From Candidatus Bathyarchaeota archaeon (GTDB taxonomy: Archaea > Thermoproteota > Bathyarchaeia > RBG-16-48-13 > GCA-020355125), in the NCBI GenBank assembly GCA_026015035.1, contig JAOZHB010000052.1:1-52501 (forward strand): DNA of 52,501 nt, in the 5' to 3' direction. Position numbers and translations under genes: made by a program. Every line of letters begins with the position of its first letter. Within the stretch, counting starts at the first letter, position 1. Under the pieces are notes generated by a model. That model did no database searches. It was not told where the DNA came from and saw nothing but the letters and a program-made list of their open reading frames with translations. Shown in pieces: positions 1 to 52,501 of the stretch.

Positions 1-188
1 ACGACTTCGATTGCAGCTTCAGGACAAGTGACTTCACAGGCTCGACAGATTATGCACTCGCTTTCATTCACTGGACTGGATTTTTCTTCCCCATTGACGT
101 CAACCATTTCGAAGACTGCGACAGGACATGTGTCCACACAAGAGGCGCATCCCGTACATTTTTCGTTATCGACTTTGACTGTAACCAT
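1..188 (-). CDS. Ferredoxin, 2x[4Fe-4S] (3' end outside window)
   Basis: This is a partial gene read on the minus strand from an ATG at 188; its 3' end is beyond the window edge. I translated it by eye because it is not in the ORF track. The 62 visible residues begin MVTVKVDNEKCTGCASCVDTCP and contain a second cluster CIICRACEVTCPEAAIEV, so there are two CxxCxxCxxxCP motifs typical of small 8Fe ferredoxins. Such proteins carry electrons between cytoplasmic redox enzymes. A good ribosome binding site, GAGGTGA, lies a few bases upstream of the ATG. The gene is divergent from the TraB-family gene. The partner enzyme cannot be told from this window. Confidence 0.93.
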   Translation of the reverse strand, partial: MVTVKVDNEKCTGCASCVDTCPVAVFEMVDVNGEEKSSPVNESECIICRACEVTCPEAAIEV

Positions 189-340
189 TTTTTTCACCTC
201 GACCTAAACTTCTGAATGATGTCTTTCTTGACTTCACTGAATTTACACTTATGAAGGATTCAAAGATAAAAACTCTTTGTTATTTAACAGTTCCTGAATC
301 CCCTAAATTCTTTGAGTCATGGAGTTTTATGACCGAAGGA

Positions 341-350
341 TTTAATTTGC
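341..350 (+). promoter_or_regulatory. TATA-like element for the TraB-family gene
   Basis: The sequence GGATTTAATTTGC is centred about 28 bases before the ATG at 373. No ribosome binding site precedes that ATG. This spacing fits an archaeal TATA box driving a leaderless mRNA. Inference from sequence only. Confidence 0.45.
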
Positions 351-372
351 CTAGAGTGGTTTTGTTGCTTGG

Positions 373-1179
373 ATGACCGTGTCGATTGACCAGTTATTTA
401 AGGGTATGAGGGGGATCATCAACGAGTTTCTCGAGAGTCTATACGATTCCTCATCGATGCAGAGGGATGTAGTGAGCCATTCTGATTTTGTGATCCGTGA
501 CATCGACTACTCAGTGCACGTGGATTTTGTTGGAGTAGCGCACTTCAGTGGACGAAGCATCAGCGATGCCTTTAAAGCCATTAGAGACACTGAGCCCGTT
601 GGGATCTGTTTAGAGTTGTGTCCTTATCGCTACGAGTATCTAAAGAGGGTTCAGGAAGACCCTTTCGTCAAAGCCTTCTCTTCTGGAAACAACGAGTTGG
701 TTGCTGCCGTCGATTTTTTGGGCGGAGTGGAGGTGGATGTCTGGCTCGTAGATATGAATCAAGAGGAGATCGCTGCTAGGGTTTTAGCTGTAGCCTCATT
801 AGATGAAGCCAGAGCTTGGAAACGGATTCAACAACACCTCGTAAAGAGAGAAGAGGTGGGGCTGATGTTGTGGGAGGAGGGGTTTAAGGACGAGGCTATG
901 AAGGTTTTTAATGGAGATGTGGGGTTGATGAGGAGGACCTTTCCAACCCTGTGGAAGGTCTTAATCTTAGAGAGAAACATCTTCATGGCTTGCGGCTTAA
1001 TCTACTTGATTCTACACTATTTGGAAAGGGGTCTCCAAGAGTTTAAGATTATTTTGTTGGTTGGGGCAGCTCATGTGGAGGGAATAAAACAGCTGTTAAA
1101 ACAACCCACAAAAGCGTTTCAAGCACTCGACAGCCTGGGAATAAGCTTTAGAAAGCCCCATGCAATAAAAAGTAACTGA
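373..1179 (+). CDS. TraB/PrgY/GumN-family protein, short form
   Basis: This 268-residue protein matches the TraB family, a group whose fold is related to metal-dependent peptidases and which was first known from enterococcal pheromone-shutdown proteins. The N-terminal signature is VGVAHFSGRSISDAFKAI followed by GICLELCPYRYEYL (about residues 54-92). The second family motif, LLVGAAHVEGI, lies near residues 231-241. Both match the G-x-x-H segments conserved in the family. Longer archaeal homologues carry a C-terminal membrane region; none is visible here, so this is a short soluble-looking form. The ATG at 373 has no Shine-Dalgarno and sits about 28 bases after a TATA-like box, suggesting a leaderless transcript. 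The substrate is unknown. Confidence 0.8.
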   Translation: MTVSIDQLFKGMRGIINEFLESLYDSSSMQRDVVSHSDFVIRDIDYSVHVDFVGVAHFSGRSISDAFKAIRDTEPVGICLELCPYRYEYLKRVQEDPFVKAFSSGNNELVAAVDFLGGVEVDVWLVDMNQEEIAARVLAVASLDEARAWKRIQQHLVKREEVGLMLWEEGFKDEAMKVFNGDVGLMRRTFPTLWKVLILERNIFMACGLIYLILHYLERGLQEFKIILLVGAAHVEGIKQLLKQPTKAFQALDSLGISFRKPHAIKSN

Positions 1180-1182
1180 TCC

Positions 1183-1189
1183 TTTTTTT
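1183..1189 (+). terminator. Poly-T run after the TraB-family gene
   Basis: Seven T residues begin four bases after the stop codon, the usual form of an intrinsic archaeal terminator. An AGCTAGCTAGCT motif follows at 1198. Confidence 0.5.
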
Positions 1190-1197
1190 CAACCCAA

Positions 1198-1209
1198 AGC
1201 TAGCTAGCT
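1198..1209. repeat. AGCTAGCTAGCT palindromic motif, copy 1
   Basis: Three tandem AGCT tetramers lie 18 bases after the stop of the TraB-family gene. The identical 12-mer recurs at 1668-1679 and 47753-47764, and shorter versions lie at many other gene ends. See findings. Confidence 0.8.
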
Positions 1210-1377
1210 TTGAATGAGGTTAGTTACGAGCTGAAGGGCTCAAAGCCGCTGAGAGGGACTTGGGTCGGGAGCTTGTGAGGCCATTTTCTACCCGTCTCCC
1301 CCCGGGATTCCCCAATTCGACGTATTGAGGCCAGTGATCAACGGATGCTATCTTAATTTCAGGCGGGTTTAACGAGG

Positions 1378-1541
1378 GATAATGCGTAGTATATCCGTGA
1401 CGTTTCCCTATGCAATAAGCCGTTTTATGGGCGCTTTGCGGCAATACGCCGCGATTTACGTGCCTTCCCAGAAAAATTTTTTTCAAGTTACCCCCTATTA
1501 CACAAGGAAAAATAAGCGCGGTCAGTCCCCTTGTGCTTACA
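1378..1541. repeat. Diverged dispersed repeat, copy A
   Basis: This stretch aligns almost without gaps to 48483-48647, at about three-quarters identity over the first 120 bases by eye. Best conserved blocks are ATGCGTAGTATA, AAGCCGTTT/GAGCCGTTT, CGGCAATACGCC and CCAGAAAAA. It lies in the gene-free stretch 1180-1679, which holds nothing else I can assign. The minus-strand ORF at 1220-1486 runs through it, but the same frame is broken by stops in copy B. It is bracketed by two AGCTAGCTAGCT motifs. Confidence 0.75.
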
Positions 1542-1667
1542 GCAGTGGCCTAGCTATCTAGAAATAAATGTTAACGTACTCCAATTAATTTCTGGAATTT
1601 ACACTTTAAAGTCCTCGAATTTACATTTTTAGGACATGTTCTTATCGAAAGTTGTAGATTCAAAAAC

Positions 1668-1679
1668 AGCTAGCTAGCT
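1668..1679. repeat. AGCTAGCTAGCT palindromic motif, copy 2
   Basis: The 12-mer abuts the stop codon of the molybdopterin oxidoreductase gene, which is read toward it. It is identical to the copy at 1198-1209. Confidence 0.8.
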
Positions 1680-2291
1680 TCATCTCGTTACATATCTGTC
1701 GTTTTTCCACACATCTGCTGTATCGCTGTACCCCCGCTGCTCCCAATATCCCAGACGCCTAGTCTTCATAAACCTAATCCGAGTAAGCCACATGGCACTC
1801 TTGTATGCATACTTTTTTGGGATAACCAGCCGCAAGGGGCCACCGAGAGAACTCTCCAAGGCCTCTCCATTGTGCCGATACGCCAAAACCACGTCATCGT
1901 CCAACAAGTCCTCTAAGGAGAGAGCGGTCGTGTATCCGTCAGCACACTCAAAAAACACAGATACAACGCCCGCTCTGGGCTTCACCATCGACACCAAGGT
2001 CTTGAAGAGCACGCCCTCCCACCTACGATCCAAAACGCTCCACCCCTCAACACAGTGAAAATCACTCACCGACACCACCCTGGGAAGCTCCAAAAACTCC
2101 TCCCAACCCAAGCGAAGGGACGTCTCCACCTCCCCATCAACGACCAACTGCCACTCCACCAAGTCAAGTTTAGGAATATCCTTAACGATAGCCGGATGGT
2201 CAATACCCCACCTCAAAACCTTATCCACCGTCTTCTGACCGGGAGGTAGTCGTCGAGTATCTTTCTCCTTTGTTTTCCCTCGATCAAACAT
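1680..2291 (-). CDS. Sulfite-oxidase-fold molybdopterin oxidoreductase
   Basis: This 203-residue protein consists almost wholly of the oxidoreductase molybdopterin-binding domain (the sulfite oxidase/YedY fold). The sequence reads LVVDGEV...LRLGWEEFLELP, then SDFHCVEGWS (about residues 77-86), where the cysteine is the expected molybdenum ligand, then FECADGYTTALSLEDLL and GGPLRLVIPKKYAYKSAMWL, all typical of the family. It has no signal peptide and no dimerisation domain, so it is the minimal cytoplasmic archaeal form. The natural substrate is not known. The MobB-like protein at 50565 fits with molybdenum cofactor use in this organism. The gene ends at an AGCT motif and is separated from ileS by about 120 bases. 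Confidence 0.88.
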   Translation of the reverse strand: MFDRGKTKEKDTRRLPPGQKTVDKVLRWGIDHPAIVKDIPKLDLVEWQLVVDGEVETSLRLGWEEFLELPRVVSVSDFHCVEGWSVLDRRWEGVLFKTLVSMVKPRAGVVSVFFECADGYTTALSLEDLLDDDVVLAYRHNGEALESSLGGPLRLVIPKKYAYKSAMWLTRIRFMKTRRLGYWEQRGYSDTADVWKNDRYVTR

Positions 2292-2410
2292 GCGTTGAAC
2301 CTCACCGTATTGTGAATGTCTGCAAAGTACCCTTTAACGTTACCATATGCCTAAGCTCTCCGCACCTTTTTCATCAAGAATGCGCTTACGTCTTTCCAGA
2401 AGCTGGCTGG

Positions 2411-5400
2411 CTAGCTTTTTTCTACTCGTACTAAGCCCATCCTGAGCTTTTCCCCCGCAAGGTCAAATATCTCAACAAATGCGTTTGCTGGCGGCTCAGT
2501 CGGGTGCAACACTTTAGACAAGGTCTCAGCCATTATATAGTGTCCATAGGCTTCGAATACCGAGGTGAGTTGTGGTCCCACGTCATAGTAGGTTTCAATT
2601 TCATCGGCGATCTTGAAGCCCGCGTTCTTCCGTTGATTTTGAATTCGGCGGACGACGTCTCTTGCTATACCCTCCCGCTCCAGCTCTTCATTCAACACGA
2701 TGTTGACGCCGACCATGAGTCCCTGATCCTCGGCTATAACCCATCCCTCCTTCGCTTCAAATCGCACCTCCACCTCCTCTGGGAGTAGGGTTACAACCCG
2801 GTCCTCTACCTCTAGATCCACTCCGACGCCCTCCCTAAATGATGAGGCGACGGTCTTAGCGTCCATGTGTGCCAATGCAGCTTGAAGTTTAGGAAAAAGG
2901 GAACCGTACTTCTTCCCAAGTGTCTTCGGTAGCAAACGCACGGCATACGTTACAAGTTCGTCTTCTTGACTGGTCAGGGTAACCTTTTTCACATTCAATT
3001 CTGCCCCAACCAGTCCCTTTAATCGTTGAAGCCGTGTTACTAATGCCGTCTCCCCCACGATCTTGGCCTCAGCTAGGGGTTGGCGAAGCTTTATCCGCGA
3101 CTTGTTTCGGGCGGAACGTCCCAACCCGCTTGCCGCGATCACGGTGTCCATTTCGCTCATCAAGGCTTCGTCGATCAGGGAAGCATCTGCCAACGGCCAA
3201 TCGTTGTGGTGGACGCTCTCATGGGCGTCATGATCCACGCGGCGAACCAGATTTTGGTAGATCTCCTCCGTTGTGAAGGGTAAGAAGGGTGCTAAAAGCT
3301 TGATGAGGGTGATGAAACAGGTGTGTAGGGTGGTGTAGGCGGCTTTTTTATCTTCATCGGACTCGCTCTTCCAAAATCTCCGTCGAGATCGGCGAATGTA
3401 CCACGTTGAAAGTTGATCGACAAACCTTTGCAGAATCAGGGTTGCGTTGTAGGCATCGTAGACGTCCAACAGGCTCGTTACGTCTTGAATGAGGACGTGA
3501 AGTTTGGACAGCATCCAACGATCCAGTGGGGAACGAGTGTCCGTTGTGTCTTCAGGCGTCCACTCGTCAAGGTTGGCATAGGTCACAAGGAAGCTGTAAA
3601 TGTTCCAGATCGGAATGAGAAACCGCCTCTTCACGGTGTCAGCCCCCGCGTAGCCAAAGGTCAGATTGGTTTCAGCCTTGTTCGCACAGTACATCCATCG
3701 CATCACGTCTGCGCCCATGTGCTCCACGGCGTCATCGAACCAAATCGCGTTACCCCACGACTTATGCATCTCCCGCCCGTCTTCAGCTAACACCAAGCCA
3801 TGACCCACGCATGTTGAGCAGGGTGATTCTCGCTCCAGAATTGTGCTCATGGTCAGCAGGGAATAGAACCAGTTTCTAAATTGCCCTGGTAAAGACTCAC
3901 AAATTAAATCGGCTGGAAACCACTTTTTCCAGTAGTCCCGGTTGAAACGATAGTCAAGAGTGGAATAAGCTACGATGCCCGCGTCGAGCCAAGGATTACC
4001 CACATCCTTGATCCGGGACATGGGGACTCCACACTCGGGACAGCTGATCTTAACAGCGTCAATCCAAGGGCGGTGGGGAGTGTGCCCCTCGAAGGCCTTC
4101 CACCCCGCCACAGCCCTCTCCTCAAGCTCGTCTTCTCCTCCGATGACATCGAAGAATCCGCATTCTTTGCACTCCCATATGGGCAGGGCCAGCCCCCAAT
4201 ACCGCTTCTTCGAAATCATCCAGTCATCCATGTTCTGCAGCCAATCCAACTCCTGCTGCAAGCCATAGGAGGGGATCCAGCGAACTTTCTGCGCTACCTC
4301 CATGATCTGATACCGTAAATTATCTTCAACCACGTTTCTCCCCACGGATGGTAGAGGCGCCTCCAACTTCTCACCCATTGCGATGAACCATTCATCCACG
4401 AGGCGGAAGACCAACTCATTTCCACAACGCCAACAGACGGGGTAGCGGTGAGCGTAATCCTCAACTGTGAAAAGAAGGCCTTTACCGCGAAGTCTATCAA
4501 TGATGGGTTCCGCTGAATCGTAGACATGGCTTCCCGACAGCCAGTCAAAGCCGTCGAGGAAGACACCGTACTCATCCAGCGGAGCCACGGCGGGTAAATG
4601 ATGCGTTCTCCCTAACTCAAAGTCCTCTTTTCCACAGCCCGGGGCGATGTGGACGATACCGGTTCCCTCGGCTTCACTTACCTCGTCCCACAAGATAATA
4701 CGATGTGCGGCGGCTGCTCCAGCCTCCTGTTCAGCAGGGATCTCGTCAAAGGGCCCCTCATAAGCCCAGCCCTCCATCTCCCTCCCGTTCAAGGTATTCA
4801 AGATTTGAGGTCGCATCGTAAACACTCTCTCAACAGCGTTTTCGCCAAGATAGAAGGCTTCATCGTTCCAACGAACTTTCACGTAGGTCATATCCGGGTG
4901 AACCGCTGCTGCAACGTTGGCTGTCAACGTCCAAGGCGTCGTAGTCCACACGAGTAAAGACTCTCCAGGTCTCCCCCGCAGCCGAAACCTGATGGTGACT
5001 CCCGGATGGATCAGTTCACGATATCCCTCCGTCGCAATCTCGTGTTGGGAGATAGCGGTGGAACACCGAGGACACCAAGGCAGGACATCCCGTCCCTTGT
5101 AGAGCCACCCTCGTTCATAGCATTTTTTCAGAACAGCCCAGATAGTGTAATTGTTTTCGTTAGAGAAGGTGAAGTAGGAGCCTCCTAGCACTGAGGTTCC
5201 CAACTGTCCGACCAACTGCTCAACCGAATCGGTCACAAGCCCCCTGGCTCCTTCAACGGTTACTCTTTCTTCGGGATGCTTCATGAAGTCTGCTAGCTGG
5301 TGGAGCATATGGATGTCGTCCCAGTCCATCCAGTATCCCAAGCGTATGGATTGCGCCACTTGAATGGCAGAGAAACGCAACACACGCTCCTTACACTTAT

Positions 5401-5770
5401 TGATGAATCTTGCGATGCCGTACTCTTCGATGTCCCTCTTTGAGCCTAAGCTAAGCTCCTTCTCAACCTCGACCTCAACCCAAAGTCCCTGACAGTCGAA
5501 GCCGTTTTGATAGCGGAGGTCAAAGCCGTTCATGGCCTTGTAGCGTTGATAGAGGTCTTTGTAGGTCCGTCCCCAAGCATGGTGAACGCCCATGGGATTA
5601 TTTGCCGTGATAGGACCGTCGATGAAGGACCATCGAGGGTTTCCCCTGTTCAAGGACACTCGTTTAGCGAAGGCATCTGTTTCCTTCCAGAACTTCAAGA
5701 TGCTTCGTTCCATTTGGGGCAGGTTAAAGGTTGGGGGCACTTCTTTGTAGAGGGTCATCTTTTTCTTCAC
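2411..5770 (-). CDS. ileS: Isoleucyl-tRNA synthetase with altered HIGH and KMSKS motifs
   Basis: This 1119-residue class I synthetase charges tRNA-Ile. Its order is standard: catalytic N-terminus, CP1 editing domain (about residues 200-400, with VWTTTPWTLTANVA), the KMSKS region near residue 667, an anticodon-binding helical domain from about 750, and a C-terminal extension. Two signatures are unusual. Where canonical enzymes have HXGH, this one has GVHH at residues 61-64, in the gap-free context DGPITANNPMGVHHAW. KMSKS is replaced by EMHKS. Zinc-ligand-like pairs appear in CPRC, CWRCG, CKEC and CPECG. The GXHH swap is known in some mupirocin-hyper-resistant bacterial IleRS2 enzymes. The stop codon lies inside an AGCT-type motif. 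No second ileS is present in the window. Confidence 0.95.
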   Translation of the reverse strand: MKKKMTLYKEVPPTFNLPQMERSILKFWKETDAFAKRVSLNRGNPRWSFIDGPITANNPMGVHHAWGRTYKDLYQRYKAMNGFDLRYQNGFDCQGLWVEVEVEKELSLGSKRDIEEYGIARFINKCKERVLRFSAIQVAQSIRLGYWMDWDDIHMLHQLADFMKHPEERVTVEGARGLVTDSVEQLVGQLGTSVLGGSYFTFSNENNYTIWAVLKKCYERGWLYKGRDVLPWCPRCSTAISQHEIATEGYRELIHPGVTIRFRLRGRPGESLLVWTTTPWTLTANVAAAVHPDMTYVKVRWNDEAFYLGENAVERVFTMRPQILNTLNGREMEGWAYEGPFDEIPAEQEAGAAAAHRIILWDEVSEAEGTGIVHIAPGCGKEDFELGRTHHLPAVAPLDEYGVFLDGFDWLSGSHVYDSAEPIIDRLRGKGLLFTVEDYAHRYPVCWRCGNELVFRLVDEWFIAMGEKLEAPLPSVGRNVVEDNLRYQIMEVAQKVRWIPSYGLQQELDWLQNMDDWMISKKRYWGLALPIWECKECGFFDVIGGEDELEERAVAGWKAFEGHTPHRPWIDAVKISCPECGVPMSRIKDVGNPWLDAGIVAYSTLDYRFNRDYWKKWFPADLICESLPGQFRNWFYSLLTMSTILERESPCSTCVGHGLVLAEDGREMHKSWGNAIWFDDAVEHMGADVMRWMYCANKAETNLTFGYAGADTVKRRFLIPIWNIYSFLVTYANLDEWTPEDTTDTRSPLDRWMLSKLHVLIQDVTSLLDVYDAYNATLILQRFVDQLSTWYIRRSRRRFWKSESDEDKKAAYTTLHTCFITLIKLLAPFLPFTTEEIYQNLVRRVDHDAHESVHHNDWPLADASLIDEALMSEMDTVIAASGLGRSARNKSRIKLRQPLAEAKIVGETALVTRLQRLKGLVGAELNVKKVTLTSQEDELVTYAVRLLPKTLGKKYGSLFPKLQAALAHMDAKTVASSFREGVGVDLEVEDRVVTLLPEEVEVRFEAKEGWVIAEDQGLMVGVNIVLNEELEREGIARDVVRRIQNQRKNAGFKIADEIETYYDVGPQLTSVFEAYGHYIMAETLSKVLHPTEPPANAFVEIFDLAGEKLRMGLVRVEKS

Positions 5771-6243
5771 TCTAGACTACTTTTTAAAACGTGTAAACTT
5801 CTATCTCGTTGATGGGGGAACGTAAGGCTCTCAACGCACGTAACCATCAAGGGTAAAGGGTTTATCGTCCAATGTTTCTCCCGTTGTTCTGAATCAATAA
5901 TGGACCACCGAGCCTGAGATACTGTTGGACATCTAATCCCCTGAAGTGAAACAGGTAATGGTAAGGACCTCTCACATTCATTCGATAACGTTTTATTTAA
6001 ATGTGACTGGCTTCAAGCGCGCGCTACGAGAGAAAAAGCTGGAGTTGCCATCAAGGTATGAAGGGGAAAAATGCGGTGGATGTCACTGCTATGTAATACT
6101 TATTTCGAGTAAACGCTTGAAGTTTTCTTTTGGTTGTTATAGGATGACATTTAATACGAGGTCGATTCTGTAGCTATTAGAGCAGGTCAGATTTATATGC
6201 CTTAAAAAGAGTATTTTAGAAAAGCTCAGTAAGGTGAAACCAA

Positions 6244-6819
6244 ATGATTTATGAGAGCATCATCAACAGAAGGACCATACGAAAATTCACACAGCAACGT
6301 ATTCCATCCGAAGTATTGAAAAAATGTGTTGATGCCGCTAGATTATCACCTTCAGGAATGAATCGTCAACCACTCAAATACATCATCATCAATGACCCCA
6401 AACGCCTACCCTCTGTCTTCAGCACCCTCACCTGGGCGCGGAACATTCCGGGTTACAAGCACACTCCAGACGAGGTCCCCACAGCGTACATTGTCATACT
6501 CCTCGACACAGAGATCAGAAAACAGGCCGGTAACGACCCGGGCATTGCTGCCATGAGCATCTCCATGGTCGCTCATGAGGCGGGTCTCGGCTCCTGCATG
6601 CTCGGGTCAGTAGATAGGCCGAGGTTACAGGAGAATCTGATGGTTCCGAATCACCTCCAGATCGTACTTGTGGTCGCGCTGGATTATCCAAGGGAAAAGT
6701 CCAAAGCTGTTGAGCTGAAAGACAACGACACCGAGTATTGTTTCGATGCGCAAGGGGTTCTCAACGTCCCCAAGAGGGATCTTGATGACATCGTCGTCTG
6801 GAATACCTTTCAGACATAG
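6244..6819 (+). CDS. Nitroreductase-family FMN oxidoreductase
   Basis: This 191-residue protein begins IYESIINRRTIRKFTQQ, the FMN-phosphate-binding start of the nitroreductase family, and continues with ARLSPSGMNRQPLKYIII (about residues 38-55), the second flavin-contacting segment. The C-terminal half has the GLGSCMLGSVDR segment seen in many members. These enzymes are dimeric, bind FMN and reduce nitro compounds, quinones or other acceptors with NAD(P)H; the true substrate cannot be read from sequence. The ATG is supported by an AAGGTGA site. The upstream gap 5771-6243 shows no convincing gene; the track ORF at 5946 lacks any family match or start signal. Confidence 0.92.
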   Translation: MIYESIINRRTIRKFTQQRIPSEVLKKCVDAARLSPSGMNRQPLKYIIINDPKRLPSVFSTLTWARNIPGYKHTPDEVPTAYIVILLDTEIRKQAGNDPGIAAMSISMVAHEAGLGSCMLGSVDRPRLQENLMVPNHLQIVLVVALDYPREKSKAVELKDNDTEYCFDAQGVLNVPKRDLDDIVVWNTFQT

Positions 6820-6910
6820 AGCCAGAAGCATGCTAGAACAGAAATTCATTCCCTAAGTGCAAATGCTATAACCCTAGACACAAACCTCAAACGTAATAAC
6901 ATTGCGTCTG

Positions 6911-7279
6911 CTAGCCAGTGTTTAGGCTTTGGGACTGGGCTTTGTCACAGAGTTTTTTGGCGAGGCGTATGAGGAGGGTGTTTGTCCGGTTTTCCTGTAT
7001 TACTGCTAGGTGGCTTGAGACTAACGCAATTTTATTGAAGGCTCGGACTAATTGTTCGGCTAAAACCTTTGTGATTAAAGCATTTCTATCTCCAAGAAGC
7101 ACTGAGGAAATACATGACGGTCTATTAAATTGAGGGATCCCAATCGCCAGGGTTCCGAGCTTCATACTTCCTTCCTCATCGAAAAAGGCTGTGACCGCGT
7201 TTTCAACTTCGAAAAGGCTGGCGGTGAACTTTATTTCACCGTCCTCCACACTCTCACGAACCACCCTTATTTCAGACAT
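6911..7279 (-). CDS. Small PAC4-like (proteasome assembly chaperone 4-like) protein
   Basis: This 122-residue cytoplasmic protein resembles the proteasome assembly chaperone 4 family. The central KLGTLAIGIP segment (about residues 40-49) corresponds to the L-x-x-L-A-V-A-M-P motif, followed by ISSVLLGDRNALITKVLAEQL and IALVSSHLA, which match the family's order of an S-x-LLG turn, a helix, and a V-S-x-x-L strand near the C-terminus. In eukaryotes this fold helps build the proteasome alpha ring; archaeal relatives are mostly uncharacterised. The assignment rests on motif memory, not on a search. It starts at an ATG, is divergent from the glycosyltransferase at 7454, and no proteasome gene lies nearby. 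Confidence 0.55.
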   Translation of the reverse strand: MSEIRVVRESVEDGEIKFTASLFEVENAVTAFFDEEGSMKLGTLAIGIPQFNRPSCISSVLLGDRNALITKVLAEQLVRAFNKIALVSSHLAVIQENRTNTLLIRLAKKLCDKAQSQSLNTG

Positions 7280-7453
7280 GTCTACACATCGTCCATCAGA
7301 TACACGTAAACCAGGTGAATTTACCCATTAAATGTGTTTAATAGGTCATTATATGTAAATATTCATTATAAATATCAATGCATGCCTTTCTTGACAAAAG
7401 GAAAGTTGTTATCTATATAATGTAAACGCTTTTTACGTAGACATTTTAAATCA

Positions 7454-8593
7454 ATGGTATTATTAATAGAGAAGGTTATTAGTGGATACGGCGGCGATTC
7501 CGTGGATGTTACGTTAGCTTGCGACATCATGATGGATTTTGAAAGTTCGATTCAGCCGGCAATTTATTTAGCTGAGGAACTGGTGAGAAGGGGATACACT
7601 GTCTCGATGATGTCGCCGGTAATGTCCGTTGATGTCGAGCAACGTTTACTTGAAAAGGGCATAAAACCGGTCAATTTACGTGTTAAGCTTTTCACCAAGA
7701 GTTTAGGCCTTTCTTTAACATGGTTTGAGGCTTGGGGATGGGAAGCCTCCATCAGGCTTAGCTCGCATTTTGCTGGCAACGACTCTTCAGCGTCAATAAA
7801 TTTTTCGCAAATGATTGCTTTGCCTTCTCAAGTTTGGTATTTGCAGGGATCTCCCTCCGTAGCCTTAAGAGATATTGATAAAGAGCTTCCCACAGGTTTC
7901 AGTGTAGCCTATAAAATTTTGAAACCACTCATTGAATACTTCGATGAGAAGCTTATCAGTCGTATGAGAGACATTTCAGCACTCGTTGTTGCTAATTCAA
8001 AGTTTTGTGCTTCGATGTATTCCCCATTCGGTGTTAAGGTTAATGAAATAATTTATCCTCCCCTCGATTGTTTAACGTTTCGTCCATCAACGTCGAGCCC
8101 CTCTTCCAACTATGTTTTAACTTATTTTGGAAAGGAGACCAAATCTTCAGTTGTAAAAAGAGTAGCGGATGCAGGTGTTAAAATAAAGGCTTTCGGCTCT
8201 AAAGCACCATTTATTAGGAGAGAACTGGTAGAGCACCCTAACATCGAGTTTTTAGGACGTGTTACTACAAGTAAACTTTTGGAAGTGTATTCAAACGCTC
8301 TTTTTACGCTTTTTACATTTACCCATGAGCCCTTCGGTTACGTGCCCATTGAAAGTATGGCTTGTGGGACACCCGTGCTTACCTATAATTTACAGGGCCC
8401 AAGCGAGTATCTGACTTCCGCATTCACAGGTTGGCTTGTTTACACGGATAACGAACTTGTGCAGAAAGCAGTAGAATTATGGAAAGATGGGTATCCACCC
8501 CATATGAGGTTAAACTGCATAAAGGTAGCATCGAAGTTTGATGTGAGCTCCTACCTTGAAAAGTGGCTGAAGATCTTGTCCAATATTTTATAA
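7454..8593 (+). CDS. GT4-family glycosyltransferase
   Basis: This 379-residue protein is a GT-B fold sugar transferase. The N-terminal Rossmann domain includes QPAIYLAEELVRRGYTVSMMSP. The C-terminal nucleotide-sugar domain ends in FTHEPFGYVPIESMACGTPVL (about residues 296-316), which contains the E-x7-E signature of GT4 enzymes (EPFGYVPIE). It probably adds a sugar to a lipid-linked or surface glycan. A TATA-like TATATAATG at about 7414-7422 fits a short leader. The coding sequence is AT-richer than its neighbours. It converges on the DUF2079 gene, with a CTAGCTAGCTA motif between the two stops. Confidence 0.9.
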   Translation: MVLLIEKVISGYGGDSVDVTLACDIMMDFESSIQPAIYLAEELVRRGYTVSMMSPVMSVDVEQRLLEKGIKPVNLRVKLFTKSLGLSLTWFEAWGWEASIRLSSHFAGNDSSASINFSQMIALPSQVWYLQGSPSVALRDIDKELPTGFSVAYKILKPLIEYFDEKLISRMRDISALVVANSKFCASMYSPFGVKVNEIIYPPLDCLTFRPSTSSPSSNYVLTYFGKETKSSVVKRVADAGVKIKAFGSKAPFIRRELVEHPNIEFLGRVTTSKLLEVYSNALFTLFTFTHEPFGYVPIESMACGTPVLTYNLQGPSEYLTSAFTGWLVYTDNELVQKAVELWKDGYPPHMRLNCIKVASKFDVSSYLEKWLKILSNIL

Positions 8594-8634
8594 AAGAGAG
8601 ACCTATTAGACCAAAACTGCCTTCTTTCCGTTAA

Positions 8635-8645
8635 CTAGCTAGCTA
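8635..8645. repeat. CTAGCTAGCTA palindromic motif between convergent genes
   Basis: The motif sits within the near-palindrome TTAACTAGCTAGCTAA, about 40 bases after the stop at 8593 and 23 bases beyond the stop of the converging gene at 8669. Confidence 0.75.
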
Positions 8646-8668
8646 ATCGGCATCTCTCGTGTTAGGTA

Positions 8669-11158
8669 TCAACCAGACTTCTCAAGAAGAATGAAGCTTA
8701 AGATGACGTCATAATTTGGTGATGGATAAAATCCTCGAAACTCAACGTGTTCAGAGGCATCTATGGTAAACTCAAGTGTAAACATACGCCAATTCACAAA
8801 CCCTTTAAGATCGAGGAGGCTCGCAGCGTTCACGACCGTTTCAGGTACAATCTGGATGTTTCCGTCGTCTGCCGTAACGTCTAAGATCAACAGCCTCTCG
8901 TTGGGGTCTTGAGGTACGGGTGAAGTCTTCAAGAAGACAGTTGCGTTATAACTACCTTCTGGGAGGGAGGTGTATGGCCCATACCAGAAGAGAGTGCTTG
9001 TCAAATTGTGTGGATGAATTAGAAGCCCTTCAGCACTGAGGTAGCCGCTTGCAAGGGGTAAATCTCTGAATGTAAAGGTTTTCGAACCAAAATCCACAGT
9101 AGCCTCAGGCGTTAGTCGGTTCACCACAACTCTATCGACGTAGATATCTGTAGCCCCACTGCTTGACACCTGGAATTCGAGCGCGGTTCTGAGATTCGTG
9201 GAGGCGAAGGTGAGAGTGAAGTTGGTCCATGTGTTGGGAGAGAGTTCGAAGCCGTAGATGTCTTTCTCAGAAATAGTCATGGTGTTCTCATGGTCTGAGA
9301 CGATGAGTTTTCCGAGGCGACCTTCAGGGTGTTCACCCACCTTAACTGTGTACGTGACTTCGTACGCACCCTTGATGAGGTACGTGTAGGGACCATAAAG
9401 GAATGTCCCTGTAGATTCTTGCGAGTAAAACACAACGTTTTGGCTGTTTGCGGAGGGGTCGGCTAGTATTTGGCTTGAGGTGGTGTGTAAAAGATCGTTG
9501 TATGCGGAGAAGACTTTGTGCTCAGTGTACTGGGTGAAGAGGGGTTCGTTATGGTAGGCCCGTTTAAAGAGGATGGCGTTATAGGCAAGAGCATAGCAGC
9601 CATGAGTAGTGTTGTGGGTAATTTCGTCTAGGACTAGAGTGGACATGGCGTCCGGTACGGATAGATCAAGCAAAACGTATTCACTCCGATTTATGATCGA
9701 TTGGATATAGTCTTCCCCAACAGAATAATACGGAATTACATACGCGTTTACCCGGTTGGAGACGTGGGGGAAGAGGTGGTTTTGGGTTAAGATGGAAGCG
9801 TTGTACGGTACAGCGGCGAGTAGGTCGTGTAGCGAGTTCACGCCTTCTTCACTCAAGTAGGTAATGGAGGGGAACATTAAGAGTCCCTCCTCGACGAAGG
9901 CAGTGGACAGGGGGAGGATAGGGCTTGTGCTTATCATGAGGAACAGGGTACTGATCAAGATTGTCTTGAGAGTGAGGGTTTGAGCGTGGAGTTGAAGACG
10001 CTTCAGACCATCGATCGTGGCTATGAAGAGAAAGGAGAGGACGTAAAGGGGGTAGTGAACGCCTATCATGTAGTAGGCGGGGTAATTCGAGAGAAGGAAG
10101 GGCGTTAACAGCATCAATGTGCCAAGGGTGAGGGGGCTCCTAAACGGTAAGAAGAGTAGAGGGGCGAACAAGAGAACCAGGTATAAAAACTTAAGGGGGT
10201 AGTCGTACAATAAGGCTTGAAAAACCCGTTCTGGATGCGTTAGAATATAACTCGGAAGTAATAGTGGATCGGTCTCTAACCCAAGAACGCTGAAGGCGCT
10301 AACTGCCTTATAACGTTCTAAGTAGTCGGGATTTATGGGGAAGAAGTTTTTGACATAAATGGTGACGAAAAAATAGATTACACACAGGATCATCGTAAGT
10401 AACGATGCCACGTTTTCATTCAGTTTCAGAGGTTTAATGGACGTGTATAGGGATCGTATGGACGTGTAAGGGGATCGTATGTCGCCTTTGAGCATGAAGT
10501 AGGCTGCGAGAAGGAAGACTGCGAAGACTACGTGCTCTTCAACCATTAAGGTGAGAAGCAGAATTGGAAAGTAGTATCTCCACCTTCGTTGCACCATGAA
10601 GTAGCAGAGGGAGAAGAATAGCAGGGGTAAAAAGACTTGTGGCTGAAAATCAAACCAGTTAGCGCCTTGGAGAGGCGGATACAGAAGATAGACCAGGGCC
10701 AGCATGAAAGCGGTTCGATCGCTTTTCAACACTTTCTTAGCCAGAAGATACAGGGGGTAGGCGCCTAAGGCTAAGATAAACGATTTCATTACGAGGAGGG
10801 TGGAGGGTAAGGGCAGAATGGCGTAAAAAGGTAAGACCAAGAAAAGGATTGGGCTCAAGTGGACGGCGAAGTAGTTGCCACTTGGGTTTAAGAACAATTC
10901 GACAGTATAGTAGAGGGGGCGTCCGCTGTAGAGGGTGTTGTACAGAGCTTGATTGAAGATCCCCAGGTCCCAAGCATTAGTGTGAAACATATTATGTTTT
11001 TGAACCGTGAAATGAGCGAAGATGACGCTGTAAGAGAGCATTGCTATGAATAGTAGAACCTGATAAGGCTTTGTTTTTAGAGTGTGTCGAAGGGCTTCCC
11101 AGAATTGAGTACAGAGTCTGAAGATTTCTGTGAGGAAGTCAGGTAAAGTCAGCTTCAA
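8669..11158 (-). CDS. DUF2079 multi-span membrane protein with two C-terminal beta domains
   Basis: This 829-residue protein has about ten or more hydrophobic spans in its first ~430 residues. The region NAWDLGIFNQALYNTLYSGR with HLSPILFLVLPFYAI matches DUF2079, a group with glycosyltransferase-C-like topology. After the last span, about 390 residues are extracytoplasmic and contain two related beta-rich domains, each with a YGPYT motif (LYGPYTYLIKGAYEVTY and WYGPYTSLPEGSYNATV), probably carbohydrate-binding-like. A 21-bp tandem duplication gives IRSPYTS/IRSLYTS in a loop. It lies within the polysaccharide gene set, so a glycan transferase role at the membrane is likely but inferred. Confidence 0.85.
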   Translation of the reverse strand: MKLTLPDFLTEIFRLCTQFWEALRHTLKTKPYQVLLFIAMLSYSVIFAHFTVQKHNMFHTNAWDLGIFNQALYNTLYSGRPLYYTVELFLNPSGNYFAVHLSPILFLVLPFYAILPLPSTLLVMKSFILALGAYPLYLLAKKVLKSDRTAFMLALVYLLYPPLQGANWFDFQPQVFLPLLFFSLCYFMVQRRWRYYFPILLLTLMVEEHVVFAVFLLAAYFMLKGDIRSPYTSIRSLYTSIKPLKLNENVASLLTMILCVIYFFVTIYVKNFFPINPDYLERYKAVSAFSVLGLETDPLLLPSYILTHPERVFQALLYDYPLKFLYLVLLFAPLLFLPFRSPLTLGTLMLLTPFLLSNYPAYYMIGVHYPLYVLSFLFIATIDGLKRLQLHAQTLTLKTILISTLFLMISTSPILPLSTAFVEEGLLMFPSITYLSEEGVNSLHDLLAAVPYNASILTQNHLFPHVSNRVNAYVIPYYSVGEDYIQSIINRSEYVLLDLSVPDAMSTLVLDEITHNTTHGCYALAYNAILFKRAYHNEPLFTQYTEHKVFSAYNDLLHTTSSQILADPSANSQNVVFYSQESTGTFLYGPYTYLIKGAYEVTYTVKVGEHPEGRLGKLIVSDHENTMTISEKDIYGFELSPNTWTNFTLTFASTNLRTALEFQVSSSGATDIYVDRVVVNRLTPEATVDFGSKTFTFRDLPLASGYLSAEGLLIHPHNLTSTLFWYGPYTSLPEGSYNATVFLKTSPVPQDPNERLLILDVTADDGNIQIVPETVVNAASLLDLKGFVNWRMFTLEFTIDASEHVEFRGFYPSPNYDVILSFILLEKSG
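10439..10480. repeat. 21-bp tandem duplication in the DUF2079 gene
   Basis: Two adjacent 21-mers, GGACGTGTATAGGGATCGTAT and a near-identical copy, differ at two positions. The duplication is in frame and gives two seven-residue units between membrane spans, near residues 226-240. Confidence 0.8.
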
Positions 11159-11227
11159 CCTTCACACCCAATCGGAGTGACGAATGCCTTCGTTTCTCCT
11201 TGGTTTGGAGTATAGAAATATTAAATT

Positions 11228-11240
11228 AACCTATATATTG
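11228..11240 (+). promoter_or_regulatory. TATA-like element upstream of the GT4 gene
   Basis: TTAACCTATATATTG is a good archaeal TATA match. Its usual spacing would place the transcript start near 11260-11266, right where the conserved protein sequence begins. A GAGGG at 11254 precedes this. This supports translation starting near 11266-11272 rather than at the GTG 11365. Confidence 0.5.
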
Positions 11241-11364
11241 TTTTTATCAGGCTGAGGGAAAGAAAACGCGGATTGCGGTCATTCACTCGTCGCTCAATCT
11301 ACGGGGTGGAGCGGAGCGATTAAGCATAACCCTGATTAACGCCTTAAAAAAAGCGGGAAACAGG

Positions 11365-12426
11365 GTGACGCTGATCACGACCGATAAAACAGACTGGACT
11401 CTACTCCAAGAACAACACGGGTTAACCTGCACCGTTGATCAAGAATTTTTTGTACATCCAACGTATTTACTGACGCAATCCATGACGTCGAGGGCAGTAT
11501 GGACGCTATCTTCGTACTTAGTCAAGAGTCTCTTGGTTAAGGTGAAAGAGAAATATGACGTCTTGATTAACACTTCGGGGGAGATAATCAATTTTCTGGA
11601 AGACATTGCCTACGTCAACGCGGTGCCCATGAGGGCTGCATTTAATTACTCAGAAAGCCTCCCAATAAAAAGTAGTTGGTGGCGGTGCTACAGCAGAGTC
11701 TATGACCTTTTTTTAAAGACGATAGACAGATTGAATAGGAATACGCTTTTCGTAACCAACTCAAAATTTATGGAAGCCATCATCACCCGATATTTAGGGT
11801 GTCGAGCCATGGTGGTGTATCCGCCTGTTGACGTGGAGAACTTCAAACCGTTGTATAGACGTAAGGAACGAGAGAACCTCGTTATCACCGTATCCCGTTT
11901 TCGTCCTGGAAAAAACCTTGAATCCATCCCAAACATTGCCAAATACGTAAATGCCCGATTTTTAATAATCGGGCCTAGCGACCAATCCTCAGCATCTACA
12001 ATAAACACAGTAAGAGGATTAGCGAAGAAATTGAAGGTTCAGGACCGCGTCCAATTACTTACAAACGTACCCCGATCCGTCCTTCGTGAAAGATTGTCGG
12101 ACGCCAAAGTTCTTCTTCACACACAGTTCTACGAGGCATTTGGAATATCTGTCGTCGAGGCCATGGCGTCTGGCTGTGTCCCCATCGTTCCGGATGTGGG
12201 AGGCCCCTGGCTTGACATCCTTGATCAAGAACAGGGAAAGTATGGATTCGCATATGAAAGCCCCAAGGAGGCAGCTGAAACGATAAGGCTACTCATGGAA
12301 GACGAGAGAATGAGATGCGAAGTTGCCTCAAGGGCTTACAGGCGAACCGGAGCGTTCACTACCTCTATTTTCACGAGAAACATGTTAAGAGTAGTGGATA
12401 AGGTTCATGCTAGAAAAGATAGGTAA
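11365..12426 (+). CDS. GT4-family glycosyltransferase; true N-terminus lies further upstream
   Basis: The track ORF (353 residues, GTG start) lacks the first strand and glycine loop of a GT-B enzyme. These are encoded in frame just upstream: TRIAVIHSSLNLRGGAERLSI from about 11266, including the GGAE turn typical of GT4. The frame is open back to a stop at 11227, but it contains no ATG, GTG or TTG before 11365. Downstream, KNLESIPNIAKYV and HTQFYEAFGISVVEAMASGCVP carry the second domain and the E-x7-E signature (EAFGISVVE). So the protein is probably about 385 residues, with a non-standard start (ACG 11266 or ATT 11272) or a lost start codon. It is part of the polysaccharide cluster. Confidence 0.88.
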   Translation: MTLITTDKTDWTLLQEQHGLTCTVDQEFFVHPTYLLTQSMTSRAVWTLSSYLVKSLLVKVKEKYDVLINTSGEIINFLEDIAYVNAVPMRAAFNYSESLPIKSSWWRCYSRVYDLFLKTIDRLNRNTLFVTNSKFMEAIITRYLGCRAMVVYPPVDVENFKPLYRRKERENLVITVSRFRPGKNLESIPNIAKYVNARFLIIGPSDQSSASTINTVRGLAKKLKVQDRVQLLTNVPRSVLRERLSDAKVLLHTQFYEAFGISVVEAMASGCVPIVPDVGGPWLDILDQEQGKYGFAYESPKEAAETIRLLMEDERMRCEVASRAYRRTGAFTTSIFTRNMLRVVDKVHARKDR

Positions 12427-12636
12427 CAGGTAACCACAAGTCGTTAAGTGAATCAATATCTATCTTGGACATGACTGATGAACGTAGCAATGTTCTGCTG
12501 AAAAACATGTAAGAAAAAGAGGACATGTCGGTCATAAGGAACACGCAGGCGGGTCATCAATAATGGCTTGGATACAGGTGAAGCGATTGGAGATAGATTC
12601 AAGTACTTATAGGTTAACGAGGAGGGAGATGCACTC

Positions 12637-13659
12637 TTGAACTCACTCATGAAACGTGTCGCCATATCTATTCACGGGGTAATCTGCTTTTTCGTGTACT
12701 TCTCAGGGCTTCACCATTTGATCTCAGTTCTTAAGAGACGGAAACCTGTGATCCTGATGTATCATAGCGTGAATGAACGGGGTTGTCCCTACGTGTATCC
12801 CGATAATATTGTGAGTGTGGAGACGTTTGAGAGACAGATTGACTATCTCTCCCGTGAAAAGAACGTGATCAGTCTATTGGACTTAGTTGAGTTGGTCAGA
12901 AACCGGGTTGCTCTTCCCCCTAATACAGTGGCGATAACTTTTGACGACGGATACTACGATTTTTACTCGACAGCGTACCCCATACTTAAACGACATATGC
13001 TGCCTTGCACCCTTTTCCTCGTGACAAATCTATTATGCAGAGATGAAGCAAGGTGGGAGGATACATTAACAGGCATGATCAATAGTGCCACGTCAAGTGT
13101 TATGACTCTTCGTCTCGACGGTCGAGAAAAAACTTGGGCTCTCACAACTTATAGAAAGAAGCGTGAATGCATCGTGGAGCTGGTTGAGGCACTGCAAAAC
13201 TCAAGCGATGACCGATTACGAGTGTTGATGGAAGTCGAACGCCAATTGACCCCTGGCAATATGAAGTCAATGCGCGTTACGATGCAGTGGAAAGAGGTTT
13301 TGAAGCTAGCGGAAGACCACAAACTCTATTTCGGTGGTCACTCTCATACCCACCCAAACCTTGGCGACGTAAGCACTGATCAGGCTAAATGGGAGATCGA
13401 GACATCAAAGGAGAAAATGGAACAGAAACTCAAACGAGAGTGTCGCCTATTCTGTTACCCCTTCGGGAAAAAAAGGTCCTTCAACCCCCATGTGAAGACC
13501 CTTCTGAAGGCACTGGGTTTTTCAGCGGCGGTTACAACCATTCCAGGCAGCATTACTCGGGATTCCGATCCCTTCGAGCTGAGACGTATTGCAGCCATTG
13601 ACGACTCATCCTATCGTTTTAAATGCTCGTTGATTGGACTATCTCTCCAGAGAGGCTGA
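12637..13659 (+). CDS. Polysaccharide deacetylase (NodB fold), membrane-anchored
   Basis: This 340-residue carbohydrate esterase family 4 protein removes acetyl or similar groups from glycans. It has a hydrophobic segment at about residues 8-25, then VILMYHSV, TFDDGYYDFYSTAYPIL (about residues 109-125, motif 1 with the catalytic and metal aspartates), and GGHSHTHPNL (about 233-242, motif 2 with the HxxxH metal ligands). FCYPFGKK and FSAAVTT follow as motifs 3 and 4. The TTG at 12637 has GGAGGGAG eight bases upstream, so it is preferred to the ATG at 12649. Its end overlaps the next gene, so the two are probably co-transcribed. Confidence 0.92.
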   Translation: MNSLMKRVAISIHGVICFFVYFSGLHHLISVLKRRKPVILMYHSVNERGCPYVYPDNIVSVETFERQIDYLSREKNVISLLDLVELVRNRVALPPNTVAITFDDGYYDFYSTAYPILKRHMLPCTLFLVTNLLCRDEARWEDTLTGMINSATSSVMTLRLDGREKTWALTTYRKKRECIVELVEALQNSSDDRLRVLMEVERQLTPGNMKSMRVTMQWKEVLKLAEDHKLYFGGHSHTHPNLGDVSTDQAKWEIETSKEKMEQKLKRECRLFCYPFGKKRSFNPHVKTLLKALGFSAAVTTIPGSITRDSDPFELRRIAAIDDSSYRFKCSLIGLSLQRG

Positions 13660-14465
13660 ACTGGAACGTGAATCTGTTGAAGCGTAGACCTAAGAGGAAA
13701 CGGGTAGTCACGGAATACTTCGATGACCAGTCACCACTCTATTTTTACGAACATTATCGGACGACGGATGAAAAGTACCCTGTCCTTTATCTTCGTCACA
13801 AATACATCTTAGAGATGCTGGGGAGTGAGGGCAGAGGAAGAGCCTTGGACGTTGGCTGTGGCTCCGGGGCCATGATGCTTGATCTGTATCAGAGGGGGTG
13901 TATGTCTGTTGGAGCTGATTTGTCCCCGTCCATGATTAAGAACGTGTTGAAACTCTTCGCCGCCTACAATACACCGAAACCTCTGTTGACCGTCGTCGAC
14001 ATCGAGCATCTGCCGTATGCGGAAGACTCTTTCAACTATGTATTCTGCGCGGGCGTCATTGAATACTTGGAGCGGGATGATGAGGTGCTTCAGGAGATAG
14101 CCCGGGTGCTTCAACCACAGGGTATTGCGTTCATCTCCGTGACCAATGCTGTGACACCCCTCTGGTTTTTCGAGACCGCGGGAAAACTGCTTGGGTTGTG
14201 GGATACGGTGGTTTCGCTGGCGAGGAGGATCGCCTTCCCGAAGACGAGAGTTCATGTCCCATCAGCTTTCGCCAATAAGGCTTCACGGTTTAACCTGGTG
14301 GAAGTCGATCGGGCCTACTTCCACTTTACACCGTTCCCCTTTCCACTCGACAGGTTATGTCCAGCGTTAAGTCTAAGGACTGGTTTGATTTTGGAGAAGC
14401 TTTCACAGACGCGATGGGGCTTTCTCGGGAGAGGGTGCATCATCAAAATGATGAAGCAGGCATGA
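13623..14465 (+). CDS. Class I SAM-dependent methyltransferase
   Basis: This 280-residue protein has the class I methyltransferase core: ALDVGCGSGAMMLDLYQRG (motif I, about residues 76-94), VGADLSPSMI (end of strand 2), TVVDIEHLPYAEDSFNYVF (motif II region) and EIARVLQPQGIAFISVTN (motif III). The mix resembles the family that methylates small molecules, sugars or lipids; the substrate is probably a glycan or lipid precursor given the neighbours. The track start overlaps the deacetylase by 37 bases. A GTG at 13668, just after the deacetylase stop and preceded by GAGAGG, is an alternative start that removes the overlap and 15 residues. Confidence 0.9.
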   Translation: MLVDWTISPERLNWNVNLLKRRPKRKRVVTEYFDDQSPLYFYEHYRTTDEKYPVLYLRHKYILEMLGSEGRGRALDVGCGSGAMMLDLYQRGCMSVGADLSPSMIKNVLKLFAAYNTPKPLLTVVDIEHLPYAEDSFNYVFCAGVIEYLERDDEVLQEIARVLQPQGIAFISVTNAVTPLWFFETAGKLLGLWDTVVSLARRIAFPKTRVHVPSAFANKASRFNLVEVDRAYFHFTPFPFPLDRLCPALSLRTGLILEKLSQTRWGFLGRGCIIKMMKQA

Positions 14466-14670
14466 TGCATGCATCCCTTCAACCGAAACGGGATTAAAAT
14501 TCTAAGCTGCAATCGGAAGTAGGTTCATACGCCTTGGAGAGAGGAAAGAGGGTTTAGAGTGGAGTCAATTTTCTCATCCAATAAATCCACGCTTGAAAGG
14601 CTTCAGGCGCACGCTAATCTCCATTAGCTTTAACGAGTCGAGAACCCTAATATTGATTGTTTATTTGATA

Positions 14671-14699
14671 TTAAAATAAAAAAAATAAAAAGGGGGGGT
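14671..14699 (-). terminator. C-run plus poly-T terminator of the secreted acidic protein gene
   Basis: On the minus strand the sequence after the stop at 14718 reads CCCCCCC followed by TTTTTATTTTTTTTATTTTAA. This is a strong T-rich terminator, consistent with a highly expressed gene. Confidence 0.7.
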
Positions 14700-14717
14700 T
14701 ATTATTTTGAGTGCGTT

Positions 14718-17459
14718 CTATGGGTCGTGTATTCCGCCTTTATCTTCGTCGTCCCAGTCGTCAGCGAAGTAGTCCCAATACTCGTGTTCCCAGTCAAACT
14801 CGGTGATTGTTCCAAGGGCTTCTACTATGCTGAATTCTGGGTGGTGCGGATCGTCGTAGTCGATTTCGATGATGATTGAGGTTAAGCAGAGTGGCGCTTC
14901 TTGGAGTTGCACGATTCCTGGTTTGATGCCGCGTGCTGCGTCTCCGTGGAGCCATTGTGTTGCGTAGTAGGTGTCTCTACCCCAGTGTCCCCAGATGGAG
15001 AGTACGACTGTGCCGTTGATGTCCTTGTATGTGGAGATGACCGCGTATCCAGTGTCTTCACTGGACTCGTAGACGTTCCATTCTTCATCGGGTTGCCAGC
15101 CTCTTTGCCAGCACGTTACTCCTGTGATCCAACCGGCCCATGTCGAGGATGCGTAGTCGGGTATAGCATAGAAGGCATCAGTGAAGTCGTTGGCGTAGTA
15201 GGATACACCATTGGCTAATGGTCCACCGACAGTGATCATGTTTGAACTCGCTACTGGCCAGTACGTGCACCAATCATCCTTCAACGCTGCTCTGCCAAGA
15301 TCATCAACGTAGTCTCCCAAGGTGTCGCCTTCACCGAATTTGGCATGAACATACGGAATCTGATTGGCAACCACTGGATCCCACATGTCTATGCCGGCGA
15401 TGCCTATGTCCTTCCACTTCTGTTTGTAAGCTGCTGTTACGAGTGATGCTCCAGCCGAGTCAACGCTTGCCGCATCCCGTCCAACGACGATCCATTCGTA
15501 GCGTCCAGGCTGCCAAGCTTGTGCTTCTGGATAACCGGTTGCGTATGGCCAATCCGTGGAGTACAGGACTTTGACCATAGCGCCGTCGTCCATTTCCCAG
15601 GGATCCCATTCATTGTCGTCATCATCCCACTCATAGAACCAAATTGTGTCACCAGATACTATGTAAGTGTATGGAGCGCTTGCATAGAATTCGTCGTCAG
15701 GGTCACCGATGATTGCATCCGCCGGAGTTATGAGTTCTCCGTCCACTAGCACTCTTTCAGCGAAGCTGCAGTACCAATCCCACGGGCCACGACGAGTGAT
15801 AATGTTACCGAGCACAACATAAGGATAGTCGTCTATGTCGAATTCGAAGTCTTCGTCGTATTCGAAGAATTCAACCCATCGGCTGGTGTCCTTCTTGTGG
15901 ACAGCGTCATAGAGATCCCAGGGATTGAAGATTTCTTCCAGCTGATAAAAGGCTTCTCTATCAAGCCAGTTACCACCAGAACCCATGTCAACGTCTCCAG
16001 CATCGTGGTAGTTCGATATCCCGACTACTTCGACGCCTCTGAATTGCAAGGGATAACCCTTACCGAGCATGGTGTCCCATTCGCCGACGACGAAGGGGAT
16101 TTCAGGCTCAACCAGCATGTCTGGTTGACTCACGTTGATGAGGGGTTCCAGGGCCATCGCCCAGCCGTCCACCGTATAGTCGGAGAGGGTGGGCCAGAAG
16201 GCCTTCCAGCCAATGTATTTATCTTCGTCGTCATCGTCGTCACTGATGATCTGGGCCACATCGTACAGATGGGGAACACCGACAAATGGAACATATACTT
16301 CACCGGTCCAATAGTGTTTCATGAGTTTGTAGATTACTTCCACATCATCTTCGTCGAGGCTGATGTACCACGTGATAACTCCAGTATCAAGGTTGATGTC
16401 GTAGTCTTCACCGGGTTCCTGCCATACCATAACCTCCTCGTCTTCATCGTAAACATAGACTCTCACAGAGCCAGGGACGATTGGTCCACGGTAGATCGGT
16501 GATCCAGTGGCGGGGTCGTCACTTATTACAGGTACACTAGTTAGGTCTTCACCTTTCACCACGAATTCTCTATAGATACCATCCGCGAGATGTACATCGT
16601 AGTCCTCTTCAGTTCCGTAGCAGGTATCGAATATTTGGTGGTAGAAGTGAGCGTAGCTTCCGATCTCGGGTGGAGGCCCAAGGTCCCACTCTTCACGGTT
16701 GCTTAACTGTATGTCGAGGGGTGAGACCAGTGCTTTGCCGCTCATGAGAACCTTGACGTCTTTGAGGATGATGATTTCCTTCTTCACCTTGTTAAAGATG
16801 AAGGTCAGATAAAAGTCGACGAGCTCCCAGGTCTCATCGGGATGGTCAACTACGTCGTCATCATCTAAGTCATACCAGTCGTAAATGTGGTTTCTGCAGA
16901 TAGCGACGTATCTCCTCGGACCATCGTAGAGCACTTCTAAGTCTTCGGTTTCAACGTAACCCGTGGATTTTCGTCCACCGGTGGGAGGTAGATAGAGATC
17001 GGGGTCATGACCGTTAAGCCATTCGCCACCATACTCCGCCATATCGGCGGACATGGCCATTGTGAGAACCTGTCGGTCATCGTGCATTCGGTGAGTGTAG
17101 CGTATCTCCAGCAGCCAGCCGTTAAGCCACAGTTCTTTCTCTATGTATTCGCTGGCGAAGGGGTCGCGTGAAGTCTCAAGTCTTTGATCGTGGGTTTCAA
17201 CGTCTTCGTATCCCGGATACTGTAAGCCAACATCCGGAAAGACGCCGGAGCCATCGATCATTTCTCCGTACTTGGAGATGCCAAAGTCCACGCTTGTTGT
17301 ATCATAGGGATAGAGAGAGTAGTAATCGCTAGTTAGAACGCCCTGAATAGTTTCGGCGTCTGGACCAGGTGATGCTACTACAGCGGGAGCGAAAAGCATA
17401 GTTACCGTTGATAACATAAGTATTGTAGCTGCGAATATTGCAATAGCTGATTTTTTCAT
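14718..17459 (-). CDS. Large secreted acidic protein, possible S-layer or cell-surface protein
   Basis: This 913-residue protein has a clear signal peptide (lysines, then AIAIFAATILMLSTVTMLFAPAVVAS) and no other membrane span. The mature part is very acidic, with runs such as DDDDDEDK and DDDDNEWD, and is rich in Trp and Tyr. I recognise no catalytic domain. The strong AGAGGAAT ribosome site, the T-rich terminator and a CTTTTAAAC promoter element near 17508 suggest high expression. Size, export and acidity fit an S-layer or abundant surface protein, but this is inference; Asp-rich stretches could also bind calcium. The protein ends at HDP with no anchor. It lies between polysaccharide genes and the tRNA. 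Confidence 0.8.
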   Translation of the reverse strand: MKKSAIAIFAATILMLSTVTMLFAPAVVASPGPDAETIQGVLTSDYYSLYPYDTTSVDFGISKYGEMIDGSGVFPDVGLQYPGYEDVETHDQRLETSRDPFASEYIEKELWLNGWLLEIRYTHRMHDDRQVLTMAMSADMAEYGGEWLNGHDPDLYLPPTGGRKSTGYVETEDLEVLYDGPRRYVAICRNHIYDWYDLDDDDVVDHPDETWELVDFYLTFIFNKVKKEIIILKDVKVLMSGKALVSPLDIQLSNREEWDLGPPPEIGSYAHFYHQIFDTCYGTEEDYDVHLADGIYREFVVKGEDLTSVPVISDDPATGSPIYRGPIVPGSVRVYVYDEDEEVMVWQEPGEDYDINLDTGVITWYISLDEDDVEVIYKLMKHYWTGEVYVPFVGVPHLYDVAQIISDDDDDEDKYIGWKAFWPTLSDYTVDGWAMALEPLINVSQPDMLVEPEIPFVVGEWDTMLGKGYPLQFRGVEVVGISNYHDAGDVDMGSGGNWLDREAFYQLEEIFNPWDLYDAVHKKDTSRWVEFFEYDEDFEFDIDDYPYVVLGNIITRRGPWDWYCSFAERVLVDGELITPADAIIGDPDDEFYASAPYTYIVSGDTIWFYEWDDDDNEWDPWEMDDGAMVKVLYSTDWPYATGYPEAQAWQPGRYEWIVVGRDAASVDSAGASLVTAAYKQKWKDIGIAGIDMWDPVVANQIPYVHAKFGEGDTLGDYVDDLGRAALKDDWCTYWPVASSNMITVGGPLANGVSYYANDFTDAFYAIPDYASSTWAGWITGVTCWQRGWQPDEEWNVYESSEDTGYAVISTYKDINGTVVLSIWGHWGRDTYYATQWLHGDAARGIKPGIVQLQEAPLCLTSIIIEIDYDDPHHPEFSIVEALGTITEFDWEHEYWDYFADDWDDEDKGGIHDP

Positions 17460-17504
17460 TTTTATTCCTCTTTAAATCTCTTTTCATACTTTATTTCGCA
17501 TGTT

Positions 17505-17513
17505 TAAAAGCTT
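17505..17513 (-). promoter_or_regulatory. TATA-like element for the secreted acidic protein
   Basis: On the minus strand, AGCTTTTAAACATG lies about 48 bases before the ATG. Normal TATA spacing would give a leader of roughly 20-25 bases containing the AGAGGAAT ribosome site. Confidence 0.4.
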
Positions 17514-17666
17514 TATGGATGACTTCATGGACGCTAAAACATTAAGTACGCTGGAAAACACGAAAAGGGGTATATATTAGATATCCATTGAGATCGATGG
17601 TAGTGATGAGATGGGAAAAAACACCTAAAAGCTAGAAAAACGGCTCATCAAGGTGTACGCCCCTGC

Positions 17667-17716
17667 CGCGCGCGCGCTCGTGGATAGATCGCATGTTCGT
17701 ACCGCGCGTGCACACA
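17667..17716. repeat. Alternating CG/purine-pyrimidine runs
   Basis: The gene-free stretch 17460-17922 holds CGCGCGCGCGC at 17667-17677 and CGCGCGTGCACACA at about 17703-17716. Similar CG runs occur at 18285-18293 and 43712-43721. No gene is visible here. The runs are self-complementary and of a Z-DNA-prone type. Confidence 0.6.
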
Positions 17717-17922
17717 TCTTCCCTTCAATAAACAACGGGGTTACGTAATCGAGTCAGGACGTCAGAACAAGAAACAGGAAAGGTAGATAGCTTTCGTCAC
17801 TCTGACTCCCAACACGCTTCAGTGTTAAAGGCTTCTAGACGAAATTGGGTTAAACACTTTTTGTTAGTAAACCTAAAAAGGAATACATATTTTAATTTGC
17901 AGTTCCTTGACTAGAACACCCT

Positions 17923-18028
17923 GGGCTCGTCGTCTAGTCTGGATAGGACACTGGCCTGCGGCGGAGCTGTGGAAAAAAGGTCCGCGGAAAGCCAGAAGTC
18001 TGGGGTTCAAATCCCCACGAGCCCACCA
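17923..18028 (+). tRNA. tRNA-Arg(GCG) with a 28-nt intron and encoded CCA
   Basis: I folded this by eye. Acceptor stem GGGCTCG/CGAGCCC, D stem GTCT/GGAC, anticodon stem CTGGC/GCCAG, variable loop AAGTC and T arm TGGGG-TTCAAAT-CCCCA all pair. Discriminator A (18025) is followed by genomically encoded CCA. The anticodon loop is interrupted: removing 17962-17989 leaves a 7-nt loop CTGCGGA with anticodon GCG, which reads CGC/CGU arginine codons. The D-arm and acceptor sequence also fit archaeal tRNA-Arg. A TATA-like TACATATTTTA lies about 33 bases upstream. The track ORFs across this region are artefacts. Confidence 0.95.
17962..17989 (+). other. tRNA-Arg intron at position 37/38 (bulge-helix-bulge)
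   Basis: The 28-nt intron begins CGGAGC and ends GCGGAA. The exon-intron junctions form CTGC/GCGG (4 bp, one G-U) flanked by three-nucleotide bulges GGC and AAA, and an intron stem GGA/TCC. This is the canonical structure cut by archaeal tRNA-splicing endonuclease. A one-base shift of both cut sites would also give a 7-nt loop. Confidence 0.88.
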
Positions 18029-18284
18029 CTCTTCAAGAGCCAGACACAGTTCCATGAAACCGGGTTTTTCTCGCGTAGGGAATATATAGCAACACCAGAA
18101 ATTGAGCAGAAAAAGAAGCTGATCCTGACAAGACACTGGTTAAACAGATTACATACCCCTTAAAAGTTGTCTCGTAAAAAACAAAGAAAACGAGAATTGC
18201 TACGCTCATTGAGATTTCGAAAGTTACAAGCCGGTTTCGACGCTCCCTTTTTAATCGATTAGAAACCTCACGCCATTAAAGGAA

Positions 18285-18293
18285 CGCGCGCGC
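18285..18293. repeat. CGCGCGCGC run in gene-free stretch
   Basis: This alternating CG run is followed directly by TAG. The stretch 18029-18376 around it shows no gene or RNA that I can recognise. Confidence 0.5.
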
Positions 18294-18376
18294 TAGTAAG
18301 AGGTCACAAACAGTACACAGGACTCTCAACAGAATCAAGTACTGAAGAGCTAAACAATAGACTGCAGCCATACCAT

Positions 18377-18496
18377 TCAGGTATAGTAAAAGAAATAGAT
18401 GACCGCTCCGCTCAAAATGCCTACGAAGGCCAGGAAAAGCACTGCCAGCCTAAGAAGACTCTTCACCCAGTCCTGTTCATCATATTTTTTTGCCAT
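18377..18496 (-). CDS. 39-residue single-span membrane protein
   Basis: This is too short for the ORF track. The ATG at 18496 opens MAKKYDEQDWVKSLLRLA, followed by a hydrophobic segment of about 22 residues (AVLFLAFVGILSGAVIYFFYY) and a TGA at 18377. A charged, soluble N-terminus before one membrane span is typical of small archaeal membrane proteins. GAGTGA lies upstream at a reasonable distance. I do not recognise the family and assign no function. It lies between the tRNA and the geranylgeranyl reductase gene, on the same strand as the latter and downstream of it, so it might be transcribed with it. Confidence 0.65.
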   Translation of the reverse strand: MAKKYDEQDWVKSLLRLAVLFLAFVGILSGAVIYFFYYT

Positions 18497-18587
18497 TGCA
18501 AGTCACTCAAACGAGTGGGCAGTGAAACCACTGTGATGATGTTCCTATGGCCTCTCTAATAGATCATCACTCTTTAATCCTTCGATT

Positions 18588-18597
18588 GGCTAGCTAC
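18588..18597. repeat. GGCTAGCTAC motif downstream of geranylgeranyl reductase
   Basis: This shorter member of the AGCT-type palindromic family lies about 80 bases beyond the stop codon of the gene at 18678. Confidence 0.55.
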
Positions 18598-18677
18598 TTT
18601 CGGCTACTACACCTGAGCCATTATGGATTACGTCGCAACTTCGTGTGTCCTTTGGAGTTCTTGACGTGAAGTGGCAG

Positions 18678-19847
18678 TTAGGTCGTTAAGAGGGCTTTGG
18701 CGATCTTCAAGCCAAACAGTGGATGCCTCAGAAACTTGCGTGCGACGGCCGTTATGTCCGATCCGTTGGCCAGATTGATGATGTCCTGGGGCTCCAGTAT
18801 GTCAACCAGGGCGTTTAGATCGTCGTCGTTTAATCGCTCGATCACGTGGAGGGCCTTTAAACTGTCGCGGATACGTTTACCCCAATGCTCATTGTAGCGT
18901 TCAGCATACGTTCTGAGTCTACTTCTTGACAGATTCTCCTCCTCCAAGGCCTTGACAGCGGTCTCTCCAGCCATCGTCCCTGCAGTAATCGAGGAGTGAA
19001 TTCCACCTCCAGTAAAAGGTATCACCTGCCCCGCTGCCTCGCCCACCAGCATTACGTTGTCGTCAACAATTCTCTCTAGTATTCCACTGATCGTGACGGG
19101 TGCCGCTTCGACGCCAATAATCTCTGCTTTTGAGAAGAGGGGGGGATGTTCCTTGATGAATCGGTCAAGATAGGGCTTCGCAGGGCTTCCCCGAACACCT
19201 ATACCGACATTAACCTTCCTCCGCCCCGTCGGGAACACCCATACATACCCAAAGGGAGCAACGTTACGACCCAGGTAGAACGAGGTGGTGTGAGAATCAT
19301 CGAGGTTGCAGTTTACCATGACGTACTGGAGACAGGGGATGAGGGCTCTAGCTCCAGCTTTCTCAAAGTCGAGTCTACGGGAAACAACTGACGAGAAGCC
19401 GTCGGCCCCCAGAAGAAGGGGGGCCTGCCATTCTCCACCCTTAGTCTCAACTTGTATCATGTTGTCTCCCCGCGTCACGTCAACTGCTGCTTGATTCATG
19501 TAGATGTGTGCTCCTGCTTCAGCGGCTTTTTCAGCTAGGTGTTGGAGAAAAAGCGTCTTATTCAGGATGTACCCTGCGCCCGATTCATCTTCAATGGAAA
19601 TGTTCCTTCCATCTGGAGCGTAGACAGATGCACGGGTGATCTCTTGCACGATGAAGTCTTTCGATGGAGCTACTGCAGCTGTGTCAATCGTCTTCTTGCT
19701 CACAGCCTCTCCACACGGCTTCACGCCGAGACGCCTCTCCTTCTCAAGAATGACGACATTGAAGCCTCTGCTTGAGATGGCCCTTGCTGCTGTTAACCCG
19801 GCTGGGCCAGCACCCACAACTACGACATCGGTCTTCATAACACTCAC
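18678..19847 (-). CDS. Geranylgeranyl reductase family FAD enzyme
   Basis: This 389-residue flavoprotein has an N-terminal FAD-binding loop VVVGAGPAGLTAARAI (about residues 8-23), then ILEKERRLGVKPCGEAVS, the P-C-G-E substrate-side motif typical of archaeal geranylgeranyl reductases, and VMLVGEAAGQVIPFTGGGIHSS (about 273-294), the second flavin-contact region. Such enzymes saturate the geranylgeranyl chains of archaeal membrane lipids or of quinone and dolichol precursors. The track start is a GTG; the ATG at 19838 (MKTDVVVVG) is more likely and would make 386 residues. The gap 19848-20302 shows no convincing gene. Confidence 0.9.
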   Translation of the reverse strand: MSVMKTDVVVVGAGPAGLTAARAISSRGFNVVILEKERRLGVKPCGEAVSKKTIDTAAVAPSKDFIVQEITRASVYAPDGRNISIEDESGAGYILNKTLFLQHLAEKAAEAGAHIYMNQAAVDVTRGDNMIQVETKGGEWQAPLLLGADGFSSVVSRRLDFEKAGARALIPCLQYVMVNCNLDDSHTTSFYLGRNVAPFGYVWVFPTGRRKVNVGIGVRGSPAKPYLDRFIKEHPPLFSKAEIIGVEAAPVTISGILERIVDDNVMLVGEAAGQVIPFTGGGIHSSITAGTMAGETAVKALEEENLSRSRLRTYAERYNEHWGKRIRDSLKALHVIERLNDDDLNALVDILEPQDIINLANGSDITAVARKFLRHPLFGLKIAKALLTT

Positions 19848-20158
19848 GGTGTTCTATCTTATGTGAAAAAATGTGTCCTTTCTCGTTTAAGTACATATCT
19901 ACCGAGTTCATATAATTATCATCCCTCAGCCTAGTCCCTCCAACTAGTTAACTGTGATAGGTTCTGTATCCCTTCTGGACTCTACTTATCTTGAAATGGT
20001 TCCCCTCCAACATGCGAAAAGCGGGGAGAAGCGTGGTTGTTGGTGTTTACGTGTTTACATAGCTGTATGTTGGGTGATGTTTCAGTGGATAGGGGCCTTT
20101 CTTACAATAGTTGACTGGTTTAGACGTTTAGGGTCTGTTCTTCCTGTGGCTGTGCTTT

Positions 20159-20169
20159 GCTAGCTAGCT
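20159..20169. repeat. GCTAGCTAGCT palindromic motif
   Basis: It lies in the gap 19848-20302, about 134 bases beyond the stop of the glycosyltransferase at 20303. A second, weaker ACTAGTTAC follows at about 20178. Nothing else in the gap could be assigned. Confidence 0.7.
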
Positions 20170-20302
20170 GAGAGGGACTAGTTACATCACCTGAAAAGGA
20201 TTGTAATTCCGTACTAACGCGATGGTATAAGCCTGCAATCTAGGCATTATGGCTATCTAATGGTGGCTGGATACCTTCGTCTACTGGCAACCCGTTAAAG
20301 AA

Positions 20303-21448
20303 TCAAGAGGTGATCTGGAGGAATTTTCGTGCGACGTCTAACCAGTTGAAGCACTCAGTTCTCTTCAAAGCCCTTCTGCCCTGGGCTTTACATAAATCAT
20401 GGTCACCGATAATCCGTTCAATACAGTCTACCATATGGCTGAAACTGTCTGTCTTAAAGAGGAAGCCTTCGACGCCGTCTTCCACGAGCTCCGGAACCCC
20501 GCCGTTAGCCTGAGCCACCACGGGTTTACCCACCGCCATCGCCTCCAGTATGGACATACCGAGGTGCTCGTTATTAGCAGGATGAACATAAATGTCACAG
20601 GCGTTGTAGAGGCCGAGAAGTTCATCCTCGCTCGTGGCAGGAAAGGCCTGGACATATGCCTTCAAGCCCAGTTTCTCCACGATCCGCTGTACAAGAGGAT
20701 GGAAGCCTCGAACGCGACGGTCCTTCGAACAGGTTAGGATGCACTTCACCCGATGGCCCCGTTTGACCAACGCTCTTAAACCCCGAAGCAAGAGTTCATG
20801 CCGCTTCCTGCGTCCTGCAGCCGAAGAGTAAAAGAGGAGAGTCGTATTCTCATCGACCTTCAACTCATCCCTGAACTTCGCTCTCAACCTAGCATTGGGT
20901 TTGAAGACGTCGCGATCCACGCCGGCTAAAAGGGGTGTAGGCGATATGTCCTCATACTTCTCGTAGAGACCCTGATTCCACCCAGAGTTGGTAAAGAAGA
21001 AGTCAGAGTAGGGGAGGAACATCTTCCAGACCGCATACATCCGTCGACTCTTCTCCGCGACATGCCTGTAAGAGAGCAAACCCTCTTCAGAGAGCCTCCA
21101 CCCCATGGGAGGTGAATGGAGGACACAAGCAATCTGGCTCCCATGCAGACTCTTAGAGAAGACAGCGGGGAAGTGAGTGTGCATGTGATGAGAACAGAGG
21201 AGGTCGTAATCACCTAATTGTTCAGCCATGAAGGCTCCGTTCATCAGTGCGTCAATGATGTCGGGATTCCGAGAGATGTTACCCCCCAGAACCCGGAATA
21301 AACTTCTACGATTCGTAAGCCCATCCGTCCGCCAACAGACCAGTTCTGAATCTACTCCCAGCCTTTTTAAGGCCTTGGAGAGCCCGAGGGCCCAGCTCTC
21401 AGCACCACCGAAGAGTGGAGCCACATACCAGAGATGTCCAATCTTCAT
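20303..21448 (-). CDS. GT4-family glycosyltransferase
   Basis: This 381-residue GT-B protein begins MKIGHLWYVAPLFGGAESWALGLSKALKRLG, with the glycine-rich GGAE turn. The C-terminal domain has LLFYSSAAGRRKRHELLLRGLRALV and YVHPANNEHLGMSILEAMAVGKPVV (about residues 291-315), where EHLGMSILE is the E-x7-E signature. It should transfer a sugar from a nucleotide or lipid donor, likely to a lipid or surface glycan. It stands apart from the 7-14 kb polysaccharide genes. The 330-base gap upstream holds an (AATT)n tract at 21691-21706 and an AGCT motif, and no credible gene; the 62-residue track ORF at 21500 has no recognisable features. Confidence 0.9.
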   Translation of the reverse strand: MKIGHLWYVAPLFGGAESWALGLSKALKRLGVDSELVCWRTDGLTNRRSLFRVLGGNISRNPDIIDALMNGAFMAEQLGDYDLLCSHHMHTHFPAVFSKSLHGSQIACVLHSPPMGWRLSEEGLLSYRHVAEKSRRMYAVWKMFLPYSDFFFTNSGWNQGLYEKYEDISPTPLLAGVDRDVFKPNARLRAKFRDELKVDENTTLLFYSSAAGRRKRHELLLRGLRALVKRGHRVKCILTCSKDRRVRGFHPLVQRIVEKLGLKAYVQAFPATSEDELLGLYNACDIYVHPANNEHLGMSILEAMAVGKPVVAQANGGVPELVEDGVEGFLFKTDSFSHMVDCIERIIGDHDLCKAQGRRALKRTECFNWLDVARKFLQITS

Positions 21449-21690
21449 CGAGGCATACCGCCAACAAGCGGATAACGGTAAAAAAAGGAATTCATTATAA
21501 TGTTAAAAGGTTTACTTAAAAGGGTAATTTCAGCTGGATGGAGGGAGCTAGTTTCCGAGGCACATGTCTACCCAACAAAGTCGGTACGTGAATTGTTTTT
21601 TGTACCAACTTTAGAGACCTTCCACCTCCAAGTCCGTTACTGCATAACCAATGTAATCAACCATTACGAGGACGTGCCCTCCCCTTAATA

Positions 21691-21710
21691 TAATTAATTA
21701 ATTAATTTTA
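21691..21710. repeat. (TAAT/AATT)n tract
   Basis: TAATTAATTAATTAATTTTA is a palindromic AT tetranucleotide run. It lies in the gap between the glycosyltransferase start and the ABC exporter stop. Confidence 0.7.
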
Positions 21711-21744
21711 TGGCAACAAATGGTACTTCTTCACGGGCGTATCG

Positions 21745-21754
21745 AGCTAGCTAG
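21745..21754. repeat. AGCTAGCTAG motif downstream of ABC exporter gene
   Basis: This palindromic AGCT-family motif lies 24 bases beyond the stop of the gene at 21778. Confidence 0.7.
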
Positions 21755-21777
21755 TCTGCATGTTTGGGCTGGATGTG

Positions 21778-23640
21778 CTATCGAGCTTCTTCCTCACGGG
21801 TCGCGGGCTCTCTGAACTGCATCCTGTAGAGACGGCTGTAAAGGTCTCCCTTCTCCAGTAGTTCCTTATGCGAGCCTAACTCAACGATTTCACCGTGGTC
21901 GATTACTGCAATCCGATCCGCGTTCCGGATGGTGGAAAGTCTGTGGGCGATGATGATGGAAGTTCTATTGGCCAACAGCTTCTCCAATGCTTCTTGGATT
22001 ACAAGCTCAGTGTAGGGGTCGACGCTAGAGGTGGCCTCGTCGAGGACGAGGATTCGCGGATTTATCAGCAGAGCCCTAGCAAAGGATACCAGTTGTCTCT
22101 GGCCAATTGAGATGTTACTTGCACCTTCCTGGACGATTGTGTCATAGCCCTGTGGAAGGCGTATGATGAAGTCGTGGGCGTCAATCACCTTTGCCGCGTC
22201 TATTACTTCGTCATCAGTGGCATCGGGCTTACCGTAGCGTATGTTCTCTCTAACCGTATCTTGGAAGAGGAAGGTATCTTGGAGGACAATGCCCATGTGC
22301 TTGCGGAGGGATTGAAGGGTGATCTGCTGGATGTCTTGGCCGTCTAGGAGAATTGTGCCGTCGGTGGGATCATAGAATCGGCAGAGGAGATTAACCATCG
22401 TGCTCTTTCCAGCGCCCGTTGGACCTACAAAAGCCAGCTTCTCATTGGGCTTGACGGAGAGATTTATATTCTTCAGAACTGGAACGTCCGATTCATAGCT
22501 GAAACTGACGTTCCTGTATTCTATTGCGCCGGTTGCATTTGTAAAGTCCACTCCACTAGCCAACTCTGCCTCTTTGACCTCGATAGGCGTGTCAATTAAC
22601 TTGAAGATCCTCTCTAAACCCGCCATGACGGATTGATACATGTTGTAGAAGTTACTGATGCTCATCAGCGGGAAAATAAACATCATTAGGTATCGTTGGA
22701 ATGCAGTGAGGGCTCCGATGGTCAAATGGCCTTCGAGGATCTGACCGACAGAAAACCATAGAATCATCGTTATCCCTATGATGGTTGAGAGACGCATTCC
22801 AACACCGAAGAGACCACTCACCTGTTGGGCTCTAAGGCTGGCTTGAAGGTTTTGGACGTTGACTTGATCGAAGTTCTGGATGTTAACATCCTCCCTGCTG
22901 AAGGCTTGTGTGACCCGTATCCCCGAGATTCCCTCTTGAAGTCTTGAAGTCACCCCCGCGATGCTCTCCCTAGTTCGTCTCCAAGCGCGTCTAGCCCGTC
23001 CTCCCAGAAGGTAAAAGACCACAAACATGAAGGGAACCATCGCTAGAGAAATGAGGCTGAGCTCCACATTCATGGTAAACATGAAGAAGATGGCTCCAAT
23101 GATACTGACAAAATCGGCTATTATGGTGATCATGCCCTCATTTAGAAAGCGATTCAGCTCCTCAACGTCGTTAGTGACTACCGACATGATTCTACCTGTC
23201 TCTCCCTCAGCGAAGAATCTCAAGGATAAGGCTTGGAGATGATCAAAGAGGTCACTGCGTATCTTGAAGAGGACACTCTGACCAATGTGGGACATCAGAT
23301 AGGTTTGAAAAAATCTTATGACATACCGTGCGAAGAGGATTCCCACATATAAAACACTCCACCACATCAATGCTTCTGTGTCCAGACTACCAATAGTAAT
23401 AACTGGCGTCAATATGTCGTCGATAACACGCATCGTCAATTGAGGAGTCATCAAATTTATCAAGGAAGAGCCGATGACGAGTAAGGCTACCACAATTATC
23501 CTAAATCTATATTGCGATAAGTAGGTGAGGAGCCTCTTTAGAAGAACGGTGTCTGAGACTGTTCTCTCCATCTCCTCCTCGCTCCGCATTCTACCCCTGC
23601 GAAAGCCGCCTCTATGGAATCCTCCCCCATGCCAACCCAT
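21778..23640 (-). CDS. ABC exporter half-transporter with intact Walker B but degenerate signature
   Basis: This 620-residue protein has a Gly/His/Arg-rich N-terminal tail, a six-span type IV ABC membrane domain (about residues 40-330) and a nucleotide-binding domain. The latter has Walker A GPTGAGKS, Q-loop MGIVLQDTFLF, Walker B with catalytic Glu ILVLDEATSSVD and the switch histidine in IIAHRLSTI. The signature is NISIGQ instead of LSGGQ. Its partner, encoded two bases upstream, has the opposite defects. Together they form a heterodimeric exporter with one canonical and one degenerate ATP site, as in BmrCD or TM287/288. Substrates of this class are lipids, peptides or drugs; none can be named here. 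Confidence 0.94.
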   Translation of the reverse strand: MGWHGGGFHRGGFRRGRMRSEEEMERTVSDTVLLKRLLTYLSQYRFRIIVVALLVIGSSLINLMTPQLTMRVIDDILTPVITIGSLDTEALMWWSVLYVGILFARYVIRFFQTYLMSHIGQSVLFKIRSDLFDHLQALSLRFFAEGETGRIMSVVTNDVEELNRFLNEGMITIIADFVSIIGAIFFMFTMNVELSLISLAMVPFMFVVFYLLGGRARRAWRRTRESIAGVTSRLQEGISGIRVTQAFSREDVNIQNFDQVNVQNLQASLRAQQVSGLFGVGMRLSTIIGITMILWFSVGQILEGHLTIGALTAFQRYLMMFIFPLMSISNFYNMYQSVMAGLERIFKLIDTPIEVKEAELASGVDFTNATGAIEYRNVSFSYESDVPVLKNINLSVKPNEKLAFVGPTGAGKSTMVNLLCRFYDPTDGTILLDGQDIQQITLQSLRKHMGIVLQDTFLFQDTVRENIRYGKPDATDDEVIDAAKVIDAHDFIIRLPQGYDTIVQEGASNISIGQRQLVSFARALLINPRILVLDEATSSVDPYTELVIQEALEKLLANRTSIIIAHRLSTIRNADRIAVIDHGEIVELGSHKELLEKGDLYSRLYRMQFREPATREEEAR

Positions 23641-23642
23641 GT

Positions 23643-25454
23643 TTAGCTCCCTCCTCCAGTGCTTTGAAAGGTTTCCGGCGTCACGAGATCTTCTTCCGCA
23701 AATTGGGTCTTATAAATTCGTGTGTAGATACCGTTTTTGGCGAGTAACTCCTCGTGGGTACCTGCTTCACCAATCTTCCCGTCTTTGAGAACAATGATTC
23801 GATTAGCCGTCTTGATAGTTGAAAGCCTCTGGGTAATAACCAGCGTCGTCCTATTCTGGAAGAGCGCTTCCAGAGCCTTCTGGATCTTGCTCTCCGTCTC
23901 CGTGTCCACGAAGGATGTTGAGGCATCCATTATCAGGATCTTTGGGTCCATCAGGAGTGCTCGAGCGATGGCGATTCTCTGCTTCTGACCGCCAGAGAGG
24001 GTGACCCCTCTCTCACCCACAAACGTGTCGTAGCCGTCGGGAAAGCTTATGATGAAGTCGTGAGCTTGAGCTGCCTTCGCGACTTGTATGATTTCTTCAA
24101 GAGTAGTATCGGGTCTACCGTAAGCGATGTTTTCTTTGATGGTGGTTGAGAAGAGAAAAACCTCTTGAAGCGAGATGCCTATCTGCTTCCGCAGCGATTT
24201 TAAAGCAACATCTTGTACATCATACCCATCTAACATGACCCTCCCCGAAGTGACATCGTAAAACCTCGGTACAAGGTAAATTAGGGTGCTTTTACCAGAT
24301 CCCGTTGCACCCAGAATGGCAATGGTTTCTCCGGGTTGGACGGTTAGGTTGACGTTCTCAAGAACCAGCTTGTCCTTGATGTATTCAAAAGAAACATTTT
24401 CGAAGATTACCTCGCCTTTCAAGGGAGGGAGTTGGATGGCATCAGGTCGATCCTTTACAGCGGGTTCTTGATCCATCATCCCGAAGACTCTTTCCGCACC
24501 AGCCATAGCGCTGGTGTACATACCGGTCAACATGCTGATGAAGCGTAAGGGCTGCATCAGCCTCATCATCATCCTTGTAAAGAGAAGCAGGTCACCCAGG
24601 GAAATCATATCCCCCATGAGGAAGCTCCCGCCATACCAGTACAGGGCTACAGTTGCTAGGCTGTAAAAAACATCATTTAAGTTGGGGTACATTGCTCTAT
24701 ATCGTGTAGTCTTCAGGTTCAAGTCCATGTATTCCTGATTCTTCTCCGAGTATTTTTGGGTCTCACGCCCCTCTTGGGTGAAGGTTCGTACAACCCTGAT
24801 CCCCGTAATATTTTGCTGCAGAAAGGACTCGATATCACCAAGCTTACGCCTCCGCACGCGGTGTAATGGACGTGCAACCCGATTATACCGGTAGCTTACA
24901 AGGAGGACAAAGGGCGCTGGAATCAGAGAGAGCAAAGTAAGTCGATAATCTACGGATATCAGCAGTCCAAGAACAAGTACGTAGCTGATAAATATGTTTG
25001 CAAAGGCTGCGAACCACATTGACATTATCCGTTGCATTGACCTGACATCGTGGGTTACCCGAGACATCAGTTGACCAGTCTGCGCCTCGTCATAGAAGCT
25101 GAAGGACTTTTCCTGAAGAGACTGATACAAATCGTTTCTCAGATTGAAGACTGCCTTCTGACCAATGTATTGTATAGCATATCTCCGAGCATATTCGAGT
25201 AGCGAACTTATGACGATGGTGGCGATGATGATGAGTACCGACGTCGGAAGTTTATCCAATATTGTTTGGGCGGGGTTGCTAATTGGGTCAGTAATCCAGT
25301 CCTGTATGTCGTTGATGATTTCAGCTGTGATTTGAGGTTCAATAAGTTGAATATAGTTTGTCACGCCCATGAGGGCGACAACGAAGACTAGTATTTGCCA
25401 GTACTGTATCATGTAACGCATCGTTCTAGTGAAATATCCCAAATGAAAAGTCAC
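23643..25454 (-). CDS. ABC exporter half-transporter with degenerate Walker B
   Basis: This 603-residue protein is the first gene of the exporter pair. It has six membrane spans (about residues 15-310) and a nucleotide-binding domain with Walker A GATGSGKST, Q-loop IGISLQEVFLF and a proper signature LSGGQKQRIAIARAL. Walker B reads ILIMDASTSFVD, so the catalytic glutamate after the aspartate is Ala; the switch position reads VITQRLST, Gln where His is usual. This domain cannot hydrolyse ATP at its own Walker site, but it lends its good signature to the partner's active site. Start is the ATG at 25454. The two genes are two bases apart and surely an operon. Confidence 0.94.
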   Translation of the reverse strand: MTFHLGYFTRTMRYMIQYWQILVFVVALMGVTNYIQLIEPQITAEIINDIQDWITDPISNPAQTILDKLPTSVLIIIATIVISSLLEYARRYAIQYIGQKAVFNLRNDLYQSLQEKSFSFYDEAQTGQLMSRVTHDVRSMQRIMSMWFAAFANIFISYVLVLGLLISVDYRLTLLSLIPAPFVLLVSYRYNRVARPLHRVRRRKLGDIESFLQQNITGIRVVRTFTQEGRETQKYSEKNQEYMDLNLKTTRYRAMYPNLNDVFYSLATVALYWYGGSFLMGDMISLGDLLLFTRMMMRLMQPLRFISMLTGMYTSAMAGAERVFGMMDQEPAVKDRPDAIQLPPLKGEVIFENVSFEYIKDKLVLENVNLTVQPGETIAILGATGSGKSTLIYLVPRFYDVTSGRVMLDGYDVQDVALKSLRKQIGISLQEVFLFSTTIKENIAYGRPDTTLEEIIQVAKAAQAHDFIISFPDGYDTFVGERGVTLSGGQKQRIAIARALLMDPKILIMDASTSFVDTETESKIQKALEALFQNRTTLVITQRLSTIKTANRIIVLKDGKIGEAGTHEELLAKNGIYTRIYKTQFAEEDLVTPETFQSTGGGS

Positions 25455-25783
25455 GCTCCCTTGATAAACCTCAAGAAAATGAAAACTGCTTCACATATGA
25501 GGAGAACCTAAATAAACCTAACTGTGCAATCGAGTAACAGCTGAAACTATTCGTCATTTCCTTTTACTCCAGTTTCACTCGGACACTATCTATCTCAGCC
25601 GCAGCATAGATGTGGGCTCTCTCACACTATACTAAGTCCTCCTGGTTCATGTCTTTTACTATAAAGACGAAGGTTCTCTACCGTTAGCTATCTAACTGTA
25701 TTTACAGGTAATCATTATCACGTTTGATATCAAGATAGATATAACCCTGATTTTACACTCTACTATAAAAACACTCCCCTAAG

Positions 25784-25808
25784 AAGCTAGCTATCAGCAC
25801 GCGCTGAC
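25784..25808. repeat. AGCT motif next to a small hairpin
   Basis: AAGCTAGCTA (25784-25793) is followed by TCAGC-ACGC-GCTGA (25795-25808), a short perfect hairpin. They lie in the gene-free stretch 25455-26008, which otherwise holds only the upstream region of the nuclease gene and a GTTAGCTATCTAAC near-palindrome at about 25685. Confidence 0.55.
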
Positions 25809-26008
25809 TTACTCTACAATACTTCATGTCGCTTATAGTAGTGCGACAGCGTAAAACAACAACTTAATATACCGCCACAACCGTTCGTTGAAGCCATACT
25901 CGGTTCGGTGCAGCTCTGTTCTGTATCAAGGCATAGACGTCGAAAGGAAATGATTCCAATTTTGATTGATTGCCTATTGAACCAGCAGTAAATATGAGGT
26001 GAAATGAT

Positions 26009-27265
26009 ATGAAGATTACATTTAATGGAGGCGCCAGGGAAGTCGGGGGCTCATGCACAGTCGTTGAGACAGAGGATGCACGAGTCGCCTTGGACTATGG
26101 CATAAAGGTGGATGAAGGATTAGCATACAATATGCCCGGGGACTTGGATGCAGTTATTGTATCGCACGCCCATCTCGATCACTCGGGAAATCTGCTCACG
26201 ATCGCGGATAAGAAGGTAGTGGTCATTGGTTCGAAGGCGACCCGGGAAGTAACCACTGAACTCTTACAGGACCTAATAAAGATTCAGAAAATGAAGGGAA
26301 ACGCGTTTCCCTACAACTTTCAAGATGTATGTAAGCTTTCAGAACTGTGGTTAACTCGAAATAATGTGGCTTTACCTGGGATGGAGATTTCCCGGTATCC
26401 TGCGGGGCACGTGTTGGGTGCGAACATGGTTCAATTGAAAACAAGGGACAGGACCCTTCTGTATACTGGTGACTTCTGCGTCCACGACACAGAAATTCTG
26501 GATGGTGTTGACGTGGATGCTCTTCCCAGAGAACCAGACGTACTTGTTATGGAGTCCACTTATGGGGGTACGATCCGACCGAAAAGGGAGGAACTGGTGA
26601 AATCTCTGTTCGGTAAGATCCTTGAGACCATGGAGCGAGGGGGAAACATACTCATTCCCGCCTTCGCGTTTCACAGAATTCAAGAGATGACGAGGAGAAT
26701 TGACGTAGCCATGGGAGCCAAGCTTCTGCCGCGCTATAACGCGTATTACATTTCGGGGTTAGCCCATAGGATCACCCAGTACTACCAGGACTACAAAGCG
26801 CTCCTCAGCAAACATGTAAACATGCAAGCAAATCCATTCAATTTACAAAGGGTAAGACGCGTGAGACGCACGGAGCAGATAAAAGAACCGGCAATCGTGA
26901 TTTGTACCTCAGGCTTCGGACACGCGGGAGCAAGTCGGTCTCTGCTCTCTAAGTGGGCGGGGAATAAAGACGACGCGGTCATCATAAACACAGGGTATCT
27001 ACCTCCTAATAGCCCCCTCGTAATGGCGAAAGAAGGAAAAATTGTTGAGAATGGTGAATCTATCAACGTCAACGCGGACATTGAACAAATCGAGTTATCA
27101 GGTCATGCAGATCAAGAGGAACTCATCGACTTCGTGAAAATCATAAGACCAAAAAGAACCTTTCTCATCCACGGTAACTTGGATCAAGCTCAAGCCCTAT
27201 CAGAGAAGATAAGCAAATACACAGACGTCGAGGTACCGCACAAGAATGAAAGCTTTGGAATATGA
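26009..27265 (+). CDS. KH-less beta-CASP metallo-beta-lactamase nuclease
   Basis: This 418-residue protein belongs to the CPSF/RNase J family. It begins MKITFNGGAREVGGSCTVV, then VIVSHAHLDHSGNL (about residues 49-62), motif 2 HxHxDH for the two zincs, and LLYTGDFCVHDT (motif 4). The beta-CASP insertion includes ESTYGG (motif A) and ILIPAFAFHRIQE; the end has ELSGHADQEELIDFV and TFLIHGN (motifs B and C). It lacks the N-terminal KH domains of archaeal aCPSF1, so it is an aCPSF2-like RNase or exonuclease acting in RNA maturation or decay. The ATG is preceded by GAGGTGA. It stands alone, 190 bases before the phosphate genes. Confidence 0.93.
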   Translation: MKITFNGGAREVGGSCTVVETEDARVALDYGIKVDEGLAYNMPGDLDAVIVSHAHLDHSGNLLTIADKKVVVIGSKATREVTTELLQDLIKIQKMKGNAFPYNFQDVCKLSELWLTRNNVALPGMEISRYPAGHVLGANMVQLKTRDRTLLYTGDFCVHDTEILDGVDVDALPREPDVLVMESTYGGTIRPKREELVKSLFGKILETMERGGNILIPAFAFHRIQEMTRRIDVAMGAKLLPRYNAYYISGLAHRITQYYQDYKALLSKHVNMQANPFNLQRVRRVRRTEQIKEPAIVICTSGFGHAGASRSLLSKWAGNKDDAVIINTGYLPPNSPLVMAKEGKIVENGESINVNADIEQIELSGHADQEELIDFVKIIRPKRTFLIHGNLDQAQALSEKISKYTDVEVPHKNESFGI

Positions 27266-27455
27266 CTCAACAGAAAGCCATAAACAAAGAGAAACTATCG
27301 AAGAAGGAAGCGCGGAGCACCAAGTGTGGTTTAATCCTATAAAGGACTGACGTACGTAACATCCAGGGGAATCCGTCGCCTCCTCCGCGTCAACAAAGCG
27401 ACTCCCCAAAACAAATAAGTATATTCTATGCAGCTAAGGGCGTAGGGATGAACAG

Positions 27456-28139
27456 ATGTTTAAGTCTTCAAATGTAACGGTATGGCTGTCAAGACGTGAA
27501 GAGAAGAAGGTTTTAGAATTATGTAAATCCCACCTCGACAAGATAGTTGAAACCGTTGAAGAGATGAAGTGGGTCGTGCACTCCTTCTGCAACGACGACT
27601 TCAACGCGTTGGAAGAGCACTACAAGAAGGCGTTTGACAGCGAACGCGCTGCGGACGACATCAAACACCGCATTCTCCTGGACGTGTCCACCGGCCCCCT
27701 TCACCCCATCGACCGTGAAGAGGTCATCCGCCTCGTGTTGACGGCGGACGACATCGCCGAGAACGCCAAGTCAGGGGCCCGGAAACTGCGGTTCGCGTCC
27801 ACCAAGTATCTCACCGACCAGATCAACGCCAGCCTCCGTGAGATGGCGGACCTGTGCGTCGAGGTCGCCCGGAGTGTCAGAACCGCCTTCGAGAAGCTTA
27901 GTGCAGGCACCGATGCCGCCATCGAGGCCGCTAAACAGGTGGAGATCCTGGAGGAGAGCATCGACGAGTTCCGCATGGGCCTGGTGAAGGCGATTATGAG
28001 CTGTGAGGAGCGGGTGGTGAGTATCAGGAGTTTGGGGCCGTGGCTCATGCTTCTCAATGCCATTGAGAACATGGAAGATGTGGCGGATCGCTCGGAGGAC
28101 GTGGCCGACGTCATACGAAGCATCGCCATACTGGGGTAA
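27456..28139 (+). CDS. DUF47/PhoU-like phosphate transport regulator
   Basis: This 227-residue all-helical protein matches the DUF47 (PhoU-related) family, which nearly always accompanies PiT phosphate transporters. Typical features are the helical bundle with HSFCNDDFNALEEHYKKAFDSERAADDIKHRI and LLDVSTGPLHPIDREEVIRLVLTADDIAENAK, whose acidic ExxxD motifs can bind metal. It probably gates or regulates the transporter in the next gene, 30 bases downstream. An AGGGATG lies upstream of the ATG and a TATA-like AAGTATATTC near 27417-27426. The GC content is visibly higher than that of neighbours. Confidence 0.9.
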   Translation: MFKSSNVTVWLSRREEKKVLELCKSHLDKIVETVEEMKWVVHSFCNDDFNALEEHYKKAFDSERAADDIKHRILLDVSTGPLHPIDREEVIRLVLTADDIAENAKSGARKLRFASTKYLTDQINASLREMADLCVEVARSVRTAFEKLSAGTDAAIEAAKQVEILEESIDEFRMGLVKAIMSCEERVVSIRSLGPWLMLLNAIENMEDVADRSEDVADVIRSIAILG

Positions 28140-28169
28140 AAAAGGTTACTCGTAACTGGAGTCCTGACC

Positions 28170-29183
28170 GTGGAAGCAAGTCAAATACTATTAATGGTTG
28201 GCTTGGCGCTCTCGTTCTTCATGGCATGGAACTTGGGGGCAAATGACGCTGCAACTCCATGCGATACTGCTGTTGGTGCGCGAGTGATCTCCCCGAGAAA
28301 AGCGACGCTTCTGTTTTCGGCTTTTGCCGCGGTCGGCGCCGTCAGCCAGGGATATATGAACATTAAAACCATATCGCGAGGTATTGTTCCTCGAATCGAT
28401 CCCATCGGCGCGATTACGATCAGCTTAGCTGCCTGTTTGTGGTCGGCGCTCTGTACGTGGCGAGGATTGGAGATATCCAATACGTATACGGTTGTGGGAA
28501 GCGTAATCGGCTACGCTTTGGTGGTATACCAATCCTTTGAGACAACGGTGCTCGTCAGAATACTGAGCTCCTGGGTGGTCTCCCCCCTCTCCTCAATCGC
28601 ATTATCCTTCACCCTTTACAAAGTCATGATGAGGGTATTCCGACGCTTCTTAACTGATCCGCGGTTTACTAGGGCGATTTCCATCGCCCTCATCGTGTCC
28701 CTCTGTTTCTCCGCGTACTCCTTTGGGGTCAACGATGTGGGAAACGCCACTGGCGTCTATGTGGCGGTGACCCAAGACGTCGTAGGACTTCCTGACTACA
28801 CCACCATGATTATTCTAGCGGCGTTCGGAGCGTTGGGGATCGCTGTGGGGGGGTTGACATGGGGGCGCAGGGTCATCGAGACCGTGGCCTTCAAAATCGT
28901 GCGAATTGACGTCCTTTCTGGGTTGGCGGCTGAGATGACGAACGCCCTCGTGGTGTATCTGTTTGTGACGATTCCCTACCTTTACTTGGGCTACGGGCTT
29001 CCCGTCTCAACGTCCATCATCGGTGTAGGCGCCATAATCGGCGCGGCCTTCGCTAGAGGAAGAGGGATGGTCGATAAAAGGATCATCGGACGCCTTGTGA
29101 TTACATGGGTATTGACCCTTCCAGCCACCGCCCTGTTAAGCGCAGGCCTATACATATCATTATCGTCCTTCATAACCTTGTAA
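28170..29183 (+). CDS. PiT-family inorganic phosphate permease
   Basis: This 337-residue membrane protein has about ten spans and two inverted family motifs: NLGANDAATPCDTAVGARV (about residues 21-39) and SFGVNDVGNATGVYVAV (about 183-199). PiT carriers bring phosphate in with H+ or Na+. The first motif is GANDAATPCDT rather than the usual GANDVANAFGT, so the Asn and Gly found in most members are changed; the second is closer to normal. This may mean altered ion coupling or a different oxyanion such as sulfate. Start is a GTG. It is 30 bases after the DUF47 gene and in the same operon. It ends with a membrane span. Confidence 0.9.
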   Translation: MEASQILLMVGLALSFFMAWNLGANDAATPCDTAVGARVISPRKATLLFSAFAAVGAVSQGYMNIKTISRGIVPRIDPIGAITISLAACLWSALCTWRGLEISNTYTVVGSVIGYALVVYQSFETTVLVRILSSWVVSPLSSIALSFTLYKVMMRVFRRFLTDPRFTRAISIALIVSLCFSAYSFGVNDVGNATGVYVAVTQDVVGLPDYTTMIILAAFGALGIAVGGLTWGRRVIETVAFKIVRIDVLSGLAAEMTNALVVYLFVTIPYLYLGYGLPVSTSIIGVGAIIGAAFARGRGMVDKRIIGRLVITWVLTLPATALLSAGLYISLSSFITL

Positions 29184-29259
29184 CAAGCAACGCGGGTTAT
29201 TCCTCAAAACGTAAAAACGTTTGTGGACGACCCGTGTTGTTTCGATGTGTGCGTATCAA

Positions 29260-30639
29260 CTAGTCAATAAGCTCTAAAAGCTCTCGGATCTTATGAATCT
29301 CGATTAGGTTGCTCGAATGTTTTTCAGTGGTTCTGAGGGAAGCGGTAAAGAGAACCGTGTCTTCGTCGTTGATGAGGTCTTTGGAGTGAAGGCTTTTTGC
29401 CACACTCAATATCCTATCCTTCTCCCGCAAATAGTCGATCCAGATAGGCGTCACGCCGTACGCGATCTCTAACTGGTTTCTGACGAGTTTGCTTGGTGTG
29501 ACTGCGATGATCTCTTGTTCAGGCTTAAACCGTGAAATCATCCTCGCGGTGTATCCTGATCTCGTCAATGTGACGATCTTGTCTAGGGGCATGTCATACG
29601 CTATTCTCTGGATGGAGTGGCTGACGGTTTCTGAGACGTTGATGAAGGAGGCTTTCTGTACACGGCTTTGAACCGCCTTTTCCACCTCCTCGGCAATCCG
29701 TTTGATCATGGAAACAGTTTTAACAGGATACGTTCCGATGGCCGTTTCTCCGGAAGTCATAATGGCGTCGGTTCCGTCGAGGATCGTGTTCGCCACATCG
29801 CTGGCCTCAGACCTCGTCGGTATCGGACTGTTGATCATGGACTCAAGGACGTCTGTGGCTGTGATGACCGTTTTTCCAACATTGTTGCAGAGGTTAATCA
29901 TCCACTTCTGGAGGAGGGGCACCCTCTCGGGCTCTATTTCGACGCCCAAGTCTCCTCGGGCTACCATAATGCTGTCAGCTGCCTTCAGAATGCTTTCAAA
30001 GCAGTCCACGCCCTCGAAGTTCTCGATCTTCGCGATCACCGCGCCTTCAAAGCCTTCAGCAGTCCTTCTCAGGTTTTCCACGTCCCCTGACCCCCTTGTG
30101 AAGGAGAGGGCGATGTATTCGCAATCATTGTCCACCGCAAAATTGATTGCAGCTACATCCCTTGTCGAGAGGGGGGGAACTGAGAGTCTCTTTCTTGGGA
30201 CATTCACGCCCTTCCGGTCATCCAGTACGCCATCGTTTAGAACGAGTAGTTGGAGCCGTCGACCCTCTTTACTCATGACCTGGGTCTCAATTCTGCCGTT
30301 GTCAATGAGCACTCTATCGCCAACGTCTACGTTGTCACAGAAGTCATAGTTGAAGCTGAATTCCTCGTCTTCGAATCCGATGACAATCCTCTCGCCTTTC
30401 CGAACCACTCGTTTACTTCGGGCTTTAAGTCGGATATTGGGTCCCTTAACGTCTATGAGTACAGGGATATCCGATATCGCTCTGACTCGCTTAACCACGG
30501 TCTTAAAGTAGTTTAAGTCATTATAGGCGGTGTTAATCCTGACGCCATTCATTCCCTGTCGATGCATCTCCCTCAAAACATCAGAGGAAATACTTGCGGG
30601 CCCAATAGTACAAATGATCTTGGTCTTTTTCAACGACAC
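29260..30639 (-). CDS. pyk: Pyruvate kinase
   Basis: This 459-residue protein is full-length for the family. It begins KTKIICTIGPASISSDVLREM, contains VLIDVKGPNIRL, the catalytic strand AVIAKIENFEGVDC (lysine at about residue 199), VMVARGDLGVEIEPERVPLLQK (about 224-245, Mg2+ and phosphoenolpyruvate site) and DAIMTSGETAIGTYPV. It transfers phosphate from phosphoenolpyruvate to ADP in the last step of glycolysis. The C-terminal domain is present (LDKIVTLTRSGYTARMISRFKP). GTG start; a TATA-like GTATATAGC lies about 40 bases upstream. The ABC importer genes lie upstream on the same strand. Confidence 0.96.
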   Translation of the reverse strand: MSLKKTKIICTIGPASISSDVLREMHRQGMNGVRINTAYNDLNYFKTVVKRVRAISDIPVLIDVKGPNIRLKARSKRVVRKGERIVIGFEDEEFSFNYDFCDNVDVGDRVLIDNGRIETQVMSKEGRRLQLLVLNDGVLDDRKGVNVPRKRLSVPPLSTRDVAAINFAVDNDCEYIALSFTRGSGDVENLRRTAEGFEGAVIAKIENFEGVDCFESILKAADSIMVARGDLGVEIEPERVPLLQKWMINLCNNVGKTVITATDVLESMINSPIPTRSEASDVANTILDGTDAIMTSGETAIGTYPVKTVSMIKRIAEEVEKAVQSRVQKASFINVSETVSHSIQRIAYDMPLDKIVTLTRSGYTARMISRFKPEQEIIAVTPSKLVRNQLEIAYGVTPIWIDYLREKDRILSVAKSLHSKDLINDEDTVLFTASLRTTEKHSSNLIEIHKIRELLELID

Positions 30640-30855
30640 AGCGTTCCCTGCACCACCTTATCCATCGTTGTCGGCTATATACTTTAACATCCAAGGTATA
30701 TGAGGTCATACGCCTCAAAGGAACTCCGTCTTTCATAGCACCCCAGAGGATTATCTTTGCTGTAATCATTCATGGGTTGAAGAACTGCAGTGATGCTTTG
30801 TATTCTACCCTGTTAAGGGATTAAAAGCCTCGGGCTATATCCACAATTGAGGTTG

Positions 30856-31944
30856 TTATTTCTTGAAGGGAAGAACAGTCGTTTCGTCCACCGTAACGTA
30901 TAATGTGATGGTGTCCCCACTCGCGACATTAACGTCGGTGGGTAGCTCAGCTATCAGTCGTAGGTCACCAACTTTTGCGTGGACTCGGTTTGACTTTCCT
31001 AAGAAGAGCACAGTGAGGACTTCACAGTCTAAGACATTGTATTCCTCTTCTGGCTTAGTAATGGAGAAGTTCTCAGGCCGAATGGCGCATAAGACGGAGT
31101 CCCCCTGCTTCAGGTCAAAGGTCTTTCGGGCCTTCAGATGTATTCCGACATCGGTTTCGATGGCAATGTATTGATGTATGTCCTGAACGGTTCCATAGAT
31201 GAAGGAGCATTGTCCTATAAAGTCGGCGACAAACGCGTTTTTAGGGTTAGTGTAAATCTGTTGTGGGGAATCTATCTGTTGAATGATACCGTTCCTCTGG
31301 ACAGCGATGCGATTGGAGATGCTGAGGGCTTCTTCTTGATCGTGGGTAACGTATACGGTAGTGATTTCAAGCTTCTTTTGAATACGCGTGATTTCTTGAC
31401 GCATCTCCAGCCTCAACTTAGCGTCAAGGTTGCTCAAAGGCTCATCCAGCAGGAGGACTCGTGGCTGGATGACCAGGGCTCTTGCGAGAGCCACCCGCTG
31501 CTGTTGACCACCACTCAGTTGAAAGGGGGTTCTCGACTCCAAGCCACCGAGCTGAACCAGATCCAAGGCGTTCTTCACCTCTTGTTGGATCACGTCTTTC
31601 GGCGTCTTTCGTATCTTAAGGCCGTAGGCTATGTTGTCGAAGACACTCATGTGGGGCCAGAGGGCATAGTTCTGAAAGACCATTCCCGTTCCCCGTTTCT
31701 CCGGGGGAAGACGTGTCACATCCTGGTCGTCAAAAAACACGGAGCCCTCATCGGGATAGTAAAAGCCAGCGATGATACGCAGAGTGGTCGTTTTCCCACA
31801 ACCGCTGGGGCCCAACAGTGTGAAGAGCTCGCCTTCCTCGATTTGTAGGCTGAGATTATCATTGGCCACGACGTCGCCAAAGGTCTTTGTGACGTTGATT
31901 AACGAGATGCTTACCAATCGTCCCCGTCCCCTATAGCAAGTCAC
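30856..31944 (-). CDS. ABC importer ATPase (PotA/FbpC type)
   Basis: This 362-residue ATPase has Walker A GPSGCGKTTTLR (about residues 45-56), Q-loop MVFQNYALWPH, signature LSGGQQQRVALARAL, Walker B LLLDEPLSNLD and H-loop VYVTHDQEEAL, followed by a C-terminal TOBE-type domain (from about residue 240). It powers the fused permease encoded upstream. The track start is a GTG at 31944; a TTG at 31917 (giving VSISLINVTKTFGD) fits the usual start of the family better. It is third in an operon with binding protein and permease genes. The likely substrate is a metal ion, thiamine, polyamine or a phosphonate; sequence alone does not decide. Confidence 0.93.
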   Translation of the reverse strand: MTCYRGRGRLVSISLINVTKTFGDVVANDNLSLQIEEGELFTLLGPSGCGKTTTLRIIAGFYYPDEGSVFFDDQDVTRLPPEKRGTGMVFQNYALWPHMSVFDNIAYGLKIRKTPKDVIQQEVKNALDLVQLGGLESRTPFQLSGGQQQRVALARALVIQPRVLLLDEPLSNLDAKLRLEMRQEITRIQKKLEITTVYVTHDQEEALSISNRIAVQRNGIIQQIDSPQQIYTNPKNAFVADFIGQCSFIYGTVQDIHQYIAIETDVGIHLKARKTFDLKQGDSVLCAIRPENFSITKPEEEYNVLDCEVLTVLFLGKSNRVHAKVGDLRLIAELPTDVNVASGDTITLYVTVDETTVLPFKK

Positions 31945-31986
31945 GCATCAAAGAACAATTGTATTTACGTATATAAAACCTCATGT

Positions 31987-33816
31987 CTACAGGCCAGTGA
32001 TGATGGAGACCCTCTGCTTGAGTACCCGATTCACCACCGTGATGATCACGATCTGAACGACCATCAAGAGGACACCTAACACTGCAGCGGAAAAGGGGCC
32101 CGCAGCCACTTGCCACAGAATGTCCTGCATCTTCCAGGTCAAGGGTGCCGATTCCGGTTGAACCCCACCCAAGATGAGGCTGGTGCTGACTTCAGACATT
32201 GAGTAGACGTAGGAGAGCATGCCTCCGGCGAGGATGTTGATCAAGATGAGGGGGATCGTGATCCGGAAGAAGGTGGTGGCGGGACTGGCGCCTAAGTTCC
32301 GCGAAGCCTCTTCTAAGGCTTCATGGGTCTGCTGTAAGCCAGCGAAGGCAGATCGGATGGTGAAAGGCATCTTTCGAATGGCATAACTCATGACTAACAA
32401 GGGCACGGGATTGATCAACGGGCTTAAAGGCGTTTTAAGGAACGTGGTAAAGTAGCCGATGGCGATCACGATCCCGGGAATTGCAACGGGTAAGGTGACT
32501 AACACGTCTAGGGCATCGCGTCCCGGGATCTTCTTTCGCGCGATGATGTAGGCGGCGCTCGTCCCAAGAATCACCATGATGATGGTCGCGAGCACACTGT
32601 AGCTCAGGCTATTGTACACAGAGCCCCCGATCGCTGGGTCGCTGGTGAGAACCCCATAGTTGTCGAGGGTCACCTCGGTGGGAAGAATCGTGGTACGCCA
32701 GGTTTTCGCTATCGAGAGGAGGAAGACCCCAGTGTGGGGAATGAGGGCAAAGGCCAGGACCACGATCATGAACGCGTAGAAGAGGTAGGTCTGTTTGGCA
32801 GTTGCCTGGAAGAGGCGGGGATGCCATGTGCCCCCTTTACTGAGCATGGCATACTGCCGCAAACTCACATATTTCCTGATTAACAGGAATCCGACCATGG
32901 CAATGATGAGAAGAAGGAGGCTCAAAGCCGGGGCAAGGGGGTCAATATCGCCTGTTGGAGCGAAGATCTTGTTAAACACTTGGTAGGTTAACAGTTTCGT
33001 CGCTTGAGCACTGCTGTGGAACACGATGGGCGTTCCCAGATCCTCGATGCTTAAAATGAAGGTCAGAATGGCTCCGGCTTGGATACCGGGAAGCGCCAAG
33101 GGAAACGTGATGGTTCTGAAAAGGTGAAACCCTCCCGACCCCAGGTTTTCCGCTTGTTCCTCAAGAGAGGGATCGATGTTGACGAAGGCCGTATAGGCGT
33201 TGACGTACACCAGGGCGAAGAAGTGGAGGACCTGAACAAAGATGACGGCGGCCAAACCGTCCAACACGATGCGATAGGGCAGGATGTGCAGGGTGTCATG
33301 AAACAACAGGTTTAAGACGCCTAATCTCCCGATCATGCGTTTTATACCTATAGCGCCGATGAAGGGTGAGCTCAAAAGCGGAATGATCATGGCGGTTTGA
33401 AAAACGGTTTTCCCCCAAAACCTGTACCTCGCCATGATGTAAGCGATCCCCGTTCCGAGAATGGTGGAGAGAATGGTCGTACTCAACGCCACATATATGG
33501 AGTTAAAAAAAACGCCGCAGTCGATACCGGTTATGTAAAGCGTGTCGCCTATAACGGTAATAAACTGCGAGGTGAAGAGGGGGGTAATGGGGTCGCTGAA
33601 GAAGAAGGGATCCTTAAAAATCAGGTCGAACCAGACGGCGGAGAGGTTGCCACTCAGGTCCGTCAAAGCAGTGTGCACTACCGAAAGCAAGGGAACGACC
33701 ATGAAAACTATAAAAAAGGCTAAGGTAATGGTGAGCTGCGTCCACGAGAGGAAATCCATGTTCCACCGGAGTTCACGTACCTTTTTCCGAAGGCTACGAA
33801 GGGTAGGGGAGTTCAT
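31987..33816 (-). CDS. ABC importer permease, two membrane domains fused (FbpB type)
   Basis: This 609-residue protein has about twelve membrane spans in two halves. Each half ends with the EAA loop that docks to the ATPase: EEQAENLGSGGFHLFRTITFPLALPG in the first and EEASRNLGASPATTFFRITIPLI in the second. Fused double permeases of this size are usual in Fe3+, thiamine and 2-aminoethylphosphonate importers. The N-terminus has a basic cytoplasmic stretch (LRSLRKKVRELRWN). It is 33 bases after the binding-protein gene and 42 before the ATPase gene, so the three form one operon. Confidence 0.93.
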   Translation of the reverse strand: MNSPTLRSLRKKVRELRWNMDFLSWTQLTITLAFFIVFMVVPLLSVVHTALTDLSGNLSAVWFDLIFKDPFFFSDPITPLFTSQFITVIGDTLYITGIDCGVFFNSIYVALSTTILSTILGTGIAYIMARYRFWGKTVFQTAMIIPLLSSPFIGAIGIKRMIGRLGVLNLLFHDTLHILPYRIVLDGLAAVIFVQVLHFFALVYVNAYTAFVNIDPSLEEQAENLGSGGFHLFRTITFPLALPGIQAGAILTFILSIEDLGTPIVFHSSAQATKLLTYQVFNKIFAPTGDIDPLAPALSLLLLIIAMVGFLLIRKYVSLRQYAMLSKGGTWHPRLFQATAKQTYLFYAFMIVVLAFALIPHTGVFLLSIAKTWRTTILPTEVTLDNYGVLTSDPAIGGSVYNSLSYSVLATIIMVILGTSAAYIIARKKIPGRDALDVLVTLPVAIPGIVIAIGYFTTFLKTPLSPLINPVPLLVMSYAIRKMPFTIRSAFAGLQQTHEALEEASRNLGASPATTFFRITIPLILINILAGGMLSYVYSMSEVSTSLILGGVQPESAPLTWKMQDILWQVAAGPFSAAVLGVLLMVVQIVIITVVNRVLKQRVSIITGL

Positions 33817-33849
33817 GGAAGTCCCTCTGCTCAGGCGTTACCTAAGAGG

Positions 33850-35529
33850 TTAACTTTTTGGAATGGAGTCGTAGATGTTTTGGTAATGCGCTCGCGCTGC
33901 TTGACCCCAAATGCCTTGCATTTGACTGCGGAATAGGGAGTCCCGATAGATTTTTTCGTTGATGGATATGGCGTATTCTTGGGTGAATTGATAGGTCTGG
34001 GCGTCCGTTGAATTCAGCCAAGAGATAGGAGTCCCAAGCGTCAAGATTAAGTCGTTGAATTGTTGTTGCGTGATCCGCTGCTCCTCCTTTGCTTTGACCA
34101 GCTCCGTCCAAGCCCCCTGCGACCCCGCTAAAGCCTCATGCTCATTCTTCAACACTGCCTCGAAATAGTACATGAGGGATTGCTCGTAGCTTATCGCTAG
34201 CTCATCGCTGAACGGGATCCCGATGTTGTTGATCGTCTGATTGAATAAGGCGTAGAGATCACTGCGTTCCTGGCCCTTCTTGGTGTGAAAGGCATCGGAT
34301 CTCAAAGGCATCCGATTTATCCTCTCGTCAAGCCAGATGGATTGGCCTTCGGGTGAGAGGATCCAGCCGATGAAGTCTTGGGCTGCGTCCTTATGTTTGG
34401 ATTTGGCGACGAGTGCAATGGGGTCGCCGTTAATAATGGATTGGCCTTCAGGAAGGACGTATTGGGTGCTGGGAAAGTCTATCTGGGACGTGTATCCATA
34501 GAAGTCGATGGACATGCCCACGCCGACTTCACCTTGTTCAACAGCTGACTGCGTTTCTACTGAGCCCCCATATATTCCAGCGTTGCCAGCCATTCGAGTC
34601 AGAATCCGCCACCCCTCATCCCAGTCGAAGGCTTGGAGGATGATTTCGTAAATCCTCGTGTTGGACGTGGTTCCTGGAGCATTTCCCATCGAAATACTTG
34701 GCAGCGGTAAGAGTTTTCCATAGGTTTCATTGGCTAAGTCTTCCCACTTGTTGGGAACAGGCAGTTGAGCGTCGGCGAGAAAATCGTTGTTTATCGTGAA
34801 GCCGAAGGAGGAGATGGCGGCTGCAATCCATAGAACCCTGTCTTGTTCATCCAATCTCTTCATGGAACTTCCGGCAAGGGTGTCATTTATCTCATTCGCC
34901 ATTTGCAGAGCATAGCTGCCCTCTTCCAAGGTAGCGAGAAGATCGTTGTCAATTAAAGTGTCGAAGAGGGTTGGTCCGCCACCCCAAGCAACATCCACGT
35001 CAGTGGCGTCGATGGTCTCCGTCCACAGACCGGGGTCAGGACCCATCCACCTCAAGTCAATAACATTATTGTCTTGGGCGTAGCTTGTCGCGAGAAAGGC
35101 GGGTTCAAAAAGAGTCCAAATAGTCGTATCATGCCGCGTAATGATAGTCAGGGTGATTCCTGAAACAACCGCGAAGGAGTCACTGAGCGCCCCGATGCTA
35201 ACCGAGTAGGTGCCCTCACTTTTGCTAAGGGTCCACGAAGTCGTTTTGGATTCTCCAGCGTCTAAAGTCACATCTTCAGACGCTTCAACTACGTTATTCA
35301 GTTTAAGGGTGATGGTGGCTGTTTCACTGGTCTCTCCAGTATTCGTAGAATTGACGGAGATCGTCACGCTCTTGCCTTCAACCACCTCTCGGGAAGGCGA
35401 AATTGCGAGAGCACTCAACTGAATCTCTCCGGGAGTTGGTGGGGGAGCTGAGAGATAGGTTACATAGACGTAAGCACCACCCACAATAATTGCGACTACT
35501 AAGATGGATGCGACGATTTTGACATTCAT
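33850..35529 (-). CDS. ABC importer substrate-binding protein with N-terminal beta domain
   Basis: This 559-residue protein is the first gene of the importer operon. It has an N-terminal membrane anchor (VASILVVAIIVGGAYVYVTYL), a proline-rich hinge, a CARDB-like beta domain of about 90 residues (ISPSREVVEGKSVTISVNSTN... through SIGALSDSF), then a periplasmic-binding-type domain from about residue 125 (ITLTIITRHDTTIWTLFEPAF). The latter resembles FbpA/thiamine/2-AEP binding proteins: VDVAWGGGPTLFD and QDFIGWILSPEGQSIW are family-like. A beta spacer before the binding domain is odd and may hold it away from the membrane or bind the cell wall. The divergent neighbour is a secreted phosphatase-like enzyme. 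The ligand is unknown. Confidence 0.88.
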   Translation of the reverse strand: MNVKIVASILVVAIIVGGAYVYVTYLSAPPPTPGEIQLSALAISPSREVVEGKSVTISVNSTNTGETSETATITLKLNNVVEASEDVTLDAGESKTTSWTLSKSEGTYSVSIGALSDSFAVVSGITLTIITRHDTTIWTLFEPAFLATSYAQDNNVIDLRWMGPDPGLWTETIDATDVDVAWGGGPTLFDTLIDNDLLATLEEGSYALQMANEINDTLAGSSMKRLDEQDRVLWIAAAISSFGFTINNDFLADAQLPVPNKWEDLANETYGKLLPLPSISMGNAPGTTSNTRIYEIILQAFDWDEGWRILTRMAGNAGIYGGSVETQSAVEQGEVGVGMSIDFYGYTSQIDFPSTQYVLPEGQSIINGDPIALVAKSKHKDAAQDFIGWILSPEGQSIWLDERINRMPLRSDAFHTKKGQERSDLYALFNQTINNIGIPFSDELAISYEQSLMYYFEAVLKNEHEALAGSQGAWTELVKAKEEQRITQQQFNDLILTLGTPISWLNSTDAQTYQFTQEYAISINEKIYRDSLFRSQMQGIWGQAARAHYQNIYDSIPKS

Positions 35530-35614
35530 CTAAAGACACCTGACGTACATATTTATACTCTTTAAATTTAAGCTTTGCATATATGCATGTAATCAAACTT
35601 AGGAAGTCAAAGGC

Positions 35615-37429
35615 ATGAAAAACAACAAAATACTTTTGACTCTAGCCATTTTCATTTTCACGTTCACAACCTCCATGATATACCCTCTTCAGCAGGCTAC
35701 TTCTAGTTCGAATGATGAGAAAAGAACATTCAACCACATCGTTCTTGTAACTTATGATGGCGCCAGAAAGTATTGGGTTGACGCCTTAATGGATAATGGG
35801 ACACTGCCGTATCTTGCTTCCCTTCGTGACGAGGGCGCGGAAACCACGTTACGTATCACTGATCACCGCCCAAGCACTGACCCAGGAATGGCTTGTATGG
35901 AGTCGGGTTATGGACCAGACGTTACTGGCATTGACAGCAATTATTTCGCTTCACATCTGAAGCCTTCGATACCTGAAGGATTGACCACGACGGAACGAAT
36001 TAAAGCAGTCTACGGCGCAGCGTGGAAGACGGCTCTGGTCATGCCCTGGACCCAAGACACCGTGAATGTGACAGGTACCCGGGACTCGACCTTTTGGAAT
36101 CAGCGGGAGGAAACGGATTACTGGTTTTCATCCGAGAACGTCACGTGGTCAGAAAACGATCAAAACGTTTGGAAGAACGCGTTAAGCTTCAGTGACGCCC
36201 TGTTACGAGCCAATTACACCGCTTATCAGGCGGCTGGATTCATCCGGAGCAACTACGCCAGTAATTTTTACGTTCGCACTCACTTCGTCGAACCCGACTA
36301 CGCAGGGCATGTATACCGGGAAACCGTGGACAACCAGATTTCTCCCCAATACGAGCAGGGACTGATCGAGTGTGATGAGGCACTGGGCCTCATAATTGAT
36401 GCCCTTAAAGACACGGGAATATATAATGAGACGGTGATACTGGTCTCGACGGATCACGGGTTTAAGGGAATCGGACACGGACCACCAACATATCCCTTTG
36501 GGGATCCCGACGTGACGGAAACGTGGTTCATAAGCAATGACCCTGAGGTCACCAACGATTTGGGGTGGGGGTTACAAAACGATATTTCCCCCACGTGCCT
36601 TGGGCTGGCAGACATTGACCCTTCAGAGTTTCAGCCTTTTTATAACGTAACCTCAAAGGCGCTACCTCTATGGGAAGCAAACCTCGTAAACCGGGAGATG
36701 ACACCCCCGTCGATCTCTGACGTGTCATATCCTGAAAGCGTTTCCGAAGAAGAAGCCTTCCATATCACAGTGGAGGTTCAAGATCAATCCGGAATCAGCG
36801 TTGCCCAAATTCGACACATTTACGGAACCATTTGGCGAACGGGAAGCCTAATCCTGGAGAGTGAAACCGTGTACCGAGGGTCGTTGGGGCCGTTCGTCGA
36901 GGGAACTGAAGTGAGATGGTATCTTCAAATTGTGGATAACTCCACAAGCCTAAACATGGCATATTACCCTGAAGACAGAACGGTTCTCACCTACACCGTA
37001 ACAGAACCGGTATCGGTTGACGCTGTCCCCCCTATCATCTCCAACATGGAATATTCCGAGCAAGTCATGAGTGGCCAGACTTTTACTCTTACAGCTACCA
37101 TCCAAGACGAGTCGGGAATAGCTTCTGCTGAACTATACTTTAGCTTCAACTCAGAGTGGAACGTTCAGGAGTTGGTTGAGGTAAGTGAAGGCCGTTATGA
37201 GGGAGACATGGGACCCTTTGATCCCGGAACACAAGTACGATGGTACATCAATGTAACAGACACCTCTGCCAATCACAACACTGCGTTCTATCCACCCGAT
37301 ATGGAACCCCTTATTTTTACAGTGAAGACGGAGGAGAATCCAGTTCCCCTGGAATTTCTTATCATTGGAGGGACGTTGGTAATAATAGTCGTGGTCGCGA
37401 TAGCTTATTGGTATAAAAAGAGACGATAA
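35615..37429 (+). CDS. Secreted alkaline-phosphatase-fold enzyme with two repeated beta domains and C-terminal anchor
   Basis: This 604-residue protein has a signal peptide (LLTLAIFIFTFTTSMIYPL), then an alkaline phosphatase superfamily domain (about residues 38-360): LVTYDGARKYW (metal Asp), DHRPSTDPGMACMESGYGPDVTG (likely nucleophile Ser or Thr) and VSTDHGFKGIGHG (Asp-His metal ligands). It fits the phosphodiesterase/nucleotide pyrophosphatase group. Two roughly 100-residue repeats follow, each starting PPxIS and ending in a WYxxVxDxS segment, like Ig-type domains. The end is a membrane span and KKRR. Several N-x-S/T sites suggest glycosylation outside the cell. Its gene is divergent from the importer operon with only 85 bases between. 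Confidence 0.87.
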   Translation: MKNNKILLTLAIFIFTFTTSMIYPLQQATSSSNDEKRTFNHIVLVTYDGARKYWVDALMDNGTLPYLASLRDEGAETTLRITDHRPSTDPGMACMESGYGPDVTGIDSNYFASHLKPSIPEGLTTTERIKAVYGAAWKTALVMPWTQDTVNVTGTRDSTFWNQREETDYWFSSENVTWSENDQNVWKNALSFSDALLRANYTAYQAAGFIRSNYASNFYVRTHFVEPDYAGHVYRETVDNQISPQYEQGLIECDEALGLIIDALKDTGIYNETVILVSTDHGFKGIGHGPPTYPFGDPDVTETWFISNDPEVTNDLGWGLQNDISPTCLGLADIDPSEFQPFYNVTSKALPLWEANLVNREMTPPSISDVSYPESVSEEEAFHITVEVQDQSGISVAQIRHIYGTIWRTGSLILESETVYRGSLGPFVEGTEVRWYLQIVDNSTSLNMAYYPEDRTVLTYTVTEPVSVDAVPPIISNMEYSEQVMSGQTFTLTATIQDESGIASAELYFSFNSEWNVQELVEVSEGRYEGDMGPFDPGTQVRWYINVTDTSANHNTAFYPPDMEPLIFTVKTEENPVPLEFLIIGGTLVIIVVVAIAYWYKKRR

Positions 37430-37439
37430 GGAATACTCA

Positions 37440-37446
37440 TTTTTTT
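37440..37446 (+). terminator. Poly-T after the phosphatase-like gene
   Basis: Seven T residues start 11 bases after the stop codon. A TATA-like GATATATACAC follows at about 37457-37467 and probably serves the next gene. Confidence 0.55.
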
Positions 37447-37497
37447 ATAGGTAAGAGATATATACACAGTTCGCTTAGAAAAGTATGGTGGCATATA

Positions 37498-38634
37498 TTG
37501 AGAAAAAGGAATGCAACACTATTTCTTCTCGGTTTACTGACACTGGCACTAGCTACCACTGCGATAGCATCGACAGGTAACGCGACATCGAAACTCAAGA
37601 TTGTTATAGATCTCTCCCACGGTCAAGGCCCGGCAGATGGAAACTGGACGGGAAACAAGCTAGAAGCACTCCACGCAGACTTTGAGGGAAACCTCTCCGT
37701 AGTCAAGGGTTATGAAGTGGTCTGGGCAACAAATCTCACTGAATCCGTGCTTGCAGACGCTCAATTCCTGTTCCTCGGCTCTGTTTACGGCAAGAATCTA
37801 TCCGACGTCGAGGTACAAGTTATTGTCAATTGGTTCCAGCAAGGTGAAAAGACAATCTGGGTTGGAACGGATAGCGACTACGGTGGAGCCAGGTACATCG
37901 TAGATAACACCAACCGGGTTCTACGGGCCATTGGCTCCAAGATTCGAGCAGAGCCCACGTCGGTGGAAGACCCCTTCTCCAATTGTGCAGGCGCGTATCG
38001 GGTAAGAGCCAACGTATCCAATACGGAGGACGCGGAAGTCGCTGGAATAGTCGCAGGAGCGAATGCGTCGAATGGCGTTCTCTTCCACGGTCCAACCATC
38101 TTATACGGCTTCGTCGATGGCGTCGCTGTATCCCTGGAAACGACGACGGTTGAAAACGTGCATTGGGTAATGAAGACAGGGCCTAGTGGAATTGTAGTCG
38201 ACCATGACATCACCATAATGCCTCCCGTCGCGCATGCTGACGGGCAGGAAGGAAGCTTCGTCATCATGGCCGTGGAGAAATACGCGGGACCCAACGAAGA
38301 CTGTAAAATCATCGTCACAGGCGAAAACCCCTACGGCGGCTACCAGCCCGGCTTTTCCTCCGAATACTATGGCTATCCCCTTGACGGCCCAACCTTGGTC
38401 ATGAACGCGGTGGACTGGGGCGTAATGGTGGAATCTGCGTCAGACAAAACGATGAATGAGATAAGCCAACTGGAGTCAACGATAGCCACGCAGGCAAGTG
38501 AAATCAGCACATTGGAGACAACGATTACGGGACTGGAATCGGATCTTGCAGGTTTACAAACACTGCTTTACGCGGCCATTGGACTAGCGATCATCGGCAT
38601 ACTAATTGGGGCGGTCGGCGTCTTTAAAAAATGA
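37498..38634 (+). CDS. Secreted GATase-like/DUF4350-like protein with coiled coil and C-terminal membrane anchor
   Basis: This 378-residue protein starts at TTG with GGTGG upstream. It has a signal peptide (LFLLGLLTLALATTAIAS), then a Rossmann-like domain (LKIVIDLSHGQGP, AQFLFLGSVYGKNLSD, IVNWFQQGEKTIWVGTDSDYG) resembling the class I glutamine-amidotransferase-like fold of DUF4350/GldG-type proteins. A coiled coil (about residues 315-350, SQLESTIATQASEISTLETTITGLES) leads into a membrane span (LLYAAIGLAIIGILIGAVGVF) and KK. I see no complete catalytic triad, so it may bind ligand or protein. Function is unknown. It follows the phosphatase-like gene and precedes another membrane protein. Confidence 0.78.
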   Translation: MRKRNATLFLLGLLTLALATTAIASTGNATSKLKIVIDLSHGQGPADGNWTGNKLEALHADFEGNLSVVKGYEVVWATNLTESVLADAQFLFLGSVYGKNLSDVEVQVIVNWFQQGEKTIWVGTDSDYGGARYIVDNTNRVLRAIGSKIRAEPTSVEDPFSNCAGAYRVRANVSNTEDAEVAGIVAGANASNGVLFHGPTILYGFVDGVAVSLETTTVENVHWVMKTGPSGIVVDHDITIMPPVAHADGQEGSFVIMAVEKYAGPNEDCKIIVTGENPYGGYQPGFSSEYYGYPLDGPTLVMNAVDWGVMVESASDKTMNEISQLESTIATQASEISTLETTITGLESDLAGLQTLLYAAIGLAIIGILIGAVGVFKK

Positions 38635-38670
38635 AGTTAAAGGTGTTTCTCGCTAAACTCCCCATTCCCC

Positions 38671-38677
38671 TTTTTTT
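38671..38677 (+). terminator. Poly-T after the coiled-coil surface protein gene
   Basis: CCCC followed by TTTTTTT lies 37 bases beyond the stop codon. It probably separates this transcript from the next gene. Confidence 0.55.
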
Positions 38678-38831
38678 CGACCCAACAAACCAAGGAAAAG
38701 CAAGGGAATTCAGTTTTTAAGGGCCTCATTCACTCTTAATTCATAAGCTTAATACGGGATTACGGGTAAACCCCTTGTACAGGAAGAAATATATGAAACT
38801 GCAAGTAGGAACTCTACGCAGTGAAAAAAAG

Positions 38832-39245
38832 ATGAACACGAAAATTCCTTTGGCAATCCTCGTAGTTTTAACCTTACTAACCCAAATAACAGTGGTGCAT
38901 GGACAAGGCTCGGATGTCGACGTGCCGTCTCTAATCACTTCGTTACTCACAAGCCCCACCGTCCTCATCACCTTCTTCATTCAATTTGCCCTTGGAATAG
39001 GTCTTGGCTACTTGTCGATAAAAGTCGCAAAATACCTTCTGGCCTTATTAGCCATCTTCATCGTTGGAGTGCTCTTAAATATTTGGCACTCGGCAAATCT
39101 TCAAGACATGGTGGCTGGCCTGAGTCTTCAATGGTCAAAAGTGTATCCCATGATTCAAGCCCTCATCGTCCTCGTGGGATTGACGACAGTGCTACCCATC
39201 ACCTTAGGGTTCATCATAGGCTTCGTGGTGGGACTGCAAAAATAA
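38832..39245 (+). CDS. Small four-span membrane protein, possibly FUN14-like
   Basis: The track ORF starts at a TTG (38775), but the ATG at 38832 gives a normal signal or first span (MNTKIPLAILVVLTLLTQI) and places a TATA-like AAATATATG at about 38788 at the right distance for a short leader. An ATG at 38793 is the alternative. The 137-residue product has three further hydrophobic segments, including FFIQFALGIGLGYLSIKVAKYLLALLAIFIVGVLL and a C-terminal pair with TLGFIIGFVVGLQK. The glycine-rich G-x-x-x-GY-x-x-x-K segment is reminiscent of FUN14 proteins, but I am not sure. No function is assigned. An AGCT motif follows. Confidence 0.7.
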   Translation: MNTKIPLAILVVLTLLTQITVVHGQGSDVDVPSLITSLLTSPTVLITFFIQFALGIGLGYLSIKVAKYLLALLAIFIVGVLLNIWHSANLQDMVAGLSLQWSKVYPMIQALIVLVGLTTVLPITLGFIIGFVVGLQK

Positions 39246-39264
39246 ACAACAGTCACAACTCATT

Positions 39265-39272
39265 CTAGCTAG
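39265..39272. repeat. CTAGCTAG motif downstream of a membrane protein gene
   Basis: An AGCT-family palindrome lies 20 bases after the stop codon at 39245. Confidence 0.6.
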
Positions 39273-39489
39273 AGATGAACAGACGATCCAGCAATAAAGG
39301 AAACGCGTCCAGGACCTCTAGACTGGTTGCCTTCTTCAATGTCGTGGGCTGGGTAACTGTTTCATCGCTCCCAGATTCTCGGGAAACATCGCAGTTGAAA
39401 CATATAATAGTAGTTGCTTCGCTTCTGTCCGCGTTTAGAGCTTTGACTTCAGTTCACTTCGCGAGAGTATTTTCTGAAGGCGGGAGAAG

Positions 39490-40383
39490 CTAGGCGTCTT
39501 CTCCTACTTGAGCCTTGGCGAGTTCTTCAGTCACAGTTATGAGTGCGCCGTGATCCAGATTGCCCCGTCCCGCAGCGTCACATGCTTCGAAGAAGGCTTG
39601 GGCGAGGGCTGTGGCTGGCAACGGTATCCCTAACTCCCTGCCTGCGATGAGGGCGTTCTTCAGGTCTTTGATGTGGAGTTTGATTCGAAATCCGGGTTTG
39701 TAGTTCCTCTTCAGCACTAGGGGAACCTTGGCGTCTAAAACGTTACTTCCTGCAAGACCCCCTCTCACGGCGTCATAGACTTTCTGAACGTCGAGGCCAG
39801 CCTTCTTCGCGAAGACCAAAGCCTCAGACATGGCTTGGAGATGCACTGCTACCAGGATCTGATTGGCCAGCTTTGTGAATTGCCCCGCTCCAATTTCACC
39901 CACCCGTACGACGCTCTTCCCCATGATTTGGAGGATGCCGTTTACCTCTTCGAATGTTGAAGCGTCTCCTCCGACCATGATTGCGAGGGTTCCTGCAACG
40001 GCCCCTGGTTCGCCGCCGCTGACGGGAGCGTCTAGCATTTTAAGATTCTTCTCCGTCGCTTTCTTCTCCAGTGCAATATCTACTAAAGGTGAAATACTGC
40101 TCATATCGATAATGATGGAGTCGGGTCGCGCGCCTTCCAAGACGCCCTCCTCACCGAGCATGACGGTTTCTACTTCGGGGGAATCGGGTAACATCAGAAT
40201 AATGATGTCCCCTCTGCCCGCGGCGTCTCTACAATTTTCTGCGGGTTCAGCCCCTGCCTGCACGAGGTCATCGACCTTTTCCTTAACGATGTCATAAACG
40301 ACGAGTTGGTGTCCCGCCTTGAGAAGGTTCTTGGCCATGGGCTTTCCCATGACGCCTAATCCGATGAATCCTATTTTTACCAT
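39490..40383 (-). CDS. 2-hydroxy-3-oxopropionate reductase-like beta-hydroxyacid dehydrogenase
   Basis: This 297-residue enzyme has the nucleotide loop IGFIGLGVMGKPMAKNLLKAGH (about residues 4-25), the substrate-binding DAPVSGGEPGAVAGTLAIMVGG (about 118-139) and the catalytic lysine in GAGQFTKLANQ (about 165-175). It belongs to the 6-phosphogluconate dehydrogenase/GarR/3-hydroxyisobutyrate dehydrogenase family and is closest in feel to tartronate semialdehyde reductase. The exact substrate is uncertain: 3-hydroxyisobutyrate or a short sugar acid are other options. Sugar-acid-type enzymes nearby support glycerate-like metabolism. Start ATG at 40383. Confidence 0.9.
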   Translation of the reverse strand: MVKIGFIGLGVMGKPMAKNLLKAGHQLVVYDIVKEKVDDLVQAGAEPAENCRDAAGRGDIIILMLPDSPEVETVMLGEEGVLEGARPDSIIIDMSSISPLVDIALEKKATEKNLKMLDAPVSGGEPGAVAGTLAIMVGGDASTFEEVNGILQIMGKSVVRVGEIGAGQFTKLANQILVAVHLQAMSEALVFAKKAGLDVQKVYDAVRGGLAGSNVLDAKVPLVLKRNYKPGFRIKLHIKDLKNALIAGRELGIPLPATALAQAFFEACDAAGRGNLDHGALITVTEELAKAQVGEDA

Positions 40384-40602
40384 GTTTGTCCCTCAGTTTA
40401 CACTTTTTAAGTCGTAAAGAGTATTTACGCGATTACCTTTTAAATACTTAGACGTTATTAGGGTTTCCTTCGTCGTTTCACACTTTTCCGAAATACAAGG
40501 TATTGTTCTAGAGTTATAATTTTGTCCTTGAGATGGGTTTCTAGGATGATGCGGATTTTAGAGGGCATTTACCTCATAATTGAAGCTTAGATCCATGAAT
40601 AG

Positions 40603-40610
40603 TTAGCTAG
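40603..40610. repeat. TTAGCTAG motif at the 3' end of the HAD gene
   Basis: The motif ends four bases before the last base of the minus-strand gene at 40614, immediately beyond its stop codon. Confidence 0.55.
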
Positions 40611-40613
40611 ATT

Positions 40614-41288
40614 TTATATGTAGCTCTTCGTTTTGAGGTAGAAGGGTAAGTCTTTTATGCTTTCAAGTATGTCGGTTGGGTTAGCTGCTTGGAGTTTTTC
40701 CCTGCTCTGAGTCCCTGTGAGAACCCCGATGGTGACTGCTCCCGCCCGTACGCCTTCTTCGACGCCTTTAAACGTGTCATCAACTTTCATAACCCTCGAT
40801 GGGTCACTCACGTTCAGGTGCTTCATCATCGCGTATATCATTGCAGGGTCCGGTCGACTTTTACCAACGACTTCTGAACAAGTCCAAAAATCTATCAAGC
40901 CGTTCTTTTCCCATCTCAAGTGGTTTATTATGGCCTTTGAAACTGCATAGGGGAAACCGCTTCCAACTGCCACGTATACGCCTAACTCATGAAGGAGGGA
41001 AAAGACTTCGCTTGTGCCCTCTATTTCACTGACTTTTGCCACGTTCTGTAAGAGGGCGTCAACGAAGAACGCGTATATTTCATCTGCTTTTGAACCTCCG
41101 AACTCTTTTATGACTGTCTTCTTGTCTCTACCTCGTTGGTCATTCAGAATATTCATTGGGATTATTATTCCGTGTTTTCTGAACGCGTCGTCGTAGCTTT
41201 TCAGAACTAGGGGTGTACCCCCAATCACGTCATTAACTGTTGTTCCTGCCATATCAAAAACTATCAGTTGTAATTTCATCATCTTCAA
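40614..41288 (-). CDS. Phosphonatase-like HAD hydrolase (PhnX-like)
   Basis: This 224-residue protein starts QLIVFDMAGTTVNDV (about residues 6-20), the D-x-A-G-T motif I that is characteristic of phosphonatase-like HAD enzymes, with VAVGSGFP (motif II region) and VVGKSRPDPAMIYAMMKHL (motif III lysine), then VMKVDDTFKGVEEGVRAGAVTIGVLTG (motif IV Asp pair). True phosphonoacetaldehyde hydrolase uses a cap-domain lysine to form a Schiff base; I could not verify it here. So this may hydrolyse phosphonoacetaldehyde or another small phosphate ester. The phosphonate reading connects loosely with the importer at 31-35 kb. The start is the ATG at 41288 or 41279. Confidence 0.86.
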   Translation of the reverse strand: MKMMKLQLIVFDMAGTTVNDVIGGTPLVLKSYDDAFRKHGIIIPMNILNDQRGRDKKTVIKEFGGSKADEIYAFFVDALLQNVAKVSEIEGTSEVFSLLHELGVYVAVGSGFPYAVSKAIINHLRWEKNGLIDFWTCSEVVGKSRPDPAMIYAMMKHLNVSDPSRVMKVDDTFKGVEEGVRAGAVTIGVLTGTQSREKLQAANPTDILESIKDLPFYLKTKSYI

Positions 41289-41417
41289 GCCTTCGATATA
41301 ATCTAGCGAAAACGTGTTAATAAGATTCTTGTAAGTTGAGTTCTGGCGTCTAGAATGATCTGAACATATTCAACGTAAATTCGCTCAAGGGTTGAACCTC
41401 GAAGGTTGAGAAGATTA

Positions 41418-41430
41418 AGTTAGCTAGCTT
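41418..41430. repeat. AGTTAGCTAGCTT motif in divergent gap
   Basis: This is one of few copies of the AGCT family lying between two gene starts (41288 and 41630) rather than at a 3' end. The gap 41289-41629 holds nothing else that I recognise. Confidence 0.6.
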
Positions 41431-41629
41431 CTGGTACGACGAAGTTTATTGTGTGTTCAGTATCTCTGTCAATATATGAATAGACGTCTTACTCCGATCG
41501 CAGGCTGTAGATGCATGGTAAGCCTAACAATTCAGTGTAGTGGTATCATTCTCTGAAAGGCGGTCATCTTTTTAACAAGCCTCACCCGTTTTGATATTTG
41601 AACACGGTGTTGGGGTGGATGGAGTGGGA

Positions 41630-42361
41630 ATGAGGTTAATAGATGGACATGTTCATATGGGGAACAATAGGCAAACGAAATACTACACACTTGATGAGGT
41701 GTGGAGGGACCTTCACGCGGCTGAGGCGGATGGCGCGTGCATCTTTGCCTTCCCCGAAGATATGTATCGAAGTGTGAACGTTGCGGAGGTTAGAGTCAAG
41801 GCAAATGAATATGTCTTAGAGGTGTCGAAAACATCGCGAAACCTCTACCCCTTCTACTTTGTGTGGAACGACTATCTCTTACCAGATAACTTGGAAGCGT
41901 ATCGAGGCATCAAGTGGCACCGACACGCCGACGAACCGAGGTATGACTATGATGACCCGAAATGCTTTGAGATTCTTGACCGCATCACGGAGCTCAGACT
42001 TCCTGTGCTCATTGAGGAAGAGTTTGAGAACACGGTTCTCTTTGTTAAGCGAAACCCAGCGTTGACCGTGATCATTCCCCACGTGGGGAGGGCCAACGGG
42101 GGCACCGAACGAATGGAGGTCTTCTTCGATAACCCAAACATCTACTTCGACACTGCTGTAGCCCCCTTCGAGTCCATCAAGTACATACTCCAAAAAGTGG
42201 GTCCTGAAAGGATTATTTTTGGTTCCGATGTCTCCGGCACGAGAACGCCATTCTTCAACTTCCCTAAAGTGGAACGGGACAAGTTACGAAAGCTCGATCT
42301 CGACGATGAGAGCATGCAACTCATCTTCGCTGGCAACATCGAAAGGCTTGTCAAGGCATAG
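41630..42361 (+). CDS. Amidohydrolase-family metal-dependent hydrolase (TIM barrel)
   Basis: The track begins at TTG 41591; the ATG at 41630 starts MRLIDGHVHMGNN, the usual position for this family, giving 243 residues. IDGHVHMG is the HxH metal motif on strand 1. Later FYFVWNDYLL, VIIPHVGRANGG (metal histidine) and IIFGSDVSGTRTPFFNF (final Asp on strand 8) follow amidohydrolase-2 order. These enzymes hydrolyse or decarboxylate small organic acids. The adjacent enolase-family dehydratase and D-aminoacylase suggest a catabolic role, but the genes are not tightly spaced. Substrate unknown. Confidence 0.87.
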   Translation: MRLIDGHVHMGNNRQTKYYTLDEVWRDLHAAEADGACIFAFPEDMYRSVNVAEVRVKANEYVLEVSKTSRNLYPFYFVWNDYLLPDNLEAYRGIKWHRHADEPRYDYDDPKCFEILDRITELRLPVLIEEEFENTVLFVKRNPALTVIIPHVGRANGGTERMEVFFDNPNIYFDTAVAPFESIKYILQKVGPERIIFGSDVSGTRTPFFNFPKVERDKLRKLDLDDESMQLIFAGNIERLVKA

Positions 42362-42451
42362 AGTGCAGGTTAGGGACCTCCTCTAACTTTACATAAGCGG
42401 GGTCCACACCCGTTCTTCCTCCCAAGAATAGGTTCACTAGCATAATTCAGG

Positions 42452-42462
42452 ATAGCTAGTTA
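42452..42462. repeat. ATAGCTAGTTA motif downstream of amidohydrolase
   Basis: This diverged member of the AGCT family lies about 90 bases beyond the stop at 42361. Confidence 0.45.
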
Positions 42463-42553
42463 CACGTTTTTGGCGTGTTTCGAGAAGAAGATGAATTGAA
42501 GACATTTAAGGATATGAAGTCTATTTATCTATTATATGAGGGGTGTGAAGGAT

Positions 42554-43702
42554 ATGAAGATCGTAGATGTTGAGACTATTGTTTTTAAGTATAGGTCCAG
42601 AAGGCAACATGATCTTGCAGGGCACTCCCATCCAGCTCCAGGGCACGACGCGCTTCAGACCTTGACTGTGGTCGTGACGGATGAAGGGGTTAATGGGTAC
42701 TGCTTCGGGGGAAGCAAGGAGATAAATGACCGCATCGTTAAACCCGCGTTGTTGGGTAAGAATCCGCTGGATCGAGAGAAGATCTGGCAGATGTTCTATC
42801 GTCGGCTTCAGGCGTCTCGCGGAGGACTTAATGATAGGCAGCTTGCCATAGTCGATATGGCCATGTGGGATTTCGCTGGACGCTACTTGAATCAACCCAT
42901 ATGCAAGCTTCTCGGAGGTTATCGGGAAAAGGTGTGGGCCTACGCAAGTACCATGTGTGGAGATGAGATGGAGGAGGGATTAAACACGCCAGAGGCATAC
43001 GGGAGATTTGCGGAACAGCTGATCAAACAGGGATACACGGCCATTAAGCTTCATACGTGGATGCCGCCCATCGAGTGGGCGCCAGATCCAAAGAGGGATG
43101 TTGCGGCTTGCAGGGCCGTCAGAGAGGCCGTAGGAGACGATGTACCGCTCATGCTTGACTGCTATCATGGCTACAATCGGGAGCAGGCCTTGTACATAGG
43201 CAGGGAGCTGGAGAAGCTTAACTTTTACTGGTTTGAGGAGCCGATGGATGAACACAACATAGCGTCCTACGTTTGGCTCGCCGATAAACTCGATATTCCC
43301 GTGGTGGGCCCTGAAACGGCGGAAGGAAAGATTTGGACGAGAGCCGAGTGGATCGTGAGAGAAGCAGCAGACATCATTCGGGGGGGAGTGGGTGACAACG
43401 GTGGAATCACGCCGTTGATGAAGACGGTGCACTTATGCGAGGCTTTCGGCGTGCGACTGGAGATTCATGGGGGTGGTGCAGGGAATCTTCAGGTACTCGG
43501 CGCGATGGGGATTCCCGGTGAATTCTATGAGCGGGGGCTATTCCACCCCAACTACGATTATGAGAGCGTGACGCCATGGCTGAAGGAGGTCATTGACCCC
43601 GTTGACCGCCAAAGTCACGTGCACATCTCTCAGAAGCCGGGACTGGGTATGGAGATTGACTGGGACTTCATCGAAGAAAACACAGTAAAATCAAATAAAT
43701 AA
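42554..43702 (+). CDS. Enolase-superfamily dehydratase/racemase (mandelate racemase subgroup)
   Basis: The track starts at ATG 42536; the ATG at 42554, preceded by GAGGGGTGTGAAGGAT, starts MKIVDVETIVF as in homologues (382 residues). An N-terminal capping domain is followed by a TIM barrel with AIKLHTWM (about residue 167 of the track ORF, where K-x-K is usual but K-x-H is seen), metal ligands in LMLDCYHGY (Asp), WFEEPMDE (Glu) and VGPETAEG (Glu), and EIHGGGAG (possible catalytic His). It most likely dehydrates an acid sugar such as a gluconate, galactonate or rhamnonate. It is ten bases from a CG-alternating run. It may act with the GarR-like reductase. Confidence 0.9.
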   Translation: MKIVDVETIVFKYRSRRQHDLAGHSHPAPGHDALQTLTVVVTDEGVNGYCFGGSKEINDRIVKPALLGKNPLDREKIWQMFYRRLQASRGGLNDRQLAIVDMAMWDFAGRYLNQPICKLLGGYREKVWAYASTMCGDEMEEGLNTPEAYGRFAEQLIKQGYTAIKLHTWMPPIEWAPDPKRDVAACRAVREAVGDDVPLMLDCYHGYNREQALYIGRELEKLNFYWFEEPMDEHNIASYVWLADKLDIPVVGPETAEGKIWTRAEWIVREAADIIRGGVGDNGGITPLMKTVHLCEAFGVRLEIHGGGAGNLQVLGAMGIPGEFYERGLFHPNYDYESVTPWLKEVIDPVDRQSHVHISQKPGLGMEIDWDFIEENTVKSNK

Positions 43703-43711
43703 CAGAAGCTG

Positions 43712-43721
43712 GCGCGCGCGC
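43712..43721. repeat. GCGCGCGCGC run after the dehydratase gene
   Basis: Ten bases of alternating GC start ten bases after the stop codon, similar to the runs near 17667 and 18285. Confidence 0.6.
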
Positions 43722-43799
43722 TAAGGGAAAACATTTTAGTCGTGTAAAACGATATGTATTCAGACCTTTTTCACTCGTGGTAAGGAGAGAACCACATTT

Positions 43800-45410
43800 A
43801 TGTATGACATACTAATCGGGAAAGGACGGATAGTTGACGGGACTGGAAACCCTTGGTATAGAGCTGACGTCGCCATTGCCAAAGGGAGAATAGTTAAGAT
43901 TGGTAAGATAGTGTCTAACGAAGCTGAAGAGGTTGTAGACGCTTCTGACCTCATGGTATGCCCCGGATTCATAGACGCTCACGCCCATTCAGGCATATAC
44001 CTCCTCGTAAATCCGAGGGGGGAGAGCATGATTCGTCAGGGTGTTACCACCCAGGTCTGTGGAAACTGTGGCTCGTCCCTTGCACCCATAACCGACGTAA
44101 ATCGGGACTACATGACGTCCAGGCGGGGCTCGCTGACGGATGAAGTATCGTGGGACTGGGCGTCCTTTAATGAGTACCTTGAAAAGATTGAGGGGCAGGG
44201 GACCTCCATTAACTTCGTTTCCTTCGTTGGCAACGGAACCGTCCGAACGGCCGTCATGAGCTTAAAGCTCCGGAAGCCAAGCCAGGAGGAGCTGAGGGAA
44301 ATGAAGAATCTTGTGGACGAGGCGATGAAAGCCGGGGCCTTCGGCTTATCAACGGGTCTTTACTATTCACCTAGCGGCTTTGCGGATACGGATGAGGTGG
44401 TGGAGCTCTGTAAAGTAGTCGCCGATTACGGGGGCATCTACCACTCCCACATTCGGGGGGAGAGCGCTATGGTCCTCGACTCTGTGAAGGAGGCCATCGA
44501 GATCGGTGACCGATCCGGTGTACCTGTGGAAATCGCCCACCACAAGGCGTATGGCAGGGACTACTGGCACCTCATCGATGACACCCTCCAGGCCATGGAG
44601 GATGCTAGGGATAAGGGTGTTGATGTGACGTGCAACGTGTACCCTTACCTCTTTGGACAGACGGGGCTCTCAGCTATGGTCCCGTATTGGGCTCACGCCG
44701 GTGGAAGAGAGGAGCTGATCAAGAAGCTTAAGGACGCACAGACCCGAGAGAGAATCAAGAAGGACATGCGGGAAGGCGTTCCAGGGTGGGAAAGCCACGT
44801 CAAGGCCACCGGGTGGGACACGATCGTTGTAGCCAGATGCCCTGTCCATGAGTCTTATGAAGGTAAGTCCATGTCCCAGATCTCCAAAGAGGAGGGAAAA
44901 GACCCCTACGAGTTGGCCCTGAACCTCTTGCTTGAGGGGTTAGAAGGCATGGGTGGCACGTCCGTCAAGATCTTTGGTCAGGGTGAGGAGGACAGGAGGA
45001 AAGTGTTGAAGTCACACCTCTCCATGATCGGCTCTGACGGCTATGCCTTAGCGCCCTACGGGATTCTGGCGAAGGGACTCTACCACCCGAGGATGTACGG
45101 GTGCTTCCCTCGCCTCTTCAGAAAGTATGTGCGGGAGGAGGGGCTTCTAACTTTTGAAGAGGCGGTACGGAAGACCACCTCCCTTGCAGCTCAGAAACTG
45201 GGAATCAGGGATCGAGGGCTACTCCGAGAGGGCATGTGGGCAGATATCGTCGTCGTCAACCCAAAGACCATCGCGGACAGGGCCACGGTTCAACAGCCAT
45301 ACCTTTATCCCACGGGCATAGAATACGTGTTGGTGAATGGTGAAGTCACGGTAGAGAAGGGCGAGCATACCGGAGCCCTAGCAGGACAGGTCCTCCGCCA
45401 TAAGAGGTAA
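43800..45410 (+). CDS. N-acyl-D-amino-acid deacylase (D-aminoacylase)
   Basis: This 536-residue amidohydrolase-superfamily enzyme begins YDILIGKGRIVDGTGNPW, then VCPGFIDAHAHSGIYLL (about residues 53-69, HxH metal site), GVTTQVCGNCGSSLAPI (about 80-96, a segment characteristic of D-aminoacylases), VEIAHHKAYGR (metal-binding segment) and MIGSDGYALAPYG (final Asp). The C-terminus returns to the small beta domain (DIVVVNPKTIADRAT). It removes acyl groups from N-acyl-D-amino acids, or a related substrate such as a dipeptide. An AAGGAGAGA site precedes the ATG. It lies 100 bases after the dehydratase gene and may be co-transcribed. Confidence 0.93.
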   Translation: MYDILIGKGRIVDGTGNPWYRADVAIAKGRIVKIGKIVSNEAEEVVDASDLMVCPGFIDAHAHSGIYLLVNPRGESMIRQGVTTQVCGNCGSSLAPITDVNRDYMTSRRGSLTDEVSWDWASFNEYLEKIEGQGTSINFVSFVGNGTVRTAVMSLKLRKPSQEELREMKNLVDEAMKAGAFGLSTGLYYSPSGFADTDEVVELCKVVADYGGIYHSHIRGESAMVLDSVKEAIEIGDRSGVPVEIAHHKAYGRDYWHLIDDTLQAMEDARDKGVDVTCNVYPYLFGQTGLSAMVPYWAHAGGREELIKKLKDAQTRERIKKDMREGVPGWESHVKATGWDTIVVARCPVHESYEGKSMSQISKEEGKDPYELALNLLLEGLEGMGGTSVKIFGQGEEDRRKVLKSHLSMIGSDGYALAPYGILAKGLYHPRMYGCFPRLFRKYVREEGLLTFEEAVRKTTSLAAQKLGIRDRGLLREGMWADIVVVNPKTIADRATVQQPYLYPTGIEYVLVNGEVTVEKGEHTGALAGQVLRHKR

Positions 45411-45465
45411 AAGTGTTCTAAATCTATCTTCACGCTATGTCGAAGGCTTCAAAGTCCCCTGAAGA

Positions 45466-45543
45466 CAGCTAGTTACAAGAATATTAACAACGTGAAATTG
45501 GAAATCGTAGATAGGGGAAAACGAGTATAGTAGTTAGCTAACG
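45466..45543. repeat. Two degenerate AGCT motifs (CAGCTAGTTAC; TAGTTAGCTAACGG)
   Basis: They lie at 45467-45476 and 45531-45543, 56 and 120 bases after the D-aminoacylase stop. The second contains the perfect palindrome TTAGCTAA. The gap 45411-45636 holds nothing else assignable. Confidence 0.45.
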
Positions 45544-45636
45544 GACTGATTCCTTAAAAAGAGGTTTCCTTCACAAATAGGTAAATAGCTTCAAGCGTGG
45601 GTATACGTCTAGTTCGGATGCCTAAAAGCTTATAGA

Positions 45637-46644
45637 TTGTCTTCACAGAAGTTAGTGGGATGTCCTTTGGTTTGCCTTCAGGACGCTTTACAGGTAAAAG
45701 AAGTTGAGCTTCCCAACCGCATCGTTTTTCCACCAATACAGACCCGCTTGGCGACGGGTGAGGGCGAGGTAACTGATGACCTTCTTGAACACTATGTTCG
45801 TCGTTCACAAGGGTTAGGTCTGCTTATTCTTGAACATGGGTACGTATCCCGTCAGGGAAGAATGGGAAGAAAGGAGTTGGGCATCCATGATGATGCGTTA
45901 CTTGAGGGATTGACACAGTTTACGCGCAGAATACATGCCTTAAAGACCCCTCTCGTAATACAGGTAAATCATGGTGGCGCCCTATCCAAAAAAGAGGTAA
46001 CGGGAAAGCAGCCTCTCGCGCCGTCACCCATGAGAGAAGCGAAGGAACTCACCTATGATGAAGCGGAGATCATCATTGACGACTTTAGGCGGTCAACCGA
46101 GCGAGCCGTGAAATCGGGGTTTGATGGAGTTGAATTACATGGTGCTCATGGCTTTCTCTTAAACCAATTTTTCTCTCCTCTCACAAATCGACGAAGAGAC
46201 AAGTATGGTGGTTCCCTACAAAACCGCATGCGGTTTCCGTTAGAAGTAGTTGAGCGAGTTAAGGAACAAGTCGGGGGGAAACTGCTTCTTTATCGGATCG
46301 GGTCCGATGATTTACATCCGACAGGTACCCAGATTGAAGACGCCATGGTTTTCGCTCGGAGATTGGTGGAGGCTGGTGTGGACGTCATTGATGTCTCAGG
46401 AGGTATCTGTGGGAGTCGACCGTCTACCCTGCAAGGCATCCAAGGGTTCTTTATTCCCCAAGCTCAAAAAATTAAGGCGGTTGTAAATGTTCCCATCATT
46501 GGTGTAGGAGGAATCGTCAACCCCCAGTACGCAAATCAGCTAATCCAGAAAAAACAAGTAGATTTAGTAGCGGTCGGTCGAGTACTTTTAAAGGATCCTG
46601 AATGGGCACAAAAGGCACTCGCCACGTTATCAAAAACGTGCTAG
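45637..46644 (+). CDS. Old Yellow Enzyme-like FMN oxidoreductase, single domain
   Basis: This 335-residue protein is a TIM-barrel FMN oxidoreductase of the NADH:flavin/OYE family. It has VELPNRIVFPPIQTRLATGEGEVTD (about residues 21-45), IQVNHGGALS, GVELHGAHGFLLNQFFSPLTNRR (about 166-188, with the HxxH that contacts substrate) and GVGGIVNPQYANQLI near the end. It lacks the 4Fe-4S and FAD/NAD domains of 2,4-dienoyl-CoA reductase, so it needs a separate electron donor or uses NAD(P)H directly. Start codons are weak: TTG 45637 or GTG 45655, with no clear ribosome site. Substrate unknown, probably an enone or enal. Confidence 0.9.
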   Translation: MSSQKLVGCPLVCLQDALQVKEVELPNRIVFPPIQTRLATGEGEVTDDLLEHYVRRSQGLGLLILEHGYVSRQGRMGRKELGIHDDALLEGLTQFTRRIHALKTPLVIQVNHGGALSKKEVTGKQPLAPSPMREAKELTYDEAEIIIDDFRRSTERAVKSGFDGVELHGAHGFLLNQFFSPLTNRRRDKYGGSLQNRMRFPLEVVERVKEQVGGKLLLYRIGSDDLHPTGTQIEDAMVFARRLVEAGVDVIDVSGGICGSRPSTLQGIQGFFIPQAQKIKAVVNVPIIGVGGIVNPQYANQLIQKKQVDLVAVGRVLLKDPEWAQKALATLSKTC

Positions 46645-46749
46645 TTGAATGGACATCTTGATAAAAATACAAGGAGATGCACGTCAAGCCGCCTTCAGGA
46701 AACCACGGTTCATCAGTCTCCTCGATGTCCTCCCGCGCCTTAAGAGGCA

Positions 46750-47610
46750 TTAGAGTTCGCGGGCTAACTCACGTACCTTCCTCAGGTTTTCGATGTCCCC
46801 CGTCGTCTCGTCTTTTGGGGTCTCAAGGATCAGAGGAAGCTGGCCCAACCGGCTTTTCAACACGTTTCTAAATCCTTCATCCCCAATCCTACCAGTGCCA
46901 ATGTGTTCATGACGGTCGATGTGCGCTTTCAGATCGCCCTTCGAATCGTTCAGATGGACAAGTTTAAGCTTATCAAGGCCAATAATCGTGTCAAACGCTC
47001 TCAACGTGTCGTCCACAGCCTTCTGAGATCGAAGATCGTATCCCGCTGCGAAAGCATGGCACGTGTCAAAGCAGACACCCACCCGTTCAGATTCTGACAA
47101 TCGAGCCATAATGTGCTCAAGCTCTTCAAAGGAACGCCCCATGCTATTACCACTCCCAGCTGAGTTCTCAAGTAAGAGGGTCACACGCCCATCCGCAACC
47201 TCTAAAGCTCGGTCAATCGCGTTGACGATTCGGGTAAAACCGACCTCAACACCAGCACCAAGATGACTGCCAAGATGGGTGACCAGATACGGGATTTCAA
47301 GTCGATGACACCGCTCTAACTCCAAGGTCAGCGTCTTAACAGACCGTGAATATACAGCATCTCGCGGTGAGGCCAGATTTGGGAGATAAGCCATGTGGCC
47401 GAAGACTGGTGTCCCATCGTAAACCTGCACCTTCTCCGTGAAGGCCGTTATCTCTTCTGAGGTAAGCGCCCTAGTCATCCATTGTCTCGGGTTCCTCGTA
47501 AAGATCTGAAAGGTGTCGCAGCCCAACTCAAGCGCCCGATCCACAGCCTTTTCGATGGAACCCGCAATCGAGACATGAAATCCCACTATATTAGACATAC
47601 CGGTTACCAC
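46750..47610 (-). CDS. nfo: Endonuclease IV
   Basis: This 286-residue apurinic/apyrimidinic endonuclease (AP-endonuclease 2 family, TIM barrel) shows FHVSIAGSIEKAVDRALELGCDTFQIF (about residues 11-37), VFGHMAYLPNLASP (metal His), YLVTHLGSHLG (His), LLLENSAGSGNSMG (Glu), GVCFDTCHAFAAGYDL (Asp and His) and KLVHLNDSKGDLKAHIDRHEHIG (His, Asp, His), which supply the zinc ligands. It cuts DNA at abasic sites in base-excision repair. The track start is ATG at 47610; ATG at 47595 (MSNIVGFHVS) is an alternative closer to the family's start. Confidence 0.96.
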   Translation of the reverse strand: MVTGMSNIVGFHVSIAGSIEKAVDRALELGCDTFQIFTRNPRQWMTRALTSEEITAFTEKVQVYDGTPVFGHMAYLPNLASPRDAVYSRSVKTLTLELERCHRLEIPYLVTHLGSHLGAGVEVGFTRIVNAIDRALEVADGRVTLLLENSAGSGNSMGRSFEELEHIMARLSESERVGVCFDTCHAFAAGYDLRSQKAVDDTLRAFDTIIGLDKLKLVHLNDSKGDLKAHIDRHEHIGTGRIGDEGFRNVLKSRLGQLPLILETPKDETTGDIENLRKVRELAREL

Positions 47611-47752
47611 TCATAAAGGAATTGATAGCATAGCGTCCTAACTGTATACCCGTTTTCAGTTTTCAATATATGGGGTGGAGGAGGTTGAAATAAACAGACA
47701 GTAAACAATCTCCCCGATACAAGAATTTTAACGTTTCTGCAAAAGGAGCGTA

Positions 47753-47765
47753 AGCTAGCTAGCTA
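47753..47765. repeat. AGCTAGCTAGCTA motif overlapping a stop codon
   Basis: The motif is the same 12-mer seen at 1198 and 1668. Its last bases (CTA) are the TAG stop, read on the minus strand, of the pyruvate-kinase-domain gene at 47763. Confidence 0.8.
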
Positions 47766-48335
47766 TGGTATCCTAGGCTTTGCGATAATCTCCCTGATCT
47801 CGAATTCTCTGAAATTCATTGAATATGAAGGCTTGACAACTAAGGCGGTGTCAGCCCCACTGCCTGTGCCCCCAATGGCTACGACCTCTCGGTCAACGTT
47901 TATCAGTCCCGCATCCGCCGCCATTAACACAATCTCTATGCAGACCTTCATCCCTTGACTGAAACGATAGAGGGTTTCTCTAATTACCTCTTCAATAGAT
48001 GTACCACCACGCTCTTTGTTGAAGGATGTCGCTACGTTATCGCCTAAGGAATGAAGACAAGTGAGTACTTTGACGCCCTTATCCTGAAGCCTCTTACGCT
48101 CCTCCACGGTCATACACCAACCCTCTTCATGAAAGGCTTCGGAAATGGTAACCGCGACAAGGTTAACCTCCATGTCGGAAAAGACATCAACAGTTTTGAT
48201 AGCAGTCCCACCATGAGTCGTCGCTACAACAATGTCCCTTATTCCAAGCTCTTCAGCCCTTTTTCGAGCTGCTTCAAGGGTCTTATCGGTATTTCCTACC
48301 TCTTTTCCTTCAAAATATATTATACTCTTCTCCAA
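47763..48335 (-). CDS. Stand-alone pyruvate kinase C-terminal-domain protein
   Basis: The track ORF opens at TTG 48356; the in-frame TTG at 48335 (LEKSIIYFEG) after GGTGGTGTGGGATG fits the family start better and gives 190 residues. The protein matches the alpha/beta C-terminal domain of pyruvate kinase without any catalytic barrel: NTDKTLEAARKRAEELGIRDIVVATTHGGTA (about residues 10-40) and later VVAIGGTGSGADTALVVKPS. Such proteins are common in archaea and some bacteria; their role is not known, perhaps binding a sugar phosphate or nucleotide. The full pyruvate kinase at 29260 has its own C-domain, so this is not a lost piece of it. Confidence 0.85.
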   Translation of the reverse strand: MEKSIIYFEGKEVGNTDKTLEAARKRAEELGIRDIVVATTHGGTAIKTVDVFSDMEVNLVAVTISEAFHEEGWCMTVEERKRLQDKGVKVLTCLHSLGDNVATSFNKERGGTSIEEVIRETLYRFSQGMKVCIEIVLMAADAGLINVDREVVAIGGTGSGADTALVVKPSYSMNFREFEIREIIAKPRIP

Positions 48336-48388
48336 TATGCATCCCACACCACCCAATCTCTTTGCGACTATTAAAGGAGTATGATGAA

Positions 48389-48399
48389 AAGCTAGCTGC
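48389..48399. repeat. AAGCTAGCTGC motif
   Basis: A shorter AGCT-family site lies in the gap 48357-48862, upstream of the pyruvate-kinase-domain gene and near repeat copy B. Confidence 0.45.
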
Positions 48400-48482
48400 T
48401 ACGCTTGACGCCAGCGACTTCGATGCATTCGTTTCACCGATCACCCCAGTCAATTGCTAATATAAAGGTTGATTTAACTGTA

Positions 48483-48647
48483 GATTATGCGTAGTATAAC
48501 CCTGTCATTTCCCAATGCAACGAGCCGTTTCTGAGCTCCTTTACGGCAATACGCCTCGATTTACCCTCCATCCCAGAAAAAAATTTATCAACTTACCCCC
48601 CTCCCACACGAGGAAAAATGAGAGAGACCCGTCCCTCCGCGCATACC
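48483..48647. repeat. Diverged dispersed repeat, copy B
   Basis: This aligns to 1378-1541 in the same orientation with one short indel (see copy A). In the minus-strand frame that is open in copy A, copy B has stop codons, though pieces such as VNRGVLP and GYTTH remain. The 118-residue track ORF 48541-48897 runs through it and into the end of the ATP-cone gene and is probably not real. The remainder of the gap 48357-48862 shows no gene. Confidence 0.75.
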
Positions 48648-48862
48648 GTAAGGGCTTAACTCTCTGTGGAAGGCCATGCTTATGATGACCGAATAAAGCT
48701 GGCAAGGCAAGTCTTAGTAGGATTATTTGATACGGGAAGCGACCTTGTATCTCTGGAGTAGAAAAGAGTGGATTGCAAACCATACGTCTCAGTTCACCTT
48801 TCAACGCGCTGAGTGATGGTAACGAGTTCTCCCCCCACAATAGATAGGTTACAGGGAATCTT

Positions 48863-49693
48863 TTAATCCCTGAGGATTTTTCGAGCGTTCCGCTCAAGTC
48901 CTTCCAATCGCTCCTCGCGTATTCCCGTTTGTACAGAGAGTTTCTTCAAGTCCGCATCCACAATCTGTTTCAACACGATTATGCCATTATCGCCTAACGT
49001 CGTCTTCATCTTCTTGTCCACTTCCCGCAAAATCGTGATGGGATAGAATTTCTCCTCCTCAATGAGAACTTCCAAACCCCTTTCCACCGGATCCTTCCAG
49101 CTCAAACGTCCGATTCCACGACAATCCGCATACTTTTTTCCCTCGGTAGAAAACTTAGTGTTACAGACAATTAATGCATCAGTGAAATCGATGTCGTGGT
49201 AGCCTAACGCGAAGCCCTCAGTTAAATCCTCGAAGATCGAGCGGACCTCCCGAGGAATATCAAGACTCGTCTTGGTATGGGGAGACAGGTGGTGTTTAAC
49301 CTCCAGCATAATCGTCTGCGAGTTCTTCCTCAAAACCCCGTCCACCTCATTTTCCACACATTTCCCCCGCAACACCCTGTTCCCCTCCACGTCAAAGCCG
49401 ACTTCGCTCATGAGACGTTGGACAAAAAGCTCCCAATCAGGCTTTGAACGAAGTAAGCTAATAGCGGACCGTAAATCTCTACGAAGACGAACTTTAGGTC
49501 GATAACGCGCCACATACCGCCGGGCCATCTGAAGAATCTTCTTTGTCTGGATCTCATCGAAGAGACGCCCTTCAACTCGATCAGCAATTGCCTCCGCCTC
49601 CCCCTTCGAAGCCCCCATTCTGAGACAGAACGCGACCACTTTTTTCCGATCGTAGGCTTCTAAGGATCCATCGAACTTCCTAACGCGAATCAT
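48863..49693 (-). CDS. ATP-cone domain fused to a restriction-endonuclease-like domain
   Basis: The track start is 49738, but the ATG at 49693 (MIRVRKFDGSLEAYDRKKV) lies 25 bases after the TATA box TTTTATAT and matches the normal start of an ATP-cone domain, so a leaderless 276-residue protein is likely. Residues 1-85 are the ATP-cone (VVAFCLRMGASKGEAEAIADRVE, IQTKKILQMARRYV). The next domain has a PD-(D/E)xK-like pattern, ENEVDGVLRKNSQTIMLEVKHHL, with the D...ExK catalytic arrangement. Archaeal proteins of this architecture are uncharacterised putative nucleases, perhaps controlled by nucleotide binding to the cone. A helical tail follows. No methyltransferase is adjacent. Confidence 0.82.
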   Translation of the reverse strand: MIRVRKFDGSLEAYDRKKVVAFCLRMGASKGEAEAIADRVEGRLFDEIQTKKILQMARRYVARYRPKVRLRRDLRSAISLLRSKPDWELFVQRLMSEVGFDVEGNRVLRGKCVENEVDGVLRKNSQTIMLEVKHHLSPHTKTSLDIPREVRSIFEDLTEGFALGYHDIDFTDALIVCNTKFSTEGKKYADCRGIGRLSWKDPVERGLEVLIEEEKFYPITILREVDKKMKTTLGDNGIIVLKQIVDADLKKLSVQTGIREERLEGLERNARKILRD

Positions 49694-49712
49694 GTAGAAG
49701 AAAAGGTAAGAA

Positions 49713-49723
49713 CGAATATAAAA
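49713..49723 (-). promoter_or_regulatory. TATA box for the ATP-cone nuclease gene
   Basis: On the minus strand GGGTTTTATATTCG is centred about 25 bases before the ATG at 49693. This favours the shorter start and a leaderless mRNA. Confidence 0.55.
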
Positions 49724-49812
49724 CCCAATCCCCAACACTGAACCCGAATCTGACCACTTCTGAAATTAGAGACGCATACTTGAAGAACAGGAATAAAAAA
49801 GGCCTTTGTTAG

Positions 49813-49835
49813 ATAGCTAGACTAACGTGCGCGCT
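49813..49835. repeat. ATAGCTAG plus GTGCGCGC motifs
   Basis: An AGCT-family site (49813-49820) is followed within five bases by an alternating CGTGCGCGC run, about 70 bases beyond the stop of the tsr3 gene. A GGCTAGTTA lies at about 49868. Confidence 0.5.
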
Positions 49836-49889
49836 GGACTACAGTCCAGAAAGATTGATGATAATATGGCTAGTTATGACGAGGTGAAG

Positions 49890-50456
49890 TTATACGCAAA
49901 AATAGGCTTCCTCGATCTTCGCTATCGCTTCAGTGGTCTCTGCTTGAGCGTATTCCTCTAGAAGATTCTTGTTTAAGGAGAGGAAGGCTGGACCCCACTT
50001 GTAGATACGGACGATTTTCTTCGCCTGTTCGCGGTGGTCGAGGATGTAGAGGGCAGCAGCGAGGGCTTCAAGGGAACTCAGCTCAAAGAGACGTCCATAA
50101 TGGACGGGGTTCGCCGCGACTAGATAGGGGAGCCTCCGAGATCGTCTGCTGAGTCGGGCGGAGAAAGCACCCTTCACCCGCTTCCAAGAACAGTCAACGA
50201 CCGCCAAGCCTCCCCGTTCCGCTTGCGTCCTATCCTGCGAATTCAAGACGGTCGGAGCTAGGGGATTCAACACTATGGCTTGTCGAGGTATGTGACGCCG
50301 TCGTGTAAGAGATGTGGCTAAGCTGAAGCGGGCTAGTTTCCTAGAAGTACATTTTTGAGGATCGTCCTGCTTCATCTCGTAAACGAATAATCTCACCGCG
50401 GTGAATGGCTCTCGTGTCTCCACCATCTTGTCTTCACAAGTAGGAGAGGCTTTCAT
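49890..50456 (-). CDS. tsr3: Tsr3-like 18S/16S rRNA aminocarboxypropyltransferase
   Basis: This 188-residue protein matches the DUF367/Tsr3 family: VRLFVYEMKQDDPQKCTSRKLARF (about residues 23-46), IVLNPLAPTVLNSQDR (about 61-76), GGLAVVDCSWKRV (about 82-94) and LVAANPVHYGRLFELSSLEALAAALYIL. In yeast and archaea it transfers the aminocarboxypropyl group of S-adenosylmethionine to a hypermodified uridine/pseudouridine in helix 31 of small-subunit rRNA. The chosen start is the ATG at 50456; a downstream start nearer VRLFVYE is possible. It is divergent from the MobB-like gene, with about 110 bases between. Confidence 0.92.
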   Translation of the reverse strand: MKASPTCEDKMVETREPFTAVRLFVYEMKQDDPQKCTSRKLARFSLATSLTRRRHIPRQAIVLNPLAPTVLNSQDRTQAERGGLAVVDCSWKRVKGAFSARLSRRSRRLPYLVAANPVHYGRLFELSSLEALAAALYILDHREQAKKIVRIYKWGPAFLSLNKNLLEEYAQAETTEAIAKIEEAYFCV

Positions 50457-50564
50457 AAAAGAGTTATTCTAGTCGCAGCATAGTTCAATCATTGAGGAGT
50501 TGGGATAATCTTCTTAAGGACTGCGAGAGCTTAGAGTTAGAAAAGGGAGGAATGCCCCACGTTC

Positions 50565-51332
50565 TTGGTTATTCATGTGATTGGGATTGGAAGGAACAGC
50601 GGAAAGACCAGGCTGATCGAAGGATTGACGAGAGAGCTGACCAAGAGAGACTACAGAGTTGCAACGGTAAAACACATCTTTGAAGGCACCTTCGACACAG
50701 CCTACAAGGACACGTGGAAACACCTTCAGGCAGGCGCCAACCCGATCATAGCCGTTACCTCCAAGGAGCTAGTCTCGATAAAAGCATGTACGGATCCTTC
50801 ACTGGAGAAGGCCTTGCACGAGGTGCCAAGGGATGTCGACGTTGTCCTAGTCGAGGGATTCAAGGAGTCGGATAACCCAAAAATCCTCACCGCGCGAAGC
50901 CTAGGTCAAGTGGAGGAACTGAAGGAGTTGGCCACACAGGCGATAGCGATATCTGGTCCCATCGCCTCAGAGAAAGGCTGCCCCAGCACAGTTCAGGATA
51001 CTCCAATTCTCGAACTTGGCGAAGTGGTACCTCTCGTGGAGAGACGGCTTCTTGAAGCAGCTGTGAAACGACTTCCCGAGATCGATTGCAGGAGATGCGG
51101 CTACGAGTCGTGTAAAGCCTTAGCCACAGCAATATTGGAGGGTAAAGCATCGATCGACCAGTGTAAGACCCTAGCTGAAAGGGATGTGGTTCTCACGGTC
51201 GATGGCAAACCCATTGCCCTGAGTGCCTTCCCCAAGAACTTCGTCAGAAACACGGTGTTGGGAATGATTAAAACCCTCCGAGGGGTCAAAGCAGCACCCC
51301 ACGCCATCTCATTGGAAATCGAGTTGGATTAG
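50565..51332 (+). CDS. MobB-like GTP-binding protein with C-terminal Fe-S domain; start probably frameshifted
   Basis: The 255-residue product has the P-loop VIGIGRNSGKTRLIEGL (about residues 5-21), VATVKHIFEGTFDT and VVLVEGFKESDNPKIL, as in MobB, which binds GTP and helps attach a nucleotide to molybdopterin. The C-terminus has CRRCGYESCKALATAIL followed by a fourth cysteine (IDQC), a 4Fe-4S domain found in archaeal fusions. The TTG start is poor. Fifteen to twenty bases upstream, GGGAGGA plus ATGCCCCACGTTCTT would give MPHVL and run into this frame if one G near 50567 were missing, so a frameshift or base error is likely. The gene meets aspS end to end. Confidence 0.88.
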   Translation: MVIHVIGIGRNSGKTRLIEGLTRELTKRDYRVATVKHIFEGTFDTAYKDTWKHLQAGANPIIAVTSKELVSIKACTDPSLEKALHEVPRDVDVVLVEGFKESDNPKILTARSLGQVEELKELATQAIAISGPIASEKGCPSTVQDTPILELGEVVPLVERRLLEAAVKRLPEIDCRRCGYESCKALATAILEGKASIDQCKTLAERDVVLTVDGKPIALSAFPKNFVRNTVLGMIKTLRGVKAAPHAISLEIELD

Positions 51333-52501
51333 GGCAGAATCCTCTCTGGCGTGCGAGGGAACAAGGTGACTTCCCGTACGTTCTTGATGTCTAAAAGCTG
51401 CATGAGAAGCCGCTCGATTCCTAGGCAGAATCCGCCGTGAGGGGGAACCCCGTATTTGAAGAAATTGGTGAACCACGCCATGGACTCCAAGGTCATCTCC
51501 TTCTCCTTCAACTGCGAAATTATGTGATCATATCGGTGTTCCCGTTGACCCCCGGAAGACAGTTCCAATCCCTTGTAGAGGAGGTCCACGCTTCGCGCCC
51601 ACAGAGGCTCATCTTCAACCCGCATAACGTAAAAGGGTTTCACCTTGAAGGGATACCGGTTCACGAAAAAGAAGTCGGTTCCATGCTTTTCCCGCACGTA
51701 CTTCCAAAGTAGCACCTCTGACTCCCGATCGTAGTCCTCTCCATACTCGATCGTTTTCCCCATGTCTTCAAGGATTTCGTAGATCTGGGGAAACCTCAGC
51801 TCGGGAAAGGGCTGCCGGGGAATCGTCACCTCTTTGTTGAGCAAAGTTAACTCGTCCACACTCTCGTCCTTAACCTTCTGTAAGGTAGCCACAACAAAGT
51901 CTTCCTCAAGGCGAATCATGTCCGACTCGTCCTTCATGAAGGCGAATTCAACGGCACAAGCCCGGTGCTCACACAGATGCCGGGGGGTGTGGCTTGGCTC
52001 AGCTCTCCAGTTGGGCCCTAAATCAAAGATCTTGTCGAATCCAGACGCGATCAACAACTGTCGATGCAGTTGGGGATCCTGCCTCAGGAAGGTCGTTTTA
52101 TCGAAATAGAGGACGGGGAAGGCCTCAGCGCCGCTCTCCGACGGCGCACCCATAAGGCACGGAGTAAACACTTGGAGGAACCCTTCTCGTCTAAGATAGT
52201 CCTCCATGCCCTCTACGATCTTGGCCTGAACCCGAAAAATAGCCGCGTTTTCAGGCCTCCGTAAATCGAGAACACGCCAATCCAAGCGAGTGTCCAGATT
52301 GGACGTAATCTTCCCAGACACGTCCAAGGGGAGAGGAACCTCAGCCTTGCTCAACACTCGGATCTCCGATGGAAGCACCTCGATGCCCCCGGGAGCATTC
52401 TTATGTGTGACTGCTCTTCCCCGGACAGAGATGACGTCCTCCAAGTTCAAGCCGTCAGCTACGGACAGAAGATGGTTCTCAACAACGCCCTTCTTTAAGA
52501 T
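51329..52501 (-). CDS. aspS: Aspartyl-tRNA synthetase, archaeal type (5' end outside window)
   Basis: The track ORF begins at an internal TTG (52450), but the frame is open to the window edge and encodes ILKKGVVENHLLSVADG before it, so the start lies outside; 390 residues are visible. The N-terminus is the end of the OB-fold anticodon-binding domain. The class II core follows: FLQVFTPCLMGAPSESGAEAF (motif 1 and Asp pocket), FDLGPNWRAEPSHTPRHLCEH (motif 2) and GGFCLGIERLLMQLL (motif 3), ending FPRTPERILP. This is the short archaeal/eukaryal form without the bacterial insertion. Whether it also charges tRNA-Asn cannot be told. It overlaps the MobB stop by four bases. Confidence 0.94.
   Translation of the reverse strand: MLKKGVVENHLLSVADGLNLEDVISVRGRAVTHKNAPGGIEVLPSEIRVLSKAEVPLPLDVSGKITSNLDTRLDWRVLDLRRPENAAIFRVQAKIVEGMEDYLRREGFLQVFTPCLMGAPSESGAEAFPVLYFDKTTFLRQDPQLHRQLLIASGFDKIFDLGPNWRAEPSHTPRHLCEHRACAVEFAFMKDESDMIRLEEDFVVATLQKVKDESVDELTLLNKEVTIPRQPFPELRFPQIYEILEDMGKTIEYGEDYDRESEVLLWKYVREKHGTDFFFVNRYPFKVKPFYVMRVEDEPLWARSVDLLYKGLELSSGGQREHRYDHIISQLKEKEMTLESMAWFTNFFKYGVPPHGGFCLGIERLLMQLLDIKNVREVTLFPRTPERILP

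Follow-up and report, generated by a model that had tools for sequence, protein, structure and literature searches.

A type-2 isoleucyl-tRNA synthetase with an interchanged HXGH signature as the likely sole housekeeping enzyme of a Bathyarchaeia archaeon

The isoleucyl-tRNA synthetase (IleRS) encoded at positions 2411 to 5770 of contig JAOZHB010000052.1 (Candidatus Bathyarchaeota archaeon, assembly GCA_026015035.1) carries GVHH in place of HXGH and EMHKS in place of KMSKS. The 52,501 nucleotides analysed are hereafter called the window. The explanation that best accounts for the data as a whole, to which we give a probability of about 0.82, is that the working IleRS of this archaeon would be a type-2 enzyme (IleRS2) belonging to a Chloroflexota-centred clade with the signature G/AXHH. 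This enzyme, transferred from bacteria, would have replaced the ordinary archaeal IleRS as the sole housekeeping form; its third-position histidine, His63, would be the catalytic histidine, taking over the role of the first one, and the bulky His63 would clash with mupirocin, leading to high resistance.

The open reading frame is uninterrupted from a GTG at 5770 to the stop at 2411 and encodes 1119 amino acids. The ATG of codon 5 agrees better than this GTG with the starts of the relatives. The features assigned to the gene are as follows, in window coordinates.

2411..5770, minus strand: ileS, type-2 isoleucyl-tRNA synthetase of the Chloroflexota-type G/AXHH clade; GTG start, with the ATG at 5758 as a likely alternative
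5579..5590, minus strand: GVHH, residues 61-64, replacing HXGH, at the start of a predicted helix (62-80)
5480..5491, minus strand: QGLW, residues 94-97, replacing HGLP, clade-wide
5180..5314, minus strand: insert of about 45 residues, residues 153-197, predicted helix and beta hairpin
4937..4945, minus strand: Thr-rich peptide of the editing domain, TTTPWTL, kept according to the alignment
4622..4624, minus strand: Asp383 of the editing site (GTGIVHIAPGCGKED), kept according to the alignment
4202..4225, minus strand: DWMISKKR, residues 516-523, replacing DWxISRxR, clade-wide
3977..4000, minus strand: GNPWLDAG, residues 591-598, replacing xDxWxDSG, clade-wide
3866..3886, minus strand: GQFRNWF, residues 629-635, replacing DQTRGWF, with one additional residue ahead, clade-wide
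3758..3772, minus strand: EMHKS, residues 667-671, replacing KMSKS, with the second lysine (670) retained
3071..3523, minus strand: anticodon-binding domain (PF08264), residues 750-900, domain match
2429..3010, minus strand: C-terminal DUF5915 region (PF19302), residues 921-1114, domain match

Regarding the identity of the protein, its score exceeds the equivalog cut-off of the NCBIfam ileS model TIGR00392 (712.5 vs 621.4 bits), and its scores against valS and other NCBIfam models lie under their cut-offs. The plasmid-type resistance enzymes MupA and MupB are ruled out by score (590.6 and 572 bits against a cut-off of 1900). The protein contains the class I core with its editing region, the anticodon-binding domain and DUF5915. 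Its AlphaFold model (pLDDT 91) has the IleRS2 fold, the top PDB matches being Priestia megaterium IleRS2 (E ~1e-85), and the best PDB match by sequence is 8c8w, which is itself a GVHH mutant. In the predicted structure, helix alpha-1 begins at residue 62, and the site of IleRS1 Tyr59 is occupied by Thr55 in the alignment. The position in the trees, the nearest structures and the IleRS2-like active-site residues all point to the type-2 assignment.

The canonical class I signature pair of HXGH and KMSKS is absent from the protein. GVHH (residues 61-64) aligns without a gap to the signature of solved IleRS2 structures, and EMHKS aligns, likewise without a gap, with their KMSKS, as was originally predicted. 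With Gly or Ala at position 1, His at position 3 and no gap, the arrangement is equivalent to the interchange described for bacterial IleRS2, a further part of the original prediction that holds. Fifteen full-length sequences of the class, the window protein included, show GVHH and (E/Q)MHKS in aligned columns, and the DNA pattern NPM(G/A)xHH was found in 53 of 257 Bathyarchaeia genomes (22 of the 120 good ones), compared with no match in the same 257 for a reversed control pattern. Because of this agreement at the sequence level, the swap is neither a chance feature nor a sequencing error.

A scan of named genomes with the search words MGVHHAW and DWMISKK yielded 80 loci, among which Chloroflexota predominate (Anaerolineae, Ardenticatenia, Thermoflexia and others). 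The other bacteria are Poribacteria, Marinimicrobia, KSB1, Latescibacterota, Cloacimonadota, Thermomicrobia and Rubrobacter, and the archaea comprise Bathyarchaeota, Brockarchaeota, Thorarchaeota and Methanomethylicus. All 77 named loci with the N-terminus present have G/AXHH. This uniformity is no search artefact, since members with GVHHGW, GIHH, GLHH or AVHH could be reached through DWMISKK alone. Several other motifs are changed together throughout the clade, namely GPPTANG to GPITANN, HGLP to QGLW, SRxR to SKKR, DxWxDSG to NPWLDAG and DQTRGWF to GQFRNWF with one preceding extra residue. In the GXHH enzymes examined from actinobacteria and clostridia, these motifs keep their canonical forms. 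Judged from the aligned residues, GVHH and EMHKS belong to a remodelling of the active site that runs through the whole clade.

The altered KMSKS had been regarded as an added oddity of this enzyme, and that part of the original prediction did not hold up: xMHKS is standard in the clade, bacteria included, and frequent among the CysRS, ValRS and LeuRS enzymes of the class. Within the clade alignment, the position reads xMHKS (first residue E, P, A, Q, D or S) in every row except L122, a divergent member on a viral contig that has KFSKT. Across the class, an xMHKS pattern occurs in 164 of 257 genomes, and the cases examined are CysRS, ValRS, a LeuRS that has a canonical HVGH, and ordinary IleRS with HXGT. 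As His669 is found clade-wide, the possibility that EMHKS compensates for GVHH was weighed; we propose no specific connection between the two, because xMHKS occurs without GVHH and L122 combines GVHH with KFSKT. On the aligned residues, EMHKS is a common variant that keeps the second lysine, not a defect. Other signature variants were seen in the class. Loci L209, L199, L228 and L231 have xMHKS for KMSKS in CysRS, ValRS and LeuRS, and the ordinary archaeal IleRS often has HXGT or HXGL, with the fourth histidine replaced (e.g., HVGTAWNK; loci L027, L028, L030, L033, L176, L177, L179, L188 and L192). HXGT and EMHKS occur together in the ordinary IleRS of two families.

Searches of the source genome with PF00133 and TIGR00392 detected no second ileS, in line with the suggestion that the enzyme is the only IleRS, in a metagenome-assembled genome (MAG) that is 88% complete with approximately 7% estimated contamination. 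The other class I matches in this genome are MetRS (C14) and the start of LeuRS (C93). As the MAG is incomplete, the sole-copy claim leans mainly on relatives. Among 61 related genomes, the source genome excluded, 21 carry the swapped type (two as fragments) and none of these 21 shows a second IleRS; most of the non-carriers have the ordinary archaeal IleRS, at 29-39% identity. Likewise, each of 12 named carriers (Brockarchaeota, Thorarchaeota, Methanomethylicus, Chloroflexota and others) contains a single gene above the ileS cut-off. These distributions bear on the proposal that the gene product is a degenerate synthetase or a paralogue serving a different purpose, with the housekeeping ileS located in the 12% of the genome that the MAG lacks. 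The two non-canonical signature motifs and the incompleteness of the MAG would speak for it, but more complete relatives also carry solely the swapped-type gene, and the protein has intact, conserved domains for aminoacylation, editing and anticodon binding, which makes this proposal very improbable. The window enzyme is likely to be the sole housekeeping isoleucyl-tRNA synthetase.

The gene is also a genuine resident of archaeal genomes. A copy from the same genus is 89% identical, and a copy from the same family, in a single-contig genome, is 69% identical. The contig neighbours of ileS include a non-discriminating AspRS and a geranylgeranyl reductase, and the GC and GC3 of ileS are ordinary for the contig. 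The AspRS, of the archaeal type, lies at window positions 51329-52450 and has lost its N-terminus at the contig end. That the contig could be a Chloroflexota contaminant of an archaeal bin is suggested by the estimated bin contamination of 7.4% and by the 55-60% identity of the closest bacterial enzymes. The archaeal neighbours, the ordinary composition, the relatives in 53 genomes of the class, including a single-contig one, and the union of the archaeal copies of the Bathyarchaeia group in one well supported clade stand against contamination; the archaeal neighbours, the composition and the class-wide relatives led us to reject it, and its probability is negligible. Given the ordinary composition of the gene, its entry into archaea is probably old. 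Genome G004, which belongs to the same family as the source genome, has an ordinary archaeal IleRS with HVGH and KMSKS (L189), indicating that the two IleRS types replace each other inside one family.

The enzyme type extends well beyond the source genome, to approximately one-fifth of the class and many Chloroflexota. Its relatives in Bathyarchaeia are 55-89% identical to the window protein, and their spread is patchy, frequent in families f1, f9, f12 and f13 and seldom found in f10 or f20. A sample spanning the phylum added three carrier genomes from outside the class. Three trees with 76, 45 and 34 rows were concordant in their main points. The G/AXHH clade (59 rows) has full support and is sister to the other IleRS2, and the ordinary archaeal IleRS of the class fall outside it. 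The Chloroflexota-centred GXHH clade and the actinobacterial GXHH group are separate. One group (support 99/100) unites Bathyarchaeia, Brockarchaeota and Methanomethylicus and is sister to an Anaerolineae-type clade at a node of modest support (88/86), and Thorarchaeota are placed among Chloroflexota (support 100/99). In AU tests, a single clade of GXHH and ordinary archaeal enzymes was rejected (p = 1e-4), as was one clade uniting all archaeal GXHH members (p = 6e-7); a single archaeal origin of all GXHH enzymes was likewise rejected. The original prediction had suspected a distinct clade or gene transfer, and both are supported.

A 45-residue insert is common to both archaeal groups and the Anaerolineae-type bacteria and is missing from other IleRS and from almost every basal bacterial member. 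The Bathyarchaeia group is one residue short in this insert, and Thorarchaeota have the bacterial length. The insert is homoplastic to some extent: the bacterial row L109 has it and its sister L117 does not, which may reflect loss, regain or recombination. Together with the trees and AU tests, the insert speaks for archaea having acquired the gene at least twice, once in the Bathyarchaeia/Brockarchaeota/Methanomethylicus group and once in Thorarchaeota. For the former group, the donor and the direction from bacteria are not certain and rest on parsimony, because the sister node is moderately supported. The clade might instead have arisen in archaea and then passed to Chloroflexota, given that the better-modelled trees place the Bathyarchaeia group beside the Anaerolineae-type clade, as its sister, and not within it. 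This course of events is improbable, as every basal member is bacterial, as are the other IleRS2 that form the next outgroup, Thorarchaeota are nested in bacteria, and the gene is patchy in archaea (53 of 257 genomes in the class and three genomes outside).

Regarding possible vehicles, the phage and plasmid collections gave only distant IleRS (<60% identity), many on evidently bacterial DNA. Phage-collection matches H23-H37, labelled as Listeria, Enterococcus and Staphylococcus phages, are ordinary bacterial ileS, and the ileS in those records is probably host DNA. The divergent GVHH IleRS of L122 (L122:93-8632, an IMG/VR contig; 38% identical, KFSKT) lies between an integrase of the phage type, a GTPase-like ORF, a protein of the tRNA_SAD editing type, and an ABC substrate-binding protein with its permease; this contig is possibly a mobile element carrying ileS.

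The catalytic and pharmacological consequences can be approached through published IleRS2 variants. According to PMC10485003, interchange of HXGH and GXHH in IleRS2 shifts the Ki for mupirocin by approximately 175- to 820-fold in both directions, and IleRS1 is intolerant of the swap. In IleRS2, the displaced tip of helix alpha-1 leaves space for a third-position histidine, which substitutes for the first histidine in GXHH enzymes (PMC10485003). In the window protein, IleRS1-specific contacts with mupirocin are missing, Asn70 and Phe586 corresponding to Gly67 and Leu659 in the alignment. By analogy with these swaps, and in view of the IleRS2 fold and the missing IleRS1 contacts, His63 would serve as the catalytic histidine and the window enzyme would be expected to be hyper-resistant to mupirocin. 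The published effect on Ki may not be transferable to it, because the published enzymes are otherwise canonical, and HGLP, DQTRGWF and other motifs are altered here.

The selective reason for the swap is a separate matter from the identity of the enzyme. With a probability that falls only slightly short of even, GXHH may have been kept for catalytic or architectural reasons, being ancestral in the clade and transferred along with the gene, with no antibiotic role in archaea. G/AXHH is shared by all members seen, in widely differing phyla, several other active-site motifs are altered alongside, and GXHH was reconstructed for the ancestor of the minor clade in the tree described in PMC10485003, all of which suit such retention. 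It is, however, compatible with resistance as a by-product, and the repeated swap-in of an essential enzyme in archaea calls for some advantage. Moreover, a mutated ileS serves as a resistance marker in Methanosarcina with pseudomonic acid as the selection agent (PMC3403347), showing that mupirocin can act on an ordinary archaeal IleRS. A bolder extension, which we consider doubtful, is that archaea at least twice gave up their own essential IleRS for a bacterial one with a remodelled active site (swapped signature, xMHKS, GQFRNWF and QGLW) because it withstands natural antibiotics that target IleRS in sediments. The remodelled site would then represent a second, naturally optimised class I layout and not a tolerated mutation.

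Returning to the preferred explanation of a transferred type-2 enzyme in sole housekeeping use, several uncultured archaeal lineages would depend for housekeeping solely on a swapped signature that in bacterial IleRS2 is known for conferring resistance, and this form was acquired more than once. The motif variant is known from bacteria; its spread into several archaeal groups seems to be undescribed. No report of a GXHH IleRS in archaea was found in the open-access literature, and an earlier notice elsewhere is possible. Natural enzymes with an old, fixed swap would provide test beds for the third-position catalytic histidine and the co-varying motifs, and caution is advisable when such archaea are to be selected with mupirocin or pseudomonic acid.

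Among known systems, the clade of the window enzyme probably corresponds to the "minor IleRS2 clade" described by Brkic et al. 2023 (PMC10485003), which it resembles in its IleRS2 type, in G/AXHH, in its Planctomycetota and Chloroflexota members, and in having GXHH in the ancestor. Descent from node 747 of that paper would be in keeping with a Chloroflexota-centred clade that stands apart from the actinobacterial GXHH group. In that paper, the motif is treated in bacterial IleRS2 and 41 archaeal IleRS are handled as a separate group; archaeal carriers, xMHKS and the other altered motifs do not figure in its main text. SgIleRS2 of Streptomyces and DrIleRS2 of Deinococcus share the HXGH swap and have measured mupirocin Ki values in the mM range, but they belong to another IleRS2 group, with approximately 35% identity to the window protein; unlike it, the actinobacterial sequences examined keep HGLP, DQTRGWF and KMSKH. 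Priestia megaterium IleRS2 (8c8v; GVHH mutant 8c8w) provides the best sequence and fold matches, and its mutant shares GVHH, whereas the natural enzyme has HVGH, is approximately 32% identical and lacks the 45-residue insert. The Lokiarchaeon ileS2 (Cvetesic et al. 2016, PMC4861432) is likewise an IleRS2 gene in an archaeon; it stands next to an archaeal-type IleRS, whereas the window type is found as the sole IleRS.
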